DNA of 64,000 bases from Halorientalis sp. LT38 (GTDB lineage: Archaea > Halobacteriota > Halobacteria > Halobacteriales > Haloarculaceae). Each line of letters begins with the position of its first letter. Position 1 is the stretch's first letter. A program made the translations under genes and the position numbers. The notes beneath the pieces are model-generated. The model ran no database searches. It saw only the letters and a list, made by a program, of their open reading frames with translations, and was not told the origin of the DNA. This document shows, one piece after another, positions 1-64,000 of this stretch. The stretch spans positions 1,612,001-1,676,000 of the forward strand of contig NZ_JAYEZN010000001.1 of assembly GCF_037031225.1 (NCBI RefSeq). Direction: 5' to 3'.

Positions 1-26
1 CGACCGCTTGACCCCGCCGCCGACGC

Positions 27-836
27 TCAGTCCGTGAGGTACCAGACGCCGCCGACGACCAGCAGCGCGGTCATGCCACCGAGGAAGAAGAGCAGGCCCG
101 GCGGGAGCGACAGGACGGCGTCGGCGGCGCCATCGGCCGCCGCGTCCGTCGCCGCGTCGGCCGTCGTCCGGGCGGCCTCGGTCACGGCCTCCACGGTGGT
201 CTCGTCGGCAGCCTCGGTGGGGGTCTGGGACGGGTCGGCCTCGGCGATCTCCATCCCTCCGCCGTCGTCGGTCGGCGTCGCGTCCCGTGACTCGGCTGTC
301 GGCGTCGATTCCGTACCGCTCTCGTTGCCGGCGGCCGGGGCCGCGCCGGTGTCGGGGTCCCCGCTTCCCTCGCCGCCGGGCGGACCGAGGGGGCCGCCGG
401 TGCCGAAGGCCGCCTGGACGGCGAGGCTGGCGAGCGCGACGATTCCCAGACTCCCCAGAAAGCGCGAGAGCGCGGTCCGGAGGCTGGATTGTTGTTCCTC
501 GTCGCCGCCGGCCATGATGACCAGCGGGCGGTCGGCGGGGGCGTAGACGTTCATCTCGCGGCCCTTCTCGGAGTAGATCTGGTCGATCACCTCGATCGCA
601 CCGGCGTCTTCCAGTTTCTCCAGGTGGTACTGGACGTTCTGGAGGGAGGTGTCGACGCGGTCGGCGAGGGCGGCGGGCGGGGCGGGGTCGTCGTGGAGTT
701 CCGACAGCACGGTCCGGGCCGTCTCGGAGGTCAGCGCCGAGAGCACGTCGTCGGCGTCCTCGGAGTCGACGCCGATGACGCGCGGCTCGGCCTCATCGGC
801 CGCGGCGGTGTCGGGTTCGGAGGGCAGCAACGACAT
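27..836 (-). CDS. Membrane-anchored winged-helix (ArsR-like) regulator
   Basis: The 269-residue protein has an N-terminal winged helix-turn-helix at about residues 28-95, of the haloarchaeal ArsR-like type. The motif ALADRVDTSLQNVQYHLEKL is typical of a recognition-helix region. A hydrophobic helix follows at about 120-140, then a roughly 100-residue low-complexity linker rich in Gly, Pro, Thr and Ala, and a second membrane helix at the extreme C-terminus. The layout suggests a DNA-binding domain in the cytoplasm tethered by two membrane passes, with the linker probably outside the cell. I chose the ATG at 836 because the upstream in-frame extension is basic and lacks domain character. It is transcribed divergently from the small membrane protein at 941. 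Target genes and signal are unknown. Confidence 0.8.
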   Translation of the reverse strand: MSLLPSEPDTAAADEAEPRVIGVDSEDADDVLSALTSETARTVLSELHDDPAPPAALADRVDTSLQNVQYHLEKLEDAGAIEVIDQIYSEKGREMNVYAPADRPLVIMAGGDEEQQSSLRTALSRFLGSLGIVALASLAVQAAFGTGGPLGPPGGEGSGDPDTGAAPAAGNESGTESTPTAESRDATPTDDGGGMEIAEADPSQTPTEAADETTVEAVTEAARTTADAATDAAADGAADAVLSLPPGLLFFLGGMTALLVVGGVWYLTD

Positions 837-940
837 CGTTCGCCGGCTATGGCACCGACCGGCATGAACTTTGTCACGTTCGGTCACGCGATACCCGGCA
901 GTGGGAAACCGTTTTGCCGCCGCAGCGGGTATCCCGGGAC

Positions 941-1069
941 ATGGCCGATTTCGTACTCTGGGGGATGGTCGCCGTCATGCTCGGGTTCGTCTTCCTCGTC
1001 TACCTGTTCTTCCGCCGGACCGCGACGGCGATGAAGGAGGGGCTGAACGAGGGGAAAGGAAAGCAGTAG
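941..1069 (+). CDS. Small single-pass membrane protein (42 aa)
   Basis: This short ORF encodes 42 residues. After MADFVLWG comes one hydrophobic segment at about residues 8-24, then a positively charged stretch (FFRRTATAMKEG) and a Gly/Lys-rich tail ending GKGKQ. The positive-inside rule places the C-terminus in the cytoplasm. The helix next to a basic turn, the good start context 105 bp from the divergent regulator, and the position 71 bp ahead of the peptidase gene support a real gene. I do not know its function. Small proteins of this shape are common and mostly uncharacterised in haloarchaea. Confidence 0.6.
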   Translation: MADFVLWGMVAVMLGFVFLVYLFFRRTATAMKEGLNEGKGKQ

Positions 1070-1140
1070 CCCGACCCGAACCGCCCGAACGGTCCGGAGA
1101 AAGCGAAACCGATTACCGACGACCGACCCTGGGCCGTGAC

Positions 1141-2229
1141 ATGGACCCACGCATCCGCGAACACGCCCAGATGCTCGCAGACGCCGTCGACCTCGGCGAG
1201 GGCGACGACCTGGTCATCAAGGCGGAACCGACCGCCGACGACCTGATCGTCGCGCTGTACGAACTCGCCGGCGACCGCGGCGCCAACCCAGTCACGCTCC
1301 GGACCAACCGGAGCGGCCGGGCCATCCGTGGCTACCTTCGGTCGGCCGATCAGGCCGGCGTCGAGTTCGAGACGCCCGGGCACGAGCAGGCGCTGGTCGA
1401 GGAGGCCGACTGTCACGTCGTCATCCGGGCCAACGAGAACGTCACCGAGATGGACGACGTCGACAGCGACACCTCCGCGGAGTACCAGCAGGCCCACAGC
1501 CCGATCCTGAACGAGCGGCTCACCGACCGCTGGACGCTCACCCAGCACCCGACGCCCGCCAACGCCCAGCTCGCCGAAATGAGCACGGAGGCCTACGAGA
1601 ACTTCGTCTACGACTCGATCCTCAAAGACTGGGACGCCCAGGAGGAGTTCCAGGACCACATGGTCGAGATTCTCGAAGACGGCGAGGAAGTCCGGATCGT
1701 CTCCGGCGACACGACGGACGTGACCATGTCCGTCGCCGGCAACCACGCGCTCAACGACACGAACACGCACAATTTGCCGGGCGGTGAGGTGTTCACCGCG
1801 CCGGTCCCCGACTCCGTGGAGGGCGAGGTCCTCTTCGACAAACCCGTGTACCAGAACGGGCGGGAGGTCCTCGGTGCCCGCCTCGTCTTCGAGGACGGCG
1901 AGGTCGTCGAGTACGACGCCGAGAAGAACGAGGAAGTCCTCGAATCCATCCTGGAGACCGATCCCGGCGCGAAGCGACTGGGGGAACTCGGTATCGGGAT
2001 GAACCGCGACATCGACCGGTTCACGTACAACATGCTGTTCGACGAGAAGATGGGCGACACCGTCCACATGGCCGTCGGCCGGGCCTACGAGGAGACGGTC
2101 GGCGAGGACAACGAGCAGAACCAGAGCGCCCAGCACGTCGACATGATCGTGGATATGTCGGAGGACTCGCGGATCGAGGTCGACGGCGAGGTCGTGCAGG
2201 AGGATGGTGTCTTCCGGTTCGAGGGGTAG
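1141..2229 (+). CDS. M29-type metallo-aminopeptidase
   Basis: The 362-residue protein matches the thermophilic aminopeptidase family M29 (AmpS/AmpT type), which removes N-terminal residues from peptides with a two-metal centre. Visible family motifs are NLPGGEVF (metal-ligand Glu), the C-terminal ELGIGMN block, and DEKMGDTVHMAVG (His ligand). The expected length is about 360-410 residues. I start at ATG 1141 because upstream sequence in this frame is a basic, GC-driven extension and the N-terminus MDPRIREHAQMLADAVDL looks like the family start. A shorter paralogue lies at 29404-30360. The enzyme is probably cytoplasmic, recycling peptides from proteasomal degradation. The gene is followed directly by a hairpin-rich repeat. 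Confidence 0.88.
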   Translation: MDPRIREHAQMLADAVDLGEGDDLVIKAEPTADDLIVALYELAGDRGANPVTLRTNRSGRAIRGYLRSADQAGVEFETPGHEQALVEEADCHVVIRANENVTEMDDVDSDTSAEYQQAHSPILNERLTDRWTLTQHPTPANAQLAEMSTEAYENFVYDSILKDWDAQEEFQDHMVEILEDGEEVRIVSGDTTDVTMSVAGNHALNDTNTHNLPGGEVFTAPVPDSVEGEVLFDKPVYQNGREVLGARLVFEDGEVVEYDAEKNEEVLESILETDPGAKRLGELGIGMNRDIDRFTYNMLFDEKMGDTVHMAVGRAYEETVGEDNEQNQSAQHVDMIVDMSEDSRIEVDGEVVQEDGVFRFEG

Positions 2230-2470
2230 CGAGGGCGAGCGAAGCGAGCCCTCGGCAATTACGAACGGCGAACGGAGTGAGCCGTGAGTAGCGAGACTCG
2301 AGCAGCGAGGGATCGGAGATCCCTCGAGCAGCCGGCGCGAAGCGCCGGCGACGAAGTGAGAGTCTCGTTGCAAGCGAGCGGGGAACGCGAGGTCTTCGAC
2401 CTCGACTCGAACGGGCGGAGCCCGTGAGAGCGATGTGAGCCGTGAGCAGCGAGGCTCGAATCGCTCGTGT
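2222..2470. repeat. Hairpin-rich intergenic repeat, copy 1
   Basis: This stretch has no credible gene and is packed with short perfect inverted repeats with 3-nt loops. Examples are CGAGGGATC/GATCCCTCG around GGA, CCGGCGC/GCGCCGG around GAA, CGAGGTC/GACCTCG around TTC, and CGGGC/GCCCG around GGA. A larger stem, GAGACTC/GAGTCTC, encloses several of them. The first hairpin (GAGGGC/GCCCTC) overlaps the stop of the peptidase gene. A block of about 30 nt at 2263-2292, beginning GAACGGCGAACGGAGTGAG, recurs in inverted orientation at about 45726-45756. The region up to the regulator start at 2555 also holds that gene's TATA-like TTTATG at about 2525-2530. Confidence 0.7.
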
Positions 2471-2554
2471 TCGGCACCAATCCAGCCGATTCGTCGACAC
2501 CACGCTCGCTGGCGGTCTGCAACGTTTATGCCGCTCTCGGGACTGAGTACCAGC

Positions 2555-3100
2555 ATGACTGGCGATCGTGTTACGGTATCACTCACGGAGGAGGCACAGT
2601 CGGCGCTGGAAGAGCTCACCGAACGGACAGAGGAGAACCGCAGCGAGGTCATCCGAGGCGCGATCTCCTTCTACGCAGCGAACTTCGAGTCGGCGCGGGC
2701 GAGCAACAGCGACGACCTCCAGACGTACTATCAGCTGCTGACCACGGGCGAACACGTGTTGCTCGACGTCGACCTGCTCCACGCCTTTCTGGACAACGTG
2801 GAGGGCGAGGACGGGCCGGACCCGGAGTTTCTGGCGACCGTCGACCGGGTCGCGGACTACCACACACAGGAGTACGCCCAGCGGTTCGATTCGCTGGGGG
2901 AGATCCTCGAGTGGCTCTCTTTCTGCGGGTTCCTGACGGTCCGGGAGACCCACGGGGACAGCTATCAGGTCGTCTTCCCCTCCGAATCGGTCCGCTGGTT
3001 CATGACGCGGTTCATCCAGGGGAGCATCGGCGACCTGCCCTTCGAGGTCGAGATCGAGGAGAGCGTCTCGAAAGTATTACTGAAAGAGTGTGAAGAGTGA
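2555..3100 (+). CDS. Ribbon-helix-helix (CopG-like) transcriptional regulator
   Basis: The 181-residue protein begins with a ribbon-helix-helix DNA-binding domain at about residues 3-45. DRVTVSLTEEAQSALEEL forms the beta strand and first helix, and ENRSEVIRGAISFY forms the second helix. The remaining roughly 130 residues are a mixed alpha/beta region I do not recognise; it may bind a ligand or mediate oligomerisation. I choose ATG 2555 because a TATA-like TTTATG lies about 27 nt upstream, giving a leaderless transcript. The gene sits 108 bp before the Nramp-like/hydantoinase operon. A dyad at 3152-3174 in that gap is a plausible operator, so it probably regulates that operon. That link is inferred from position. 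Confidence 0.82.
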   Translation: MTGDRVTVSLTEEAQSALEELTERTEENRSEVIRGAISFYAANFESARASNSDDLQTYYQLLTTGEHVLLDVDLLHAFLDNVEGEDGPDPEFLATVDRVADYHTQEYAQRFDSLGEILEWLSFCGFLTVRETHGDSYQVVFPSESVRWFMTRFIQGSIGDLPFEVEIEESVSKVLLKECEE

Positions 3101-3151
3101 TGTCGTCATCGTTCGCGATCATACAGCCGATGTCCATGATGCACACAGATC

Positions 3152-3174
3152 TCAACAATCCTTTTGATTGGTGA
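3152..3174. promoter_or_regulatory. Candidate operator dyad before the Nramp-like operon
   Basis: TCAACAATC and GATTGGTGA form an inverted repeat with 8 of 9 positions matching, separated by CTTTT. It lies just upstream of and touching an AT-rich box (GATAGATA, about 3173-3180) that is placed correctly, about 28 nt from the ATG at 3209, to be the TATA element. A protein bound here would block TBP/TFB. The ribbon-helix-helix regulator ending at 3100 is the obvious candidate ligand. This is inferred from symmetry and position only. Confidence 0.45.
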
Positions 3175-3208
3175 TAGATATCGTGGCAACAGGTCTCAAT
3201 ACGAAACC

Positions 3209-4417
3209 ATGGACATTGTTCAGCGATTCAAAACGATCGGACCTGGGGCGATGGTGGCGGCGGCGTTCATCGGCCCGGGGACGGTAACGACAGCGAGTGT
3301 CACCGGTGCTCGGCTCGGGTACGCCCTGCTGTGGACGATCGCGTTCTCGATCGTCGCGACCATCGTCCTCCAGGAGATGTCGGCCCGGCTCGGGCTGGTC
3401 TCGGGCGAGGGGCTCGGCGAGGCGCTCCGGAACCGGTTCGACAATCCGGCGATCGAGTACCTGGCCATCTTCCTCGTCGTCGGTGCGATCGGCGTCGGGA
3501 CCGCGGCCTACGAGGCCGGGAACATCCTCGGCGGCGCCGCCGGGCTGGCGACGATCACCGGCGTGAGTTCGACGATCTGGGGCGTCGTGATGGGGCTCGT
3601 CGCCGGGGCCCTGCTGTTCACCGGCAAGTACAAACTGATCGAGCGGGCGCTGGTCGCGCTCGTCGCCATCATGGCGTTTTCCTTCGTCGCGTCGGCGATC
3701 CTGATCGGTCCCGACCTCGGGGCGATCGCGGGCGGGTTCGTCCCGGGCATCCCCGAGGGATCGCTGTACCTCATCACGGGCCTGATCGGGACGACGATCG
3801 TCGGCTACAACCTCTTCCTGCACGCGAGCAACGTCCAGGAGCGGTGGTCCGGGCCGGGTGACCTCCCGGCGTCACGCACCGACACGATTCTCTCTATCGC
3901 GGTCGGCGGGTTCATCACGATCACGATCATGATCACCGCGGCGGCCGCGTTCCCGCTCGGGACCGAACTCGACGACGTCGGGCAGATGGCCCAGCAACTC
4001 GAACCGCTGGCGGGCTCGTACGCGAAGATCTTCTTCAGCATCGGGCTGTTCGCCGCGGGCTTCACGAGCGCGACGACCGCGCCGCTGGCCGGCGCGTGGG
4101 CGACGACGGGCGCGCTGGGCTGGGATTCCGACCTCAAGAGTCCGCGGTTCCGCGCGGTCTGGGGGACGATCCTGGCCGTCGGCGTCCTGTCGGTCCTGCT
4201 GGGCGGGAGTCCGGTCCAGATCATCGTCTTCGCGCAGGTCGTCAACGGCATTCTCCTCCCCATCGTCGCCATCTTCCTCATCTACGCGATGAACCAGACC
4301 GACCTCCTCGGCGAGTACACGAACGGCCCGGTCGCGAACGCGCTCGGGGCCATCGTGACGATCATCGTGGTCTGGCTGGGCCTTCGAACGCTCCTGAGTG
4401 TATCCGGGGTGCTCTAG
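3209..4417 (+). CDS. Nramp-like transporter lacking the canonical metal-site residues
   Basis: The 402-residue polytopic membrane protein has the Nramp/SLC11 fold, with about 11 hydrophobic helices and the TM6-type end LFLHAS. However, the TM1 signature DPGN is GPGT here (residues 22-25), and the TM6 signature MPH is V198-G199-Y200. Those residues normally coordinate Mn(II) or Fe(II), so ordinary divalent-metal transport is unlikely. Its stop codon abuts the hydantoinase A start with no gap, and the downstream genes are fused by 4-bp overlaps, so it should supply or export the substrate or cofactor of those enzymes. A TATA-like box at about 3173-3180 suggests a leaderless or near-leaderless operon mRNA. 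Alternatives are a Mg(II)-type or organic-substrate Nramp relative. Confidence 0.85.
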   Translation: MDIVQRFKTIGPGAMVAAAFIGPGTVTTASVTGARLGYALLWTIAFSIVATIVLQEMSARLGLVSGEGLGEALRNRFDNPAIEYLAIFLVVGAIGVGTAAYEAGNILGGAAGLATITGVSSTIWGVVMGLVAGALLFTGKYKLIERALVALVAIMAFSFVASAILIGPDLGAIAGGFVPGIPEGSLYLITGLIGTTIVGYNLFLHASNVQERWSGPGDLPASRTDTILSIAVGGFITITIMITAAAAFPLGTELDDVGQMAQQLEPLAGSYAKIFFSIGLFAAGFTSATTAPLAGAWATTGALGWDSDLKSPRFRAVWGTILAVGVLSVLLGGSPVQIIVFAQVVNGILLPIVAIFLIYAMNQTDLLGEYTNGPVANALGAIVTIIVVWLGLRTLLSVSGVL

Positions 4418-6421
4418 ATGAGCGACAGAGTCGTGGGCGTCGACGTCGGCGGGACCTTCACCGACGTGACGTTGCTGGTCGACGGCGACCTCGTCACGGC
4501 CAAGGTTCCGAGTACGGCGGATCAGAGCGACGGCGTCATGGCCGGGATCGAGAAGGCCTGTGCCGAGGCGGGCATCGACCCCGGGGAGATCGAGGCGTTC
4601 TCACACGCGATGACCGTGTCGCTGAACGCGCTCCTGGAGGAGTCGGGGGCGAAGACGGCGCTCGTGACGACCGCCGGGTTCAGGGACGTACTGGAGATCG
4701 GCCGGCAGGACCGGCCCGCCCTCTACGATCTCGACGCGGAGAAGCCCGCCCCGCTGGTCCCCCGTCGCCGGCGATACGAGGTCGACGAGCGGACGACGAC
4801 CGAAGGCGTCGAGCGGCCGGTCGACGAGGACGAGATCCGCGACGTCGCTGACGCGATCCGGGTGGACGACGCCGAGGCCGTCGCCGTCTCGCTGCTGCAC
4901 GCCTACGCCCACCCCGAGAACGAGCAGGCGGTCGCCCGGATCCTCCGCGAGGAACTGGACGTGCCCGTCTCCGCGTCCCACGAGGTGCTGGCGGAGTTCC
5001 GGGAGTACGAGCGGACCTCGACGACCGTCGTCGACGCGTACCTGCGACCCGCCATCGACCGGTACGTCGGCCACCTCTCGCAGCGAGCCACCGACGCCGG
5101 ACTGCCCGAACCCCGAATCATGCAGGCCAACGGCGGCATCACGGACGCCGAGACCGTGCGACGGAACGCCGTCCTGACGACGCTCTCGGGCCCGGCCGCG
5201 GGCGTCGTCGGCGCGAACGAGATGGCGTCCACCGCCGACGACGACCCGGCGCGACTCGTCACGTTCGACATGGGTGGCACTTCCAGCGACGTCAGCCTGG
5301 TGCGCGACGGCGAGGTCGAGCGGACGACCGACGGCGAGATCAACGACCGGCCGATCAGGACGCCGCTGGTCGACATCGAGACGGTCGGTGCCGGCGGCGG
5401 CTCGATCGCGTGGGTCGACTCCGGCGGGGCCCTCCGCATCGGCCCCCGATCGGCCGGCGCGGAGCCTGGACCGGCCTGTTACGGTCGCGGCGGCACCGAG
5501 CCGACCGTGACGGACGCCAACCTCGTCCTCGGATACATCGGGTCGAGTACCAGTCTCGGCGGGGAGCTATCCCTCGACGAGGCGGCGGCCCACGACGCGA
5601 TGGCCGACCTGGCCGAACGGGCGGGGATGGACGATCCGGTCGAGGCGGCCCGGGGCGTCTACCGTGTCGCCAACGCCAACATGACTCGCGCGATCCGGTC
5701 GGTCACGGTCGAGCGCGGCTACGACCCCCGGAAGTTCGGCCTCGTCGCCTTCGGCGGTGCCGGCCCGATGCACGCCGTCTCCATCGCGAGCAGCCTCGAC
5801 ATGGAGCGGGTAGTCGTGCCGCGGGCCTCGGGTGTCCTCTCCGCGTACGGCCTGCTGGCCGCCGACGAGAAACAGGACGCGGTCCGGACCTACCAGCGCC
5901 CGCTCGACGCCGTCGACCCCGATGCCGTCGAGGGAATCTACGACGACCTGGCCGACGAGGTGCTGGCCGAGATCAGCGACCCAGAGCGGGCGACTGTGAC
6001 GTACTCGGCCGACCTGCGATACGCCGGCCAGAGCTTCGAACTCGCCGTCGAGGTCGGCGACTCGTTCGACCCCGTGGCCGCCCGGGACCGGTTCGAGGAG
6101 TCCCACGAGGTCGCGTACGGCTACCGGATGGACGAGCCGGTCCACCTGGTCAACTGCCGCGTGACGGCGACGGTCGACCGCGACGTACCGGCCATCGACT
6201 ACGCCGCGACGGGCGACCCGCTGAAGGGAGCACGGGACGCGACCTTCGAGGACGGCGTCTACGAGACGCCGGTGTACGACCGGTCGCGGCTCCAGCCCGG
6301 ACGAACCCTGGGTGGCCCGGCGATCGTCGAACAGGACGAGAGCACGGTCGTCGTTCCCCCGCACTGGGACGTGCGGATCCGTGACGACGGCGCCCTCGTC
6401 TCCGAGGTGACCGAACGATGA
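4418..6421 (+). CDS. hyuA: Hydantoinase/oxoprolinase family protein, A subunit
   Basis: The 667-residue protein belongs to the HyuA/oxoprolinase family, whose members use ATP to open hydantoin or 5-oxoproline rings or, in related complexes, to carboxylate ketones. It opens with the actin-like phosphate loop GVDVGGTFTDV, has the second nucleotide motif FDMGGTSSDVSLV in the middle, and then VGAGGGSIAWVD. The length is usual for the stand-alone subunit. It starts directly after the transporter stop and overlaps the B subunit by 4 bp (ATGA), implying co-translation and complex formation. The substrate cannot be told from sequence. Neighbours suggest a pathway involving a dicarboxylate or hydantoin-type compound. 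Acts in the cytoplasm. Confidence 0.9.
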   Translation: MSDRVVGVDVGGTFTDVTLLVDGDLVTAKVPSTADQSDGVMAGIEKACAEAGIDPGEIEAFSHAMTVSLNALLEESGAKTALVTTAGFRDVLEIGRQDRPALYDLDAEKPAPLVPRRRRYEVDERTTTEGVERPVDEDEIRDVADAIRVDDAEAVAVSLLHAYAHPENEQAVARILREELDVPVSASHEVLAEFREYERTSTTVVDAYLRPAIDRYVGHLSQRATDAGLPEPRIMQANGGITDAETVRRNAVLTTLSGPAAGVVGANEMASTADDDPARLVTFDMGGTSSDVSLVRDGEVERTTDGEINDRPIRTPLVDIETVGAGGGSIAWVDSGGALRIGPRSAGAEPGPACYGRGGTEPTVTDANLVLGYIGSSTSLGGELSLDEAAAHDAMADLAERAGMDDPVEAARGVYRVANANMTRAIRSVTVERGYDPRKFGLVAFGGAGPMHAVSIASSLDMERVVVPRASGVLSAYGLLAADEKQDAVRTYQRPLDAVDPDAVEGIYDDLADEVLAEISDPERATVTYSADLRYAGQSFELAVEVGDSFDPVAARDRFEESHEVAYGYRMDEPVHLVNCRVTATVDRDVPAIDYAATGDPLKGARDATFEDGVYETPVYDRSRLQPGRTLGGPAIVEQDESTVVVPPHWDVRIRDDGALVSEVTER

Positions 6422-8013
6422 CCGACGACATCGACCCCGTGACGCTGGAAATCCTGCGGAACCAGCTAGAGAGCATCGCCGAGGAGATGGGGCACGTCCT
6501 CATCACCGGCGCGTACTCGCCGAACATCAAGGAGCGACAGGACTGTTCGACCGCCCTGTTCGACGCCGACGGGAAGATGGTCGCACAGGCCGAACACATC
6601 CCGGTCCACCTCGGCGCGATGCCCGACGCCGTCGACGCGATCATCGACGACGACCCGAAACCGGGCGACGTGTTCATCGTCAACGACCCCTTCGCGGGCG
6701 GGACGCACCTCCCCGACATCACGCTCGTCTCGACCATCGCGCCCGAGGACGACGTGATCGGGTTCGCGGTCTCGCGCGCCCACCACGCCGACGTGGGCGG
6801 CAGCGCACCCGGCAGCATGCCCCCGGGCGCCAGGGAGATCTACGAGGAGGGGCTCCGCCTGCCGGCCGTACGCCTCGTCGACGGCGGCGACCTGAACGAG
6901 GCGGTGCTGGACGTGTTGCTGGCCAACGTCAGGACGCCCGACGAGCGCCGGGCGGACCTCCGGGCCCAGCGCGCCGCCAACGAGCGGGCCGAACAGCGGA
7001 TCGGCGAACTGCTCGACGACCACGGCTCGCTGCTGCTGGACGCGTTCGACGCCGTCGTCGACTACTCGCGGGCCCGCGTCGAGTCCGAGATCGCCGACCT
7101 GCCCGACGGGGAGTACCGCGCCCACGACGTGCTCGAAGGCGACGGCGTGACGGACGAGGACATCCCGATCGAGGTGACGGTCACGATCGACGGGTCGACG
7201 ATCGACGTCGACTTCGCGGGCACCGCCGCGCAGGTGGCCGGCAACCTCAACGCGCCGCTCTCGGTCGGAAAGAGCGCGGTCTACTTCGTCGTCCGGGCGG
7301 TCACCGACCCGGAGATCCCGTCGAATCACGGCTGCTACGAACCGGTGACCGTCTCGGCACCCGAGGGGACGGTCCTCAACCCGAGGCCCCCGGCCGCGGT
7401 CGTCGGCGGCAACGTCGAGACCAGCCAGCGGGTGACCGACGTGACCCTCGCGGCGCTGGCCGAGGCCATCCCCGAGCGGGTCCCCGCGGGCGGCCAGGGG
7501 ACGATGAACAACCTCATCATCGGCGACCGCGAGGGCGAGTTCACCTACTACGAGACCATCGGCGGCGGGTTCGGCGCCCGACCCACCAGGGACGGCATGG
7601 ACGGCGTCCAGGTCGGGATGACGAACACGCTGAACACCCCGGTCGAGTCGATGGAGACCGAGTACCCGCTCCGCGTCGAGCGGTACGCCCTCCGGTCGGG
7701 AAGCGGCGGCGACGGGAAACACCGTGGCGGACTCGGACTCGAACGCTCGGTCACGGTCGAGACCGACGCGACCGTCTCCCTGCTCACCGAACGTCGCCGC
7801 ACCGCGCCCGCCGGCGTCGACGGCGGCGAGGACGGCGCGATGGGCGAGAACCTCGTCGACGGCGAATCGGTTCCCTCGAAGGCATCGGTCGACGTGAGCG
7901 CCGGCGCGACCGTGACCATCCGCACGCCCGGTGGCGGCGGTCACGGCGACCCCGACGACCGATCCGGGGAGGCACGAGAAGACGACCGCCGCGACGGGAA
8001 GGTGAGCGAATGA
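6418..8013 (+). CDS. hyuB: Hydantoinase/oxoprolinase family protein, B subunit
   Basis: The 531-residue protein is the HyuB partner. Family motifs include the N-terminal DPVTLEILRNQLESIAEEMG, ERQDCSTALFD, the block NDPFAGGTHLPDI, and GGGFGARPTRDGMDGVQ near the C-terminus. The length is usual (about 510-570). Together with the A subunit it should form an ATP-dependent ring-opening enzyme or a related carboxylase complex in the cytoplasm. The start overlaps the A-subunit stop, and its own stop overlaps the next gene's start, each by 4 bp, so the three enzymes are translationally coupled. The last 25 residues are charged and probably disordered, a common haloarchaeal tail. Confidence 0.9.
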   Translation: MTDDIDPVTLEILRNQLESIAEEMGHVLITGAYSPNIKERQDCSTALFDADGKMVAQAEHIPVHLGAMPDAVDAIIDDDPKPGDVFIVNDPFAGGTHLPDITLVSTIAPEDDVIGFAVSRAHHADVGGSAPGSMPPGAREIYEEGLRLPAVRLVDGGDLNEAVLDVLLANVRTPDERRADLRAQRAANERAEQRIGELLDDHGSLLLDAFDAVVDYSRARVESEIADLPDGEYRAHDVLEGDGVTDEDIPIEVTVTIDGSTIDVDFAGTAAQVAGNLNAPLSVGKSAVYFVVRAVTDPEIPSNHGCYEPVTVSAPEGTVLNPRPPAAVVGGNVETSQRVTDVTLAALAEAIPERVPAGGQGTMNNLIIGDREGEFTYYETIGGGFGARPTRDGMDGVQVGMTNTLNTPVESMETEYPLRVERYALRSGSGGDGKHRGGLGLERSVTVETDATVSLLTERRRTAPAGVDGGEDGAMGENLVDGESVPSKASVDVSAGATVTIRTPGGGGHGDPDDRSGEAREDDRRDGKVSE

Positions 8014-8711
8014 CCACCCGTCTCGGCCTCGTCGTCCCCTCCTCGAACACGACGGTAGAACCGGATTTCCGGGCGATGGCTCCCGAAGAGAGCACCGTCC
8101 ACGCCGCCCGGATGCCGCTCGAGGACGTGACCGTCGACGACCTCGACGAGATGGCAGGCGGTGCCGAACGCGCCGCGGAACTGCTCTCCCACGCCGCCGT
8201 CGACGGGATCGCCTACGCCTGCACCACCGGAAGTCTCCTGCACGGCACCGGCTTCGACGAGGAACTGGAGGCGCGGCTGTCCGAGGCGGCCGGCGCGCCG
8301 GCCGTCGCGACGGCCCTGTCGGTGAAACGCGCCCTCGCCGCGCTCGACGCCGAGACGGTCGCCGTCGTCACGCCCTACGCCTCGGAGCTGAACGAGCGGG
8401 AACGGGAGTATCTGGTCGACTCGGGGTTCGAGGTCGCCAGCCTCGACGGCCGGGGACTCGTCGCCAACACCGAGATCGGCGAGTTGACCGCCGCGGACGC
8501 CAGAGAGCAGGTCGAGTCGGCCGTTCCCTCCGCTCACTCCGTGGACGCCGTCTTCGTCTCCTGTACGAACTACCGCACCGTCCCGGCCCTCTCCGAACTT
8601 GAGGCGGCGCTCGACGTCCCGGTGATTTCGAGCAATAGCGCGACGATGTGGGACCTCACGGATCGACTGGGTCTGTCGACGTCACTCGACACGCGACTCG
8701 CCGAGCGCTGA
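8010..8711 (+). CDS. Asp/Glu-racemase-fold enzyme, maleate isomerase-like
   Basis: The 233-residue protein belongs to the two-cysteine Asp/Glu/hydantoin racemase superfamily. The N-terminal PSSNTTVEPD (Asn13) and the two cysteines C71 (in YACTTGS) and C185 (in VSCTNYRT) match the arrangement of maleate cis-trans isomerases and arylmalonate decarboxylases better than that of glutamate racemase. It would isomerise, racemise or decarboxylate a small dicarboxylate or hydantoin. Being the last gene of the operon and coupled to the B subunit, it probably prepares the substrate or handles the product of the hydantoinase complex. It converges with srp54, with a single base between the two stop codons. 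Confidence 0.82.
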   Translation: MTTRLGLVVPSSNTTVEPDFRAMAPEESTVHAARMPLEDVTVDDLDEMAGGAERAAELLSHAAVDGIAYACTTGSLLHGTGFDEELEARLSEAAGAPAVATALSVKRALAALDAETVAVVTPYASELNEREREYLVDSGFEVASLDGRGLVANTEIGELTAADAREQVESAVPSAHSVDAVFVSCTNYRTVPALSELEAALDVPVISSNSATMWDLTDRLGLSTSLDTRLAER

Positions 8712-8712
8712 T

Positions 8713-10125
8713 TCAGTCGCCGAACGGACCGCCACCGCCGCCCATACCGCCCATTCCGCCGGGGCCGCCGGGGCCGCCGCCACCGCCCTGCTGCATCTGC
8801 TTCATCATCCGCTCCATGTCCGCATCGCCCATCCCCTGGAACTGGTTGAGCGTCTTGGCCATCATCTTGTGCTGTTCGAGCAGTTCGCGGACGCGGTCTT
8901 CACTGGTGCCCGAGCCCTTCGCGATCCGTTTGACCTGGCTCTGGCCGATCGAGCGGGGGTGTTCGAGTTCGTCGTCGGTCATCGAGTCCATGATGACCTC
9001 GAAGCTTCGCATCCGGTCTTTGGTGACGTCCATGGCGTTGTCGGGCAACTGGTCCATCAGCCCGCCACCCATGCCGGGGATCATGTCCATCACCTGATCG
9101 AGCGGCCCCATGTTGTCCATGGCCTTCATCTGGTGGCGCATGTCCCGGAGGGTGAACTCCCCCTCCATGAGCTGTTCGGGGTCCCAGTCCTCCTCGTCCT
9201 GGGTCTCCTCCATCGCGCGCTCGACGCGCTCTGTCAGCTGTTTCAGGTCGCCCATCCCGAGCAGCCGGGAGATGAACCCCGACGGCTCGAACCGCTCGAT
9301 GTCCTGGACCGTCTCGCCGGTCCCGAGGAAGGCGATCGAGGAGCCGGTCTCGTTGACGGCCGCCAGCGCACCGCCACCTTTCGCCGTCCCGTCGAGTTTC
9401 GTGATCGCGACGCCCTCGATGCCGATTGCCGACTCGAACTCCTGGGCCTGGTCCTTGGCGGACTGGCCCATCGCGGCGTCGATCACCAGCAGGTTCCGGT
9501 CGGGGTCGACGGCCTCGTCGATGCGCTCGATCTGAGCGATCAGTTCCTCGTTCAGGCCGTCACGGCCCGCGGTGTCCACGATCCGGACGTCGGCCTCCTC
9601 GGTGGCTTCGAGGCCGGCCTCGGCGATCTCGACGGGGTCGTCGGCGTCGGGGTCGCCGTAAAAGTCCACCTCGGCGTTCTCGGCCATCTGCTTGGCCTGG
9701 TCGTACGCCCCGGGGCGGTCGGTGTCGGTCTGGATGACCGCCGGGCGCAGGCCCTTCTTCGAGAACCACCAGGCCATCTTCGCGGCCGTGGTGGTCTTCC
9801 CCGACCCGTAGAGACCCGCGAGGAGGATGGTCTGCTCTTCGAGGGGCAACTCGGTGGAGTCGCCGACGAGTTCGACCATCTCCTCGTAGACGACGCGGAG
9901 GACCCAGTCCCGCGCTGACGTGCTGCTTGGCGGTTCCTCCTCGAGCGCCCGGGTCTCGATGTTGTCCGACAGCTCCATCACCAGGCTCGTGTCCACGTCG
10001 GCCTGCAACAGCGAGCGCTGGATCTCCTTGACGACGGCTTCCACGTCGTCTGCGTCGATGCGGGACTTCCCCCGGAGGTCGTTCAGCGTCCCCCGGAGCG
10101 AACTCCCAAGATCGTCGAGCACCAT
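8713..10125 (-). CDS. srp54: Signal recognition particle GTPase SRP54
   Basis: The 470-residue protein is the SRP54/Ffh subunit that binds signal peptides on nascent chains and delivers ribosomes to FtsY. The N-domain helical bundle occupies about residues 1-90. The GTPase domain follows with P-loop [18 protein letters not shown] and [10 protein letters not shown]. The methionine-rich M domain ([20 protein letters not shown]) binds 7S RNA and signal sequences. The C-terminus is an extended Gly/Met-rich tail of about 30 residues. One G-domain motif reads DTDRPGA where many homologues have DTYRPAA. The gene stands alone, with a TATA-like element (CTTTACC on the minus strand, about 10157-10163). 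Confidence 0.96.
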
Positions 10126-10242
10126 GATTAGTTACCTGGGGTAGACCGGCCAGGCGGTAAAGCCTTTTTCTGTGGTCGCCGGCCCGGGACCCTGCTGCAG
10201 TCCCGGGAATCGTCGATCGACGGTCGCGGCCAGCCGGGAGCC

Positions 10243-11127
10243 TCAGTCCGCGGGCGTGGCGTCGACCGGTTCCGCCTCGCCCGCGCCCGAGCGTGCGAGG
10301 AGTTTGCCGACGGTGACCGAGACGACGTACAGGAGGACGCTCACGAGCACGATGACGCCGCCGGCGGTCGCCGACGAGAGGTACGCCAGCGTGATGCCGA
10401 GCACGACCGCGAGTTCGGCGAGGACGACGGCGGCCAGGAGCGAGGCCCGGAAGCTGTCGGCCAGTTGGGTGGCCGCGGCGACGGGCACCACGAGCATCGC
10501 GGCGACGAGGATGACGCCCATGATCTGCATCGCGCCGACGACGACGAGCGCGGTCAGCATGACCATCACGCGGTTGTACCAGGCGACGGGCAGGCCGGCG
10601 ACCCGCGCGGCGGTCTCGTCGAAGGTGACGAACAGCAGCTGCTTGTGGGTAACGGCGACGACGCCGACGACCAGTGCGAACAGCACCAGCATGAGCCGCA
10701 TGTTCTCGCTCGTCACGGTCGAGAGGTTGCCGAAGAGGTACTGGTTGATGCCGACGGCGAGCCCGCCCGCGTTCAGGCTGATGAGGACGGTCCCGAGCGC
10801 GAAGCCCGTCGAGAGGACGATCGCCATCGAGACGTCGTTGTACGCATCGGTCACCTCGGAGATGAGCTCGATGCAGAGCGCGGCCAGGACGGCGACCACC
10901 GTCGCGGTGAGATACGGCGAGACCCCCAGTTCGAGGACGCCGTTGAGGAAGAGGCCGACGGCGACGCCGGCGAAGGCGGTGTGGGCCAGCGTGTCCCCGA
11001 TGAGCGCCAGCTGGCGGTGAACGAGGAAGGTCCCGATCAGCGGGGCCATCACGCCGATGCAGAGCCCGACGACGAACGCCCGGCGCATGAACCCGTAGCC
11101 GAGCATGCCCTCGATCAGTTCGAGCAC
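10243..11127 (-). CDS. znuB: ABC-3-type metal ABC transporter permease
   Basis: The 294-residue protein is a polytopic permease of the ABC-3 family (ZnuB/TroC/MntB), with about eight hydrophobic segments and the family-typical GDTLAHTAFAGVAVG motif near residue 45. It forms the membrane channel for the ATPase and the binding lipoprotein encoded just upstream. The start is GTG at 11127, giving VLELIEGMLGYGFMRRAF; ATG at 11106 is an alternative. An ATG at 11162 overlapping the ATPase stop is in another frame and gives only 15 codons. The metal could be zinc or manganese; sequence does not decide. The znu symbol is provisional. Confidence 0.85.
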   Translation of the reverse strand: MLELIEGMLGYGFMRRAFVVGLCIGVMAPLIGTFLVHRQLALIGDTLAHTAFAGVAVGLFLNGVLELGVSPYLTATVVAVLAALCIELISEVTDAYNDVSMAIVLSTGFALGTVLISLNAGGLAVGINQYLFGNLSTVTSENMRLMLVLFALVVGVVAVTHKQLLFVTFDETAARVAGLPVAWYNRVMVMLTALVVVGAMQIMGVILVAAMLVVPVAAATQLADSFRASLLAAVVLAELAVVLGITLAYLSSATAGGVIVLVSVLLYVVSVTVGKLLARSGAGEAEPVDATPAD

Positions 11128-11158
11128 GGCGACACCTCCGGACCGGACGAGTTCCGGG

Positions 11159-11896
11159 TCATGGCGTCGTCCCCGAGACCTGCGGTCGCGCGCCGTAGAC
11201 CCGCGCGATGGTGTCGCTTTCCCGGAATTCTGCCGGGTCGCCGTAGTACCGGAGCCGGCGGTTCAGACAGGCGACCGTCTCGGCCCGCTCGCTGACGACG
11301 CCGAGGTCGTGATCGACGAGGACGACGGTCAGGCCGTCGGCGTGGAGGGCCGACAGCAGGTCGTAGAACGCCTCGCGGGACTCTGCGTCCACGCCGACGG
11401 CGGGTTCGTCGAGCGCGAGGAGGTCAGCGTCGCCGGCGAGCGCGCGCGCGATGAACGCTCGCTGGCGCTGCCCACCGGAGAGTCGCCCGATCCGTCGATC
11501 CGCGAGGTCCGCGATACCGACCCGCTCCAGCGCCTCTCGGGTGGCGGTCCGGTCCCGCTCTCTGAGCCGACCGAAGCCGACGTGGGGGTAGCGGCCCATC
11601 AGGACCACCTCCCGAACGGTGATCGGCATGTCCGTGGCCGACTCCCGGACGTCCTGGGCGACGTAGCCCACGCGCGTCCCGTCCGAAAAGGAGTGGGCGG
11701 GTTCGCCGAACAGCCGCACCGACCCCGCGTCGGGTTCGCGGAGGCCCAGCATGAGCGCCAGGAGCGTGCTCTTCCCCGAGCCGTTGGGGCCGACGACGCC
11801 GAGGAACTCGCCGTCCGAGACGGAGACCGAGACGTCTTCGACCGCCGGCGTCGGCCCGTAGCCGAAGGTCACGCCGTCGAGGTCGAGGACCGTCAT
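11159..11896 (-). CDS. znuC: Metal ABC transporter ATP-binding protein
   Basis: The 245-residue ATPase powers the neighbouring metal importer from the cytoplasmic face. It has Walker A GPNGSGKSTLLALML, the ABC signature RLSGGQRQRAFIARALAG, Walker B LLALDEPAVGVD, and the switch histidine in LVDHDLGVV. Its ATG at 11896 overlaps the stop codon of the binding-protein gene (ATGA), so the two are translationally coupled, and the permease follows 31 bp downstream. The order binding protein, ATPase, permease is the classic ZnuACB/TroABC layout. The specificity for zinc over manganese is not visible in this subunit. Confidence 0.93.
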   Translation of the reverse strand: MTVLDLDGVTFGYGPTPAVEDVSVSVSDGEFLGVVGPNGSGKSTLLALMLGLREPDAGSVRLFGEPAHSFSDGTRVGYVAQDVRESATDMPITVREVVLMGRYPHVGFGRLRERDRTATREALERVGIADLADRRIGRLSGGQRQRAFIARALAGDADLLALDEPAVGVDAESREAFYDLLSALHADGLTVVLVDHDLGVVSERAETVACLNRRLRYYGDPAEFRESDTIARVYGARPQVSGTTP

Positions 11897-12924
11897 AGCG
11901 ACTCGGTCCCCCCGTCGTAGTCGGCGTGGACGGTCTCGGCTGGTGGGGTCTTCCCGAGCACGATCTCGAAGGTGGGCATGTTGATCCGCCGGGCGATCTC
12001 GGCGTAGCCCCACCCGCGTTCCACCCACTGCTCGAGCGTGCCGGCGTACGGCGTCACCGGGTAGTACTGCTTCACTCGCGTCTCCTCGATCAACTGCCTC
12101 GCCGGTCGGTGGGATTCGAACACCGCCGCCGCGATGTACTCGATGTCGTTCTCGGCGACGAGCCTCGCCGCACGGGTGATCGCCTCCGGCGGCACGTCGC
12201 CCTCGGCAGCGAGGTTGAACACGAGGGGGTTCATCGCCACGTCGTACCGCGCGCCGAGGTACTGGAAGGCGTTGTGTGCGGCCAGCACCACCTGATCGCG
12301 CGGCGGGTCGGCGAACACCGCCCGGTACTCCTCGTGGATGACGTCGAGTTCCGACCGCAGCGCGTCCGCGTTGGCCGCGAACGTCTCCGCGTGGTTCGGA
12401 TACGCGGCCGCGAGCCCCGCCTCGACGTTGTCGACGGCCGTCTTCGACCGAAGCGGGTCGAGCCAGAAGTGAGGGTCCTTGCCGTCGGCGACCGCTTCGT
12501 CCTCGTCGAGACTGGCGGCGACGTCGAGCAGTTCGATCCCGTCGCGGACGTTCACGAACGCGGTGTCGGCGCCGTCGTCTTTGGCCGTCCGGATCGCGCG
12601 GTCGGCCCAGGGCTGGAACCCCTCGCCGACGTGGACGAACACGTCCGCGTCGATAATCGCCCGGGTGACGCTCGCGTCCGGCTCCCAGCCGTGCCCGTGC
12701 ATCCCGACCGGCACGAGGTTCTCGACCGTGACGGGCGTCTCCGCCGTGATCGTTCGCGCGAAGTCGAAGAAGGTGAAGAAGGACGCCGCCACGTCGGCGC
12801 GCTCCCCCTCCGCGGCCGTCAACAGCCCGGAACACCCCGCGAGACCGACGGCGGATAGCGCCCCGCCCGCGGCGAGCACCGACCGCCGCGAGCGCCGACG
12901 GACGGGTGAGTTTCGATCGTTCAT
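11893..12924 (-). CDS. znuA: Metal-binding lipoprotein of ABC importer (ZnuA/TroA family)
   Basis: The 343-residue protein is the extracellular solute-binding component. The N-terminus carries a twin-arginine-like region (RRRSRRSVLAAGG) ending in a lipobox with Cys at AGC, so it is probably Tat-exported and lipid-anchored. Metal-ligand histidines of the cluster A-I family are visible in VGMHGHGWEPD, DPHFWLDP and LAAHNAFQYLG. I choose ATG 12924 because the TATA box (TTATAT on the minus strand, about 12951-12956) places transcription start within a few bases of it. The in-frame ATG at 12939 would lie upstream of that start site. A DtxR-like palindrome is upstream, suggesting metal repression. 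Confidence 0.9.
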   Translation of the reverse strand: MNDRNSPVRRRSRRSVLAAGGALSAVGLAGCSGLLTAAEGERADVAASFFTFFDFARTITAETPVTVENLVPVGMHGHGWEPDASVTRAIIDADVFVHVGEGFQPWADRAIRTAKDDGADTAFVNVRDGIELLDVAASLDEDEAVADGKDPHFWLDPLRSKTAVDNVEAGLAAAYPNHAETFAANADALRSELDVIHEEYRAVFADPPRDQVVLAAHNAFQYLGARYDVAMNPLVFNLAAEGDVPPEAITRAARLVAENDIEYIAAAVFESHRPARQLIEETRVKQYYPVTPYAGTLEQWVERGWGYAEIARRINMPTFEIVLGKTPPAETVHADYDGGTESL

Positions 12925-12948
12925 CGTGCTAGTCTTCATTGGATACAA

Positions 12949-12992
12949 GTATATAATTGTGTCTACCTAATCAGACAATTAGACTGGTCTAA
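12949..12992 (-). promoter_or_regulatory. znu promoter with DtxR-like operator palindrome
   Basis: On the minus strand a TATA box (TTATAT, about 12951-12956) lies some 27 nt upstream of the lipoprotein start. Upstream of it, TTAGACTGGTCTAA (12979-12992) is a perfect 6-2-6 inverted repeat. A second imperfect dyad, GTCTACCTAATCAGAC (12961-12976), sits between it and the TATA box. The half-site TTAG..CTAA resembles operators of archaeal DtxR/SirR metal regulators as I remember them (TTAGGN6CCTAA type). Binding here would hinder TFB recruitment when metal is plentiful. The sequence to 13215 holds nothing else I recognise. Confidence 0.6.
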
Positions 12993-13215
12993 CTCAGCCG
13001 ATCTGTGGCGGTTCGTAGCCGATAGCGCAGTCCGGTGGTTCGTGGACGAGAGCGTCCGGCTGACGGGAGCGAACCCGCCGAGGGGGAGGAACCGGGTCGG
13101 CCGTCGTCACGGTGCGGATCTCGCAGCGGGTCCACGAGCCGACGTCGACGAGGCCGTAGCTGTGCGGAGGTCTGGGAGGAACTCTCGACGCGTCGCGCAG
13201 AGGAGTGAGCGCGGC

Positions 13216-14373
13216 TCAGTCCTCGTCGTGCCCGAGGAGGCGGTCGACGATGACCTCGGGGTCGAACGGTTCGAGGTCGTCGTAGTCCTGACCGGTCCCG
13301 AGGAACAGAATGGGTTTCCCGGTGACGTGGGCGATGGAGATGGCCGCGCCGCCCTGCGGGTCGGCGTCGGCCTTGGTCAGCACCGCGCCGTCGATCGCGG
13401 CGGCGTCGTCGAACTCCGTCGCGCGGTTGACGGCGTCCTGGCCCGCCACCGCCTCGTCGACGAAGATCGTCATGTCGGGCTCGATCACCCGATCGATCTT
13501 CTCCAGCTGGTCCATCAGGTCGTTGCTGGTGTGGAGCCGGCCGGCCGTGTCACCCAGCACCACGTCCACGTCGTTGGCCTCGGCGTACTCGACGGCGTCG
13601 TAGATGACCGCGGCCGGGTCCGAGCCCTGCTCGTGGGAGATCAGCCGCTCGTCGAGGGCGTCGGCGTGTTGCTGGAGCTGCTCGTTCGCGCCGGCGCGGT
13701 AGGTGTCGCCGTTCGCCAGCACCGTCGAGTAGCCCCGCTCGTCGAACCACTGGGAGAGCTTCGCGATGGTGGTCGTCTTCCCGACGCCGTTGACGCCGGT
13801 GAACACCATCGTCACGGGTTTGTCGGCCTCGGCGATCCGCTCCTCGAAGTCGAACTGGCCGACGCTGATCACGTCGACCAGCGCGTCCCGGAGCGCCTCC
13901 TCGACGACCAGGCCCGTGGTCTTGACCTTCGAGCGCGTCTCGCCCTCCAGGTTCTCGCGGATCCCCGTCAGGATCTCCTGAGCGACGCTCAGCTCGACGT
14001 CCGAGGAGAGCAGCGCCATCTCCAGTTCGTCGAGCGGGCCCTCGAGGTCCTCGAGTTCGATGACCTCTTTGCCCGTAGCGGCGAGTTTCGCCCGCTCCAT
14101 CAGGCCGCGGTCGCTCCCGCCGTCGTCCTCGGCGGCGGACTCCGACTGCGGCTCCGGTTCGGCGTCCCGGTCGGATTCCGGTCGCTCGTCGGCGTCCGCA
14201 GGCGCCGTGGACTCGGCGTCAGATGCCGCCGACTCGGCGGCTTCCGCCTCGGCTTCGGCAGCCGCTGCCTCGTCGACTGATTCGGCCTCGGCCGCGTCCT
14301 CGTCGACGGGTTCGGCCTCCTCCTCGACGTCCTCCTTGAAGCTGTTGAGCTTGTCTTTCAGTCCGTCGAACAT
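13216..14373 (-). CDS. ftsY: Signal recognition particle receptor FtsY
   Basis: The 385-residue SRP receptor docks SRP54-ribosome complexes at the membrane by forming a GTPase heterodimer. An acidic, Ala/Glu-rich A domain (about residues 1-90) shows the amphipathic start MFDGLKDKLNSFKEDV that would contact lipids. The NG domain follows, with P-loop GVNGVGKTTTIAKL, DTYRAGA, DTAGRL and TKADADPQGGAA. The gene is last in an apparent operon rpl18a-pfdA-ftsY, starting 6 bp after the pfdA stop. That cluster is typical of euryarchaea and links nascent-chain folding and targeting. The other half of the targeting machinery, srp54, lies about 3 kb away on the same strand. Confidence 0.96.
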   Translation of the reverse strand: MFDGLKDKLNSFKEDVEEEAEPVDEDAAEAESVDEAAAAEAEAEAAESAASDAESTAPADADERPESDRDAEPEPQSESAAEDDGGSDRGLMERAKLAATGKEVIELEDLEGPLDELEMALLSSDVELSVAQEILTGIRENLEGETRSKVKTTGLVVEEALRDALVDVISVGQFDFEERIAEADKPVTMVFTGVNGVGKTTTIAKLSQWFDERGYSTVLANGDTYRAGANEQLQQHADALDERLISHEQGSDPAAVIYDAVEYAEANDVDVVLGDTAGRLHTSNDLMDQLEKIDRVIEPDMTIFVDEAVAGQDAVNRATEFDDAAAIDGAVLTKADADPQGGAAISIAHVTGKPILFLGTGQDYDDLEPFDPEVIVDRLLGHDED

Positions 14374-14379
14374 GGCCCC

Positions 14380-14844
14380 TTACTCGTCGTCGTCGGCCTG
14401 CTGTTGCATCTGGGACATCTGCTGTTGCATCTGCTGCTGTTGCATCTGCTGGGCCTTCTCCTCGAGTTCGTCGCTCTCGGACTCGATCTCGGCGACCTCG
14501 CTCCGGAGCTCCTCGATCCGGTCGTCGAGCGTGTCTTTCTTGTTCTCCAGGGTGTCGACGGCGTCGTCCTGCTCGCGCTCTGCGGCGTAGCCGCCGCCGA
14601 GGCTGACGATGATCTCGTCGATGTCCTGGACTTCGGCGCGGACGTACGCGTCGCCGCCCAGCGGGACCTGCACCGTCTCGCCCGTGTCGAGCGTCCGGAT
14701 GGCCTCGATGGCCTCGTCGATCTCGGACTGTTCGGCCTGCAGTCCCTCGATCTCGCCCTCGATGGCTTCCTTCTCCTCTTCGAGCGCCTGGATCTCTTCG
14801 GCGAGCTGCTGAAGCTGGCCGCCACCGCCACCACCGAGGCTCAT
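14380..14844 (-). CDS. pfdA: Prefoldin alpha subunit
   Basis: The 154-residue protein is the alpha subunit of prefoldin, a hexameric jellyfish-shaped chaperone that captures unfolded nascent proteins for the thermosome. It has an N-terminal coiled coil (about residues 10-45), a central beta region including VQVPLGGDAYVRAEV, and a C-terminal coiled coil (about 85-140) ending in a Gln/Met-rich tail. This is the canonical alpha-subunit architecture. An N-terminal run of six glycines is odd but short. Its ATG overlaps the rpl18a stop (ATGA), so the pair is translationally coupled. Confidence 0.94.
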   Translation of the reverse strand: MSLGGGGGGQLQQLAEEIQALEEEKEAIEGEIEGLQAEQSEIDEAIEAIRTLDTGETVQVPLGGDAYVRAEVQDIDEIIVSLGGGYAAEREQDDAVDTLENKKDTLDDRIEELRSEVAEIESESDELEEKAQQMQQQQMQQQMSQMQQQADDDE

Positions 14845-15014
14845 TGGGCCACCTCTTCGACTTCGACCTGCGTGCGCTTGAGGCCGTGTTTCGAGCCGAA
14901 CTCCGCGTAGGTGTGTTCGACCGCGACGTTCTCGTTTTCGGCTTCGAGACTTTTCTCGAAAGATTCCCAGCCGTCGCGTGCCTGCCAGCGACCACTCACG
15001 GTAAACTCGGTCAT
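14841..15014 (-). CDS. rpl18a: Ribosomal protein L18Ae (LX)
   Basis: This 57-residue gene encodes a small ribosomal protein that reads MTEFTVSGRWQARDGWESFE at the start and ends HGLKRTQVEVEEVAQ. Both ends match archaeal L18Ae/LX, a large-subunit protein; 57 residues is normal for haloarchaea. The gene heads rpl18a-pfdA-ftsY, and its TGA overlaps the pfdA ATG. I see no strong TATA element immediately upstream, so transcription may start further up, in the 82-bp gap after the small membrane-protein gene. Confidence 0.93.
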   Translation of the reverse strand: MTEFTVSGRWQARDGWESFEKSLEAENENVAVEHTYAEFGSKHGLKRTQVEVEEVAQ

Positions 15015-15096
15015 GTTCGGGACGTGCGGGACCGACGGGGAAGAATGTACCGACCTCTCCTCCCGACGACGGGACCCCGACCCGACGGCGGCGGCC

Positions 15097-15309
15097 CTAC
15101 TCGCCGTCGGTCGTGTCGACCCCCAGCGCCGCGTTCAGCCCGCAGAAACAGGTCGTCGCGTTGAACCCGAACCCGAGCGCGGCGAGTCCGGCGACGATCC
15201 CCGTGCCTCGATTCCCCCGCTGGAGAGCCGTGACGGCGACGACCGTCAGAACGATCGCGAGCAGTGCACGCCCCTTTCGGTCCGCGCCGCCGACGTTCTT
15301 CTCGATCAT
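15097..15309 (-). CDS. Small DUF2892/YgaP-like membrane protein
   Basis: The 70-residue protein starts MIEKNVGGADRKGRALLAIV, the pattern of DUF2892 (the membrane hairpin of YgaP-type proteins). Two hydrophobic helices (about residues 15-30 and 38-55) are followed by CFCGLNAALG, a CxC pair near the second helix. In bacteria the domain often accompanies rhodanese or sulfur-handling proteins. No rhodanese is present here, and the closest neighbour is an alcohol dehydrogenase 35 bp upstream on the same strand. Function is unknown. The start at 15309 gives the family-typical N-terminus. Confidence 0.8.
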   Translation of the reverse strand: MIEKNVGGADRKGRALLAIVLTVVAVTALQRGNRGTGIVAGLAALGFGFNATTCFCGLNAALGVDTTDGE

Positions 15310-15344
15310 ACCCGAAGTATGGGGCGCCAGGGACTTAATTTTCG

Positions 15345-16355
15345 TCACTCCGGGACGAGGACCGCTCGCCGGTCCACGTCGCCCGCTTCCAGCCGGTCGT
15401 AGGTCGCGGCCAGGTCCTCGAACCCGACGGGCTCGACGCCGACGTCCAGTCGGCCCGCCTCGGCCAGGTCGAGCACGTCCCGGAGCTGGTCGATGCTCCC
15501 CCAGAACACGTTCGTGCAGACGAGTTCGCTGCCGACCAGCGGGTTGAAGGAGAGCTCGAAGGACCCGCCGCCGATGCCGACGATGTAGAGCCGCCCCTGC
15601 GTGCCGAGCGCGTTCCCGCAGGCCTGCAAGGTCTCGTCTTTGCCGACGAAGTCGATGGCGGCGTCGGCCCCGTCGTCGGTGACCCGCCGGACCGCGCTCT
15701 GGATGGACTCCTGGGTCACGTCGACGGTCACGTCCGCACCGAGGTCCTCGGCGAGGGCGAGTTTCTCGGCGTCCTGATCGGCGGCGACGACCTGCGCGCC
15801 GGTCATCGCGGCGAACTGGACGCCGAACTGTCCGAGCCCGCCGATCCCGACCACGAGCAGGGTGTCGGTCGGCGAGAGGTGCTGGCGGGCGCGCTGGACC
15901 GCCCGATAGGGCGTCAACGCGGCGTCGGTCAGGGGTGCGGCCTCGACGGGGTCGATCTCCGTCGGGAGGACGTACTTGGCGTCGGGGACGACGACGAAGT
16001 CCGCGAGCGCGCCGTCCTGGCCGATACCGGCCCACTCCAGCACGTTACAGAGTTGATCGTCGCCGCGGGTGCAGACCTCGCAGTGGCCACAGCCCCAGCC
16101 CCCGAAGACGACCGCGCTCGTCCCCGGGTCGAGGTGGTCGACGCCCGGGCCGGTCGCCGCGACCTCCCCGGCGGCCTCGTGACCCAGCGTCCGGGGGGTC
16201 GGGATCGGCAGGTCGCCGTGCATCAGGTGCAGATCGGAGTGACAGAGCCCGCAGGCGGACACGTCGATCAGGACCTCGCCGGGCCCCGGTTCGGGTCGGG
16301 GGACCTCCTCGACGACCAGCCCCTCGCCGGGGCCGTGAAAGCGCGCGGCGCGCAC
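15345..16355 (-). CDS. adh: Zinc-dependent medium-chain alcohol dehydrogenase
   Basis: The 336-residue enzyme oxidises an alcohol or reduces an aldehyde with NAD(P). Zinc-site motifs of the medium-chain family are CGLCHSDLHLMHGD, GHEAAGEV, and the four structural-zinc cysteines in CGHCEVCTRGDDQLC. The Rossmann fold shows VVGIGGLGQFGVQFA followed by acidic ADQD, which favours NAD over NADP. The length is normal. The start is a GTG at 16355, two bases after the stop of a possible 21-codon upstream reading frame. The substrate is not predictable. Confidence 0.92.
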   Translation of the reverse strand: MRAARFHGPGEGLVVEEVPRPEPGPGEVLIDVSACGLCHSDLHLMHGDLPIPTPRTLGHEAAGEVAATGPGVDHLDPGTSAVVFGGWGCGHCEVCTRGDDQLCNVLEWAGIGQDGALADFVVVPDAKYVLPTEIDPVEAAPLTDAALTPYRAVQRARQHLSPTDTLLVVGIGGLGQFGVQFAAMTGAQVVAADQDAEKLALAEDLGADVTVDVTQESIQSAVRRVTDDGADAAIDFVGKDETLQACGNALGTQGRLYIVGIGGGSFELSFNPLVGSELVCTNVFWGSIDQLRDVLDLAEAGRLDVGVEPVGFEDLAATYDRLEAGDVDRRAVLVPE

Positions 16356-16357
16356 GG

Positions 16358-16423
16358 TCAGTGGCCCTCCCCGTCGGCTGGCGATCGGTTCTCGATGCGT
16401 GCCCTCGCTACCCGTCCTCTCAT
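16358..16423 (-). CDS. Possible short upstream ORF before adh (21 aa)
   Basis: An ATG at 16423 opens a 21-codon frame rich in arginine (it begins MRGRVARARIENR) whose TGA ends two bases before the GTG of the alcohol dehydrogenase gene. A TATA-like element (TTTCTTTACC on the minus strand, about 16455-16464) lies the right distance upstream for a leaderless start at this ATG. It could be a translated leader affecting adh translation, or simply the untranslated leader of adh. No homology is visible and the case rests on geometry alone. Confidence 0.25.
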   Translation of the reverse strand: MRGRVARARIENRSPADGEGH

Positions 16424-16508
16424 GCTATTGCACAGGAAGGATGCCGGTCCGGTAAAGAAACCCCCTCGTGAGGCCGACGATATAAGAGCAGGGGCGAGGG
16501 GCGACGGC

Positions 16509-17402
16509 TCAGGCCTGTCCGTCGCGGCGCTGCTCCTCCTGGGCGCGCTCTCGGGCGCGCTCACTGTCGTTGTACCCGTCGACGACCTGCTGGATCGCGC
16601 CGGTCTCGACCGACAGCGCGGGGGCGGTCAACGGGGAGACGCTGACCTCGCCCTCGACGAGCGCCCGACGGTCCGAGCCCTCGGGGTAGCGATCCTGGAG
16701 GTCCGCGTCGGCCGGGAACGGGCTCTCCCAGCCGACGGTGCCCGGCCAGACCACGTCCCGGAGCGCGATGTCGCCCTCGCGGGGTTTGCCGATGTCGACC
16801 TCGTCGCGCTCGCTGGCGTCGTGTTCCACGTCGACCGCGTAGTCGTGGTGGGGTTCGGTCAGGCGCATCGGGGACTCGGGGACGTCGACGGGCGCGTTGA
16901 CGTTCAGCACGTCCGCCTCGTCGAAGACCGCGCTGTGCTGGCTGCGGACGACGAGTTCGCGGGCCACCTTCGCCGGCCGGCCGAAGTCGTACTCCTCGGG
17001 CGGGTGGACGAAGAAGTCCTGGGCGTGGTAGGCGGAGATGGCGATGCCGGGCAGTCCGAGGAAGGCCGCCTCGATGCAGGCGCCCACGGTTCCGGACCGG
17101 CCGACGACGTAGTTGCCGGCGTTGGGGCCGTGGTTGCAGCCGGCGACGACGAGGTCGAAGTCGGCGTCGAGGCCGCCGACGCCGTAGGCCACGCAGTCGG
17201 CGGGCGTGCCGTCGATGGCGTAGCCCCAGGGGTGCTCCTCGCGGGTGGTGCGGTGGGTCCGGGTCCGGCCGGTGCCGCTCTGGTTGTCCATCGGCGCGAC
17301 GACGGTCACCTCGGCGGCCCCGGTGAGTTCCTCGTAGAGGGCCGCCAGCCCGGGGGCGTCGATGCCGTCGTCGTTCGTCAACAGGACGTGGGGGGCAGTC
17401 AC
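16509..17402 (-). CDS. surE: 5'-nucleotidase SurE
   Basis: The 297-residue SurE phosphatase hydrolyses nucleoside monophosphates, and in some species polyphosphate, using a divalent metal. Ligand motifs are LLTNDDGIDAPG (D11, D12), DNQSGTGRTRT (Ser) and GCNHGPNAGNYVVGRSGTVG (Asn and the GTV turn). The start is GTG at 17402, directly followed by TAPHVLLTNDDGI; upstream in-frame sequence is low-complexity and non-conserved. At roughly 300 residues it is longer than bacterial SurE (about 250), with a basic/Glu tail ending in EEQRRDGQA. It is divergent from the MgtE-like genes. Confidence 0.93.
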   Translation of the reverse strand: MTAPHVLLTNDDGIDAPGLAALYEELTGAAEVTVVAPMDNQSGTGRTRTHRTTREEHPWGYAIDGTPADCVAYGVGGLDADFDLVVAGCNHGPNAGNYVVGRSGTVGACIEAAFLGLPGIAISAYHAQDFFVHPPEEYDFGRPAKVARELVVRSQHSAVFDEADVLNVNAPVDVPESPMRLTEPHHDYAVDVEHDASERDEVDIGKPREGDIALRDVVWPGTVGWESPFPADADLQDRYPEGSDRRALVEGEVSVSPLTAPALSVETGAIQQVVDGYNDSERARERAQEEQRRDGQA

Positions 17403-17480
17403 GGTCGAGGATAGGTGCGCCGGCGCGTCAGTCTTTCGGGCTGCAGGGGTTTTTACCCCGGGGCTCCGTTGCACCCGCAA

Positions 17481-18059
17481 ATGACCGTCCGCGAGGTCGC
17501 CGTCGAGGCCTACCGCGAGGCGCTCCCCGTGCTCGCCGTGAGCGCGGTCGGCGGCCTCTTCGCGGGCGTCGTCCTCGGCGGGATGGAGGCCGAACTCCAG
17601 GCGGTCCCCGGCCTCCTGATGCTCGTCCCGGCCCTGCTCGCGACGCGCGGGAACGTCTACGGCTCGCTCGGTGCGCGCCTGGGCTCCGCCCTCCACCAGG
17701 GGCTGATCGAACCCCGGTTCGACCGCGGCGACGAGCGCCTGCGCGGCGCGGTGGCGGCCGCCCTCGCCAACGGCGTCCTCGTGAGCCTCTTCGCGGCGGT
17801 GCTTGCCTTCGTCGTCCTCGGCGTCATCGGGCGGCCCGTCGCGCCGCTCACGACGCTGGTCGGCATCGCCGGCCTGGCCGGCCTGGTCTCGGGCCTCCTG
17901 CTCACGGCGGCGGTCGTCAGCGTCGTCTTCGTCGGCTACCGCCGCGGCTACAACCCGGACACGCTGGCGGGGCCGGTCGTCACCACGACGGGTGACGTCG
18001 TCGGCGTCGCGACGCTGCTGCTCGCCACGCGGATCGTCCTGGGGGTGGGTGGCCTCTGA
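17481..18059 (+). CDS. MgtE/SLC41-type membrane domain protein, first half
   Basis: The 192-residue protein has about five membrane helices of the MgtE/SLC41 divalent-cation channel domain, including PGLLMLVPALLATRGNVYG and the following GARLGSALHQG. It lacks the cytosolic N and CBS gating domains of bacterial MgtE. The stop codon overlaps the start of the second, similar gene by one base (TGATG), so both halves should be made together and pair in the membrane, much as SLC41 proteins carry two such domains in one chain. The likely role is Mg(II) or other divalent-cation movement. Start ATG 17481. Confidence 0.82.
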   Translation: MTVREVAVEAYREALPVLAVSAVGGLFAGVVLGGMEAELQAVPGLLMLVPALLATRGNVYGSLGARLGSALHQGLIEPRFDRGDERLRGAVAAALANGVLVSLFAAVLAFVVLGVIGRPVAPLTTLVGIAGLAGLVSGLLLTAAVVSVVFVGYRRGYNPDTLAGPVVTTTGDVVGVATLLLATRIVLGVGGL

Positions 18060-18616
18060 TGGAGACGCGCTGGACCCCCGCCGCGATCATGCGGACGATG
18101 CTCCCGATCCTCCTCGTGTTGACCGCCATCGAACTCGCCAGCGGGTTCGTCCTCGATACCTTCGAAGGCACCCTCCTCCGGTACCCTTCGCTGCTCGTCC
18201 TCGTCCCGGTGACCATCGGGATGGCGGGCAACCTCGGGAGCGTCCTGGCCGCCCGGCTGTCGACGGTCCTCCACCTCGGGCTGCTCTCCTTCGAGCCCGA
18301 CGACGAGTACCTGCTGGGCAACGCGGTCGCGACGGTCGCGCTCGCGCTCACGCTCTTTCCACTCGTCGGCGGGGGCGCGTGGCTGGCCCAGCGGGTCGTC
18401 GGCGGGACGGCGCTGGGCCTGGGCACGGTGGTCGTCGTCGCGCTGGCCAGCGGCGCGGTGCTCGCGTTCCTGGCGGTCGCCGTCACGCTCGTCGCGACCT
18501 ACGGGGCCTACCGCTTCGGGCTCGATCCCGACGACGTGGTGATCCCCGTCGTCACCAACGTCTGCGACGTGCTGGGCGTGGTCGTCCTCTTCCTCGTCGT
18601 CGGGCTGGTCGTCTGA
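18059..18616 (+). CDS. MgtE/SLC41-type membrane domain protein, second half
   Basis: The 185-residue protein is a paralogue of the preceding gene, again about five helices. The equivalent motif reads YPSLLVLVPVTIGMAGNLG followed by AARLSTVLHLG. Alanine-methionine here replaces alanine-threonine-arginine in the first half, so the two subunits are not interchangeable. It has no soluble regulatory domain. Co-translation with the upstream half suggests an obligate heterodimer for divalent-cation transport. The nucleoside-recognition membrane gene starts 46 bp downstream. Confidence 0.82.
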   Translation: METRWTPAAIMRTMLPILLVLTAIELASGFVLDTFEGTLLRYPSLLVLVPVTIGMAGNLGSVLAARLSTVLHLGLLSFEPDDEYLLGNAVATVALALTLFPLVGGGAWLAQRVVGGTALGLGTVVVVALASGAVLAFLAVAVTLVATYGAYRFGLDPDDVVIPVVTNVCDVLGVVVLFLVVGLVV

Positions 18617-18662
18617 GGGCGGGATAGTCAGGGCTTTGGCCCGCACGTCCCAACGACGGGAC

Positions 18663-19688
18663 ATGGAGCCGGCGCCGACGGCGTTGCTGGCCGAGGTCCT
18701 CGTCCGCGTGGGGTCGATCGCGGTCTTCGTCGCGCTCGGCGTGGGGCTTGCCAGCGTCGCCGTCGAGTTCGGCGCGGTCGAGTACGTCGCGGGCTTCGCC
18801 CGGCCGCTGACACAGCCGGCGAACCTCCCGCCGGAGGTCGGGACGGCCATCCTGGCGACCACGGCCTCGCCGACCGCGGGGTACGGCATGCTCGCCGAGT
18901 ACCGGGAGGCGGGGCTGCTCGACGACCGCGCGACGCTGGTCGCCGTGACCATGAACACGTTCTTCGGCTTCGCCCAGCACATATTCACCTTCTACGCGCC
19001 CGTGTTGATCCCGATCCTCGGGCTGAAGGTGGGCGTCATGTACGTCGGCGCGCGAGCGCTCATCTCGCTGGCGATCACCGCGACCGGCGTCCTCGCCGGC
19101 GCGCTCTTGCTCTCCGAGCGCAACGTCGACACGACCGTCGAGGCCGACGTGGACGAGACCGCGGGAACGGAGGCAGACGGTGGGGAACCACGCGACCGCC
19201 GCGCGAAATTGCGGGCCGCCGGGGCGAGCACCGCCGAGAAGGTCCGGGAGATCCTCCCCCGACTCTTCGTCGTCTACCTGGTGGTCGCGACGCTGGTGGC
19301 CTACTGGGACCCGATCGTCGCGGCGCTGTTCGGCAGTTCGGACGCGCTGGGGATCGCGAGTGCGGTCGCACCGATCACCGGCGCGCTGGGTCTCCCCAGC
19401 GCGGCGATCCCGGCCATCGCGGTGTTCGCCATCGACACGACCAACGGCGCCGTCTTCATCGCGCCGCTGATCGAGAACGGAACCTTCACCGCGCGGGCGG
19501 CGGTGGCGACGATGCTCGTCGGCGGCATCGTCTCCTTCGCCGTCTCGACGTTCAAGCGGTCGATCCCCTTCCAGTACGGGATCTGGGGCCGTGAGTTCGG
19601 GACGAAGGTGATCGTCGTCAACACGGTCCTCAAGATCCTGTTCATCGCCGTTGCGCTGGTGATTCTGCTCGCGCCGGCGGCTGTCTGA
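18663..19688 (+). CDS. Nucleoside-recognition (Gate) domain membrane protein
   Basis: The 341-residue integral membrane protein has two nucleoside-recognition (Gate) domains, the type seen in spore-maturation SpmA/SpmB and FeoB. The first, about residues 15-140, includes ATTASPTAGYGMLAEYREAG. The second, about 205-335, includes ITGALGLPSAAIPAIAVFAI. Between them is a charged cytoplasmic linker (about 150-195). It is probably a transporter or regulator of transport; the substrate is unknown. It is transcribed with the MgtE-like pair (46-bp gap), so a link to divalent-cation handling is plausible but inferred. Start ATG 18663. Confidence 0.8.
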   Translation: MEPAPTALLAEVLVRVGSIAVFVALGVGLASVAVEFGAVEYVAGFARPLTQPANLPPEVGTAILATTASPTAGYGMLAEYREAGLLDDRATLVAVTMNTFFGFAQHIFTFYAPVLIPILGLKVGVMYVGARALISLAITATGVLAGALLLSERNVDTTVEADVDETAGTEADGGEPRDRRAKLRAAGASTAEKVREILPRLFVVYLVVATLVAYWDPIVAALFGSSDALGIASAVAPITGALGLPSAAIPAIAVFAIDTTNGAVFIAPLIENGTFTARAAVATMLVGGIVSFAVSTFKRSIPFQYGIWGREFGTKVIVVNTVLKILFIAVALVILLAPAAV

Positions 19689-19736
19689 GGCCAGGCTGGC
19701 GATCCGGGCCTCCCCCGCGAAGGGCTGTCCCACCGG

Positions 19737-20945
19737 TCACCGCGTAGTCGGACGCGGATCGGGAGTGGCCACATCGTCCGTGCGGGGGAACGAGTCAGCT
19801 GGAAGTGGTGGGTCGGTGACGCGCCGACGGTGTCGGTCGACGAGAGGCGCCGGGACGAGCGCGGCGGCGAGGTTTCTGAGGCGACAGCCAAGCGGTGAGG
19901 AGATGGTGCTGATCCGACCGAGTCGTCGCGACTCGTCCCGTATCCACTCGGCTCGCGGTTTTCGCTCGGCCTCGTACGCCTCGAGCGCGGCCGGAGGGTC
20001 GTCGTACGTGGCGAGTGCGGCCGCGAGGGCGAGCGCGTCCTCGATGCCCTGTGCCGCGCCCTGACCGAGAAACGGGAGCATCCCGTGTGCAGCGTCGCCG
20101 GCGAGTGCGACCGAGCCACGGGTCCACCGGTCGAGGGAGGGGATGTCGGCCAGGTCGGTGACGAAGAGATCGGCGGGGTCGAGCCGATCTACCACGGTGG
20201 AGATGGGGTCGGGATAGTCGGAAAATCGTCTGTGGAGTGCCGCGACCTGCCCCTCGTCCGTGGTCGCGTCGCCCGTCAGCGACCGCGGGCCAGTGGCGTA
20301 CCAGTAGAACCGACTGTCGTCGACGGGCGCGCGGCCGGTGAAGGTTCCGGGACCCCAAACTTCGAGGCCGCGCATCGTGTCGGCAGGGTCGTGGTCGGCC
20401 GAGACGACTGCCCGGTAGGCGACCGCGTCGATCGGTCGGCGGGAGACGTCCGGCGCGACCGCGGTCCTGACGGTGGAGCCGATCCCGTCGGCGCCGACGA
20501 GGACGTCCGGCGTAATCGTCGGTCCATCTGCGAACTGTGCGACCGGTGGGCCAGTTCGCGGGACCGCCACACACTCCATGTCGGTCTCGACGGTCGTGTC
20601 GAGTTCCTCGAGCAAGACGCGCTGGAGCGCCGCGCGGTGGATCGTGACGGGAGCTATCGTCCCATCCTCGGAGTCCACGAGCCCGAACAGCCGCCGTCCG
20701 TCCGGCGTATACACGCCGCCGGTGTCGAGGGTGACGCCCGCCGAGCGGACGCGGTCGGCCAGACCCAGTCGGTCGAGGACGCGCATCGCGTTGCCCTGTA
20801 GCCCGATACCGGCACCGACGGGGCGATACGTCGATGCGGCCTCGTAGACGGTCGGTTCGAAGCCGTACCGTTCGAGTGCGATCGCCGTCGTGAGGCCACA
20901 GATACCCCCGCCGACGATCAGAATCGTCGCATCACGTTCGACCAT
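19737..20945 (-). CDS. FAD-dependent monooxygenase (PHBH/UbiH-like)
   Basis: The 402-residue flavoprotein is a group A aromatic hydroxylase-type monooxygenase. The FAD-binding GGGICGLTTAIALERYG lies at the N-terminus, the DG motif (VGADGIGSTVR) in the middle, and the GD motif ALAGDAAHGMLPFLGQG near residue 290. Such enzymes hydroxylate aromatic or polyketide substrates with NAD(P)H and O2. The basic C-terminal tail after residue 350 is poorly conserved. I start at ATG 20945. It is divergent from a Bat-type regulator 83 bp away, and a 12-bp perfect palindrome (GTCGACGTCGAC, 20948-20959) abuts its start codon. Substrate unknown. Confidence 0.9.
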   Translation of the reverse strand: MVERDATILIVGGGICGLTTAIALERYGFEPTVYEAASTYRPVGAGIGLQGNAMRVLDRLGLADRVRSAGVTLDTGGVYTPDGRRLFGLVDSEDGTIAPVTIHRAALQRVLLEELDTTVETDMECVAVPRTGPPVAQFADGPTITPDVLVGADGIGSTVRTAVAPDVSRRPIDAVAYRAVVSADHDPADTMRGLEVWGPGTFTGRAPVDDSRFYWYATGPRSLTGDATTDEGQVAALHRRFSDYPDPISTVVDRLDPADLFVTDLADIPSLDRWTRGSVALAGDAAHGMLPFLGQGAAQGIEDALALAAALATYDDPPAALEAYEAERKPRAEWIRDESRRLGRISTISSPLGCRLRNLAAALVPAPLVDRHRRRVTDPPLPADSFPRTDDVATPDPRPTTR

Positions 20946-21028
20946 GTGTCGACGTCGACCAGAGCGAGCAAACCGGTACTGGGGGTCATCCACGCTCTTT
21001 TATCTGTCTCCGACGACTCGGCGCGGAC

Positions 21029-21685
21029 ATGCGGTACCTCACTGTGCTGGTTCGACCGACGGAGGGCGATGCCTTCCACCCGCTCGGGCAGCGGCTCACG
21101 GCCGACCCGTCGATCCGTCGGGAAGCGATCCACCACGCCGAACTCCGACCTGATGGCACAGTGTTGCTACTCGCGGAGGCGAGTGGCGACCGGGAGCGGT
21201 ACGAGGAGATCTCCGAATCGTCACCGTACGTGCTCGAAGAACACGCTACGGGGCGCGACCGGTGGCTGGCGATCAGCCAGTTCGAACCGAACGAGGCCAT
21301 CAGACGCATACTGACAATGCAGTCCGAAGCCGAGGTCGTCGTGGACACGCCCATTAGGTTCACCGACGACGGGACGGCTCGCGTCACCTACCTCGGGACC
21401 GAGCGGGCGCTCACGGCGCTGTTCCAGAAGACGGTCGATGCGGAGGGGTTCACCGTCGAAGTCACCGAAACTGGGACCTACGAACCGACCGACGACGCGT
21501 TCGCGAACGTCCTCACAGATCGCCAGCAGGACGTCCTCGAGGCCGCAATCGACGTCGGCTACTACAGCGTCCCGCGTGAAGCGACCCACGAAGACGTGGC
21601 CGAGACCGTCGGCATCGCACCGACCACCGCCGGCGATCACCTGCGGAAGATCGAATCGCGGGTACTCGGGACCCGCACCGAGTGA
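21029..21685 (+). CDS. Bat-type HTH_10 transcriptional regulator
   Basis: The 218-residue regulator has the haloarchaeal Bat architecture without PAS or GAF domains. An N-terminal alpha/beta sensor domain (about residues 1-150) is followed by the HTH_10 DNA-binding domain (about 158-210), seen in LTDRQQDVLEAAIDVGYYSV and THEDVAETVGIAPTTAGDHL. A TTTTAT box at about 20998-21004 places transcription start at the ATG, so the mRNA is leaderless. It probably controls the divergent monooxygenase gene in response to a small molecule; this is inferred from the head-to-head arrangement. Confidence 0.88.
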   Translation: MRYLTVLVRPTEGDAFHPLGQRLTADPSIRREAIHHAELRPDGTVLLLAEASGDRERYEEISESSPYVLEEHATGRDRWLAISQFEPNEAIRRILTMQSEAEVVVDTPIRFTDDGTARVTYLGTERALTALFQKTVDAEGFTVEVTETGTYEPTDDAFANVLTDRQQDVLEAAIDVGYYSVPREATHEDVAETVGIAPTTAGDHLRKIESRVLGTRTE

Positions 21686-21728
21686 CAGCGCGGCCGCTCG
21701 ACGGTCGGAAAACGGAGCGGAATCGGCC

Positions 21729-21860
21729 TCAGAGTGCGTGGCCGGCGACGGGCTGTTTGGTCTCGATCTCGGTGTTGTAGCAGACGTTACAGGTGTACTC
21801 GTTGAGCTTCGTCGTCTCGTCGTTCAGCGCCATCCGCGCCCCGCACTGTGGGCAGTACAT
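21729..21860 (-). CDS. Small zinc-ribbon protein (43 aa)
   Basis: This 43-residue protein begins MYCPQCGARM and has a second CxxC in YTCNVCYNTEIE, so it should fold as a one-zinc ribbon. Such micro-zinc-fingers are abundant in haloarchaea and mostly of unknown function; several affect biofilm or stress responses. A TATA-like CTTATACAAT on the minus strand lies about 27 nt upstream of the ATG at 21860, supporting a leaderless start and a real gene. The segment 21861-21988 upstream holds only this promoter. Confidence 0.75.
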   Translation of the reverse strand: MYCPQCGARMALNDETTKLNEYTCNVCYNTEIETKQPVAGHAL

Positions 21861-21988
21861 TATGATTGTATAAGGGATGCAGTAGACCTTAGTTCTTTGC
21901 ATCTGATAGATATGGTGACGGTCCCCACGGTAGAGAGTGGCATATTCGGTCGGGGCGCGAACGCCGGCAGCGGCGGACAGACGGTCGC

Positions 21989-22888
21989 TCAGGCGGTGTC
22001 GGGGATCGGATCGGCGACGACGACGGCTTCGCCGTCGATTACCTGCTCGCCGTCGGCGCTGACCGCGGTGGTGAGCCGGTAGCGGTCGTTGCCCAGGTCC
22101 TCGACGACCTCGCACTCGGCGGTGACCTCGCTCCCGATGTCGACGGGACCGAGGTAGCTGGTGTCCTGCGAGAGGTAGATGATGAGGCCGGGCAGGCGCG
22201 CGAGCGCGGCGCTGATCACGCCGGTGACGAGCGACCCGTGCGCGATGGGGCGGCCGAAGCGGGTCCCCTCGGCGTACGCCGGGTCGAGGTGAAGGCGGTT
22301 GGTGTCGCCGCTAACCTCCGCGAAGGACTCGACGTCGGCCTGCGAGAGGGGCTTGGTGAACCGGACCACGTCGCCGACCTCGATGCGGTCGTCGCGGGGC
22401 CCGAGGCTCTCGAACGTCCAGTCATCGCGTTCGTAGGCGGTGTCGACGCGCTCGCGGTGGTGGCGGTCGACGTCGACGGCCCGGTCCCGGACGATCGCGC
22501 GGCGGGTGAAGTGGGGGAGGTAGTAGGAGACGTCCGTCGTCGTGAGGATACCGACCAGCGAGCCCGCGTCCAGGACGGGGAGTTTCTTGATCCGGTGCTC
22601 CCGGAACAGGTCGACGGCCATCTCGATCTCGTCGCCGGCGTCGACGGTTATCACCGGCGCGGCCATGCAGTCCGCCGCGGTGAGGGTCTCCGGGTCGCGG
22701 CCCTCGGCCACGATACCCACCACGTCGGACTCCGTGACGATGCCGACCGGCTCACCAGCCTCGACGACGACGGCCGAGCCGATCCCCCGCCGGTGAAGCA
22801 GTCGAGCCACCGCGGCGGCGTCGAGATCGGGGCCGATCGTCTCCACTGTGGGGTTCATGACGTCCCGGACTGTGACGGGCGCGAGCAT
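21989..22888 (-). CDS. CBS-pair / MaoC-like dehydratase fusion
   Basis: The 299-residue protein fuses two regulatory CBS domains (about residues 8-60 and 70-125; TVRDVMNPTVETIGPDLD and TAADCMAAPVITVDAGDEIE) to a C-terminal MaoC hot-dog domain (about 165-270). The hydratase motif AEVSGDTNRLHLDPAYAEG keeps the catalytic Asp and His but has Arg where (R)-hydratases usually have Pro. CBS pairs sense adenosyl ligands (AMP, ATP, SAM), so the fusion suggests an enoyl-CoA hydratase or related thioester enzyme gated by energy state. I start at ATG 22888, where MLAPVTVRDVM begins the first CBS. The linker (about 125-160) is charged. Confidence 0.87.
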   Translation of the reverse strand: MLAPVTVRDVMNPTVETIGPDLDAAAVARLLHRRGIGSAVVVEAGEPVGIVTESDVVGIVAEGRDPETLTAADCMAAPVITVDAGDEIEMAVDLFREHRIKKLPVLDAGSLVGILTTTDVSYYLPHFTRRAIVRDRAVDVDRHHRERVDTAYERDDWTFESLGPRDDRIEVGDVVRFTKPLSQADVESFAEVSGDTNRLHLDPAYAEGTRFGRPIAHGSLVTGVISAALARLPGLIIYLSQDTSYLGPVDIGSEVTAECEVVEDLGNDRYRLTTAVSADGEQVIDGEAVVVADPIPDTA

Positions 22889-22978
22889 CGCGTGAACACT
22901 CGACGGCGGCGTCCCTATGCCTTGGGGTCCCCGGACGCCGGCCTCGCCGCTCAAGTGCCTGGGGGTTCAGGGGCCGGT

Positions 22979-23935
22979 ATGGACCGCTCCGTCGCCGCGT
23001 TCGCCGCCCTGGTCGTCCTCGTCCTCACCGCCGGCTGTGTGGGCCTCTCGCCGGACACGCAATCGGCCCCTGAACCGCCCGAAGACGCCGACCTCGCAGC
23101 GAGCTACCCGGTGACCGTGACGGCCGTCGTCGACGGCGACACGATCAAGATCCGATTCGAGAACGGGACCCAGGACACGGTTCGCTTGCTGGGCGTCGAC
23201 ACGCCCGAGACCCAGAGCGAGAACGACCCCGCGGAGTTCGAGGGCGTCCCCGAAACCGAGGCGGGCCGCTCCTGTCTCCGCGAGGCCGGCCACGACGCAA
23301 CGCGAACGATGACCCAGCGGCTCCTGGGGGAACGGGTCACCATCGGCCTGGACGCCGAGAGCGACGGGCGGGGCTACTACGACCGGCTGCTGGCCTACGT
23401 CTACGAGGATGACGAGAACGTCAACTACCGCCTCGTCGCCGACGGGGACGGCCGGGTCTACGACAGCCAGTTCACCGAGCGCGCGACCTTCGACGCCGCC
23501 GAGCAGCGGGCACGCGAGAACGGCACCGGCGTCTGGGCCTGCGCGACCGACTCGCCGCCGACGCCGACGCCGGAACCGATCGCCGACGGCGGTGAAGTGA
23601 CCGACGGACCGCTCGCCGTCGCGACGATTCACGAAGACGCCGAGGGCCACGACGGGCAGAACCTGAACGACGAGTACGTCGTCTTCGAGAACCGGGGCGA
23701 GGAGACGCTGGATCTCTCGGGCTGGACGGTCTCGGACGAGGCCGATCACCGATACATGTTCGCGGACGGGACGGCGCTCGCCCCCGACGAACAGGTCACG
23801 CTCAGGACCGGGAGCGGAACGAACTCCGGCGACACCCTCTACTGGGGGCAGTCCCAGCCAGTCTGGAACAACGGCGGCGACACGGTGACGGTGCGCGCGG
23901 CGAACGGGACCGTGATGGTTCGAGAGGCGTACTGA
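22979..23935 (+). CDS. Secreted thermonuclease-like lipoprotein with lamin-tail domain
   Basis: The 318-residue protein has a signal peptide ending in a lipobox (VLTAGC), so it should be exported and lipid-anchored. Residues about 45-185 are a staphylococcal-nuclease domain: VVDGDTIKIRF, RLLGVDTPET (catalytic Arg and Glu) and YYDRLLAYVY (second Arg), so the active site looks intact. After a Thr-Pro linker, residues about 210-318 form a lamin-tail (LTD) domain, with DEYVVFENRGEETLDLSGW. The fusion is found in other haloarchaeal and bacterial exported nucleases and could serve DNA scavenging. Start ATG 22979. Confidence 0.9.
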   Translation: MDRSVAAFAALVVLVLTAGCVGLSPDTQSAPEPPEDADLAASYPVTVTAVVDGDTIKIRFENGTQDTVRLLGVDTPETQSENDPAEFEGVPETEAGRSCLREAGHDATRTMTQRLLGERVTIGLDAESDGRGYYDRLLAYVYEDDENVNYRLVADGDGRVYDSQFTERATFDAAEQRARENGTGVWACATDSPPTPTPEPIADGGEVTDGPLAVATIHEDAEGHDGQNLNDEYVVFENRGEETLDLSGWTVSDEADHRYMFADGTALAPDEQVTLRTGSGTNSGDTLYWGQSQPVWNNGGDTVTVRAANGTVMVREAY

Positions 23936-23947
23936 GCCCGTCGACCG

Positions 23948-24562
23948 TCAGACCATCGCGTCTAGCGCCCGCCAGAAACTCGGCCCGTCGTCCTCGTAGT
24001 GGACCGGGACGAACCCCGCCTCGCGTGCGGCCTCGACGTCGCCCTCGTAGTCGTCGCCGACCATCACGTACTCGTCGGCGTCGACCTGCTCGCGGGCGTA
24101 CTCGTAGATCGCAGGGTCCGGCTTACGCGCCCCGGCCTCGGCGGCGGTCACGACCGTCTCGAAGAGGTCGTCGATATCGTGGGCGTCCAGTCTGGCTGTC
24201 TGCCGCTCGCGGCCGCCGTTCGTAATGATTCCCAGGTAGTCGGTCTCCGAAAGCGCCGAGAGCGCCGACCGGGCCGCGTCGGGGACCGACGTCGCCTCGA
24301 TCTCTGCCTCCCGGAGCGCCGCGACGAGGGCGTCCGGGGCGCAATCGCCGTCCGCGGCGTCACAGACCGCCTTCGCACCCGCTCGCTGTGGGTTCGGATC
24401 CAGCGCCGCCCGCCGCTCGTCGATGGTTTCGAGATAGGTCTCGACCAGCGCCGGATCGACCGATCCGAGGGCCCGCTCCAGTCCGCGTTCGACGATCTCC
24501 TCGCGGGCCTCGGTGCGTGAGAAGAGCGTGCCGTCGAGTGCGAAGAAGATCGCGGCGGTCAT
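23948..24562 (-). CDS. HAD-superfamily hydrolase homologue lacking the nucleophile Asp
   Basis: The 204-residue protein has the HAD phosphatase fold with motif II (GIITNGG), motif III Lys (GARKPDPAIYE) and motif IV (MVGDDYEGDVEAA). Motif I reads FFALDGTLF, so the first Asp, the phospho-accepting nucleophile of the DxDGT motif, is Ala8 (codon GCA), while the acid Asp10 remains. As written it should not catalyse phosphoryl transfer. It could be a ligand-binding or regulatory relative, or the base call could be wrong. Its start overlaps the UPF0201 gene stop by 4 bp, so it belongs to the UPF0200-UPF0201-HAD operon. Confidence 0.85.
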   Translation of the reverse strand: MTAAIFFALDGTLFSRTEAREEIVERGLERALGSVDPALVETYLETIDERRAALDPNPQRAGAKAVCDAADGDCAPDALVAALREAEIEATSVPDAARSALSALSETDYLGIITNGGRERQTARLDAHDIDDLFETVVTAAEAGARKPDPAIYEYAREQVDADEYVMVGDDYEGDVEAAREAGFVPVHYEDDGPSFWRALDAMV

Positions 24563-24975
24563 CGGTCGTCGGGCTGGATCGGTCGTCCCTCCTCGGTCGG
24601 GGGCGCGACGTGGTCGATGTACTCCTCGACCGATGGCTCCTCGACGCGGACCCGGACGTGCAGGTCGCCGAGTTCGCTCGGGTTGCCCACCGCGAAGGTG
24701 GCCACGCCCTCGAAGGCCGGCTGTTTCTTCAGGTCGAAGGCGAAGGTGTCCCCCTGCCGGTTCTCGAAGAAGACCTTCCGGGCGGCGTCGAGGATCTCCT
24801 GGCGGTGGAAGCACTCCGAGAGGGTCTCCAGGTCGTGGGCCTCGGCCACCAGCTCGCCGGGCCGTTCGTCGATCGTCGCGTTCGGAAACAGCTCGAAGAT
24901 GGCGTCGGCGACCCGGTCGGTGACCTCCGTGTCGTTGACCGGCGCGGTCACCTGGACCTCGACGCTGTAGATCAT
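24559..24975 (-). CDS. UPF0201 family protein (predicted RNA-binding)
   Basis: The 138-residue protein belongs to the archaeal UPF0201 family (DUF54), whose fold resembles ribosomal protein L5-type RNA-binding domains. The start MIYSVEVQVTAPVNDTEV and the C-terminal GDLHVRVRVEEPSVEEYIDH are family-like. In several archaea this domain is fused behind UPF0200 in a single chain. Here the two are separate genes with a 4-bp overlap. Its biochemical role is unknown. Its persistent pairing with a nucleotide-kinase-like partner suggests nucleotide or RNA modification (inference). Confidence 0.85.
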   Translation of the reverse strand: MIYSVEVQVTAPVNDTEVTDRVADAIFELFPNATIDERPGELVAEAHDLETLSECFHRQEILDAARKVFFENRQGDTFAFDLKKQPAFEGVATFAVGNPSELGDLHVRVRVEEPSVEEYIDHVAPPTEEGRPIQPDDR

Positions 24976-25526
24976 GGCAGCGCCTCCGGCCCCTCCTCGA
25001 AGACCGCCCGGATCCGCTTGCGAAACCGCTCGAGAGTGTCCGTGTTCTCGATTGTCACGTCCGCCCGCTCCATCGCCGCGCCCATGCCGAAGCCCAGTTC
25101 GCGCTCGTCGCGCTCTTTCAGGCTCTCGCCGTCGTCGGTGTCGTCGCGCCCGCGGTCGGTGATCCGCTCGCGGCGGAGTTCGAAGGGCGCTTCGATGCTG
25201 ACGAGCACGAAGTCGTCGCCGAAGCGCTCGCGGAAGGCGTCGAGTTCCACGTCCGAGCGCAGGCCGTCGACGAGGACGGTGTCGGCCGATTCGAGCCGCT
25301 CCTCGAGCAGCGGGAGCGACCGCTCGGCGATGGCGCCTGGCCCGTTCTCCGCGCGGAGTTTCTGGGCGATCTCCCCGTGGTGGCTGGCGGGGTCGAGCCC
25401 GCGGTCGCGACACTCCCGGCGGATCACGTCGCCCATCGTCACGACGGGCATACCGAGTTCCCGCGCCACCTCGGCGGCTTCGCCTTTCCCGCTGCCTGGG
25501 AGGCCGACGGTCCCGATAACGGTCAT
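24972..25526 (-). CDS. UPF0200 family P-loop kinase-like protein
   Basis: The 184-residue protein is a P-loop NTPase of the UPF0200 family, related to adenylate and dephospho-CoA kinases. It has Walker A GLPGSGKGEAAE, a lid-like Arg-rich segment (ELRRERITDRGRDDTDDGES) and no membrane segments. Its substrate is unproven. Dephospho-CoA kinase activity has been suggested for related archaeal P-loop proteins, but I cannot assign it here. It is the first gene of a three-gene overlapping operon with UPF0201 and the HAD homologue, and lies just upstream of the tRNA-Arg locus in the opposite orientation. Confidence 0.87.
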   Translation of the reverse strand: MTVIGTVGLPGSGKGEAAEVARELGMPVVTMGDVIRRECRDRGLDPASHHGEIAQKLRAENGPGAIAERSLPLLEERLESADTVLVDGLRSDVELDAFRERFGDDFVLVSIEAPFELRRERITDRGRDDTDDGESLKERDERELGFGMGAAMERADVTIENTDTLERFRKRIRAVFEEGPEALP

Positions 25527-25624
25527 TGGCAGTCGCTACTTGCGAGGCGCGCTTAAGCCCTGTGACTGGTCGCGGTCGGGGAAACCGGGGTTCTTTTTGT
25601 CCGGGGCCGGCACAGATTCGGTGA

Positions 25625-25729
25625 GGGTACGTAGCTCAGTCCGGATAGAGCGTCGGACTTCTAACGTGGACGCCGCAGGTGTTCGCGGAAGCCATCCGAC
25701 GGTCGTGGGTTCGAATCCCACCGTGCCCG
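25625..25729 (+). tRNA. trnR-UCU: tRNA-Arg(TCT), intron-containing
   Basis: The acceptor stem GGGTACG/CGTGCCC pairs along all seven positions (one U-G). The D arm is GCTC/GAGC, the anticodon stem TCGGA/TCCGA, and the T arm GTGGG/CCCAC around TTCGAAT. The anticodon loop after splicing reads CTTCTAA, giving anticodon TCT (reads AGA/AGG). The discriminator is G and no CCA is encoded. A 30-nt intron (25664-25693) splits the gene after position 37, so exons are 25625-25663 and 25694-25729 and the mature tRNA is 75 nt. A T-run (CTTTTTG) sits about 30 nt upstream. The last 22 nt of the gene plus one flanking base are duplicated 129 bp downstream. Confidence 0.93.
25664..25693 (+). other. tRNA-Arg intron with bulge-helix-bulge
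   Basis: The 30-nt insert interrupts the anticodon loop at canonical position 37/38. Anticodon-loop CTTC pairs with intron GAAG to form the 4-bp central helix. The 3-nt bulges are TAA (5' side) and CCA (3' side), and cutting after the second base of each releases the intron exactly. An inner 6-bp helix (CGTGGA with TTCGCG, two wobble pairs) closes the intron. This satisfies the archaeal splicing endonuclease (EndA) motif. Confidence 0.9.
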
Positions 25730-25859
25730 TGCAGGGGGGAGCCCAGCGACGACCGAACCGGCACGCAGGGGATTCGAACCCTGGAAGTCGCAGCCCGCGC
25801 AGTGAACGAAGTGAGCGAGCAGGACCGTCTTCCTCTGGTTCGAATCCCACCGTGCCCGT
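25730..25859. repeat. tRNA 3'-end duplication (att-like scar)
   Basis: A 23-nt sequence covering the end of the tRNA-Arg (25708-25730: T-loop side of the T arm, acceptor 3' strand and flank) is repeated exactly at 25837-25859. The intervening roughly 105 bp carries no gene. It does hold a T-arm-like fragment on the minus strand (25763-25787; T stem CAGGG, T loop TTCGAAT) and a GTGAACGAAGTGAGCGAGC stretch typical of haloarchaeal repeat DNA. Exact duplication of a tRNA 3' end is the footprint left by site-specific integration. The segment to the UspA gene stop at 25919 has nothing else recognisable. Confidence 0.7.
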
Positions 25860-25918
25860 CCCAAAACCGTCGGATACCGACTCGAATCGACGAAGTCGAG
25901 ACGCAGTCGTGAACGCCC

Positions 25919-26350
25919 TCACACCGCGTCGGAGACGCGAACGGTCAGCACGGGTGCGTCGGCGGTCCGGACGACTTTCTCGGTGACGCTGCCGAGGAGA
26001 TAGCGGTCGATGCCGCGGCGGCCGTGAGTGCCCATGACGATCATGTCGGCGGCGACCGCGTCGGCGTGGTCGAGGATCTGTTTGTACGGCCCGCCCTCGC
26101 GGACCTCGCCCTCGGCGTCGAGACCGGCGTCTTCGAGCCGTTCGACGGCGTCCGCGACGGCCTCGCGGCCGCTCGTCCGGAGCGTCTCGATGGTCGTGCC
26201 CTCGGCCGCGCCGCCGCCGAGGTAGGTCGTGTTCACCACGAAGAGGACGTTGACGCTCGCGTCGTGGGCCCGGGCCTGCTCGATGACGTGGTCGAGGGCG
26301 GCCGTCGCACCGTCGCTCCCGTCGGTCGGGAAGAGTATCTCGTCGTACAC
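25919..26350 (-). CDS. Universal stress protein UspA family
   Basis: The 143-residue protein has the UspA fold and the ATP-binding signature G-x2-G-x9-G-S, visible in GTHGRRGIDRYLLGSVTEKV. The N-terminal EILFPTDGSDGATAALDH matches the family's first strand and helix. Such ATP-binding proteins are usually dimers and modulate stress or transport proteins; haloarchaea carry dozens. I choose the GTG at 26350 (VYDEILFPTDG) because it gives the family-typical length and start. It is divergent from the RimK-like gene. Confidence 0.92.
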   Translation of the reverse strand: MYDEILFPTDGSDGATAALDHVIEQARAHDASVNVLFVVNTTYLGGGAAEGTTIETLRTSGREAVADAVERLEDAGLDAEGEVREGGPYKQILDHADAVAADMIVMGTHGRRGIDRYLLGSVTEKVVRTADAPVLTVRVSDAV

Positions 26351-26446
26351 ACCCGACCCTACCGGTGCCGGCCACTTAGTTGTGGGCAGCACCCGAGGTT
26401 CGCGGCGAGCGGCGGACTTTAGGTCGCGCGGTCCCAGACAGCGTGC

Positions 26447-27322
26447 ATGCTCCGGCTGGCGGTCGCGACGAACGAGGAGACCTTGGAGCGGATGCGCTCC
26501 CCGCTCGAAGACCGGGGGATCGAGGCCGAACACGTCCGGACCAGAGAGCGAACGCTCCCGGTGACCGACACCGACGCCGCCGGGGAGTTCGCGGGCTTCG
26601 ACGTCGGCTTCGTCTACCCCCCGCGGATCATGGAGGGCGGGATTGCCGACGCCCTCCTCTCGGTCCCGTGGGTCAACGACCGAGAGGCGATCCTGACCTC
26701 GCGGAACAAGGCCGACGTGCTCGCCCGACTCCACCGTGCCGGCGTCCCCGTCCCGGACACCGTGGCGGTGTCGAACCCGGCCGACAGGAGCGATCTGGTC
26801 GCGGCCTTCGAGCGGTTCGAACCGCCGGTGGTCGTCAAGCCCAACTCCGCGACCCGCGGGGTCGGCGTGGCGAAGGCGACGGACGTCGATTCCTTCCTGG
26901 GCATCACCGACTACCTCGACCTGGTCCACGACTACCGCGCGACCGGCGACCGGTCCTTCCTCGTCCAGGAGTACCTCCCGGCCGCCCGGGACTACCGTGT
27001 CATGGTCGTCGACGGCGAGTACGCGGGTGCGGTGGAACGCCGGCTGCCCGACCCCGCCGTCGAGGCCGGGCAGTGGAAGCACAACGTCCACCGCGGCGCC
27101 GAGGCGACCGGCGTCGAGCTTCCGACGGAGTTGCGCGACCTCGCGGAGCGGACGGCCGAGACGCTCGGGATCCCCTGGCTGGGCGTGGACCTGCTGGTGA
27201 CCGACGACCGCGCCGTCGTCACCGAGACCAACGCGCGGCCGACCATCGATAGCGAGTCCAAGTACGGCCCCGCGTTCTACGACGATCTGGCGGCACTGAT
27301 TCGGCGGACGGCGGGCGTCTGA
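26447..27322 (+). CDS. RimK/LysX-like ATP-grasp ligase
   Basis: The 291-residue protein is an ATP-grasp enzyme of the RimK/LysX group, which ligates an amino acid (usually glutamate) to a carboxylate on a protein or carrier. Motifs are VVVKPNSATRGVGVAKA (phosphate-binding loop with Lys), FLVQEYLPAARDYRVMVVDG, and VTETNARPTID (metal ligands Glu/Asn). The pre-ATP-grasp domain occupies about residues 1-90. The length is normal. With no LysW carrier or biosynthetic genes nearby, the substrate stays open; RimK-type protein modification or a cofactor ligase are both possible. Start ATG 26447. Confidence 0.86.
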   Translation: MLRLAVATNEETLERMRSPLEDRGIEAEHVRTRERTLPVTDTDAAGEFAGFDVGFVYPPRIMEGGIADALLSVPWVNDREAILTSRNKADVLARLHRAGVPVPDTVAVSNPADRSDLVAAFERFEPPVVVKPNSATRGVGVAKATDVDSFLGITDYLDLVHDYRATGDRSFLVQEYLPAARDYRVMVVDGEYAGAVERRLPDPAVEAGQWKHNVHRGAEATGVELPTELRDLAERTAETLGIPWLGVDLLVTDDRAVVTETNARPTIDSESKYGPAFYDDLAALIRRTAGV

Positions 27323-27390
27323 CGCCGGGCGCACGGCCGTTCGACACCACGGTAAGCTATATTAGGCCGGATATGTAACCATCGAGAGAG

Positions 27391-27756
27391 ATGGCCAAAG
27401 CCCGGCGATCGGACCTGAGCCGGCCGTTCCTCGTGCTCGGGCTCGTCCTCGGCGTCGGCGTCGCGGTCGCGACCGGCCGGCACGAGAGTCCGACCGTCGC
27501 ACAGCTAGAGACGCTCGCCTTCGGCTGGCTGCTGGTCGCGTTCACGCTCACCTACAGTTACCGGCCGCTACGGGAATCGGTCTACGGGCAACTGGTGAGT
27601 TCGCTGTTCATCATGCTGTTCGCGACCTTCTTCTACCTCCGGGGGAGTCGCGGGCCCTTGCTCCCCTTCGGGTTGTTCGCCCTGGCGCTCGCGGCCTTCT
27701 GTTACCAGCTCTATCGGCTGGGGAGCGACGGTCGCCGCAGAAGTCAGATATCCTGA
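27391..27756 (+). CDS. Small integral membrane protein (121 aa)
   Basis: The 121-residue protein has four hydrophobic segments (about residues 13-28, 40-55, 65-82 and 88-108), with basic N- and C-termini (MAKARRSDLSR; DGRRRSQIS) that should both be cytoplasmic. I do not recognise the family. A TATA-like CTATATTAGG at 27356-27365 lies about 28 nt before the ATG, so it has its own near-leaderless promoter. It converges with the Hsp20 gene, leaving only 3 bp between stops. Confidence 0.75.
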   Translation: MAKARRSDLSRPFLVLGLVLGVGVAVATGRHESPTVAQLETLAFGWLLVAFTLTYSYRPLRESVYGQLVSSLFIMLFATFFYLRGSRGPLLPFGLFALALAAFCYQLYRLGSDGRRRSQIS

Positions 27757-27759
27757 GCG

Positions 27760-28143
27760 TTACAGGTCGATGTCGGCCGAGTCGTCGGCCCGGTCGAAGG
27801 TGACCTCGAGGACGCCGTTGTTGTACGTCGCGCTCGCGGAGTGTTCGTCGACGCGGGCGGGGAGCCTGATCCGTTCCTCGTAGTCCCGGCGGTCCGAGGC
27901 GGCCGCGACGGTCAGCACCTCGCCGTCGCACTTGAGGTCGATGGCGTCTTTCTCGACGCCCGGGAGGTCCGCGACGATCCGCAACTGCGCCTCGTCCTCG
28001 TAGACGTCCACGTGCAGGTCCGACCCGAAGCCGGCGCTTGCGCCCCGGTCGATGTGGACGTCGTCCCCCATCATCTCGTTCATGACCCGCTCGATCTCGC
28101 TGAGAATATCGTCGATCGGATCGTGATCGTCGCGGTCTCTCAT
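27760..28143 (-). CDS. hsp20: Hsp20/alpha-crystallin small heat-shock protein
   Basis: The 127-residue protein has the alpha-crystallin domain at about residues 43-125 (LHVDVYEDEAQLRIVADLPG and the strand KCDGEVLTVAAA). The N-terminal arm is acidic, with MNEMMGDD. The terminal IxI-type oligomerisation motif is only weakly present (ADIDL). It should form oligomers that hold unfolding proteins in the cytoplasm. A minus-strand CCTTTTGAC about 30-40 nt upstream of the ATG may be the TATA region. Length is usual for archaeal small heat-shock proteins. Confidence 0.92.
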   Translation of the reverse strand: MRDRDDHDPIDDILSEIERVMNEMMGDDVHIDRGASAGFGSDLHVDVYEDEAQLRIVADLPGVEKDAIDLKCDGEVLTVAAASDRRDYEERIRLPARVDEHSASATYNNGVLEVTFDRADDSADIDL

Positions 28144-28232
28144 GTGTGCCGCTTTAGCGCGGTCCCGTCAAAAGGTTTCTGTCACTGTCAATCCCCGAAT
28201 CCCGAGAGGTCCGCTGGCTCGCCGCCCGCCGA

Positions 28233-29258
28233 TCAGCGGTCGAAACCGACGCCGAGCGCCTCGTTGGTCCGCTCGATGCTCTCGCGGGCGTCCGCGGTCC
28301 CCAGCACGGCCCGGATGGCGTCCACGTTCTCGGGTACCACGTCGGACTCCTGGTGGATCGCCTGGAACAGGTAGAGTTCGTCGCCGCCCTCCACGGTGAT
28401 CGACTCGCCCCAGATGGCGTTCTCCCAGACGTCCCCGCGGGGCCGGCCGGCGTCGAGCGCGAACTCCTTGAGCTTGCCCGAGCCGTCGATCCCCATGTGC
28501 TCGGGGATGACGAACAGCCGCGACTCGCCCTCCAGCAGTTCCCGGACGCCCTCGGTGTCGGCGTCCGATCCGAGTTCCACGTTGACGCTGTGGGTGTGGG
28601 TCAGCGTCGCCGGCACCTTCATCCCGAGCGTGTCGATGTCCAGATCCGGGAAGATGGTGTTGACGTCCGGCCCGTGGTGGGAGGGGATGGTCACCGGATC
28701 CGGCAGCGTGTCGTTGATCGGCCCGCGGGAGGACTGGGCGGGGTCGCCGCCCCGGCGGACCAGCGTCGCGCGCACCTTCTCGACGCCGTACTCGTCCTCC
28801 AGGGCCGCGACGAGCCGCGAGAGCCCCGTGGTGTTACAGGAGACCACGCGCGTGTGGTCGGCTCCCTCGGCCTCGGAGAAGTTCGCGCGGGCGTTGAAGC
28901 TCACGTCAACCAGGTCGGCGTCCTCGCCGCCCTGGTAGAGCGCGGGCGTGTCGTACTCCTCGTACATCGCCTTGTTCTCGGCGCCGATGCCCGAGGGCGT
29001 GGTGTCGACGACGATGTCGCTCGCCTCGACCAGTTCCTCGACCTCGCCGGCCAGTTCGATGCCGGCCGCCTCGAACTGCTCGACGCGGTCCGGGACGGCG
29101 GCGTAGAGCGGGTAGTCGTTGGCGACGGCCCGCTCGGCCTCGAAGTTGGGGCGCGTCTTGGCGACGCCCACGACGTCCATGTCCGGCTGCGCGCGGACGG
29201 CGTCGGCCACCCGCTTTCCGATGGTCCCGTACCCGTTGATTCCGACCTGAACGCTCAT
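28233..29258 (-). CDS. gap: Type II glyceraldehyde-3-phosphate dehydrogenase
   Basis: The 341-residue enzyme is the archaeal class II GAPDH, which interconverts glyceraldehyde-3-phosphate and 1,3-bisphosphoglycerate. It has the N-terminal dinucleotide fold [19 protein letters not shown] and the catalytic cysteine C141 in VVSCNTTGL. In haloarchaea the type II enzyme is generally the gluconeogenic one. A TATA-like GGTTATGCG on the minus strand (about 29282-29290) places the transcript start at ATG 29258, so I prefer this over the ATG at 29273. The divergent neighbour is a peptidase, so there is no glycolytic operon here. Confidence 0.94.
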
Positions 29259-29403
29259 GTCCGGTTGTCCCATAGCGACGCGCATAACCGTTTCGAGGTT
29301 CGATGCCCGGGATTCACTCGGTGGCGAGTCAGTCCTCGCTCGGCCCCCGATCGAGACCGTCGGAGACGCAACGACTAATCGGGCGGACCTCCCAGTCACC
29401 GCC

Positions 29404-30360
29404 ATGACACAGCCCCGACTCCGGGCCCCGGCCGAGACGGCCGTCCGGAAGTGCATGCGACTCCAGTCCGACGAGTCCTGCCTGATCGTCACCGACCACG
29501 AGCGCCAGCCCATCGGCGAGGCCCTCTACGAGGTGGCCAACGAACGCACGGACGACGCGAGTATCATCCGCTACCCCCCAGGCGAGCAACACGGCGCCGA
29601 ACCCCCGGCGGCCGTCGCCGCCGCCATGCAGGCTCCCGACGTGGTGCTCGTCCCGACGAAGAAGAGCCTCACCCACACGAAAGCACGCTCGGACGCCACC
29701 GCGGCGGGCGCCCGCGTCGCCACCCTCCCCGGGATCACCGAGGAGGTGTTCGTCACGGGCCTCGACGCCGACTACTCGGAGATCAAGCGCCACTGCGAGG
29801 ACCTCTACGCACAGGTTCGCGGAGCGACGAACGTCCGCGTCCGGACCGACCGCGGGACGGACATCGTCTTCCGGCCGGGCGACCGCGAGTGGCGCCAGGA
29901 CACCGGTATCGTCCACGAACCCGGCGAGATGTCGAACCTCCCGGCCGGCGAGGTGTTCATGAGCCCCGAGACCGCCGACGGCACCTTCGTCGTCGACGGG
30001 ACGATGATGCCCCACGGCCTGCTGGAGGAGGGCCACGTCCTCGAGTTCGAGGTCGAGGACGGCACCGTCACCGAGGTCTCCGACGACGGCGTGCGCGAGG
30101 AACTCGAGGCCGCCGCGGAACAGGTGGGCCAGGACGCCTACAACCTCGCCGAACTCGGCATCGGCACGAACGTCGGCGTCACCGAACTGATCGGCTCGGT
30201 ACTCCTGGACGAGAAGGCCGCCGGCACCGTCCACATCGCCATCGGGGACGACCACGCCATCGGCGGCGACGTGGAGGCACCGATCCACCTCGACGGCATC
30301 CTGCGGGATCCGACAGTGCTGGTCGACGGGGAGGAGATCGACCTGCCCTCGGGTGTCTGA
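29404..30360 (+). CDS. M29-like metallo-aminopeptidase, short paralogue
   Basis: The 318-residue protein is a shorter relative of the M29 peptidase at 1141-2229. It retains [16 protein letters not shown] (metal-ligand Glu), [16 protein letters not shown], and a C-terminal block with [20 protein letters not shown] (His ligand). Part of the N-terminal domain is reduced compared with the longer copy. It probably cleaves N-terminal residues from short peptides in the cytoplasm. I start at ATG 29404, 145 bp from the divergent gap gene; the longer in-frame extension overlaps that promoter. Confidence 0.87.
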
Positions 30361-30441
30361 ACCGGGACCCCCCATCGAGGGCGGCCGCCCTGCTCAGCGC
30401 CGGTCAGCGACCTTTTACGTGCGCGTCGAGTACGAGCGGGT

Positions 30442-31095
30442 ATGACTACCGAAGCCGGGGACAGGGTCGGTATCGCCTGTCCGTCCTGTTCGCCGCAGTT
30501 CGAGACGGTCCACGAGGTCCTGACGACCGGCGGTGGCGAGGCGACGCTGCGCTGTACCGAGTGCGAACACGTCCACAAGGAGAGCCTGCCCGAGGAGAAA
30601 AGCGCCCAGCTGGACGTCGTCATCTCCCAGGACGGCGAGTCCTTCTCCGCGCAGGTGGAGGCCCCAGCCGACGAGACGCTCGCGACCGGCGAGGAGTTCG
30701 TCGCCGAGACCGACGCCGCCGTGATGACCGTCCGGATCACCAGCCTGGAACTCGACGGGAAACGGGTCGAATCCGCGCCCGCGACCGACGTCGAGACCGT
30801 CTGGACCCGCGCGGTCGGGAACGTGTCCGTCAACGTGACCAAACACCCCAAGGACGGCCGCCGCGAGGCCACCGAGAGCACCAAGATCCAGGTGCCCGGC
30901 GACCACGAGTTCGTCGTCGGCCGGGTCGAGGAACTGGGCGACCTCGAGTTCACCGTCGAGGGGATCCACGTCCGCGACGACGCCTCCGGCTACGAGTTCG
31001 ACAAGCTCGACTACGAGGGCGACACCGTCGCCGCGAAGGACGTCAAGCGCCTCTACGTCCGGGACGAGACCTCGACCGCCTGGTCGGCCTGGTAG
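30442..31095 (+). CDS. HVO_0476-type zinc-finger protein
   Basis: The 217-residue protein starts with a zinc ribbon (CPSCSPQFETVHEV, then RCTECEHVH) at about residues 13-45, followed by an all-beta region with repeats of short strands (about 55-215). It matches what I remember as the haloarchaeal HVO_0476 zinc-finger family. Function is unknown; RNA or protein binding is likely. It sits one base before pcm and both probably share a transcript, so a link to protein repair or translation is possible. Start ATG 30442. Confidence 0.83.
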   Translation: MTTEAGDRVGIACPSCSPQFETVHEVLTTGGGEATLRCTECEHVHKESLPEEKSAQLDVVISQDGESFSAQVEAPADETLATGEEFVAETDAAVMTVRITSLELDGKRVESAPATDVETVWTRAVGNVSVNVTKHPKDGRREATESTKIQVPGDHEFVVGRVEELGDLEFTVEGIHVRDDASGYEFDKLDYEGDTVAAKDVKRLYVRDETSTAWSAW

Positions 31096-31096
31096 C

Positions 31097-31723
31097 ATGA
31101 ACTGGGCGGAGCGGCGCGAGAGCATGGTCGACCGCCTCGAATCGACGGGCCGGGTCGACGACCCCGCGACGCTCGACGCTATGCGGGCAGTGCCCCGCCA
31201 CGAGTTCGTCCCGGAAGCCGAGCGCGACGCCGCCTACGCCGACCGACCCCTTCCGATCGGCGACGGCCAGACCATCAGCGCGCCCCACATGGTCGCGATC
31301 ATGACCGAACTGCTGGACCTCCAGGCGGGCGACGACGTGCTGGAGGTGGGCACCGGCTGTGGCTACCACGCGGCCGTCACCGCCGAACTCGTCGGCCCCG
31401 AGCACGTCTACTCCGTCGAGTACCACGACTCCCTTGCCGAGCAGGCCCGGGAGCGCTTCGAGCGCCTCGGCTACGTCGGGATTTCCGTCCGCGTCGGCGA
31501 CGGCAAGCAGGGGTGGCCCGACCACGCGCCCTACGACCGGGCGTACCTGACCTGCGCCGCGCCCGATTTTCCGCAGGCCGTCGTCGAGCAGGTCCGAACC
31601 GGCGGTCTCCTGCTCGGGCCGCTCGGTCGGGGCCGCCAGACCCTCGTCCGCGCCCGAAAGCGGGAGGACGGCTCGCTCGACCGCACGGACCACGGCGGCG
31701 TGCGGTTCGTGGAGATGCAGTGA
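31097..31723 (+). CDS. pcm: Protein-L-isoaspartate O-methyltransferase
   Basis: The 208-residue enzyme uses S-adenosylmethionine to methylate L-isoaspartyl residues, initiating their repair in ageing proteins. The substrate-binding segment IGDGQTISAPHMVAIM is canonical. The SAM site shows DDVLEVGTGCGYHAAVTA and YSVEYHDSLAEQA. Length is usual (about 205-225). It starts one base after the zinc-finger gene's stop and is followed 78 bp later by a divergent paralogue. Cytoplasmic. Confidence 0.94.
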   Translation: MNWAERRESMVDRLESTGRVDDPATLDAMRAVPRHEFVPEAERDAAYADRPLPIGDGQTISAPHMVAIMTELLDLQAGDDVLEVGTGCGYHAAVTAELVGPEHVYSVEYHDSLAEQARERFERLGYVGISVRVGDGKQGWPDHAPYDRAYLTCAAPDFPQAVVEQVRTGGLLLGPLGRGRQTLVRARKREDGSLDRTDHGGVRFVEMQ

Positions 31724-31801
31724 GCCGACAGGTTGGCGGCGTGACCTGCGCCGGTGGCGACAGGCGCGCCATTCAATAGCCTGCACACGAACCGGCCTAC
31801 A

Positions 31802-32566
31802 ATGGACCCCGTGGTACTGCGCGACGACATGGTCGACAGCCTCGAACACGAGAGCAAGGGCTGCGTCCACAGCGACTCCATCAGCGTGGCGATGCGCGAC
31901 GTGCCGCGCCACGAGTTCGTCGCCGACGAGCGTTCTGCGTACGCCGACCGCCCCTTCGAGCGGTTCGGGACGCGCGTGCTCGCCCCCAGCACCGCCGCCC
32001 GCCTGCTGGAGGCGCTCGACCCCCAGCCCGACGACTCCGTCCTCGTGGTCGGGGCCGGCGTCGGCTACACGGCCGCGGTCGTCGCCGAGATCGTCGGCGA
32101 CCGCAACGTCCACGCCATCGACATCACCCGCCGGGTCGTCTACGAGGCCCGCGAGAACCTCGCCCGCGCCGGCTACGGCGGCGTCCTCGTCGACTGCCGG
32201 GACGGCGTCGACGGCCTCCCCGAGTACGCCCCCTACGACCGCATCCTGCTCGAAGCCGCCGCCGTCTCGCCGCCGCGCGCGCTCGTCGACCAGCTGGCCG
32301 AGGGCGGCCGCCTGGTGATGCCCCTGGGAACCAGCGAGCAGACCCTCGTCTGCGTGGAGGACGGCGAGGTGGTGACACGACTCGGCGGCGTCGCCTTCGG
32401 GCCGATGCTCGTCGAGGGCGAGCAGGCCGACACGCCCGAGCGAAACCGGACCCGCCGCGAGGACCGCGAGTACGAGCGACGGGACGCCCGCCGGCGCCGG
32501 GGCTGGGAGCAGTCCTGGATCGACTGGGACGAGGCTGCCGACGCCGAGCGCTCCCACGAGGACTGA
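31802..32566 (+). CDS. Divergent PIMT paralogue
   Basis: The 254-residue protein is a PIMT-like methyltransferase with the Rossmann motif SVLVVGAGVGYTAAVVAEI and HAIDITRRVVYEA. The substrate-binding segment that reads GQTISAPHM in the neighbour is RFGTRVLAPSTAARL here, so the key Ile-Ser pair is lost. The C-terminus carries an extra roughly 45-residue Arg/Glu-rich tail ending DAERSHED. Two tandem PIMT genes are known in haloarchaea. This copy could modify a different target or act as a partner of the first. Start ATG 31802, preceded by CAATAG-like AT sequence at about 31773-31779. Confidence 0.85.
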   Translation: MDPVVLRDDMVDSLEHESKGCVHSDSISVAMRDVPRHEFVADERSAYADRPFERFGTRVLAPSTAARLLEALDPQPDDSVLVVGAGVGYTAAVVAEIVGDRNVHAIDITRRVVYEARENLARAGYGGVLVDCRDGVDGLPEYAPYDRILLEAAAVSPPRALVDQLAEGGRLVMPLGTSEQTLVCVEDGEVVTRLGGVAFGPMLVEGEQADTPERNRTRREDREYERRDARRRRGWEQSWIDWDEAADAERSHED

Positions 32567-32581
32567 CTCCCCCGATCCCCC

Positions 32582-33025
32582 TCAGTCGCCGACCACCAGG
32601 ATCTCCGTGTTCCGCCGCTCGTCCGTGTACTCCCCGCCTGCGGGCGGCTTGATGTCCAGCGTGATCGTCCCCTCGCGCTGGTTCGGCCCGAGGCTCGGGT
32701 CGAGCGAGAGCGTGGCCGTGCCGTTCGGCCCGGTCCTCGCCGGCTGAATCTCCGACAGCGTCGCGGTCCCGTCCTTGGCGACGACGGTCGCGTTCGACAC
32801 GGGCTCGCCCGCCGGCGTGACGACGGTGACCGCGACCTCGCCGCCGCTCTCGGCGATCACTTCTGGTTGGGGTTTCGCGTCCAGTTCGGTCACGCCGAGG
32901 GCGTTCAGCCCGCCGAGCGTGTTCATCATGACGCTCAGGCTCGCCACGCCAACGACCAGGGCGATGACGAGTCGCACGGGGAGTCCTTCGATCGCTCGCT
33001 CGTCGCCGGTGAATCGCTCGAACAT
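32582..33025 (-). CDS. Membrane-anchored protein with Ig-like extracellular domain
   Basis: The 147-residue protein has one N-terminal membrane helix (about residues 17-36), preceded by a basic/acidic cytoplasmic start. A beta-rich domain (about 50-147) follows, containing VAVTVVTPAGEPVSNATVVA, the pattern of carboxypeptidase-regulatory or Ig-like surface domains. Topology suggests the domain faces outside. The family is widespread in haloarchaea but I know of no function. It converges with the second PIMT gene and is divergent from the acyl-CoA dehydrogenase homologue. Confidence 0.75.
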   Translation of the reverse strand: MFERFTGDERAIEGLPVRLVIALVVGVASLSVMMNTLGGLNALGVTELDAKPQPEVIAESGGEVAVTVVTPAGEPVSNATVVAKDGTATLSEIQPARTGPNGTATLSLDPSLGPNQREGTITLDIKPPAGGEYTDERRNTEILVVGD

Positions 33026-33141
33026 GGATCGGGCTGGTCCCGGTATCTGTCTTAAACGCTCGCCCGACGATCGAGTTGCTGCCGGTGCCGGGAGCCACGG
33101 GTCGCCCGAAACTTATCGGGATCCCCCGCCATGGCCCCGGT

Positions 33142-34293
33142 ATGCGATTCCAGTTGACGGAGTCACAGCGTGGCCTGCGGGACGAGGTCCGTGCGTTCGT
33201 CCGCGATGAGATCGAGCCCGTCGCTTCGGACCTCGATCAGACCGAGACCTACCCCGAAGATATCCTCGACGAACTCGGTGAGATGGGGATCACCGGCCTC
33301 ACGCTCCCCGAGGAACTGGGCGGCCGGGGCGAGGGACTGGTCGAACTCGTGATCGCGACCGAGGAACTGGCCGCGGCGCAGATGGCCCTCGCCAGCGCGG
33401 TGGCGCTCAACCTCGGCGTCGCCACCGTGATCGAGCGCTTCGGAACCGACGAGCAGCGCGAGCAGTACGTCCCCGAGATGGCGCGGTTCGAGACGGTCGG
33501 CGCGCTGGGGCTCAGCGAAGCCGACGCCGGCAGCGACAAACTGGCCATGGAGACGACCGCCGATCGCGAGGGGGACGAGTGGGTCCTGAACGGCCACAAG
33601 CAGTGGGTGACGAACTTCCCGCACGCCGACGTGGTGCTCACGTACGCCAAGACGGGGCCGGAATCAGCGAGCCCCCACAACGTCAGCGCGTTCCTCGTCC
33701 CGACAGCGGAGTTCGAAGTCGACCGCGACTGGGAGACCCTCGGGGCGCGGAGCGTGTCCTCGCCGCGCGTCACGCTCTCGGACGTTCGCGTGCCCGACGA
33801 CGCCATGGTCGGCGACGAAGGCGAGGCGTACGTCCAGCGCGGGACGGTCCACACCGGCGTGAACGTCCCGGCTCGCGCCGTGGGGATCGCCCGCGCGGCG
33901 CTCGAAGACACCGTCGCCTACACCGCCGAACGCGAGCAGTTCGACCGGGCCATCGGTGACTTCCAGGGCGTCCGCTGGCGGCTGGGCGAGATGGCCGATC
34001 GCGTGGAATCGAGCCGGTTGCTCACCCTCCGTGCGGCCGACCGCGCCGACCGCGGCCGCTCGGTCGACCGCGCCTTCGCCATGGCGAAGGTCCACGCCAC
34101 CGAGGCCGCGGTGGAGAACGCCAACGAGGCGATGCGGCTCCACGGCGGCGTCGGCTACACGCGCGAACACGACGTCGAACGCTACCTCCGCGACGCGCGA
34201 TTGCTGACCATCGCCGGCGGCCCCAACGAGGGCCACCGTGACGCGCTGGCCGACGCCGTCGTCGACGACTACGGAACCGAAAACGCCGAGTAG
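33142..34293 (+). CDS. Acyl-CoA dehydrogenase family protein
   Basis: The 383-residue flavoprotein has the three-domain acyl-CoA dehydrogenase fold: an N-terminal helical domain, a beta domain with LGLSEADAGSDKLAMETTAD and WVLNGHKQWVTN, and a C-terminal helical domain with AREQFDRAIGDFQGVRWRLG-like sequence. In the C-terminal segment IAGGPNEGHRD, Gly stands where the catalytic Glu of SCAD/MCAD (IYEGT) would align. I see no Glu at the alternative isovaleryl-CoA dehydrogenase position. It may still be active with another base. A TATA-like ACTTATCG at 33111-33118 makes a leaderless start at ATG 33142. Confidence 0.88.
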   Translation: MRFQLTESQRGLRDEVRAFVRDEIEPVASDLDQTETYPEDILDELGEMGITGLTLPEELGGRGEGLVELVIATEELAAAQMALASAVALNLGVATVIERFGTDEQREQYVPEMARFETVGALGLSEADAGSDKLAMETTADREGDEWVLNGHKQWVTNFPHADVVLTYAKTGPESASPHNVSAFLVPTAEFEVDRDWETLGARSVSSPRVTLSDVRVPDDAMVGDEGEAYVQRGTVHTGVNVPARAVGIARAALEDTVAYTAEREQFDRAIGDFQGVRWRLGEMADRVESSRLLTLRAADRADRGRSVDRAFAMAKVHATEAAVENANEAMRLHGGVGYTREHDVERYLRDARLLTIAGGPNEGHRDALADAVVDDYGTENAE

Positions 34294-34316
34294 CCCCTCC
34301 GAGACGCCTGGAGTAG

Positions 34317-34736
34317 ATGGGAGACGGAGAAGCAACGGCAGCGGACGCCGACGGGTCGATCCACTGGCTGGCCCGCGCCGAACCGCTGGTCCTGATCGCC
34401 GTGGGCGGGTTCGTCGGCGCGGTCCTCCGGCACGCCGTGTCTCTGTCGCTCCCCGCCACCACCCTACCCTGGGGGACCCTCGCCGCCAACGTCGCCGGGA
34501 GTTTCGCACTGGGCGTCCTGCTGTACGAGCGCCACCTCGCGAACGCCCTGAGCCTCGAAACGCGGCTGGTCGTCGGAACCGGCTTCCTCGGCTCCTTTAC
34601 CACCTACAGCACCTTCGCCGTCGAGACCGCGGGACTCGAACCCCAGTTGCTCGTCGCCAACGTCGCGGCCAACTACGCGCTGGGCTTCCTCGCCGTCCTC
34701 GCGGGCCGATCCGTCGCCCGGGTGATGTCCGCGTGA
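34317..34736 (+). CDS. crcB: CrcB/Fluc fluoride channel subunit 1
   Basis: The 139-residue protein has four membrane helices with Fluc signatures: NVAGSFALGVL and GTGFLGSFTTYSTFAVE (phenylalanine/threonine pore residues). Fluc dimers export fluoride, with the two subunits in opposite orientation. An N-terminal acidic extension of about 20 residues is specific to this copy. Its TGA overlaps the GTG of the second subunit by two bases, so the pair is made together. The gap of 23 bp after the preceding gene leaves no room for a fluoride riboswitch. Confidence 0.92.
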   Translation: MGDGEATAADADGSIHWLARAEPLVLIAVGGFVGAVLRHAVSLSLPATTLPWGTLAANVAGSFALGVLLYERHLANALSLETRLVVGTGFLGSFTTYSTFAVETAGLEPQLLVANVAANYALGFLAVLAGRSVARVMSA

Positions 34737-35083
34737 CCGACCCGTACTTGCTGGTGGGGGCGGGCGGCGTCGTCGGCGCGCTGGCGCGCCACCTCGCTGG
34801 CGAGCGGATCGAGCAGGGCACGCTCGACACCCTCGCCGTCAACGTCCTCGGGAGCCTCTTTCTAGGGTTCCTCGTCGCGGTCCCGGTCGACGAGACGCTC
34901 CTGTTGCTCGTCGGAACCGGGTTCTGCGGCGCGTTCACGACCTTCTCGACGTTCGCCTTCGAGACGGTCCGGTTGTACGAGACGGGCGAGCGACGCCGGG
35001 CCGCAGCCGTCGCCGTCCTGAACCTCGTCGGGGCGCTGGCGGCCGTCGCGCTGGGGACGGCGATCGCCTCAATGGTCACCTGA
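34733..35083 (+). CDS. crcB: CrcB/Fluc fluoride channel subunit 2
   Basis: The 116-residue partner has four helices and the motifs NVLGSLFLGFL and GTGFCGAFTTFSTFAFE. Two distinct subunits encoded side by side usually indicate a heterodimeric Fluc, each subunit inserted with one fixed topology; the charge distribution at the N-termini differs between the two copies, in keeping with that. The start is GTG at 34733, overlapping the first subunit's stop. The role is fluoride export at the cell membrane. Confidence 0.92.
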   Translation: MTDPYLLVGAGGVVGALARHLAGERIEQGTLDTLAVNVLGSLFLGFLVAVPVDETLLLLVGTGFCGAFTTFSTFAFETVRLYETGERRRAAAVAVLNLVGALAAVALGTAIASMVT

Positions 35084-35135
35084 GCGGACTGCCAGATGCC
35101 AAAGCTATACCTGCCGCCCGGTCGCCCGTACGTCC

Positions 35136-36113
35136 ATGCGACTCGCCAGTTTCGCGGTGGCGACGCCCGTCGGTCCGGTCCGCCGGGTGGGCGTCGTCGA
35201 CGAGGGGGAACTGCTGGACGTGACCGCCGGTTACGCGCACGTCCTCGACCGAGAGGGCGACCAGTCGCCGGTCGACGTCGCCGAGACCGTCGCGCCCCCG
35301 GACATGATCGAGTTCCTGTGGCGCGGTGAGCGCGCCTTCGACGCCGGGGAGGCGGTGCTGGACCGGATTCCGGACGCGGACGCGGAGACCGGGCCCGGCG
35401 GCGCCCGCCTGCGGTACGACCCCGGGGAGGTGGACCTGCTGGCGCCGGTCCCCCGGCCGAACTCGCTGCGGGACTACATGGCCTTCGAGGAGCACGTCGA
35501 GAACGCGATGGGGGAGGTGCCCGACGTGTGGTACGACAGGCCGGTCTGCTACAAGGGCAACGCCGACGCCGTCGTCGGCCCCGACGAGACCGTCACCTGG
35601 CCCACCTACTCGAACCTCTGGGACATCGAACTGGAGATCGCTGCCGTGATCGGCCGGCGCGGCACCGGGATCGACGCCGACGAGGGCGAGGCCTACGTCG
35701 CCGGCTACACCCTCTTCAACGACTTCTCGGCCCGCGACGAGCAGGGCGAGGAGATGGACGCCAACCTCGGCCCGGCCCGGGGGAAGGACTTCGCCAACGC
35801 CTTCGGCCCCTACCTGGTGACGCCGGACGAACTCGACCTGCCGAACGCCGACTTCGCCATCGAGGTCACCGACGCGGACGGCGAGACAGAAACATGGTCC
35901 GAGGGGACGGTCGGCGAGATGGGCCACTCCTGGGGCGAGATCGTCGCGCACGTCACCGAGGCCGAGACGCTCTACCCCGGCGACGTGCTCGGGAGCGGCA
36001 CGGTCGGCACCGGGTGCGGCCTCGAAATCGGCAACTTCCTGAACGACGGCGACACCGTCTCCATCTCCGTCGAGGGGCTGGGGACGCTGACCAACACCGT
36101 CGTCGAGTCCTGA
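35136..36113 (+). CDS. Fumarylacetoacetate hydrolase (FAH) family protein
   Basis: The 325-residue enzyme belongs to the FAH superfamily (hydrolases, decarboxylases and hydratases of 2-oxo acids). Metal-ligand acids appear in WDIELEIAAVIGRRG and the following FNDFSARDEQGEEMD. The active-site region also includes DYMAFEEHVENAMG and ARGKDFANAFGPYLVTPDE. Length is usual for the group acting on acylpyruvates or fumarylpyruvate-like substrates. A TATA-like AGCTATACC at 35103-35111 gives a leaderless start at ATG 35136. The aminotransferase gene follows 38 bp downstream. Substrate not determined. Confidence 0.88.
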   Translation: MRLASFAVATPVGPVRRVGVVDEGELLDVTAGYAHVLDREGDQSPVDVAETVAPPDMIEFLWRGERAFDAGEAVLDRIPDADAETGPGGARLRYDPGEVDLLAPVPRPNSLRDYMAFEEHVENAMGEVPDVWYDRPVCYKGNADAVVGPDETVTWPTYSNLWDIELEIAAVIGRRGTGIDADEGEAYVAGYTLFNDFSARDEQGEEMDANLGPARGKDFANAFGPYLVTPDELDLPNADFAIEVTDADGETETWSEGTVGEMGHSWGEIVAHVTEAETLYPGDVLGSGTVGTGCGLEIGNFLNDGDTVSISVEGLGTLTNTVVES

Positions 36114-36151
36114 ACTGGGGAATTCAAACACCTGGCGGCCAATTGCCCGGT

Positions 36152-37252
36152 ATGACCCCCGAGGACCTTCGCGCGGAGATCCCCGCAATCGAGGACACCG
36201 TCTACCTGAACACGGGCGCGAGCGGCCCGAGTCCGCGCCCAGTGGTCGAGGCGGCCACGGACTTCCTGGAACGCCACGAGTACGACGCCCACGCCGCCGG
36301 TGAGCCCTACTCGATGGCCTACGACGAACTCGGGGCCGCCCGGGAGCACGTCGCCGCCTTCGTCGGCGCCGCGCCCGACGACCTCGCGTTGACCAACAGC
36401 ACCGCGGACGGCATCTCCCGGGTCGCCGCCGCCATCGACTGGGAACCGGGCGAGACGGTCGCCTACACGGACCTCGAACACCCCGCCGGGATCCTCCCCT
36501 GGGAGCGGGCCGCCGACGTCCACGACCTCGACGTCCGGGTGCTGGAGACCGAGGCCGGCCGGGTCGAGATGGACGCGGTGAAGGAGGTCGTGGCCGACGC
36601 GCGCGTCCTCTGTCTGAGTTCGCTCTCCTGGAACTACGGGACGCGCCTGCCGGTCTCCGACGTCGTGGACGTGGCCCACGACGCCGGGACGCGCGTGATC
36701 GTCGACGCCGTCCAGTCGCCCGGCCAGCACCCCGTCGACGTGACCGAGTGGGGCGCCGACGCCGTCGCGGCCGCCGGCCACAAGTGGCTGCTCGGACTCT
36801 GGGGCGCGGGCTTCCTGCACGTCGACCCCGACTTCGCCGCCACCCTCGAACCCCGGCGGGCCAGTTACCGGAGCGTCGACGACCCGAGCGCGCCGGGCTG
36901 TGAGCTGTCCGCCGGCGCCCACAAACTCGAGATCGGAACTGTCTCGCCCGCGCCCCACGTCGCGCTGGCGACGGCCATCGACCGGATCGAGGCGATCGGA
37001 CTCGACGCGATCCAGTCGCGGATCGAACGGTTGACCGATCGGCTCAAAGAGGGGCTGGGCGACCGACTGCTCTCGCCCCGCGAGTACGAGTCCGGGCTGG
37101 TGACCTTCCGGGCGGCGGATCCGGAGGGGCTCGTCGAGCGGCTCGGCGAGGAGGGCGTCGTCGTCCGGTCGCTCCCCGACGGGACGGCCAGGGCCTCGGT
37201 GCACGTCTTCAACACGGCGGCGGACGTGGACCGACTTCTCGGCGCGCTGTGA
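36152..37252 (+). CDS. Class V (cysteine desulfurase-like) aminotransferase
   Basis: The 366-residue PLP enzyme is of the class V aminotransferase/NifS fold. The PLP lysine is K211 in AAAGHKWLLGLWG, and VDAVQSPGQHPVDV supplies the cofactor-ring Asp and Gln. I do not see the mobile loop cysteine of true cysteine desulfurases in the C-terminal half. Isopenicillin-N-epimerase-like or selenocysteine-lyase-like activity is therefore also possible. It follows the FAH-family gene closely (38 bp) and may share its transcript. Start ATG 36152. Confidence 0.87.
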   Translation: MTPEDLRAEIPAIEDTVYLNTGASGPSPRPVVEAATDFLERHEYDAHAAGEPYSMAYDELGAAREHVAAFVGAAPDDLALTNSTADGISRVAAAIDWEPGETVAYTDLEHPAGILPWERAADVHDLDVRVLETEAGRVEMDAVKEVVADARVLCLSSLSWNYGTRLPVSDVVDVAHDAGTRVIVDAVQSPGQHPVDVTEWGADAVAAAGHKWLLGLWGAGFLHVDPDFAATLEPRRASYRSVDDPSAPGCELSAGAHKLEIGTVSPAPHVALATAIDRIEAIGLDAIQSRIERLTDRLKEGLGDRLLSPREYESGLVTFRAADPEGLVERLGEEGVVVRSLPDGTARASVHVFNTAADVDRLLGAL

Positions 37253-37371
37253 CTGTCTAATCGGATCTGATAATTCGTACCGAATGTTTAATCCCTTCCT
37301 GCCGCTGGGTTACGATGAGATTACCGGCGAGCGTCTCGCGGGGGTAGCTCGCCGGGGACGACATCGTTACC

Positions 37372-40300
37372 ATGGCATCCGAGGCGGCAACGGCAACGCG
37401 CGAGCGAGCACGGACTGCTGTCGCGGTCCTGGCCATCACCGGGTTCGTCCTCGTCGCGGTCGTCTTGCCCGTCGTCGGCGCGGACGCGCCGGGCGGGTCG
37501 CTGCTCGACCGCGAGGGCGCAGGCGAGGCGGGGACCGGCGACGGGAGCGGCGCGCTCGGCGACGTCCTCGGCGGCCGGAACGCGAGCGGCGGTGGCGGCG
37601 AGGGATCGCTCGTCGAGGGGCTCGTGGGCTCGCTCTCGGGCGGCGACCCTGGAAGCGCGGGCCAGGGAAGCGGCGGCGGCGCGGGCGAGCGACTCGGCGA
37701 CGGCGGCGGGTTCGGCGCGCTCGATCCGGGCGAGCGGACGGGGGTCGGGTCGCAGGGCGCGCCGCTTTCCGACAGCCTCCGGAATCAGTCCGCGGAGCCG
37801 CACTTCCTCGTGCAAAGCTCGGCGGCGACCTACTGGCGGACCGGGGCCTACGCCCGCTACACCGGTGACGGCTGGGAGGGCCGGGGCGAGGCGACGTCGG
37901 GGAACTGGCCACGCGAGCCGACGACGGCCGCCGACGACCGCGAGACGATCACGCAGCGCTACCGCCTGCTCCAGCCCGCCGGCTCGCTCCCGGCGGCCTG
38001 GCAGCCGACCGACGTCGGCGTCGACGACGCGACCGACGTGCGCGTGACCGACCAGGGCGGCCTCCGGTACGCCGGGGGGCTCTCGACGAACGCGACCTAC
38101 ACGGTGACCAGCGCGGCACCGCCGCGGGACCCCGGGCGACTCCGGGCCGCAGGGACCGACTATCCCAACGAGATCGAATCGCGCTACGTCGACGGCGCCG
38201 GGGACGGCTCCGACCGTCTCGAGTCCTTCACCGACGACCTGACCGCGGACGCGGACACCCCCTACGACCAGGCCGTCGCCATCGAGGGGTGGCTGGAGGC
38301 GAACAAGCGGTACTCGCTGAACGCCAGCCACGAGGGGGGCGACGTGGCCGAGCAGTTCGTCTTCGAGATGGAGCGGGGCTACTGCGAGTACTTCGCGACG
38401 GCCATGGCGGTCATGCTCCGGAGCCAGGACATCCCGGCGCGGTACGTCGTCGGCTACTCGACCGGGGAACCCCGTTCGAACGACACGTACCTCGTGCGCG
38501 CGATGAACGCGCACGCGTGGGTCGAGATGTACGTGCCCGGCACCGGCTGGGTCCGGTTCGACCCGACGCCGGGCCGCGAGCGCCTGGCCAGCGAGTTCCG
38601 CGCCTACCAGCGCGCCGCCGAGAACGGCGACGCCGAGGGCGCCGCCCGGCGCTTCCTCGAATCCGCGAGCCGCGAGGACGGCGGGAACCCCTTCGATCCG
38701 GACGGCCAGGAGTCCGCCAGCGGGGGCGAGAGCGGACCCGACCCCGGGGACGGCTCGGGCGAGGGTGACGACGGCACGGACGGCTCAGGCGAGGGAGATG
38801 GCGCCGAGAACGCGAGCGAGGACGCGGAGACGTACAACCACACGGAGTCCGGCAGTCCGGGCGAGACGTTCGACCCGGCGAGCGAGGCGAGCGTCCAGGT
38901 GTCGCTGTCGAGCGATCCCGTTCCGGGCCAGCGAGTCGGCGTCCGCGTCGAGCGCGACGGCGACCCGGTGCCGGGCGTGGCGGTAGCCTTCGACGGTCGC
39001 CGGATCGGCGTCACGAACGAGTCCGGGCAGGTCAGCGGCGAGGTCCCCTTCTCCGCACAGCTCGACGTGACCGTCTCGGTTCCCGACGACGAGGGCGGAC
39101 CGGCCGGGAGTGCGGCGCTCGCACTCCCGACGACGCTCGCGGGATCGAGTCCCGCGGCCCCCCTGCAAAACGAGACCAACACCACCAGAACCTTCGACGT
39201 GCCGACGGCGATCGCGGTCGGCGTCGAAGGCGATCCGGCGCCCGGCGCGTCCGTGACCGTGAACGCGACCATCGCTGGAAGTCCGGTCTCGCAGGCCGCA
39301 GTGACGGTCAACGGGACCGACGTCGGTCGCACAGGTTCAGACGGCCGGCTGGACGTGACCCTGCCCGTTCGCGAGCGGGCGTCGATCCGGGTCGAGCGCG
39401 GCGAGGCGGCGGGCAACCGGACCCTGCGACTGGCCGATCTGAACGTGACCGTCTCCGGGTTCGCGTTGCCGGGCCTCTCCGTCACGGCGACCGTCACTGA
39501 CGGGGGCGAACCGGTCCCGGGCGCCACCGTCTCCGCCGGGGGCGAGACGGTCGAAACCGGTTCGGACGGAACGGCAACCGTCTCGCTCCCGCTCTCGCCC
39601 GGCGCTACCGTGACTGCCGAGACGCCGGCCGGGCTCACCGAGAGCCAGCCAGTACAGATGCGCTACCTGACGGCCGGCTTCCTCGCGGTGCTGGCGATCC
39701 TCGCCGTCGCCGGGGCGGTGATGCTCCGCTCCCGCGCGGTCGCGGCCGGGCGATCCCTGCGCGAGCAGGTCCGGGTCGCGCTCCACTGGCTCTCCGGCGC
39801 GTTCGTCGCCGGTCTGGTCGCCCTCGCGGTCCGCGGCGAGGCGCTGCTCGCGGCGCTGCCCGCCCACCTGCGCCGATTGCGTTCCGCACTGGCCGAGGCG
39901 ATCCAGGCATTCGTCGCCGCCGTCCGCGCCCGGGAGTTCGACCTCGGGCGGTTGCCCGCGCCGCGAGCCATCCTGACACACCTTTTCGCCGCACTCGCGA
40001 GGCTCGTCGGGCGCGTCGGTGCTTCCTTGTCCGGACGGGACTCGAACCCGGAGCCGGACCCGCCGGCGGCGACGGCAGCGGCGACCGACGACCCGACGCC
40101 GGACGCACGCGAACGGGTGCGGCGGGCCTGGCGTGAGTTCCGCGCGCAGGTGCCCGTCGCGGACCACCGGACGAAGACCCCCGGCGAACTCGCCCGCTCG
40201 GGCGTCGACGCGGGGTTCCCCCGGAGCGCCGTTCGGACGCTCCGGGACGCGATCCGGGACGTGGAGTACGGCCGGCGCGACCCCGCCGGGTACGTCGACG

Positions 40301-40428
40301 CCGTCGACGAGGCGCAGCGGGAACTTTCGAAGGCGGGCGGAGACGGTGCCGAGAGCGCGGCGGCCACAGACGGCGGCGAGGCCAGTGATGGATCGGCGGA
40401 ATCACCGGACGGGAGTGAGAACGCGTGA
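37372..40428 (+). CDS. Large membrane transglutaminase-like protein
   Basis: The 1018-residue protein has an N-terminal membrane helix (about residues 19-39), a Gly/Ser-rich extracellular stretch and a transglutaminase-like core with triad C338 (GYCEYFATAMAV), H381 (MNAHAWVEMY) and D397 (RFDPTPG). After an acidic linker come repeated Ig-like domains (about 500-755), then a membrane helix (about 763-785), further hydrophobic segments, and a C-terminal DUF4129-like domain (about 915-985). Bacterial TgpA proteins carry the same core and DUF4129 but several N-terminal helices, so this is a haloarchaeal variant. It heads an overlapping operon with a DUF58 protein. Role: probable outer-surface protein crosslinking or peptide processing. 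Leader about 60 nt from a GTTTAATC box. Confidence 0.87.
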   Translation: MASEAATATRERARTAVAVLAITGFVLVAVVLPVVGADAPGGSLLDREGAGEAGTGDGSGALGDVLGGRNASGGGGEGSLVEGLVGSLSGGDPGSAGQGSGGGAGERLGDGGGFGALDPGERTGVGSQGAPLSDSLRNQSAEPHFLVQSSAATYWRTGAYARYTGDGWEGRGEATSGNWPREPTTAADDRETITQRYRLLQPAGSLPAAWQPTDVGVDDATDVRVTDQGGLRYAGGLSTNATYTVTSAAPPRDPGRLRAAGTDYPNEIESRYVDGAGDGSDRLESFTDDLTADADTPYDQAVAIEGWLEANKRYSLNASHEGGDVAEQFVFEMERGYCEYFATAMAVMLRSQDIPARYVVGYSTGEPRSNDTYLVRAMNAHAWVEMYVPGTGWVRFDPTPGRERLASEFRAYQRAAENGDAEGAARRFLESASREDGGNPFDPDGQESASGGESGPDPGDGSGEGDDGTDGSGEGDGAENASEDAETYNHTESGSPGETFDPASEASVQVSLSSDPVPGQRVGVRVERDGDPVPGVAVAFDGRRIGVTNESGQVSGEVPFSAQLDVTVSVPDDEGGPAGSAALALPTTLAGSSPAAPLQNETNTTRTFDVPTAIAVGVEGDPAPGASVTVNATIAGSPVSQAAVTVNGTDVGRTGSDGRLDVTLPVRERASIRVERGEAAGNRTLRLADLNVTVSGFALPGLSVTATVTDGGEPVPGATVSAGGETVETGSDGTATVSLPLSPGATVTAETPAGLTESQPVQMRYLTAGFLAVLAILAVAGAVMLRSRAVAAGRSLREQVRVALHWLSGAFVAGLVALAVRGEALLAALPAHLRRLRSALAEAIQAFVAAVRAREFDLGRLPAPRAILTHLFAALARLVGRVGASLSGRDSNPEPDPPAATAAATDDPTPDARERVRRAWREFRAQVPVADHRTKTPGELARSGVDAGFPRSAVRTLRDAIRDVEYGRRDPAGYVDAVDEAQRELSKAGGDGAESAAATDGGEASDGSAESPDGSENA

Positions 40429-41093
40429 TCTCCCGGACTCGCCTGCTGGTCGGTGGTGGCGCTGTCGGGCTGCTCGCGGCGGCGACGCTCGCGCTCGCCC
40501 CCGGTCTCCTGCCGATCCCGCGGTCACAGCTTGCGTCGGCGATGGACTCGCTGACCGGGACGGTCGGGCTGGCGGCGCTGGCCGTCGTCGCCGGCCTGAC
40601 CGCCGCGGTCCAGGGGCTGTGGTCCTCTACGACCCCGTCGCGCCCGCCGCCGCTGCCGGTCGACGGCGACCTGACCGACGAGGACGCCGACGGGACGGTG
40701 GTAGGGGACGACTTCGACGCCCGACTCGCGGCGGTCAGCCGGGTCGGGGGTCGCTCCGCCGAGTCGGAGGCGGTCCTCCGGGAGGAGCTCCGGCGGTTGG
40801 CGACGGACGTCTACGAGCGGACCCACCGCTGTGACTGGGAGACGGCCGCCCGCGCGGTCGAGGACGGGAGCTGGACAGACGACCCGGCCGCGGCGGCGTT
40901 CGTCGGCGGGGCCGACGCCCCCGACGTCCCGCTGCGGCTCTGGTTCCGGGACATGCTCGGCGAACGCGGGGCCTTCCACCGCCAGACGATCCGGACGATC
41001 CGGGCCATCTACGCGCTCGAAGCCGCCGACCGGGCGACCGAATCCACCGAGTCGGCCCCCGAAGACGCTGCCGAGGAGGTGTCCGGCGCGTGA
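40425..41093 (+). CDS. Haloarchaeal membrane protein of the transglutaminase cluster
   Basis: The 222-residue protein has two N-terminal membrane helices (about residues 7-27 and 43-64) and a soluble acidic C-terminal domain with LREELRRLATDVYERTHRCD. The start is GTG at 40425, overlapping the stop of the transglutaminase gene. I do not know its function. Its conserved position between the transglutaminase and DUF58 genes in related genomes, as I remember it, suggests a structural partner of the complex. Confidence 0.78.
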   Translation: MISRTRLLVGGGAVGLLAAATLALAPGLLPIPRSQLASAMDSLTGTVGLAALAVVAGLTAAVQGLWSSTTPSRPPPLPVDGDLTDEDADGTVVGDDFDARLAAVSRVGGRSAESEAVLREELRRLATDVYERTHRCDWETAARAVEDGSWTDDPAAAAFVGGADAPDVPLRLWFRDMLGERGAFHRQTIRTIRAIYALEAADRATESTESAPEDAAEEVSGA

Positions 41094-42469
41094 TGCGCGT
41101 CGCCCGCTGGCACGGCGCCCTCGTCGGCGCCCTCTTCGCCAGCGCCCTCGGGCTGTACGTCGGCGACCACGTCTTCTTCCTGGCCGCGACCATCCCCCTC
41201 TCGTACGTCGTCTACGGCCACCTCACGGGGCTCGGGCCGCCCTCGCTGTCCGTCGAGCGGACGTTCGACGACGAGCACGTCGACCCCGGGGACCGTGTGA
41301 CAGTCCACCTCACCGTCGAGAACACGGGCGAGCGAGCCATCCCGGACCTGCGGCTGGTCGACGGCGTCCCGGCGGACGTGGCCGTCGTCGACGGCTCCCC
41401 GGCCGCGGCCATCGCGCTCCGGCCGGGCGAGTCGACGACCGTGACCTACGAGGTCCACCCGCCGCGGGGGAGCCACGAGTTCGGGACCGTCGCCGTCCGC
41501 GGGCGGAACCTGGCGGGCACCGTCACGGGGACGACCACCGTCGCGCCCGTCGGATCCGAGACGCTGCGCTGTTCGACCCTGCTGGACGAGTTCCCGCTCG
41601 CGGACCTGACGACCCCCTTCGCTGGCCAGCGCCCGACCGACACCGGCGGGGAGGGCATCGAGTTCCACTCCGTCAGGGAGTACCGCCGCGGCGACCCCCT
41701 CTCGCACGTCGACTGGCGGCGACTCGCCCGCACGGGCGAACTCGCGACCGTCACCTTCCGCCAGGAGCGGGCCGCGACGGTCGTGTTCGTCGTCGACGAC
41801 CGCCCGATCGCCCGGCCCCAGCCCGTGGCCGGCGGCCCCTCGGCGTTCGACCACGTGCTCTACGCCGCCTCCCGCGGCCTGGTCACCCTCACCGACGCCG
41901 GCCACGAGGTGGGCGTGACGACGCTCTCACCCGGCGACGAGCGCGACTGGGTGTCGCCCGGCCGCGGCGGCGCGACGGAGGCCGCCGCCGCAGATCTCTT
42001 CGACCGCCTCGACGAGAGCGGCGAGGACGACGGCCCCGGGCCACAGCCCGCACACACCCCCGTTGCGACGGACGGAGCCGGTGACGCGGGCGGGGACGAC
42101 GGCGAACCCGGCGACGCCGAGCCGGACGGCCCCGACGGGACCGCACTCGGCCTCGCGCTGTGCGAACGGCTCCCCGCGAACGCCCAGGTCGTGCTCTGCA
42201 CGCCGCTTTCCGACGACGCGCCGGTCGCCGTCGTCGAGACGTTACTGTCGAACCGCCACGCCGTGACCGTCCTCAGCCCGGACGTCACGACGGCGAACGA
42301 GGGAGAGCACCCCACGCCCGGCCAGGCCGTGTCCGAGATCAGGCGGCGGACCCGGCTGACCGACATCGAACGGCTGGGCGTCGTCGGGATCGACTGGCGA
42401 CCGGACGAGCCGCTCCAGATCGCACTCGCCGACGTGCTGTCGGCCGCGAGCAGGGGGTGGCGCGAATGA
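41093..42469 (+). CDS. DUF58 protein with conserved domain of MoxR clusters
   Basis: The 458-residue protein has two N-terminal hydrophobic helices, an Ig-like conserved-archaeal domain (about residues 40-140) and the DUF58 block YRRGDPLSHVDWRRLARTG at about 195. A von Willebrand A-like region follows, with FVVDDRPIARPQ. DUF58 proteins accompany MoxR ATPases and transglutaminases in many prokaryotes. ATG 41093 overlaps the previous stop (TGATG); a GTG one codon upstream would add one residue. The acidic linker around residues 305-350 is typical haloarchaeal filler. Confidence 0.88.
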   Translation: MRVARWHGALVGALFASALGLYVGDHVFFLAATIPLSYVVYGHLTGLGPPSLSVERTFDDEHVDPGDRVTVHLTVENTGERAIPDLRLVDGVPADVAVVDGSPAAAIALRPGESTTVTYEVHPPRGSHEFGTVAVRGRNLAGTVTGTTTVAPVGSETLRCSTLLDEFPLADLTTPFAGQRPTDTGGEGIEFHSVREYRRGDPLSHVDWRRLARTGELATVTFRQERAATVVFVVDDRPIARPQPVAGGPSAFDHVLYAASRGLVTLTDAGHEVGVTTLSPGDERDWVSPGRGGATEAAAADLFDRLDESGEDDGPGPQPAHTPVATDGAGDAGGDDGEPGDAEPDGPDGTALGLALCERLPANAQVVLCTPLSDDAPVAVVETLLSNRHAVTVLSPDVTTANEGEHPTPGQAVSEIRRRTRLTDIERLGVVGIDWRPDEPLQIALADVLSAASRGWRE

Positions 42470-44148
42470 GGGGCGTCGACGCGACCGCCGGCGAGAGCGA
42501 GGGTCAGACCGACGGATCGCCCCGCACCGACGGGGGCAGCGAGCGGGTCCTGCCGCGGCTGGGGAGCGGCGAGGGCATCCTGGCCGCGGCGTTCGAGACG
42601 GTCGGCGGGACGCAACTGTCGGGGGTCGTCGGCGCCCTCGTCGCGATCCTCGCCGCCGCGCTCGCGGGCGGACAGCTCCTCGGGAGCAGGCTCACCGTCG
42701 CGTCGCTGCTGGCGGGCGGCTTGCTCGCGGCCGGGCTGTACGGCCTCCGGAGCGACCGGGTCGCGGTACTGTTCGCCGCCGGCGCGCTCCTGACACCCGC
42801 CGCCGTCGCCTTCGCCGTCGCGCTGGGCGTCGGCCTCGCGTTCGGGCTGGACGTCGGACGGCCGGTGGGCCACCTCGCGGCCCTGATCGTCGTCCTGCTC
42901 GCGGGCACCGGGTTCGGCGCGGTGCTGACCGCCGTCCCGCTGCGCGAGGGAGCGATCCTCGCCGGCTCGCTCATGCGCTTCGTCGGGATGCTCGTCCCGC
43001 TGACGGTCGCGCAGGTGCTCGTCGTCGCCGTCGCCGCCAAGGAGTCGGTCGTCGTCGTCCTCGCGCGACTCGTCGTCGACAGCCCCGACCCGCTACTGGC
43101 GCTGGGCCGCGCCCTGCTGGCCCCCAGCGGCGGAACGGCGCTGTTGACCTTCCTCCTGTACGTCGTGCTCGTGCTCTACCTGTTCCGACTCGTCCTGCGA
43201 TCGATCCCCGTCGCGACGCTGTTCCCGCCGCGCCAGCGACCGATGGTCACGGCACGGCTCGATCGGGTGGGCACGCGACTGGGCCGACTCCTCCTCGGCG
43301 TGACGGCCGCCGCCGTCTGTCTCTACGTCGCGGCCGCGGTCGCCGGCGTCCACGCACCGGCGGCCCTGGCCGGCGTCCTGGGCGACGCCGTCGGCGGGCC
43401 GCTGGTCTGGCTGCTGACGACCCTCTGGGTCCGGACGCTGTTCGTCATCGCCATCGGGACGATGGGGGCAGTCGTCGTCGCCGAACGACTCCGCCGGCGC
43501 GTGCGCCGACTCTCGGAGGCCGACTTGTTGCGACAGGGGATGCCACCGCTCGGCGCCTTCGTCGTCGCGCTCGTGCTGGGCCTCGGCCTCGACCTGCTGG
43601 TCAGCGCGGACGAGTTGCTGGCGACCGCGCCGCCGACGGTCCGCCCCGCCGCCGAGTCGCTGCTCGCGGGCGGGGTCGTCACGGCCGTCCTCGTGGTGGC
43701 CTTCGCCGCGCTCATCCTCGCCGGCCTCACGTTCGTCGCGCTCGCCGTGCTCGTGAGTTCCCCCGTCCTCCCCGAGCGGGCGCTCGGTCCCACCCTCTCC
43801 AGTGCCGCCGCGTTCGGGCTCGCGATGCTCGTCGTCCTCTTCGGCGGGTCGTCGCTGGTCGCCTTCGTCGTCGTCGCCGCCGCGGTGGTGGTCTGGGACG
43901 CCGGCGAGTTCGCGACCGGCCTCCGCGAGGAACTCCCGGCCGGCGCCGCGTCGACCCGTGGCGAACTCGTCCACGTCGGCGGGAGCCTCGCTGTCGCGCT
44001 GCTCGCCGTCGTTGGTGCCCTCGTCCTCGCCCTGCTGATCGCGAGCGAGGCCATCGTCCCCGCCGCCTCCGACGCCGCGCTGGCGGCCGGTGCGGTGACC
44101 GTCGCCTTCGGGACCACGCTGCTCTTGCTCTCCTCGCTCCGGGAGTGA
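42466..44148 (+). CDS. Polytopic membrane protein of the transglutaminase cluster
   Basis: The 560-residue protein is almost entirely hydrophobic, with about 14-16 predicted membrane segments after an acidic N-terminal tail of about 30 residues. I recognise it only as the haloarchaeal membrane protein that follows DUF58 in this cluster. No transporter or enzyme motif is visible. Its ATG overlaps the DUF58 stop by 4 bp, so the four genes form one translationally coupled set. It ends one base from the convergent moxR stop. Confidence 0.78.
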   Translation: MRGVDATAGESEGQTDGSPRTDGGSERVLPRLGSGEGILAAAFETVGGTQLSGVVGALVAILAAALAGGQLLGSRLTVASLLAGGLLAAGLYGLRSDRVAVLFAAGALLTPAAVAFAVALGVGLAFGLDVGRPVGHLAALIVVLLAGTGFGAVLTAVPLREGAILAGSLMRFVGMLVPLTVAQVLVVAVAAKESVVVVLARLVVDSPDPLLALGRALLAPSGGTALLTFLLYVVLVLYLFRLVLRSIPVATLFPPRQRPMVTARLDRVGTRLGRLLLGVTAAAVCLYVAAAVAGVHAPAALAGVLGDAVGGPLVWLLTTLWVRTLFVIAIGTMGAVVVAERLRRRVRRLSEADLLRQGMPPLGAFVVALVLGLGLDLLVSADELLATAPPTVRPAAESLLAGGVVTAVLVVAFAALILAGLTFVALAVLVSSPVLPERALGPTLSSAAAFGLAMLVVLFGGSSLVAFVVVAAAVVVWDAGEFATGLREELPAGAASTRGELVHVGGSLAVALLAVVGALVLALLIASEAIVPAASDAALAAGAVTVAFGTTLLLLSSLRE

Positions 44149-44149
44149 C

Positions 44150-45103
44150 CTACCGCTCGACCGTGGGGACCGGCACCCGGTCCAGCACGTCGGCCAGCAC
44201 GTCCCGTTTCGAGACCGACCGGACGCTCGACTCCGCCGTCAGGACGAGCCGGTGGGCCAGCACGGCGTCGGCCACCGTCTTCACGTCGTCCGGGACCACG
44301 TAGTCCCGGCCGGCGATCACCGCGTACGCGCGAGCCGCCTCGAACAACCGCTGGATCCCCCGCGGTGAGACGCCGACCTGTACCCGGTCGTCCGCCCGCG
44401 TCGCCCGCCCCAGGTCGACGACGTATTCCCTGACTTTGCGCTCGACGGTCACAGTCTCGGGCGTCGCCTGGAGGTCCCGGACCGTCTCCGGGTCGACCAC
44501 CGGGCCGACGGTCGGGGCCTGCTCGGTCCGGCTCGCCCGCCGGTCCAGCAGTTCGAGTTCCCCGTCGCGGTCGGGGTAGCCCATCGAGCTCTTGATCATG
44601 AACCGGTCGCGCTGGGCCTCCGGCAGCGAGAAGGTCCCCTCCTGTTCGACGGGGTTCTGCGTCGCCATCACGAAAAAGGGCTCCGGGAGCTCGTGTGTCG
44701 TCCCGTCGACGGTGACCTGGCGCTCCTCCATGGCCTCGAGCAGCGCGGCCTGCGTCTTCGGCGGCGCGCGATTGATCTCGTCGGCCAACACCACGTTCGC
44801 GAAGATCGGCCCCTCCGCGAACTCGAAGGTCCCCGCCCCCTCGTCGTAGACGTTCGTCCCCGTCACGTCCGCGGGGAGCAGGTCTGGCGTGAACTGCACT
44901 CGTGAGAACTCGAGGCCGAGCGCCGTCGCCAGACTCCGCGCGGTCAGCGTCTTGCCCACGCCCGGCACGTCCTCGAACAGGACGTGGCCGCGCGCGAGGA
45001 TTCCCGTCAGCACCCGCTCGAGAAAGGTCCGGTCCGTGATGACAGCCGACTGTACCTCGTCGAGGACCGCCGTACACTCCCCGGCGGCGTCCGTCACGTC
45101 CAT
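44150..45103 (-). CDS. moxR: MoxR-type AAA ATPase
   Basis: The 317-residue AAA+ ATPase has Walker A EDVPGVGKTLTARSLA, Walker B VVLADEINRAPPKTQAALLE and sensor 1 FVMATQNP, with the C-terminal lid holding VSPRGIQRLFEAARA (sensor 2 Arg). MoxR proteins remodel or chaperone complexes containing DUF58/VWA proteins. In most genomes moxR is on the same strand as its DUF58 partner. Here it is convergent with the transglutaminase/DUF58 operon. Start ATG 45103. A winged-helix gene follows upstream on the same strand after a 59-bp gap. Confidence 0.93.
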   Translation of the reverse strand: MDVTDAAGECTAVLDEVQSAVITDRTFLERVLTGILARGHVLFEDVPGVGKTLTARSLATALGLEFSRVQFTPDLLPADVTGTNVYDEGAGTFEFAEGPIFANVVLADEINRAPPKTQAALLEAMEERQVTVDGTTHELPEPFFVMATQNPVEQEGTFSLPEAQRDRFMIKSSMGYPDRDGELELLDRRASRTEQAPTVGPVVDPETVRDLQATPETVTVERKVREYVVDLGRATRADDRVQVGVSPRGIQRLFEAARAYAVIAGRDYVVPDDVKTVADAVLAHRLVLTAESSVRSVSKRDVLADVLDRVPVPTVER

Positions 45104-45162
45104 GCGTGTAGGTGCAAACTCACCCACAAGAATCTTCGTGCTGTGTCCGACCGCGGGCCGCC

Positions 45163-45462
45163 CTACGTCCCCTCGACCTCGTCGTCGCGAACGCGTTCGA
45201 GCCGCGCGATCAACTCGTCGAGCCCCTCGTTGACGCGCTGGAGGCGCTCGTCGATGTCGTCGGCCGGCACTGCACCCTCCGGCGTCGGCTCGATGAACCC
45301 GTCGTTCTCCAGCATCCGCAGGGAGTACCGCACCTTGTGTTCGGGGACGTCCGTCCGATCGGCCAGTTTGACGATCCCGATCGGACCGTCGGCCACGACC
45401 GCGCGGAGGATCTCCAGATCTCGCCGTTCCTTCTCCACCTGGTTCCTGAGTCGCTCGTCCAT
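45163..45462 (-). CDS. Small winged-helix regulator
   Basis: The 99-residue protein has a winged helix-turn-helix (about residues 15-65), with ILRAVVADGPIGIVKLADRT and VPEHKVRYSLRMLENDGFIE. A C-terminal coiled-coil (about 68-95) probably dimerises it. No ligand domain is present. An AACTATAAG box on the minus strand at about 45498-45506 is about 40 nt from the ATG, giving a short leader. The moxR gene is 59 bp downstream, so it may be co-transcribed with it and control this cluster (inference). Confidence 0.82.
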   Translation of the reverse strand: MDERLRNQVEKERRDLEILRAVVADGPIGIVKLADRTDVPEHKVRYSLRMLENDGFIEPTPEGAVPADDIDERLQRVNEGLDELIARLERVRDDEVEGT

Positions 45463-45540
45463 ACTGGGGTATCTCCACAGTCGTAGCCGCCCCCGACTTA
45501 TAGTTCTTGTATGTCCCTCGGCCGGGGCGTTCGCCCACTA

Positions 45541-45791
45541 ATCAGGTCGCCTCGCTGACGGTTCGTTCGCCGTTCGTTCATCCGGCGGTCTCGCTGTCTC
45601 GCGGTTTCACCGCTCGACTGTTCGAGGAGTCCCCTCCGGTCGTCCTCGCTACGCTCGACCGCCCGGTTCACGGGCGCTTCGCGCCCGTTCACCAGTTCGG
45701 AGATTCTCCTTTCAGTCGAATCTCCCTACTCACGGCTCACTTCGTTCGCCGTTCGCACGTCCGGCGACGCTCCCTTCGGTCGCGTCGCTCG
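45541..45791. repeat. Hairpin-rich intergenic repeat, copy 2 (inverted)
   Basis: This roughly 250-bp gap has no convincing gene. It carries CGGGCGC/GCGCCCG around TTC, GGAGATTC/GAATCTCC and other short inverted repeats. At 45726-45756 a block of about 30 nt matches, in reverse complement, the one at 2263-2292 with only a few mismatches. In the flank, TTCGTTCGCCGTTCG occurs twice (about 45561-45577 and 45741-45755). Two dispersed copies in inverted orientation indicate a family of non-coding repeats in this genome. Confidence 0.65.
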
Positions 45792-46448
45792 CTACTCGTC
45801 CACCGGCGTCCGCCGCAACTCGTCGATCTGATCCCGAAGCGCCCCCAGCTCCGACTCCAGTTCCTCCCGCCGGTCGATCAGCGCGCTCAGCTCCTCGGTG
45901 TTGACCGGCTGCTCGTTCTCCAGCGCCACGTCCAGCGCGTCTGTCGTCGCCCGCACCAGGAAGTGGGCCACCTGCAGCACCTCCTCCGGGGACTCACGCC
46001 CCGTGTACAGTTCCACCTCGCCCGACAGCGGCGTGTACTCGATCAGCGGCACCTCCTCGTCGGCCTGGTAGGTCGTCGCCGTCCCCAGGCTCGTCACCGA
46101 GTTCTTCCGGTCCTGGGTCTGCTCCGAACGGACGAGCCCGAACTCGTCGGCCAGCGTCCCGTAGGTCGCCTCGAGATCCCGGAGCTTCTGCCCCGTCTCG
46201 ACGTCCATCTGGGCCTCCACGTCCGCGAAGAACTGCGCCGAGCCGCCGAGACTCAGCGCGACGGCGAAGAAGGCACCCTGCGAGTGCTCGGCGAAGTCCC
46301 GCAGCCGATCGCGCACCGCCGCGTGTCGGCCCTCTGCCGCCAGCTTCTGGAGGTCGTCCAGGAAGGCGCGCGTCCCCGCCTCCTGCTCGAGGTAGTCCTC
46401 GATCAGCGCCTTGGGCATCTCCCGCGGCGGGTCGTCCCGGCTGTTCAT
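45792..46448 (-). CDS. Haloarchaeal protein with C-terminal coiled coil
   Basis: The 218-residue acidic protein is mostly helical. An N-terminal region (about residues 10-80) has AAVRDRLRDFAEHSQGAFF. The middle is of mixed alpha/beta character. The C-terminal coiled coil (about 180-212) reads LSALIDRREELESELGALRD. There is no signal peptide or membrane helix. I do not recognise the family. I start at ATG 46448 rather than 24 bp upstream because the upstream codons are Gly/Arg filler. It precedes the repeat at 45541 and its stop lies within it. Confidence 0.72.
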   Translation of the reverse strand: MNSRDDPPREMPKALIEDYLEQEAGTRAFLDDLQKLAAEGRHAAVRDRLRDFAEHSQGAFFAVALSLGGSAQFFADVEAQMDVETGQKLRDLEATYGTLADEFGLVRSEQTQDRKNSVTSLGTATTYQADEEVPLIEYTPLSGEVELYTGRESPEEVLQVAHFLVRATTDALDVALENEQPVNTEELSALIDRREELESELGALRDQIDELRRTPVDE

Positions 46449-46550
46449 ACCCCCTCTTCCGCCCCCCGCCACTATACGCTTTGGTCCGTGTTCTCAGTCG
46501 TGGGAACGAGGTGCGATGAGAGGCTTCGAGGTTGGCCCGGGACGGCCGAG

Positions 46551-46964
46551 CTACGGAATCTCCCCGTCGAACTCGAAATCCGCCGCCCAGTTGATCGACG
46601 GGTGGTCGATCTCCGCGTCGAAGCGGAGTTCCATCTTCTGCGTCGTGGCGTCGGCGACGTCGATCCAGTAGAGCGTCTCTCTCGGCGGATACCGAACCAC
46701 GAACGCCTCGATTCGGCCCTGATACGTCTGTTCGCTGTATTGCCCGTCCTCGGTCGTCTGTGAGTGGGTGTTGAATCGGATCGTGTTCTGCTTGTTCGCC
46801 CACGCGGTTTTACACTGGACCCGGTGCATCCGTTCTCCGTCGTCGACGATCAGATCGTACTTGTCGTTGTCTCCGAAGGGGATCGACACGCTGTATCCCG
46901 CTGCGAGCAACTCGTGGACGATCCGCGCTTCCGACTCGTCCCCTCGGTTCTTCGTGGCGCCCAT
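46551..46964 (-). CDS. PD-(D/E)XK endonuclease-like protein
   Basis: The 137-residue protein resembles the group I intron-associated PD-(D/E)XK endonuclease family. An N-terminal GDESEARIVHELLAAGYSVS is followed by KYDLIVDDG and RVQCKTAWA. The usual E-x-K is Q-C-K here, a substitution that occurs in this family. Whether it still cleaves DNA is open. A TATA-like TTTATGCG on the minus strand at about 46987-46994 makes the mRNA leaderless at ATG 46964. It lies next to a tRNA-Asp flanked by tRNA-arm duplications, so it may be a remnant of an integrative element. Confidence 0.78.
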   Translation of the reverse strand: MGATKNRGDESEARIVHELLAAGYSVSIPFGDNDKYDLIVDDGERMHRVQCKTAWANKQNTIRFNTHSQTTEDGQYSEQTYQGRIEAFVVRYPPRETLYWIDVADATTQKMELRFDAEIDHPSINWAADFEFDGEIP

Positions 46965-47053
46965 CGGGAGTCGGTGCACCCGCTCTCGCGCATAAACACT
47001 CACACCAGCGTCCGGGTCGCACCCGTCGCTCCCGATTTGGCGTCAGCAGAAAG

Positions 47054-47168
47054 CGCCCGGAGCGGGAGTGCGCGCTTGCACCGCGCACGCCGACCGACCC
47101 CGTCGGTCGGAATTTGAACCGGATGAAGACTCGCTTCGCTCGTCTTCCAGGGTTCAAATCCCTGGCGT
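47054..47168. repeat. tRNA-arm-like fragments beside tRNA-Asp
   Basis: The 14-nt CGCCCGGAGCGGGA at 47054-47067 matches exactly the 3' end (acceptor and T-stem strand) of the minus-strand tRNA-Asp at 47234-47247. At 47101-47119 a second T-loop-like piece is readable on the minus strand (GGTTCAAATTCC). At 47144-47168 a T-arm-like block (CAGGG, TTCAAAT, CCCTG) on the plus strand matches 22 of 25 positions of the fragment at 25763-25787 read in reverse complement. A hairpin GAAGAC/GTCTTC sits between them. No complete tRNA can be folded here. Confidence 0.6.
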
Positions 47169-47233
47169 ATTCTCGGCTCACGAACGCGAGAACACGCTAC
47201 GCGGTTTTCGCGGGATAGTTCGCCGAAGAAGTA

Positions 47234-47306
47234 CGCCCGGAGCGGGATTTGAACCCGCGTCACAACCGTGACAGGGTTGTATGATGGGCCACTACACCAT
47301 CCGGGC
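47234..47306 (-). tRNA. trnD-GUC: tRNA-Asp(GTC)
   Basis: On the minus strand the acceptor stem GCCCGGA/TCCGGGC pairs perfectly. The D arm is GTGT/ATAC, the anticodon stem CAACC/GGTTG encloses loop CTGTCAC (anticodon GTC), and the T arm is GCGGG/CCCGC around TTCAAAT. The discriminator is G and no CCA is encoded. There is no intron. The promoter on the minus strand is probably the CTTAATACTG box about 30 nt upstream. The 3' end is partly copied at 47054. Confidence 0.94.
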
Positions 47307-47508
47307 GAACGCAACTCTTCGTACCCGGGTTGCAGTATTAAGACTTTCCAAAGGAGTCGGCGTCGTCACGCGTTCCCACGGCGACGCCCTGCGTCAGACG
47401 GAGACCGTGAGAACCCAAACTCCTATGTGCGCAGTTCTCGTACTGTCACGGCAACACGCCCCGCCGGCCCCGAAAACGAGGGCCGCGTAGCGCCGCTCGG
47501 CGGATTTT

Positions 47509-47524
47509 GACAAGTCTTAAATGG
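47509..47524 (+). promoter_or_regulatory. rpo operon promoter (TATA region)
   Basis: The AT-rich AGTCTTAAATGG follows GGATTTTGACA and fits a haloarchaeal BRE/TATA element, placing transcription start at about 47540-47545 and leaving a leader of about 45 nt before rpoH at 47589. From 47307 to 47508 I see only the tRNA-Asp promoter and no gene. Confidence 0.5.
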
Positions 47525-47588
47525 GCCCCAGCGCAAGGAGGCTGTAGTATCTCGTGACAGCAACCTTCTCCAGCCAGCCAGGCCACAC

Positions 47589-47816
47589 ATGGTAGACGTA
47601 AGCGAACACGAACTCGTACCGGACCACAACGTCCTCCCCGACGAGGATCTCGAGGACGTGCTTCAGGAGTACAACATCGACCGAACAGACCTGCCGAAGA
47701 TCACCCGTGCGGACCCGGCGCTCCCCGAGGAGGCCGACGTGGGCGACGTCATCGAGATCGTCCGCGACTCCCGCACGACGGATCGGGCAGTCGTATACCG
47801 GCTCGTGGTGGAATAA
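47589..47816 (+). CDS. rpoH: RNA polymerase subunit Rpo5/H
   Basis: The 75-residue subunit corresponds to eukaryotic Rpb5's C-terminal domain and sits at the polymerase jaw. The conserved [20 protein letters not shown] and [17 protein letters not shown] are clear. The archaeal protein lacks the eukaryotic N-terminal domain, so 75 residues is full length. It leads rpoH-B''-B'-A'-A''-nusA, the standard archaeal order; its stop abuts the rpoB'' start. Confidence 0.97.
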
Positions 47817-49382
47817 ATGAGGATCGACGACAGACGCGCGATCTCGCGCGAGTACTTTTCGAGGGAACGGCTCGCAGAACACCACTTCCGCTCGTTCAAC
47901 GCGTTCCTCGACCGGGGGATGCAGGAAGTGGTCGACGAGAAAGAGACGATCGAAACCGACATCGGCGACAAGGAGGGCGAGGAGCCTGTCTTCGTCGAGC
48001 TCGGCGACGTCCGCGTGGTCACCCCGCGCGTCCGCGAAGCCGACGGCTCCGAGGAGCTGCTCTATCCCCAGGAGGCCCGTCTCCGGAACATCACCTACGC
48101 GGCGCCGGTGTTCATGGAGATGGCGATCATCAAGGGCGGCATCGAGGAAGAGGAACACGTCGTCGACCAGACCGAGACGAAGATCGGCCGGATGCCGATC
48201 ATGGTCGGCTCGAACAAGTGCAACATCTCGGGCTTTACCGACAACGAACTGATCGACATCGGTGAGGACCCGGCCGACCCCGGTGGCTACTTCTGCGTCA
48301 ACGGCTCCGAGCGAGTGCTGATGACCAGCGAGGACCTCGCGCCGAACAAGATCCTCGCGGAGTACGACACCAAGTACGGCGACGAGATCCAGGTCGCGAA
48401 GACCTTCTCCCAGCGCCGGGGCTACCGCGCGCTGGTGCTCTGTGAGCGGACCCGCGACGGGATCCTGGAAGTCTCCTTCCCGTCGGTCTCGGGGAGCATC
48501 AACTTCGTGACGCTCGTGCGCGCGCTCGGGCTCGAATCGGACGAGGAGATCGTCCACCGGGTCAGCGACGACCCGGAGATCGTGAAGTTCATGCTCGAGA
48601 ACCTGGAGGCCGCCGAGGTCCAGACGACCGAGGAGGCCATCGAGACGCTCGGGAAGCGCGTCGCCTCCGGCCAGGGCAAGAACTACCAGCTGAAGCGAGC
48701 GAACTACGTCATCGACCGGTACCTGCTCCCGCACCTCCACGAGGACGGGGTCGACGAGGAGGAGGTCCGGATCAACAAGGCGTACTACCTCTGCCGGATG
48801 GCCGAGGCCTGCTTCGAGCTGGCGCTCGGACGCCGCGAATCCGACGACAAGGACCACTACGCCAACAAGCGCCTCAAGGTCTCGGGCGACCTGATGAAGG
48901 ACCTGTTCCGGACGGCGCTGAACAAGCTGGCACGGGACGTGAAGTACCAGCTCGAACGCGCGAACATGCGCAACCGGCAGCTGTCGGTGTCGACCGTGGT
49001 TCGCTCGGACGTGCTGACCGAGCGGCTCGAACACCCGATCGCGACGGGCAACTGGGTGGGCGGCCGCTCCGGCGTGAGTCAGCTGGTCGACCGAACGGAC
49101 TACATGGGGGTTCTCTCCCACCTGCGCCGGCTCCGGTCGCCGCTGTCGCGCAGCCAGCCGCACTTCGAGGCGCGTGACCTGCACGCGACCCAGTGGGGGC
49201 GGATCTGTCCCTCAGAGACGCCCGAGGGGCCCAACTGCGGCCTGGTGAAGAACTTCGCGCAGGCGATGGAGCTGTCACAGAACATCGAGGACGAACAGGG
49301 ACTGAAACACGAACTCGCGTCGATGGGCGTCTCGGGCATCCCGGGGATCGAGTCCATCGAACAGCAGCCAGCGGACGACTAA
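47817..49382 (+). CDS. rpoB2: RNA polymerase subunit B'' (Rpo2N)
   Basis: The 521-residue protein is the N-terminal half of the second-largest polymerase subunit, split as in other haloarchaea and methanogens. Conserved RNAP-beta elements include [13 protein letters not shown] near residue 155 and, at the C-terminal end, [20 protein letters not shown]. The split is native: the downstream B' starts with its own ATG one base after the stop and continues the catalytic region. Cytoplasmic, part of the core enzyme. Confidence 0.97.
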
Positions 49383-49383
49383 T

Positions 49384-51210
49384 ATGAGTCAGGGACGCGA
49401 CGCAAAAGTATACGTCAACGGCAGTTTGGTCGGGACGCATCCCGAACCGGAGAAGCTCGCGGACGACATCCGGCAGGCACGGCGCCGGGGCGACGTCAGC
49501 GAGATGGTGAACGTCTCGGTCAAGGACCGCACCGACGAGGTCATCGTCAACGCCGACGCCGGCCGGGCGCGGCGCCCGCTGATCGTCGTCGAGGACGGCG
49601 AACCCCTCATGTCCGACGAGGAGGTCGCGGCGGTCAAGGCCGGCGAACTCGGCTTCGACGAACTGGTCGACCGGGGCTACGTCGAGTTCATCGACGCCGA
49701 GGAGGAAGAGGACATCCTCGTCGCCGTCGACGAGGAGGGCGTCACCGAGGACCACACACACCTGGAGGTCGACCCGCAGCTGATCTTCGGAATCGGTGCG
49801 GGGATGATCCCCTACCCCGAGCACAACGCCAGCCCGCGGATTACCATGGGCTCGGGGATGATCAAGCAGTCGCTGGGACTGCCCTCGGCCAACTACCGGA
49901 TCCGGCCGGACACGCGCCAGCACCTGCTGCACTACCCACAGCTCTCGATGGTCAAGACCCAGACCACCGAGCAGATCGGCTACGACGACCGCCCGGCGGC
50001 CCAGAACTTCGTCGTCGCCGTGATGAGCTACGAGGGGTTCAACATCGAGGACGCGCTCGTCCTCAACGGCGGGTCCGTGGATCGGGCGCTGGCCCGGTCG
50101 CACTTCTTCCGGACCTACGAGGGCGAGGAACGGCGCTACCCCGGCGGCCAGGAGGACCACTTCGAGATCCCCGACGAGGACGTCCGGGGCGCGCGCGGTG
50201 AGGAAGCCTACACCCACCTCGACGAGGACGGGCTGGTCAACCCCGAGACCCACGTCGGCGAGAACGACGTGCTGCTCGGGAAGACCAGTCCCCCGAGATT
50301 CCTCGAGGAACCCGACGACATGGGCGGGCTCTCCCCGCAGAAGCGCCGGGAGACCTCGGTCACGATGCGTTCGGGCGAGTCGGGGGTCGTCGACACCGTC
50401 ACGCTCATGGAGGGCGAGGACGGCTCGAAGCTCTCGAAGGTCAAGGTACGCGACGAGCGGATCCCCGAACTCGGGGACAAGTTCGCGTCGCGGCACGGCC
50501 AGAAGGGGGTCGTCGGCCACATCGCCCCCCAGGAGGACATGCCCTTCACCGAGCAGGGCGTGGTGCCGGACCTGATCCTGAACCCCCACGCGCTGCCCTC
50601 GCGGATGACGGTGGGCCACGTGCTGGAGATGCTGGGTGGGAAGGTCGGGGCGCTGGAGGGACGGCGCGTCGACGGGACGCCCTTCACCGGCGAGAACGAG
50701 GAGGAGCTTCGGGGTTCGCTGGAGGAGCGCGGCTTCAAGTCCAGCGGCAAGGAGATCATGTACTCGGGCGTCACCGGGGAACAGATCGAGGCCGACATCT
50801 TCGTCGGGACGATCTTCTACCAGAAGCTCTACCACATGGTCTCGAACAAGCTGCACGCCCGTTCGCGCGGGCCGGTGCAGGTGCTGACCCGCCAGCCCAC
50901 CGAGGGGCGCGCCCGCGAGGGCGGCCTGCGTATCGGTGAGATGGAACGGGACGTGTTCATCGGCCACGGCGCGGCCATGACGCTGAAGGAACGGCTGCTC
51001 GACGAGTCCGACCGCGAGTGGATCTACGTCTGTGCCGAGTGTGGCATGGCGGCCGTCGAGAACGTCGAGCAACGGCGCGTCTACTGCCCCAACTGCGAGG
51101 AGGAGACGGACATCCACGAGATCGAGATGTCTTACGCGTTCAAGCTCCTGCTCGACGAGATGAAGGCGCTGGGCATCGCCCCGCGGATCGAACTGGAGGA
51201 CGCAGTATAA
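49384..51210 (+). CDS. rpoB1: RNA polymerase subunit B' (Rpo2C)
   Basis: The 608-residue protein is the C-terminal half of the second-largest subunit, with the catalytic-site neighbours [35 protein letters not shown] and a C-terminal zinc-binding clamp (CAECGMAA...YCPNCEEE). It contributes substrate and product contacts near the active centre. Its ATG is one base after the B'' stop, and the A' gene begins immediately after its own stop. Confidence 0.97.
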
Positions 51211-54129
51211 ATGAGTCAACACGCACCCAAAGAGATCGGCCAGCTCACGTTCGGGCTGATGAACCCCGAGGAGTACCGGGACATGAGCGCAACGAAGGTC
51301 ATCACGGCCGACACCTACGACGACGACGGGTTCCCCATCGACATGGGCCTCATGGACCCGCGACTGGGCGTGATCGACCCCGGCCTCGAGTGCAAGACCT
51401 GCGGGAAACACTCCGGGTCCTGTAACGGCCACTTCGGCCACATCGAACTCGCGGCGCCGGTCATCCACGTCGGCTTCGCGAAGCTGATCCGGCGACTCCT
51501 GCGCGGGACCTGCCGGGAGTGTTCCCGCCTCTGTCTCAACGACGAGGAACGCGAGGAGTTCACGAGCCGCCTGCGACGATCCCGCGAGCTCAGCAACGAC
51601 CTCAACGACGTGACGAAGGCCGCCATCCGGCAGGCCCGGAAGAAGGACCACTGTCCCTTCTGCGGCGGGAAGCAGTACGACATCAACCACGAGAAGCCCA
51701 CGACCTACTACGAGGTCCAGCAGGTGCTCTCCGCGGAGTACCCGGACCTGATCGCCGAGGCGATGGAGCCCGACCCCGACGACGAGGACGACCGCGGGGT
51801 CTCCCCGGTCGAACTCGCCGACGACACGGGGATCGACCAGAGCCGCGTCCAGGAGATCCTCTCGGGCGAGTTCCGTCCGCGCGAGGAAGACCGCAAGGCC
51901 CTCGAGCGGGCCCTGGACGTCGACCTCACCGAGGAGGACATGAACAAGCTGATGCCGAGCGACATCCGGGACTGGTTCGAGGACATCCCGGACGAGGACC
52001 TCGACGTGCTCGGCATCAACGCCGAGCGCTCTCGACCGGAGTGGATGATCCTGACCGTGCTACCGGTGCCGCCGGTCACGGCGCGACCCTCGATCACCCT
52101 CGACAACGGCCAGCGCTCCGAGGACGACCTCACCCACAAGCTGGTGGACATCATCCGGATCAACCAGCGGTTCATGGAGAACCGCGAGGCCGGTGCACCC
52201 CAGCTGATCATCGAGGACCTCTGGGAACTGCTGCAGTACCACGTCACCACGTTCATGGACAACGAGATCAGCGGGACGCCCCCGGCGCGACACCGCTCCG
52301 GGCGCCCGCTGAAGACCCTCTCCCAGCGACTCAAGGGCAAGGAGGGCCGTTTCCGGGGCTCGCTGTCCGGGAAGCGCGTGAACTTCTCGGCTCGTACCGT
52401 CATCTCGCCGGACCCGACGCTCTCGCTGAACGAGGTCGGCGTCCCGGACCGGGTCGCGACGGAGATGACCCAGACGATGAACGTCAACGAGCGGAACCTG
52501 GAGGAGGCGCGCCGCTACGTCTCCAACGGGCCGGAGGCACACCCCGGCGCCAACTACGTCCAGCGGCCGGACGGCCGGCGGCTGAAGGTGACCGAGAAGA
52601 ACTGCGAGGAACTGGCCGAGAAGGTCGAACCCGGCTGGGAGGTCTCCCGTCACATGATCGACGGGGACATCATCATCTTCAACCGGCAGCCGTCGCTCCA
52701 CCGGATGTCCATCATGGCCCACGAAGTGGTCGTGATGCCGTACAAGACGTTCCGGCTGAACACGACGGTCTGTCCGCCGTACAACGCCGACTTCGACGGC
52801 GACGAGATGAACATGCACGCCCTCCAGAACGAGGAGGCCCGGGCGGAGGCCCGCGTCCTGATGCGCGTGCAGGAACAGATGCTCTCGCCGCGGTTCGGTG
52901 AGAACATCATCGGTGCGATCCAGGACCACATCAGCGGGACCTACCTGCTGACCAACCAGAACCCACACTTCAACGAGACGCAGGCGCTCGACCTGCTCCG
53001 GGCGACGCGGATCGACGAACTGCCCGAGCCCGACGGCGAGGACGAGACCGGCAAGGCCTACTGGACCGGCCGCACGGTGTTCTCGGAGCTGTTGCCCGAG
53101 GACCTGAACATCGAGTTCACCTCCTCGGCCGGCGACACGGTCGTCATCGAGAACGGCCAGCTCGTCGAGGGCACCATCGACGAGGACGCGGTCGGTGCCT
53201 TTGGCGGAGAGATCGTCGACACGATCGCCAAGGTCTACTCGAAGACCCGGGCGCGGATCTTCGTCAACGAGGTCGCCTCGCTGGCGATGCGCTCGATCAT
53301 GCACTTTGGCTTCTCGATCGGGATCGACGACGAGTCGATCTCGCCGGCGGCCGAAGAGCAGATCGACGAGGCGATCGACAACGCCTACGCCCGCGTCCAG
53401 GAACTGATCGAGACCTACGACCGGGGCGAACTCGAATCGCTGCCCGGCCGCACGGTCGACGAGACCCTGGAGATGAAGATCATGCAGACGCTGGGGAAGG
53501 CGCGTGACTCCGCCGGCGACATCGCCGAGGAGCACTTCGACGACGACAACCCCGCGGTCGTGATGGCGGAATCCGGCGCGCGTGGGTCGATGCTGAACCT
53601 GACCCAGATGGCCGGCTGCGTCGGCCAGCAGGCGGTCCGTGGCGAGCGGATCAACCGCGGCTACGAGGACCGCACCCTCAGCCACTACAAGCAGGACGAC
53701 CTCTCCGCGGAGGCCCACGGCTTCGTGGAGCACTCCTACCGGGGCGGCCTGAACCCGCGGGAGTTCTTCTTCCACGCGATGGGCGGCCGCGAGGGGCTCG
53801 TCGACACGGCCGTTCGTACCTCGAAGTCCGGCTACCTGCAGCGCCGGCTGATCAACGCGCTCTCCGAACTGGAGACGCAGTACGACGGGACCGTCCGCGA
53901 CACCTCGGACACCATCGTGCAGTTCGAGTTCGGCGAAGACGGCACCAGTCCGGTGAAGGTGTCCTCGAACGAGGACAACGACATCGACGTCGACCGGATC
54001 GCCGATCGCGTGCTCGACACCGAATTCGACAGCGACGAGGCCAGACAGGAGTTCCTCGGCGAGGGGCGCTCGCCGACGAACCTCTCGGAACACGCCGACG
54101 ACTGGTGGATGGCCCAGAGTGACGACTAA
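51211..54129 (+). CDS. rpoA1: RNA polymerase subunit A' (Rpo1N)
   Basis: The 972-residue protein is the N-terminal part of the largest subunit, with the active-site [12 protein letters not shown] holding the three catalytic aspartates, zinc sites [17 protein letters not shown] and CRECSRLC, and bridge-helix region sequence [20 protein letters not shown]. Between the second zinc site and [11 protein letters not shown] lies an insert of about 60 residues (about 190-250) rich in acid residues and helix-turn-helix-like ([20 protein letters not shown]). It makes this copy longer than the roughly 880 residues usual for archaeal A'. I believe related inserts occur in other haloarchaea. Confidence 0.97.
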
Positions 54130-54131
54130 TC

Positions 54132-55376
54132 ATGAGTGAAATAGATTACGACCCCCAACGGAAGTTCGACGGCGTCGACGACGACGTCGAGGCCGTCGTC
54201 GAGGACACGGAACTGCCCCGCCGGCTGAAGACGCGGGTCTACGCGACCGTCGACGAGCGTGAGGCCAGCGTCGAGGAGGCAGACCAGATCGCAAAGGCCG
54301 TCGAGAGCCGCTACATGGACACGCGGGTCGATCCGCTCGATCCCGTGGGGACGGTGAGCGCCCAGTCAATCGGGGAACCCGGCACGCAGATGACGATGAA
54401 CACCTTCCACTACGCGGGCGTCGCGGAGATCGACGTCACGCAGGGGCTCCCCCGGCTCATCGAGCTGGTGGACGCCCGGAAGACGCCGGACACGCCGATG
54501 ATGACCGTCCACCTCGAAGACGAGTTCGCGCAGAACCGCGAGCGCGCTCACGAGGTCGTCTGGAAGATCGAGGCCACGCGCATCCTCGCGCTCGGGGACA
54601 TCTCGACGGACGTGGCGGACATGCTCGTCCGCGTCGACCTCAACCCGGACACCCTGCAGGAGCGGTGGCCGACGGTCGACAACCTGGCGGAGATCGTCAC
54701 CGAAATTTCGGAGACCATCGAGTCGAACCTCGGCGTCGAGGTCGTCCAGCTGGACGACACGACCATCGAGTTCGGCCCGGACCAGCCCAGCTACCGCGAG
54801 CTGCTCCAGCTGGTCGAGGACCTCCGGGAGATCGTCTTCAAGGGGATCGAGGACATCGACCGCGTCGTCATCCGCCGCGAGGACACCGAGGAGAGCGAGG
54901 ACGGCGAGTTCGTCCTCTACACGGAGGGGTCGGAGCTGGGCAACGTCCTCGGGATCGAGGGCGTCGACGCCTCGCGCTCGACCTGTAACAACATCCACGA
55001 GATCTACCGCCAGCTGGGCGTCGAGGCGGCCCGCGAGGCCATCATCGAGGAGACGATGAACACGCTCGAAGAGCAGGGGCTCGACGACGTGAACATCCGC
55101 CACCTCATGCTGGTCGCGGACATCATGACCAACGACGGCACCATCGAGTCCATCGGCCGCCACGGCATCTCCGGGTCGAAGGACTCCGTCCTCGCACGCG
55201 CGGCGTTCGAGGTGACGGTCAACCACCTGCTGGACGCGGCGATCCACGGCGAGGTCGACGACCTCAACGGCGTGACGGAGAACGTCATCGTCGGCAAGCC
55301 GATCAAGCTCGGCACCGGCGACGTGAACCTCCGGATGGGGTCGGAGCCGGCCCGCGACGGCGAGGGAGCCGACTGA
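54132..55376 (+). CDS. rpoA2: RNA polymerase subunit A'' (Rpo1C)
   Basis: The 414-residue protein is the C-terminal part of the largest subunit, containing the trigger-loop region [20 protein letters not shown] and the jaw and cleft elements. The start ATG lies two bases after the A' stop, so the split of the largest subunit is normal for archaea. It ends 4 bp before nusA. Confidence 0.97.
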
Positions 55377-55380
55377 GTCG

Positions 55381-55806
55381 ATGACCGTCTCCCTCTCGGA
55401 CCGGCAGCGCCAGTACATCGCGCGCTTCGAGGACGAGATCGGGGTCACGGTCCGGGACTGCGTCGTCGACGAGACCTACGACCGCGTCGTCTTCGTCGTC
55501 GCGGCGGGGGAGATGGCCGAGGCGATCGGCCCGGGGGGACGCAACGTCGAGCAGATCGAAGAGGAACTGGGAAGCACGGTCGAGTTGATCGAGGACGCCG
55601 ACACCGCCGAGGCGTTCGTGGCCAACGCGCTGGCCCCCGCCGCGGTGTACAACGTCACGATCAGCGAGAACGAGGACACCGTGGCCTACGCCGAGGTCGA
55701 CCACGACGACACCGGCGTCGCCATCGGCAAGGACGGCCGGAACATCGAGGCCGCCCGGCGGATGGCGAAGCGACACTTCGACGTGGACGACATCCAGTTA
55801 ACGTGA
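55381..55806 (+). CDS. nusA: Archaeal NusA-like KH-domain protein
   Basis: The 141-residue protein carries two KH RNA-binding domains (AEAIGPGGRNVEQIEEELGS and VAIGKDGRNIEAARRMAKRH with GxxG loops), as in archaeal NusA. It lacks the N-terminal and S1 domains of bacterial NusA. It probably modulates elongation or termination. It starts 4 bp after rpoA'' and is followed after 29 bp by a T6 run, so it likely ends the operon. Confidence 0.95.
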   Translation: MTVSLSDRQRQYIARFEDEIGVTVRDCVVDETYDRVVFVVAAGEMAEAIGPGGRNVEQIEEELGSTVELIEDADTAEAFVANALAPAAVYNVTISENEDTVAYAEVDHDDTGVAIGKDGRNIEAARRMAKRHFDVDDIQLT

Positions 55807-55835
55807 GGACGGCAGCGTGGTACGCCCTCGCGTGA

Positions 55836-55841
55836 TTTTTT
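55836..55841 (+). terminator. Oligo-T terminator after nusA
   Basis: A run of six T residues lies 29 nt after the nusA stop codon, with no stable hairpin before it. That is the usual archaeal intrinsic terminator form. It is followed within 25 nt by the next promoter. Confidence 0.55.
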
Positions 55842-55857
55842 CGAGTGCGAAAGAGGA

Positions 55858-55868
55858 CGCTTAAGTAT
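55858..55868 (+). promoter_or_regulatory. rps12-rps7 promoter
   Basis: CGCTTAAGTAT at 55858-55868 is a good haloarchaeal TATA region about 27 nt ahead of the rps12 ATG. Together with the T-run upstream it suggests the two ribosomal genes are transcribed separately from the rpo operon and that rps12 mRNA is leaderless. Confidence 0.6.
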
Positions 55869-55892
55869 CTCGATAGGGTACGGACGGGTACT

Positions 55893-56321
55893 ATGGCGAA
55901 CGGCAAATACGCCGCGCGCAAGCTCCGGAAGGACCGCCAGCAGCACCGGTGGTCCGACTCGAAGTACGCGCGCCGAGAGCGGGGACTTCGGGAGAAGTCC
56001 GACCCACTCGAGGGGGCGCCCCAGGGTCGCGGTATCGTACTCGAAAAGACAGCGGTCGAGGCCAAACAGCCCAACTCCGCGGTCCGGAAATGCGTCCGGG
56101 TCCAGTTGATCAAGAACGGCAAACAGGTGACCGCCTTCTGTCCGGGTGACGGCGCTATCTCCTTTATCGACGAACACGACGAGGTCACCATCGCCGGGAT
56201 CGGTGGCGCGAAGGGTCGCGCGATGGGCGACCTCTCCGGTGTCAACTACAAGGTCGAGAAGGTCAACGGCGTGTCGATGATCGAACTGGTCCGCGGCAAC
56301 GCCGAGAAACCGGTCCGATAA
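55893..56321 (+). CDS. rps12: Ribosomal protein S12 (uS12)
   Basis: The 142-residue protein is uS12, which lines the decoding centre. The motif [20 protein letters not shown] and the C-terminal [20 protein letters not shown] are canonical, and the length is usual for archaea. I start at ATG 55893 because it is 27 nt after the TATA region and begins [15 protein letters not shown]. rps7 begins one base after its stop. Confidence 0.97.
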
Positions 56322-56322
56322 C

Positions 56323-56937
56323 ATGTCCAGCGACGCACCCGAGCCGGAGTCCCCTGCCGGCACCGACGAAGAGGAGAGCGCACCCGCGAAGCTGTTCGGT
56401 CAGTGGGAGGTCACGGACATGGAGTACTACGACCCCAGCACCGAACGCTACATCACGATCACCCCCATCGCCCACACGATGGGGCGTCACGCCGGCAAGC
56501 AGTTCAAGAAAAGCGAGATCTCCATCGTGGAGCGCCTGATCAACCGGCTGATGCAGACCGAGGAGAACACGGGCAAGAAACAGCAGGCGACCCGGATCGT
56601 CCGGGAGGCGTTCGAGATCGTCCACGAGCGGACCGACGAGAACCCCGTCCAGGTCCTCGTCCACGCCGTCGAGAACAGCGCCCCCCGCGAGGAGACCGTC
56701 CGCCTGAAGTACGGTGGCATCTCCGTCCCGAAGGCAGTCGACGTCGCGCCCCAGCGCCGCGTCGACCAGGCCCTGAAGTTCCTCGCCGAGGGCGTCTACC
56801 AGGACGCCTTCAAGACGACGACCGACGTGGAGGAGGCGCTGGCGAACCAGCTCGTCGGCGCCGCCAACGACGACGTCGGCACCTACGCCGTCAACCAGAA
56901 AGAAGAGAAAGAACGCGTCGCCGCGGCCGCTCGCTGA
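56323..56937 (+). CDS. rps7: Ribosomal protein S7 (uS7)
   Basis: The 204-residue protein organises the 16S rRNA 3' domain and contacts E-site tRNA. The conserved stretch HTMGRHAGKQFKKSEISIVE and the C-terminal half with NPVQVLVHAVENSAPREET identify it. An acidic N-terminal extension of about 25 residues is haloarchaeal. It starts one base after rps12 and ends 14 bp before a T5 run. Confidence 0.97.
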   Translation: MSSDAPEPESPAGTDEEESAPAKLFGQWEVTDMEYYDPSTERYITITPIAHTMGRHAGKQFKKSEISIVERLINRLMQTEENTGKKQQATRIVREAFEIVHERTDENPVQVLVHAVENSAPREETVRLKYGGISVPKAVDVAPQRRVDQALKFLAEGVYQDAFKTTTDVEEALANQLVGAANDDVGTYAVNQKEEKERVAAAAR

Positions 56938-56951
56938 GACACGCGCGCCTC

Positions 56952-56956
56952 TTTTT
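56952..56956 (+). terminator. Oligo-T terminator after rps7
   Basis: Five consecutive T residues lie about 14 nt after the rps7 stop, fitting the T-rich intrinsic terminators of archaea. It marks the boundary between housekeeping genes and the surface-protein region. Confidence 0.45.
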
Positions 56957-57049
56957 CGCCGACGCCCGGAGTCCGCAGAGTCACCAGTCCGCGGAGCCGG
57001 TAATCCGGTGGCGTCCCGCAAGTATATTTTCCCCATCCGAACCAGTTAG

Positions 57050-57075
57050 TAATAAATAGCCGTCCATGTCCGGGG
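57050..57075 (+). promoter_or_regulatory. Shared promoter element 1 (TATA plus CCGTCYATRTCCGGGG)
   Basis: An AATAAATA box (57051-57058) is directly followed by CCGTCCATGTCCGGGG (57060-57075). The same arrangement occurs before two other secreted-protein genes (59610-59634 and 61247-61273). The element should lie between TATA and transcription start (about 57079), the position of a repressor or activator site. The core is roughly symmetric: CCG and CGG flank CATG. The leader to the ATG at 57301 is about 220 nt, long for this group. Between 56957 and this box there is also an AGTATATTTT run at about 57020. Confidence 0.75.
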
Positions 57076-57078
57076 AAA

Positions 57079-57300
57079 TCCTAAGCACGACGTCGCCACC
57101 CAGTATCTCCGTAGTGGCCACGACGCCAGGACGGCCTGAGTCGATTTCGCGTGCGCGGGTGGCCCCGTGCATGCGCTGAGGGAACGAGAGGTCGTCCGCG
57201 GGTAGTGGGGCCCGCGGACGGGACTGGCCGCCAGTCCCGGTGTTGGGGGTCGTGCCACCGCGTTGGGAGCGAACCAGCGCGAACAGCATGGAGCGACACT
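57079..57300 (+). other. Long untranslated leader of the CARDB-repeat gene
   Basis: No reading frame here resembles a gene. The leader has GC-rich inverted repeats such as GTCCGCGGG/CCCGCGGAC and GGGACTGG/CCAGTCCC. A stretch GGTGTTGGGGGTC (about 57239-57251) resembles GGTGTTGGGGCC in the second leader (about 59762-59773). A GGAG about 8 nt before the ATG can pair with the 16S 3' end. The length and structure suggest post-transcriptional control, not established. Confidence 0.45.
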
Positions 57301-59400
57301 ATGGGATACGACAAGGGAACGATACCTAACGGAACGATCGTAACGGTCACCCTGTTGGCCGTCGTCGGCTTGCTGCTCGTGGGTGCCACACCGGCAGCCG
57401 CGCAGGCCGAGGACACCTCCGACTTCGACTTCAACCTCAACGATAGCGAGGATGGAGGCGAGTTCGGATTCGACGGGGACAGCAACAGTCCGGTCTTTAG
57501 CTTCGGCGACGCCAGCGATTCACCGCGGTTCAGCTTCGGCGACGCCGGTGAGGCGCCCGACTTCTCCGGCATCGGGAGCGGCAGCGGTGACGCCCCCGAC
57601 TTCTCCGGCATCGGGAACGGCGACGCGCCGGATTTCTCCGGCATCGGTGACACTGGAGACGCAACGGACTTCGGCGGCATCGGTGACGGTGGCGACGGGC
57701 CGGACTTCGGCGGGATCGGCGACGGCGCAGGTGAAGGTCCCGACTTCTCCGGCATCGGTGACGGCGAAGCGCCGGACTTCGGCGGCATCGGTGACGGTGG
57801 CGACGGTGACGATGGCGGCGACGGTGACGACGGGACCGACACCGATCCGGCCGGGCCCGCGGACTTCCAGGTCTCGAACCTGAACGCACCGGGCACGGCG
57901 ACGGTCGGTGACACGATCACCGTCTCGGCGGACGTGGAGAACGTCGGCGAGTCCGAAGGGACCCAGGCGGTCACCTTCGGCGTCGACACGGACGGTGACG
58001 GAACGCTAGAAACGCTCGCGAGTCAGGACCAGACCCTGGCCAGCGCTGGGAGCACCACGGTGACCTTCGACGTCGACACGAGTTCGCTATCGGCCGGTAC
58101 CTACACGCACGGCGTCTCAACGGCCAACGACTCAGCGACCGCGCAGATCACGCTGGAGTCCCAGCAGCCCGATCAGCCGGCGAACTTCCAGGTCTCGAAC
58201 ATCGACACGAACTCGCCGGTGACGGAAGGCGAGACGCTGACTCTCGACGCGACGGTCCAGAACACCGGCGACCTGGAGGGCACGCAGACGGTCACGCTGT
58301 CGGTGCTCGACGAGAGCGACAGTTCCGACGTGACCCTGGCCGGCGGCGCGAGCCAGGAAGTCACGCTGTCGGTGCCCACCCAGACCGGTGACGCCGGCTC
58401 TTCCTCGGCGACGGTCGCGACGGAGAACGACTCCGTGAGCACGAGCGTGCAGGTCAACGCTCCCGACTCGGCCGCGAACTTCCAGGTCTCGGGTGTGAAC
58501 AGCAACTCGCCGGTGACGGAAGGCGACACGCTGCTCGTCAACGCGACGGTCCAGAACACCGGGGACCAGGCCGGAACGCAGACGGTCGAGCTGTCGGTCG
58601 GCGGGACCGTTCGTGACGACACGAGCGTGACGCTGAACAGCGGTGCGAGCCAGGACGTCTCGCTGTCGTGGACCACCGCGTCTGGCGACGCTGGCGACTA
58701 CACCGCCACGGTCGGTAGCGCGAACGACACCGGCTCGACGAGCGTTTCCGTCGAGAGCGACTCCGGCTCGGGCGGAACCGAGTACCAGTCGTTCACCGCC
58801 TACACCGAGGACGGCTACATCGACGTGGGGAACAGCAGCACCGCCGGCTACGGTGAAATCCCGCACTGTCCCAACGGTGAAGCCCAGACGGACAAGGGCT
58901 GTGTGTACTTCAACGCCAGCTTCGACCAGTCGACTGGCGACTACACTGTCTCACCGGAGAACTTCAACTTCCCCGTGATCGACTTCTCGTCGAACACGCT
59001 GGGTCCGCTGGCCACCGACAATAGAGCTACCGACACCATCACTGGGTCGCTCGACACCTCCAACGGTTCGGGATCGTTCAACGCCCCCATCTTCGCTAAT
59101 ATCGAGGAGCTCGGTCAGGGTGAGGACTGTGGCATCTCGGTCAACGTCGAGGGGACCACCGGTCAGAGCGGCAATCTGACTGGCTCGCCCGCCGACCCGG
59201 CCACCTTCGAGGAGAACGGCACGGCCCGGGCCACGCTCGTCGACAACGAGTTAGAGGTGCCCGGCGCGAGCGGCTGTAACGTCCTCGACAGCACGGTCAA
59301 CGGCGACGTCGGCCTGCCCGCACCGTCCGGTGAGAACGAGATCAAACTCGACATCTACATCGTGTTCCACGAGGAATCCGTCGACCAGCTCGGTAACTAA
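57301..59400 (+). CDS. Secreted CARDB-repeat surface protein with PDFSGIG repeats
   Basis: The 699-residue protein begins with a Sec signal peptide (about residues 1-36, ending PAAAQA). Residues about 85-170 hold seven copies of a Gly/Asp-rich repeat with core (A/G)PDF(S/G)GIGDG. Three CARDB adhesion-type domains follow (about 186-285, 293-390, 395-490; FQVSN-L/I/V-N pattern). The last roughly 200 residues are an unrecognised beta-rich domain with four cysteines. There is no membrane anchor or sorting signal, so it is either released or held by partners. Start ATG 57301 has a GGAG Shine-Dalgarno. It carries the shared promoter element of the two DUF6230-like modules downstream. Confidence 0.85.
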   Translation: MGYDKGTIPNGTIVTVTLLAVVGLLLVGATPAAAQAEDTSDFDFNLNDSEDGGEFGFDGDSNSPVFSFGDASDSPRFSFGDAGEAPDFSGIGSGSGDAPDFSGIGNGDAPDFSGIGDTGDATDFGGIGDGGDGPDFGGIGDGAGEGPDFSGIGDGEAPDFGGIGDGGDGDDGGDGDDGTDTDPAGPADFQVSNLNAPGTATVGDTITVSADVENVGESEGTQAVTFGVDTDGDGTLETLASQDQTLASAGSTTVTFDVDTSSLSAGTYTHGVSTANDSATAQITLESQQPDQPANFQVSNIDTNSPVTEGETLTLDATVQNTGDLEGTQTVTLSVLDESDSSDVTLAGGASQEVTLSVPTQTGDAGSSSATVATENDSVSTSVQVNAPDSAANFQVSGVNSNSPVTEGDTLLVNATVQNTGDQAGTQTVELSVGGTVRDDTSVTLNSGASQDVSLSWTTASGDAGDYTATVGSANDTGSTSVSVESDSGSGGTEYQSFTAYTEDGYIDVGNSSTAGYGEIPHCPNGEAQTDKGCVYFNASFDQSTGDYTVSPENFNFPVIDFSSNTLGPLATDNRATDTITGSLDTSNGSGSFNAPIFANIEELGQGEDCGISVNVEGTTGQSGNLTGSPADPATFEENGTARATLVDNELEVPGASGCNVLDSTVNGDVGLPAPSGENEIKLDIYIVFHEESVDQLGN

Positions 59401-59609
59401 CCGGCCATCGAGGCTCGGTTCGATCCGTTCCGAAATTCACATTCTTTCTTCGCTCACCGATCAGCGACCGGCATTCGGAGGCACACGACTCGGACGAGAG
59501 CCGATAGTACGTCGCCCGGAACTCGCTGCATTCGGTGGCGAACCGGCCAGGGTCTCGTGGTTTCACACACAATTCCTGAACGCAAAATATGCTAACACTA
59601 TGGAGTGAA
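59401..59609. other. Intergenic gap, no gene seen
   Basis: The sequence after the CARDB-repeat gene is lower in GC than the surroundings, with scattered T-rich pieces (CACATTCTTTCTTCG at about 59438) that may terminate the upstream transcript. I find no gene. It ends at the second promoter element. Confidence 0.5.
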
Positions 59610-59634
59610 TATAAATGACCGTCTATGTCCGGGG
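59610..59634 (+). promoter_or_regulatory. Shared promoter element 2
   Basis: TATAAAT (59610-59616) is followed by CCGTCTATGTCCGGGG (59619-59634), differing from element 1 at one base. Transcription should begin near 59638, leaving about 227 nt of leader before the ATG at 59865, almost the length of the first leader (about 222 nt). Confidence 0.75.
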
Positions 59635-59637
59635 TAA

Positions 59638-59864
59638 CACTGAGGGGTGAGTCAGTATGTGTCTTTCAATGACGTGGTACACTGCGGATGAGTCGATTGG
59701 AACTCTCCCGCAACCGTCGTTCGCGTTCTCGTGGGGAGAACGGTGGACGGCGCAATTCCCGTGGTGTTGGGGCCTGGCACCCGCAACGTGTCCGGCAATG
59801 GGGGGAGATACGACGACACGTCGCACGCCACGCGTGCACGGCGCACGAACGAGAGTGAGAAAAC
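59638..59864 (+). other. Long untranslated leader of the first DUF6230-like gene
   Basis: This stretch has no credible coding sequence. It carries GTGGTGTTGGGGCCTGGCAC (about 59760-59779), similar to a segment in the first leader, and several short inverted repeats (for example TCTCCC and GGGGAGA near 59712 and 59733). GAGTGAG lies about 7 nt before the ATG as a weak Shine-Dalgarno. It may be a structured regulatory leader. Confidence 0.45.
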
Positions 59865-60593
59865 ATGTACGACAAAAGCATACTCGCAAAGAGTACCGGT
59901 GCATCGCTCGGGGTGGTCGCGATCGTCGGCCTGCTCTTCCTGAGCACAGGCACGGCGTTCGCGATGCCGGTCGCAGGTATCGGCGGATTCACGATTACGG
60001 CGGATCACATCGAGGGTGAGGGCATGATCCTCTACCCCGGCTCGTCCGACGCGGAGAACTCCACGGGCGTGTCCGATCAGGGCCAGCCGGTCGGACCGAC
60101 CGACCAGTATCCCGTTGGTATCGTCGAACTCGATAGCACGACCATCCAGGGCATGAACCTGATGAAGGTCTTCGACCTGCAGAACGCAAGTGGCGGTCTC
60201 ATGCCAGGGAAGGCGCGCATCGTGATCTCGGCCAGCGGTAACGTTACGTCCGAGACGCTCATGATGAAGACGCCGCAGCTGGCGGCCGACCACGCGACGT
60301 TCTCGGGCATGGTCATCGACGAGAACACCGTCGACGGCCCCGAGGACATCTCGAGCTGGATGGAACTGACGACCGACGAAGAGCCCACCACGCCGATCGA
60401 AGGCGTTGGCGGCGCAACGGCCGGTGAGCTCCGCAAGAACTACACTGGCGGCGACGGCGGTCCCGGGATGGTCATGGAAGGCGCGTTCATCCGCGCGACC
60501 TACCTGGCCACCGACAGCATCTCGATGCCCGGCATGGCACTCGAGGTGCAGTACGACGCCGACAACGACGGCGACTACGAGTGGGCCAGCTAA
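59865..60593 (+). CDS. Secreted DUF6230-like protein (stand-alone)
   Basis: The 242-residue protein has a Sec signal peptide with cleavage after AFA (residue 33), giving mature MPVAGIGGFTITADHIEGEG. Pattern features agree with actinobacterial DUF6230 as I remember it: FxVxAD...GEG near the start, a buried Met/Leu helix (TTIQGMNLMKVFDL), and a middle strand with AADHATFSGMVIDE. It ends in VQYDADNDGDYEW, a DxDxDG-type loop that could bind calcium. There is no anchor. The membrane partner gene follows 89 bp later. Role unknown: surface-associated, possibly lipid or ligand binding. The start is fixed by the signal peptide. Confidence 0.82.
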   Translation: MYDKSILAKSTGASLGVVAIVGLLFLSTGTAFAMPVAGIGGFTITADHIEGEGMILYPGSSDAENSTGVSDQGQPVGPTDQYPVGIVELDSTTIQGMNLMKVFDLQNASGGLMPGKARIVISASGNVTSETLMMKTPQLAADHATFSGMVIDENTVDGPEDISSWMELTTDEEPTTPIEGVGGATAGELRKNYTGGDGGPGMVMEGAFIRATYLATDSISMPGMALEVQYDADNDGDYEWAS

Positions 60594-60619
60594 CGACCGC
60601 TAGCTAACCGACCGACCCA

Positions 60620-60625
60620 TTTTTT
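60620..60625 (+). terminator. Oligo-T run between module genes
   Basis: Six T residues lie 27 nt after the stop codon of the secreted protein gene. A new TATA-like GCTTTTAGTG at about 60649-60658 precedes the membrane-protein gene by about 27 nt, so that gene may have its own leaderless promoter in addition to read-through. Confidence 0.45.
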
Positions 60626-60682
60626 CGATACGCAGTCGACGAGGATACGCTTTTAGTGCGACACCGCGAACACAATCAAACA

Positions 60683-61171
60683 ATGTCTGTTCGAGCAAAA
60701 CTCTGGGGCACGATTCCGGGGCCGATCCGCCGACGAGTCGACGACCGCCGCGGTCGATTCGGCGAGTGGAAGCAGGGCCGCCCGTTCACGGGCGCGCTCC
60801 TGTTGATGATCGGCGGCATCGTCATCGGGTGGGTACCGATCCAGTTCGCGACCGAACTGGCGATCATCGGTGGCTCGTTCACCGTCATCGGGCTGGTCTT
60901 CGCCGCGATGGTCTTCCTGACCGGCGCGTTCGTCATGGCCAGACCGGAGCTGTCGACCATCTTCGGCGTCATCGGGATCGCGCTCTCGATCCTCTCGCTG
61001 ATCGGGGCGCTCGGCGGGATGTTCGTCGGGATGATCATCGGTATCGTCGGGGGCAACCTCTGCGTCGCCTGGCAGAACCCCAACCCGGAACCCGACACCG
61101 CTCGCGGATCGAGCGGCGCGGAGGCCACAGCGAACGAAGACGTCCAGTTCAGCTGGCAGGGCGACCAGTAA
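60683..61171 (+). CDS. DUF6114-like four-helix membrane protein
   Basis: The 162-residue protein has a basic N-terminal region of about 35 residues, then four membrane helices (about 38-57, 61-83, 90-107 and 110-130). The pattern GALLLMIGGIVIGWVPIQFA at helix 1 and GMFVGMIIGIVGGNLCVAW at helix 4 fits actinobacterial DUF6114, whose gene neighbours DUF6230 there too. The C-terminal tail is polar (NPNPEPD...). It may anchor or export the secreted partner; there is no enzymatic motif. Start ATG 60683, with a TATA-like box about 27 nt upstream. Confidence 0.82.
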   Translation: MSVRAKLWGTIPGPIRRRVDDRRGRFGEWKQGRPFTGALLLMIGGIVIGWVPIQFATELAIIGGSFTVIGLVFAAMVFLTGAFVMARPELSTIFGVIGIALSILSLIGALGGMFVGMIIGIVGGNLCVAWQNPNPEPDTARGSSGAEATANEDVQFSWQGDQ

Positions 61172-61246
61172 CGGGGGATAGAGAGGCCGAACGGCCTGGT
61201 ATCCGGAAGCAGAACCGCCGGGCGTCGCTCGAACCGTCACGGGGCT

Positions 61247-61273
61247 ATAATAATAGGCCGTCCATATCCGGGG
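61247..61273 (+). promoter_or_regulatory. Shared promoter element 3
   Basis: ATAATAATA (61247-61255) is followed by CCGTCCATATCCGGGG (61258-61273), one base different from element 1. The leader to the ATG at 61380 is about 105 nt, roughly half the length of the other two, and contains GGAAAC/GTTTCC as an inverted repeat (about 61287 and 61300). Confidence 0.72.
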
Positions 61274-61379
61274 TAAGGTTCAGCATGGAAACTGGTAATG
61301 TTTCCAGCAACGCGGTCGGGCTGGCTGGGGCTTGGGGGGAGCCCGTGGGACGACGACCAACGATCGATCGCCGATAATT

Positions 61380-63359
61380 ATGTACAACCGGAAACGCATT
61401 GCGCGGGGGGCTGGAACCGCCATCGCGACGTGGGCGCTGATCGGACTGCTGGTAATGTCGACTGGCGTGGCTTTCGCCTTGCCGCTGGCAGGGGTCGGGG
61501 GGTTCAACGTCACGGCCTCGGAGGTCACGGCCGAGGAGATGATCCTGGTCCCCGGCGTCGACGATACGGACACGGAGCAGAACTTCCCGCAGACGGTCGT
61601 ACAGCTCACGAACGCGGAACTCCAGCAGTTCACGCTGACGAAGGACATGGACCTCGACCGGGTTTCTGGATTCCCGATGCCGGGGACGGTCAGGGTCCGG
61701 TTCGCCTCCCCGGGCCAGACGGACGGGGGGAACGTGATGGTGAAGTCCTCGGCGCTGCAGGCCGAGCAGGCGACGTTCAACGATTTCGTCACGAACGACA
61801 CGAACGCCACGGACGCGCGCGGGCGCTGGCGGATCCAGTCCAACGGCCCGGTCACGCTCCAGGGGGCCGACCGGAACGGCGTCCAGATCCGGGCGCATTA
61901 CCTGCTCGCGGACCGGATCTCGATCTCCGATCTGCAGTTCGTCACCTGTTACGACCCGGACAGCGACGGGAACTTCGAGTGGGGGCCGTGTCGCGACGCG
62001 AGCGCAGGTGACGGCGACACCGGCGGTAACGCCGAGCCCACGGCCGACGCGACGAGCAGCGAGGAGACGGTCAGCGTCGGCGACTCGGTCACGTTCAACG
62101 GGTCGGCGTCGAGCGATCCCGACGGCTCGATCACGTCCTACGAGTGGAGCTTCGGCGACGGGGCGAGCGCGACGGGTGCCGTGGTGAGCCACACCTACGA
62201 CGAGCCGGGCGCCTACACGGCGCGGCTGACGGTGACCGACGACAGCGGCGCGGAGTCGATCGACTCGGTGACCGTCTTCGTCGAGGGGAACGAAGCCCCG
62301 ATAGCGAGCCCGTCCGCGTCCGCGACGACGGTCGAGCCCGACCAGTCGATCACCTTCGACGGATCGGGATCGAGCGATCCCGACGGGACCATCGAGTCCT
62401 ACGAGTGGGACTTCGACGACGGCTCGACCGCGACGGGCCAGCAGGTCAGTCACAGCTACGCCGAGGACGGCACCTACGATGCGACGCTGACGGTGACCGA
62501 CGACGACGGCGCGACTGCGTCGGGGTCGGTCAGCATCACCGTCCAGGGCGAGGACTCGCTGATCGCCGCGGCGTCGGCGAGTCCGCAGGAGACGATGACC
62601 GGTGATCCCGTCACCTTCGACGGGTCGAACTCGGTCGCCGAGAACGGCTCGATCGAATCCTACGAGTGGGACTTCGGCGACGGCTCGACGGCGACCGGCC
62701 AGCAGGTCACCCACACCTACGCGTCCGGCGGTGAGTTCACGGCCACGCTGACCGTCACCGACGACAGTGGGCAGACCGCGACGGATACGGTGACGGTCAC
62801 CGTCACCGACAACGATCCGCCGACGGCCGACGCCTCGGTCGGGTCGACCGTCGTCGAGGTGGGCGAGTCGGTGGCCTTCCAGGGATCGAATTCGAGCGAC
62901 CCCGACGGGACCATCGAGTCCTACGAGTGGGAGTTCGGCGACGGGGCGACCGCCACCGGATCCTACACCTCACACGCCTACAGCTCGCCCGGCGAGTACA
63001 CGGCGACGCTGACGGTGACCGACGACGACGGCGCGACGGACTCCCAGAGCGTGACGATCACCGTCGACGACAACGACGCGCCGACGGCGGTCGCGTCGGT
63101 CAGTCCCACGGAGGCCGAACCCGGTGAATCGTTCTCGTTCGACGCGTCGGACTCGAGCGACCCCGACGGCTCGATCGCGTCCTACGAGTGGGACTTCGGC
63201 GACGGCTCGACGGCCACCGGCCAGCAGGTCAGTCACAGCTACGACTCCGAGGGCGAGTTCACCGCGACGCTGACGGTGACCGACGACGACGGCGCCACCG
63301 CGACCGACACCGTGACGGTCACGACGTCGTGTGACTGGTGGGACCTCCTGTGCGGGTGA
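61380..63359 (+). CDS. DUF6230-like protein with five PKD domains
   Basis: The 659-residue protein has a signal peptide ending AFA at residue 33, the same register as the paralogue. A DUF6230-like domain occupies about residues 34-215, ending YDPDSDGNFEWGPC where the paralogue stops. Five tandem PKD domains follow (about 221-650), each with an SYEWxFxDG core and VTDD(S/D)G turn. The last 11 residues include CDWWDLLC, an unusual Cys-flanked Trp tail. PKD tandems display proteins away from the cell surface. There is no C-terminal anchor. It should function with the membrane partner at 63438. Start ATG 61380, chosen by the signal peptide; no strong Shine-Dalgarno seen. Confidence 0.85.
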   Translation: MYNRKRIARGAGTAIATWALIGLLVMSTGVAFALPLAGVGGFNVTASEVTAEEMILVPGVDDTDTEQNFPQTVVQLTNAELQQFTLTKDMDLDRVSGFPMPGTVRVRFASPGQTDGGNVMVKSSALQAEQATFNDFVTNDTNATDARGRWRIQSNGPVTLQGADRNGVQIRAHYLLADRISISDLQFVTCYDPDSDGNFEWGPCRDASAGDGDTGGNAEPTADATSSEETVSVGDSVTFNGSASSDPDGSITSYEWSFGDGASATGAVVSHTYDEPGAYTARLTVTDDSGAESIDSVTVFVEGNEAPIASPSASATTVEPDQSITFDGSGSSDPDGTIESYEWDFDDGSTATGQQVSHSYAEDGTYDATLTVTDDDGATASGSVSITVQGEDSLIAAASASPQETMTGDPVTFDGSNSVAENGSIESYEWDFGDGSTATGQQVTHTYASGGEFTATLTVTDDSGQTATDTVTVTVTDNDPPTADASVGSTVVEVGESVAFQGSNSSDPDGTIESYEWEFGDGATATGSYTSHAYSSPGEYTATLTVTDDDGATDSQSVTITVDDNDAPTAVASVSPTEAEPGESFSFDASDSSDPDGSIASYEWDFGDGSTATGQQVSHSYDSEGEFTATLTVTDDDGATATDTVTVTTSCDWWDLLCG

Positions 63360-63437
63360 CCGCACGGTCGCCGCTCGCCGTTCCGCGTTCGTAACCGTCG
63401 AAAGACAAAAGCAGATGGGGGCAGGATTTTCGCGCGA

Positions 63438-64000
63438 ATGGAATCGTCGTCGGGTGCGGGATCGTCGATTCGTGGGTGGATCGCGGATCCGCGAGGGGAG
63501 TTCGATCGCTGGCAGCGACCGCGGCCGTTACTGGGGGGCGCCCTCCTGGTGCTCGGGTCGCTGCTCATCGGCTGGGTGCCGATCCAGTTCGCCGCGGAGT
63601 TGCTGTTCATCGGCGGCGCCTTCACCGTCATCGGACTGTTCTTCGCGTCGCTTGTGGCCTTCTGCGGGCTCGCGGCCGTGGCGAAACCCGAGTTCGCGTC
63701 GATCTTCGGCGTGTTCGGGATCGCCTTCGCCACCCTGTCGCTGGTCGGGGCGCTGGGCGGCCTCTTCGTCGGCATGATCATCGCGACGGCGGGTGGCGTG
63801 CTCTGTTACGCCTGGGACCCGCCGGCGGAGGCCGACGTCGACGTCAAGACCCTGGCCGAGGCCTCGGAGTTCGTCTGGGGCGGGACGACGGACTTCATCT
63901 GGGGCGGGACCTCGGGATTCATCTGGGGCCGAACCTCCGAGTTCATCTGGGCGTCCGACGACGAGGACGCCTCGGACGAAACGAGCGACCGGACGGACGC
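63438..64000 (+). CDS. DUF6114-like membrane protein with Trp-rich repeat tail (cut by window end)
   Basis: From ATG 63438 the frame stays open to the window edge (187 codons, 3' end missing). Residues about 30-130 match the protein at 60683 closely (GWVPIQFAAELLFIGGAFTV and GLFVGMIIATAGGVLCYAW), giving four membrane helices. The C-terminal extension has four tandem repeats with core F(I/V)WGGT or close variants (about residues 145-175), then an acidic tail. The gap of 78 bp from the PKD gene holds no strong promoter, so co-transcription is likely. Function unknown; the Trp repeats are probably cytoplasmic or membrane-surface. Confidence 0.8.
   Translation, partial: MESSSGAGSSIRGWIADPRGEFDRWQRPRPLLGGALLVLGSLLIGWVPIQFAAELLFIGGAFTVIGLFFASLVAFCGLAAVAKPEFASIFGVFGIAFATLSLVGALGGLFVGMIIATAGGVLCYAWDPPAEADVDVKTLAEASEFVWGGTTDFIWGGTSGFIWGRTSEFIWASDDEDASDETSDRTD

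Follow-up and report, generated by a model that had tools for sequence, protein, structure and literature searches.

A GPGT-type Nramp-related protein encoded with hydantoinase/oxoprolinase genes in haloarchaea is a candidate 5-oxoproline importer

The window analysed here, a 64,000-nucleotide stretch of the Halorientalis sp. LT38 genome, includes a gene for an Nramp-related protein which we read as a probable secondary importer of 5-oxoproline (pyroglutamate), taken up as food and feeding a two-subunit oxoprolinase (we put the probability of this at roughly 0.7, from sequence comparisons). The reading rests on the replacement of the metal contacts, which is invariant whichever oxoprolinase adjoins, and 5-oxoproline is preferred over the hydantoins because the unrelated partner enzymes of the transporter, PxpABC and HyuAB or its fused form, would share the ATP-dependent opening of 5-oxoproline. 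The first-pass annotation had suggested an organic solute such as hydantoin, oxoproline or a dicarboxylate; the idea of an organic solute is strengthened and may be narrowed to 5-oxoproline by the pxpABC and fusion neighbours, while hydantoin appears disfavoured.

The GPGT protein and its operon

The reading frame is intact and stop-free (402 aa), with an in-frame TTG upstream at position 3164 and orthologue alignments that begin at the ATG at 3209. The protein belongs to the Nramp superfamily, with a match to the Pfam Nramp family (PF01566) that covers the whole family and scores 338 bits (cut-off 29.8), and its gene is the sole Nramp-family gene of the host genome. The AlphaFold model (pLDDT 91, pTM 0.89) has helices 1 and 6 broken at residues 21–22 and 197–198, at the GPGT and VGY motifs, and its top structural matches are all Nramps (DraNramp, EleNRMT and BfraNramp, with TM-scores of 0.82–0.86). 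The Nramp fold and intact frame proposed from the first reading of the DNA are borne out by these results.

Site positions were read from an alignment with DraNramp, BfraNramp and EleNRMT, which places G22 and T25 at the Asp and Asn of the TM1 motif, and V198, G199 and Y200 at the Met, Pro and His of the TM6 motif. G22, T25, V198 and Y200 thus occupy the places of all four side chains that contact the metal (Asp, Asn, Met and His), and the earlier claim that GPGT for DPGN and VGY for MPH leave no canonical metal contact is upheld. The DPGN/MPH signature of Nramp metal transporters is absent from the window protein and from the whole GPGT clade, whose members carry TM1 GPG[TS] and TM6 V[PGT]Y[NA] in 139 of 139 proteins with no exception; the TM3 acidic residue (E134 of DraNramp) is also missing from the window protein, which has N105 there, and the clade rows have Asn in 139 of 140 cases and Asp in one. 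As the motifs are invariant across the clade, the GPGT/VGY substitution is, on the evidence of the alignments, not a decayed site. Clade members are nonetheless annotated as 'Nramp family divalent metal transporter'.

Table 1. Features of the transporter locus and its surroundings, with positions given for the window.
Feature	Position	Strand	Basis
RHH (CopG-type) regulator, probable local operon regulator, exact start uncertain	2435..3100	+	Pfam RHH_1
GPGT-type Nramp-related transporter gene, 402 aa	3209..4417	+	Translation, Pfam, alignment, AlphaFold model, structural matches
TM1 motif G22-P23-G24-T25, replacing DPGN	3272..3283	+	Alignment, clade rows
TM3 E102 (at D131 of DraNramp) to N105 (at E134)	3512..3523	+	Alignment, clade rows
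TM6 motif V198-G199-Y200-N201, replacing MPH	3800..3811	+	Alignment, clade rows
Stop TAG (4415-4417) directly abutting hyuA ATG (4418)	4415..4420	+	Sequence
hyuA, ATP-binding subunit, hydantoinase/oxoprolinase family	4418..6421	+	Pfam, motifs, structural matches
hyuB, second subunit, 4-nt overlap with hyuA	6418..8013	+	Pfam, motifs, structural matches
Asp/Glu-racemase superfamily gene (maleate isomerase / arylmalonate decarboxylase-like), 4-nt overlap with hyuB	8010..8711	+	Profile, motif, structural matches
Zn/Mn-type ABC importer genes (ZnuA, ABC ATPase, ABC-3 permease), about 2 kb 3' of the operon	10243-12948	-	

The transporter gene runs into hyuA with no gap, as had been noted earlier, and from the abutting and overlapping junctions (Table 1) we take the transporter, hyuA, hyuB and the racemase-superfamily gene to be one tight operon behind the RHH regulator. 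The zero-gap junction is retained in many orthologous loci, the RHH gene is found just 5' of the transporter gene in nearly all of those from haloarchaea, and the racemase-superfamily gene is linked in most but not all. No clear palindrome that could serve as a conserved operator was established in 51 upstream stretches, which have in common words that are TTCATACG-like and CTCAACAA/CTTAACAA.

HyuA retains its ATP-site motifs (DVGGTFTD, DMGGT and GAEPGP) and HyuB its metal-site residues (ERQDCS, GTHLPD and HHADVGG, with the aspartate and the His-x-x-Asp-...-His pattern; motif definitions from PMC8453981). Judged by these motifs, HyuAB has what the sequence of an ATP-dependent lactam hydrolase requires, and in this it resembles the fused 5-oxoprolinases and the caprolactamase family, but it differs from them in being unfused and haloarchaeal and in having a putative substrate. 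The racemase-superfamily protein is nearest to the maleate isomerases and has two cysteines, C71 and C185, both of which are kept in 38 of 40 loci. Arylmalonate decarboxylase has one cysteine, and so a racemase or isomerase fits the fourth gene better.

The host genome has one HyuB, and PxpB was not found in it. An orphan pxpA (LamB/YcsF) lies elsewhere in the genome (G000:C1:65803-66564, equivalent to L162:7804-8565) with no adjoining pxpB or pxpC, and pxpA is present in only two of 39 sampled relatives. HyuAB is therefore the only evident oxoprolinase candidate of the host, which supports the importer reading; that HyuAB would act as a 5-oxoprolinase is suggested by the bacterial partners of the transporter together with this absence of PxpB. 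We also note two SRP54-type GTPase genes on the reverse strand, a few kb apart and on either side of the ZnuABC-type genes, one for SRP54 itself and the other FtsY-like (8713-10125 and 13216-14373).

Distribution, gene neighbours and phylogeny

Orthologues of the transporter (E <= 1e-90) were identified in 112 of the 392 genomes of the order that made up our haloarchaeal sample, and hyuA or hyuB adjoins the transporter gene in 109 of these 112. A HyuB orthologue lies 3.1–4.2 kb from the transporter start in 76 genomes, and the other 36 regions were inspected individually, with hyuA directly downstream in 33. The exceptions are a region that ends at a contig end (G505) and two with no hyu gene nearby, in G365 (55% identical, RHH gene kept) and G394 (57% identical, racemase-type gene kept). 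At one locus (L043), the adjacency persists after rearrangement. The laboratory strains Haloferax mediterranei and Haloarcula hispanica are among the haloarchaea with the gene. Two divergent haloarchaeal GPGT genes are without hyuAB, one beside a racemase-superfamily gene and the other beside an RHH gene only (L250, 5645-6847, and L249). The phylogeny and gene neighbours proposed as a check in the first-pass annotation thus gave a link with hyuAB that is consistent across haloarchaeal genomes.

It should be noted that HyuB orthologues are far more widespread than the transporter, being found in 344 of the 392 genomes, and HyuAB therefore also works without it. Compared with the transporter, the enzyme has either an earlier origin or a wider use, and this difference in distribution counts against the importer reading. 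As HyuB is so often present regardless of the transporter, presence or absence co-occurrence was dropped as evidence and only adjacency is informative in the haloarchaea. No common transporter was found among the HyuAB neighbours in genomes lacking the GPGT gene; one such hyuAB locus (L256, 1159-5030) has no Nramp-like gene and is preceded by what look by eye like Liv-type ABC genes (branched-chain amino acid or amide). None of 20 other haloarchaeal Nramp-family loci, about 30% identical, is next to hyu or pxp genes, and we take both this and the adjacency in 109 of 112 genomes to support the importer reading.

For the bacteria, GTDB species genomes were scanned with a GPGT-type profile and the best 80 loci were kept, of which 78 are bacterial. 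The GPGT/V-x-Y clade is present in Bacteroidota, Pseudomonadota, Bacillota and Actinomycetota, and 33 of these 78 loci lie within 6 kb of pxpABC (identified as PxpA, PxpB and PxpC by Pfam and NCBIfam), usually directly upstream and on the same strand; in 31 of the 33, the distance to a pxp gene of the same orientation is at most 1 kb. By a crude estimate, chance would account for 0.3 loci. Two further loci, both from Bacteroidota, have a 1252-aa oxoprolinase-like HyuA-HyuB fusion directly downstream, and we regard the pxpABC and fusion neighbours as support for 5-oxoproline import. The transporter is thus linked to an oxoprolinase at 35 of the 78 bacterial loci among the best 80 and, taking HyuAB as one, in 109 of the 112 haloarchaeal genomes. 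Two of the pxp-linked loci (L095 and L151) also have D-glutamate cyclase genes. Members of the D-glutamate cyclase family interconvert D-glutamate and 5-oxo-D-proline, and we count these genes, too, in favour of the importer reading. PxpABC and HyuAB or the fused oxoprolinase are unrelated enzymes (PMC8453981), with oxoprolinases described as the fused form and hydantoinases as the unfused form in the same paper on caprolactamase.

The remaining 43 of the 78 loci are without a linked oxoprolinase, a share which is not a census, given that a Pseudoalteromonas sequence served as the seed of the scan. They are mostly from Alteromonadales, Halieaceae, Porticoccaceae and Idiomarinaceae, and that members of the Alteromonadales, Halieaceae and Idiomarinaceae mostly lack the linkage speaks against the importer reading. 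At no bacterial locus among the 78 was the transporter beside a hyuAB operon or classical hydantoinase operon, and the recurrent link with hydantoinase genes suggested earlier consequently holds for the haloarchaea but does not extend to bacteria. In 20 GPGT genomes tested, pxpA was found in 19 and HyuB in the twentieth, but the co-occurrence of pxpA is weak evidence by itself because the gene is common in bacteria. In SAR324 the place of an oxoprolinase after the GPGT-type gene is taken by a DUF2848 gene (L110:10409-11125).

In a quick-search maximum-likelihood phylogeny built from 117 rows (SH-aLRT support, root not inferred), the haloarchaeal hyuAB-linked proteins formed a clade of their own with a support of 100. 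This clade groups with the pxp-linked proteins of Natroniella and Alkalihalobacillus (SH-aLRT 91, or 95 when joined by the unlinked SAR324 locus), and the grouping with pxp-linked Bacillota again supports the importer reading. The fusion-linked pair is nested among pxp-linked Bacteroidota, and the type of linkage changes at least eight times inside the GPGT clade. The simplest reading of the tree would be one carrier whose partner enzyme was replaced, with PxpABC in most linked bacteria, the fusion in two Bacteroidota and HyuAB in the haloarchaea, though an unrooted tree with several weak forks does not prove which way the replacement went.

Related carriers and alternative readings

Oxoprolinase operons that include a carrier of the Nramp fold are already known. 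A preprint from 2026 (PMC12873925) reports on a paraphyletic set of Nramp-related proteins that lack DPGN/MPH, including GPG-type groups, and places Bacillus subtilis MntG (YcsG) in its 'G-motif 3' group. YcsG has been published as an Mn importer from physiological data (PMC10448178), while Corynebacterium glutamicum cannot grow on 5-oxoproline once it loses PxpT, which shares 50% identity with YcsG (PMC13274462); as a remote relative of the window protein, PxpT lends support to the importer reading. Besides the Nramp fold and genes within 5-oxoprolinase (pxp) operons, the YcsG/PxpT and GPGT proteins share three residues, with Gly in place of the Asp of TM1, Tyr in place of the His of TM6 and Asn in place of the Glu of TM3. 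However, YcsG/PxpT proteins have GPGF in TM1 and GGY in TM6, the identity of the window protein is only 22% with the B. subtilis YcsG model 9a52 and 23% with a Bacillales YcsG-type protein (L173), and the YcsG-type rows form a clade apart from GPGT in the tree (support 100). An identification of the window protein as YcsG was rejected on these grounds, and the GPGT proteins are therefore a second, distinct Nramp-related clade attached to oxoprolinases. The Nramp-type neighbours of Bacillales pxp loci are mostly YcsG-type, and Alkalihalobacillus algicola has two pxp clusters, one with a GPGT-type gene (L122) and the other with a YcsG-type gene (L173). No description of the GPGT clade, its haloarchaeal hyuAB form or the exchange of partner enzymes was found in the literature searched, and a search for Nramp and hydantoinase together gave no match.

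MumT of Acinetobacter baumannii may be a further case, being an Nramp-family protein with less than 25% identity to reported Nramps and having carboxyltransferase-type genes in its operon (by description only), but it is reported as an Mn importer linked to urea metabolism, again from physiological data (PMC5050338). The 'urea carboxylase/allophanate hydrolase' genes of the mum operon are, by description, of the kinds found in pxp operons, and the urea/Mn reading may merit re-examination (PMC5050338). The canonical Nramp/MntH proteins DraNramp and BfraNramp have the fold of the window protein (TM-scores 0.82–0.85) at about 26% identity, but the window protein has other residues in place of every metal ligand and of the TM3 Glu.

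We consider it unlikely that the GPGT protein is still an importer of a divalent, Mn-like metal through a rebuilt site, supplying HyuB or other nitrogen enzymes so that the operon link reflects a cofactor rather than a substrate. HyuB does retain a divalent-metal site, EleNRMT moves Mg despite its altered site, and published work credits MumT and YcsG, from pxp-type operons, with raising the Mn content of the cell (PMC5050338, PMC10448178), data which keep a metal role alive and weigh against the importer reading. Set against this are the loss of every canonical side-chain ligand, with G, T, V and Y replacements that are invariant or nearly so, the PxpT growth phenotype, and the difference in fold and cofactor between PxpABC and HyuAB, which would share one substrate; moreover, the ZnuABC-type importer about 2 kb downstream gives the cell another candidate metal route. 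An Mg importer resembling EleNRMT is very improbable: this Nramp-related Mg transporter is one of the closest solved structures (TM-score 0.86) and also has an Nramp fold without the DPGN/MPH ligands, but it has DAGG and APW at the aligned TM1 and TM6 positions, moves Mg and Mn, and is not known to lie in an oxoprolinase operon, and the genomic context of the window gene holds no pointer to Mg.

The import of some other cyclic amide that HyuAB opens, such as hydantoin, N-methylhydantoin (from creatinine breakdown), a dihydropyrimidine or a lactam other than 5-oxoproline, seems to us no likelier than Mn import. The best-scoring solved relative of both HyuA and HyuB is an N-methylhydantoinase, which together with the putative substrate of HyuAB is a point against the importer reading, and a racemase-superfamily gene would suit a hydantoin pathway too. 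Matches of HyuA and HyuB to caprolactamase models are moderate in score but far below the cut-offs, a Pfam reading of the operon genes found no HyuC-type carbamoylase gene, and the GPGT clade adjoins PxpABC in several phyla, all of which favour 5-oxoproline over these other amides.

Proposed mechanism and implications

5-oxoproline is a spontaneous product of glutamate and glutamine and a compatible solute in halophilic methanotrophs (PMC13274462), reaching 0.4 M in one of these (as cited in PMC13274462), which gives its uptake an ecological motive. As an imported substrate, it would be bound at the former metal position between the unwound TM1 (GPGT) and TM6 (V-G/P-Y-N), where Y200, N105 and the backbone amides of the GPG turn may stand in for the metal ligands. 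The carboxylate would lie against the TM1 GPG turn, by analogy with the amino-acid carriers of the APC superfamily, and the lactam near Y200 and N105. HyuAB would then use ATP to open the lactam, yielding glutamate. Conversion of the D form may fall to the racemase-like enzyme (D-glutamate cyclase being a neighbour in some bacterial loci), and control of the operon to the RHH protein. More broadly, the chances seem evenly balanced that two Nramp branches, GPGT and YcsG/PxpT, became 5-oxoproline carriers by loss of the metal site while keeping Gly, Tyr and Asn, and that the GPGT carrier stayed while unrelated oxoprolinase partners were exchanged, in which case the Mn phenotypes of YcsG and MumT would be indirect.

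If the GPGT clade moves 5-oxoproline, then a widespread branch of the family is mislabelled as 'Nramp family divalent metal transporter', and the conflict in the literature between Mn and 5-oxoproline import would become testable on a clade without any metal ligand. It would also provide a natural case of a metal-carrier fold turned organic-acid carrier, and the haloarchaea would gain a defined route for using 5-oxoproline.
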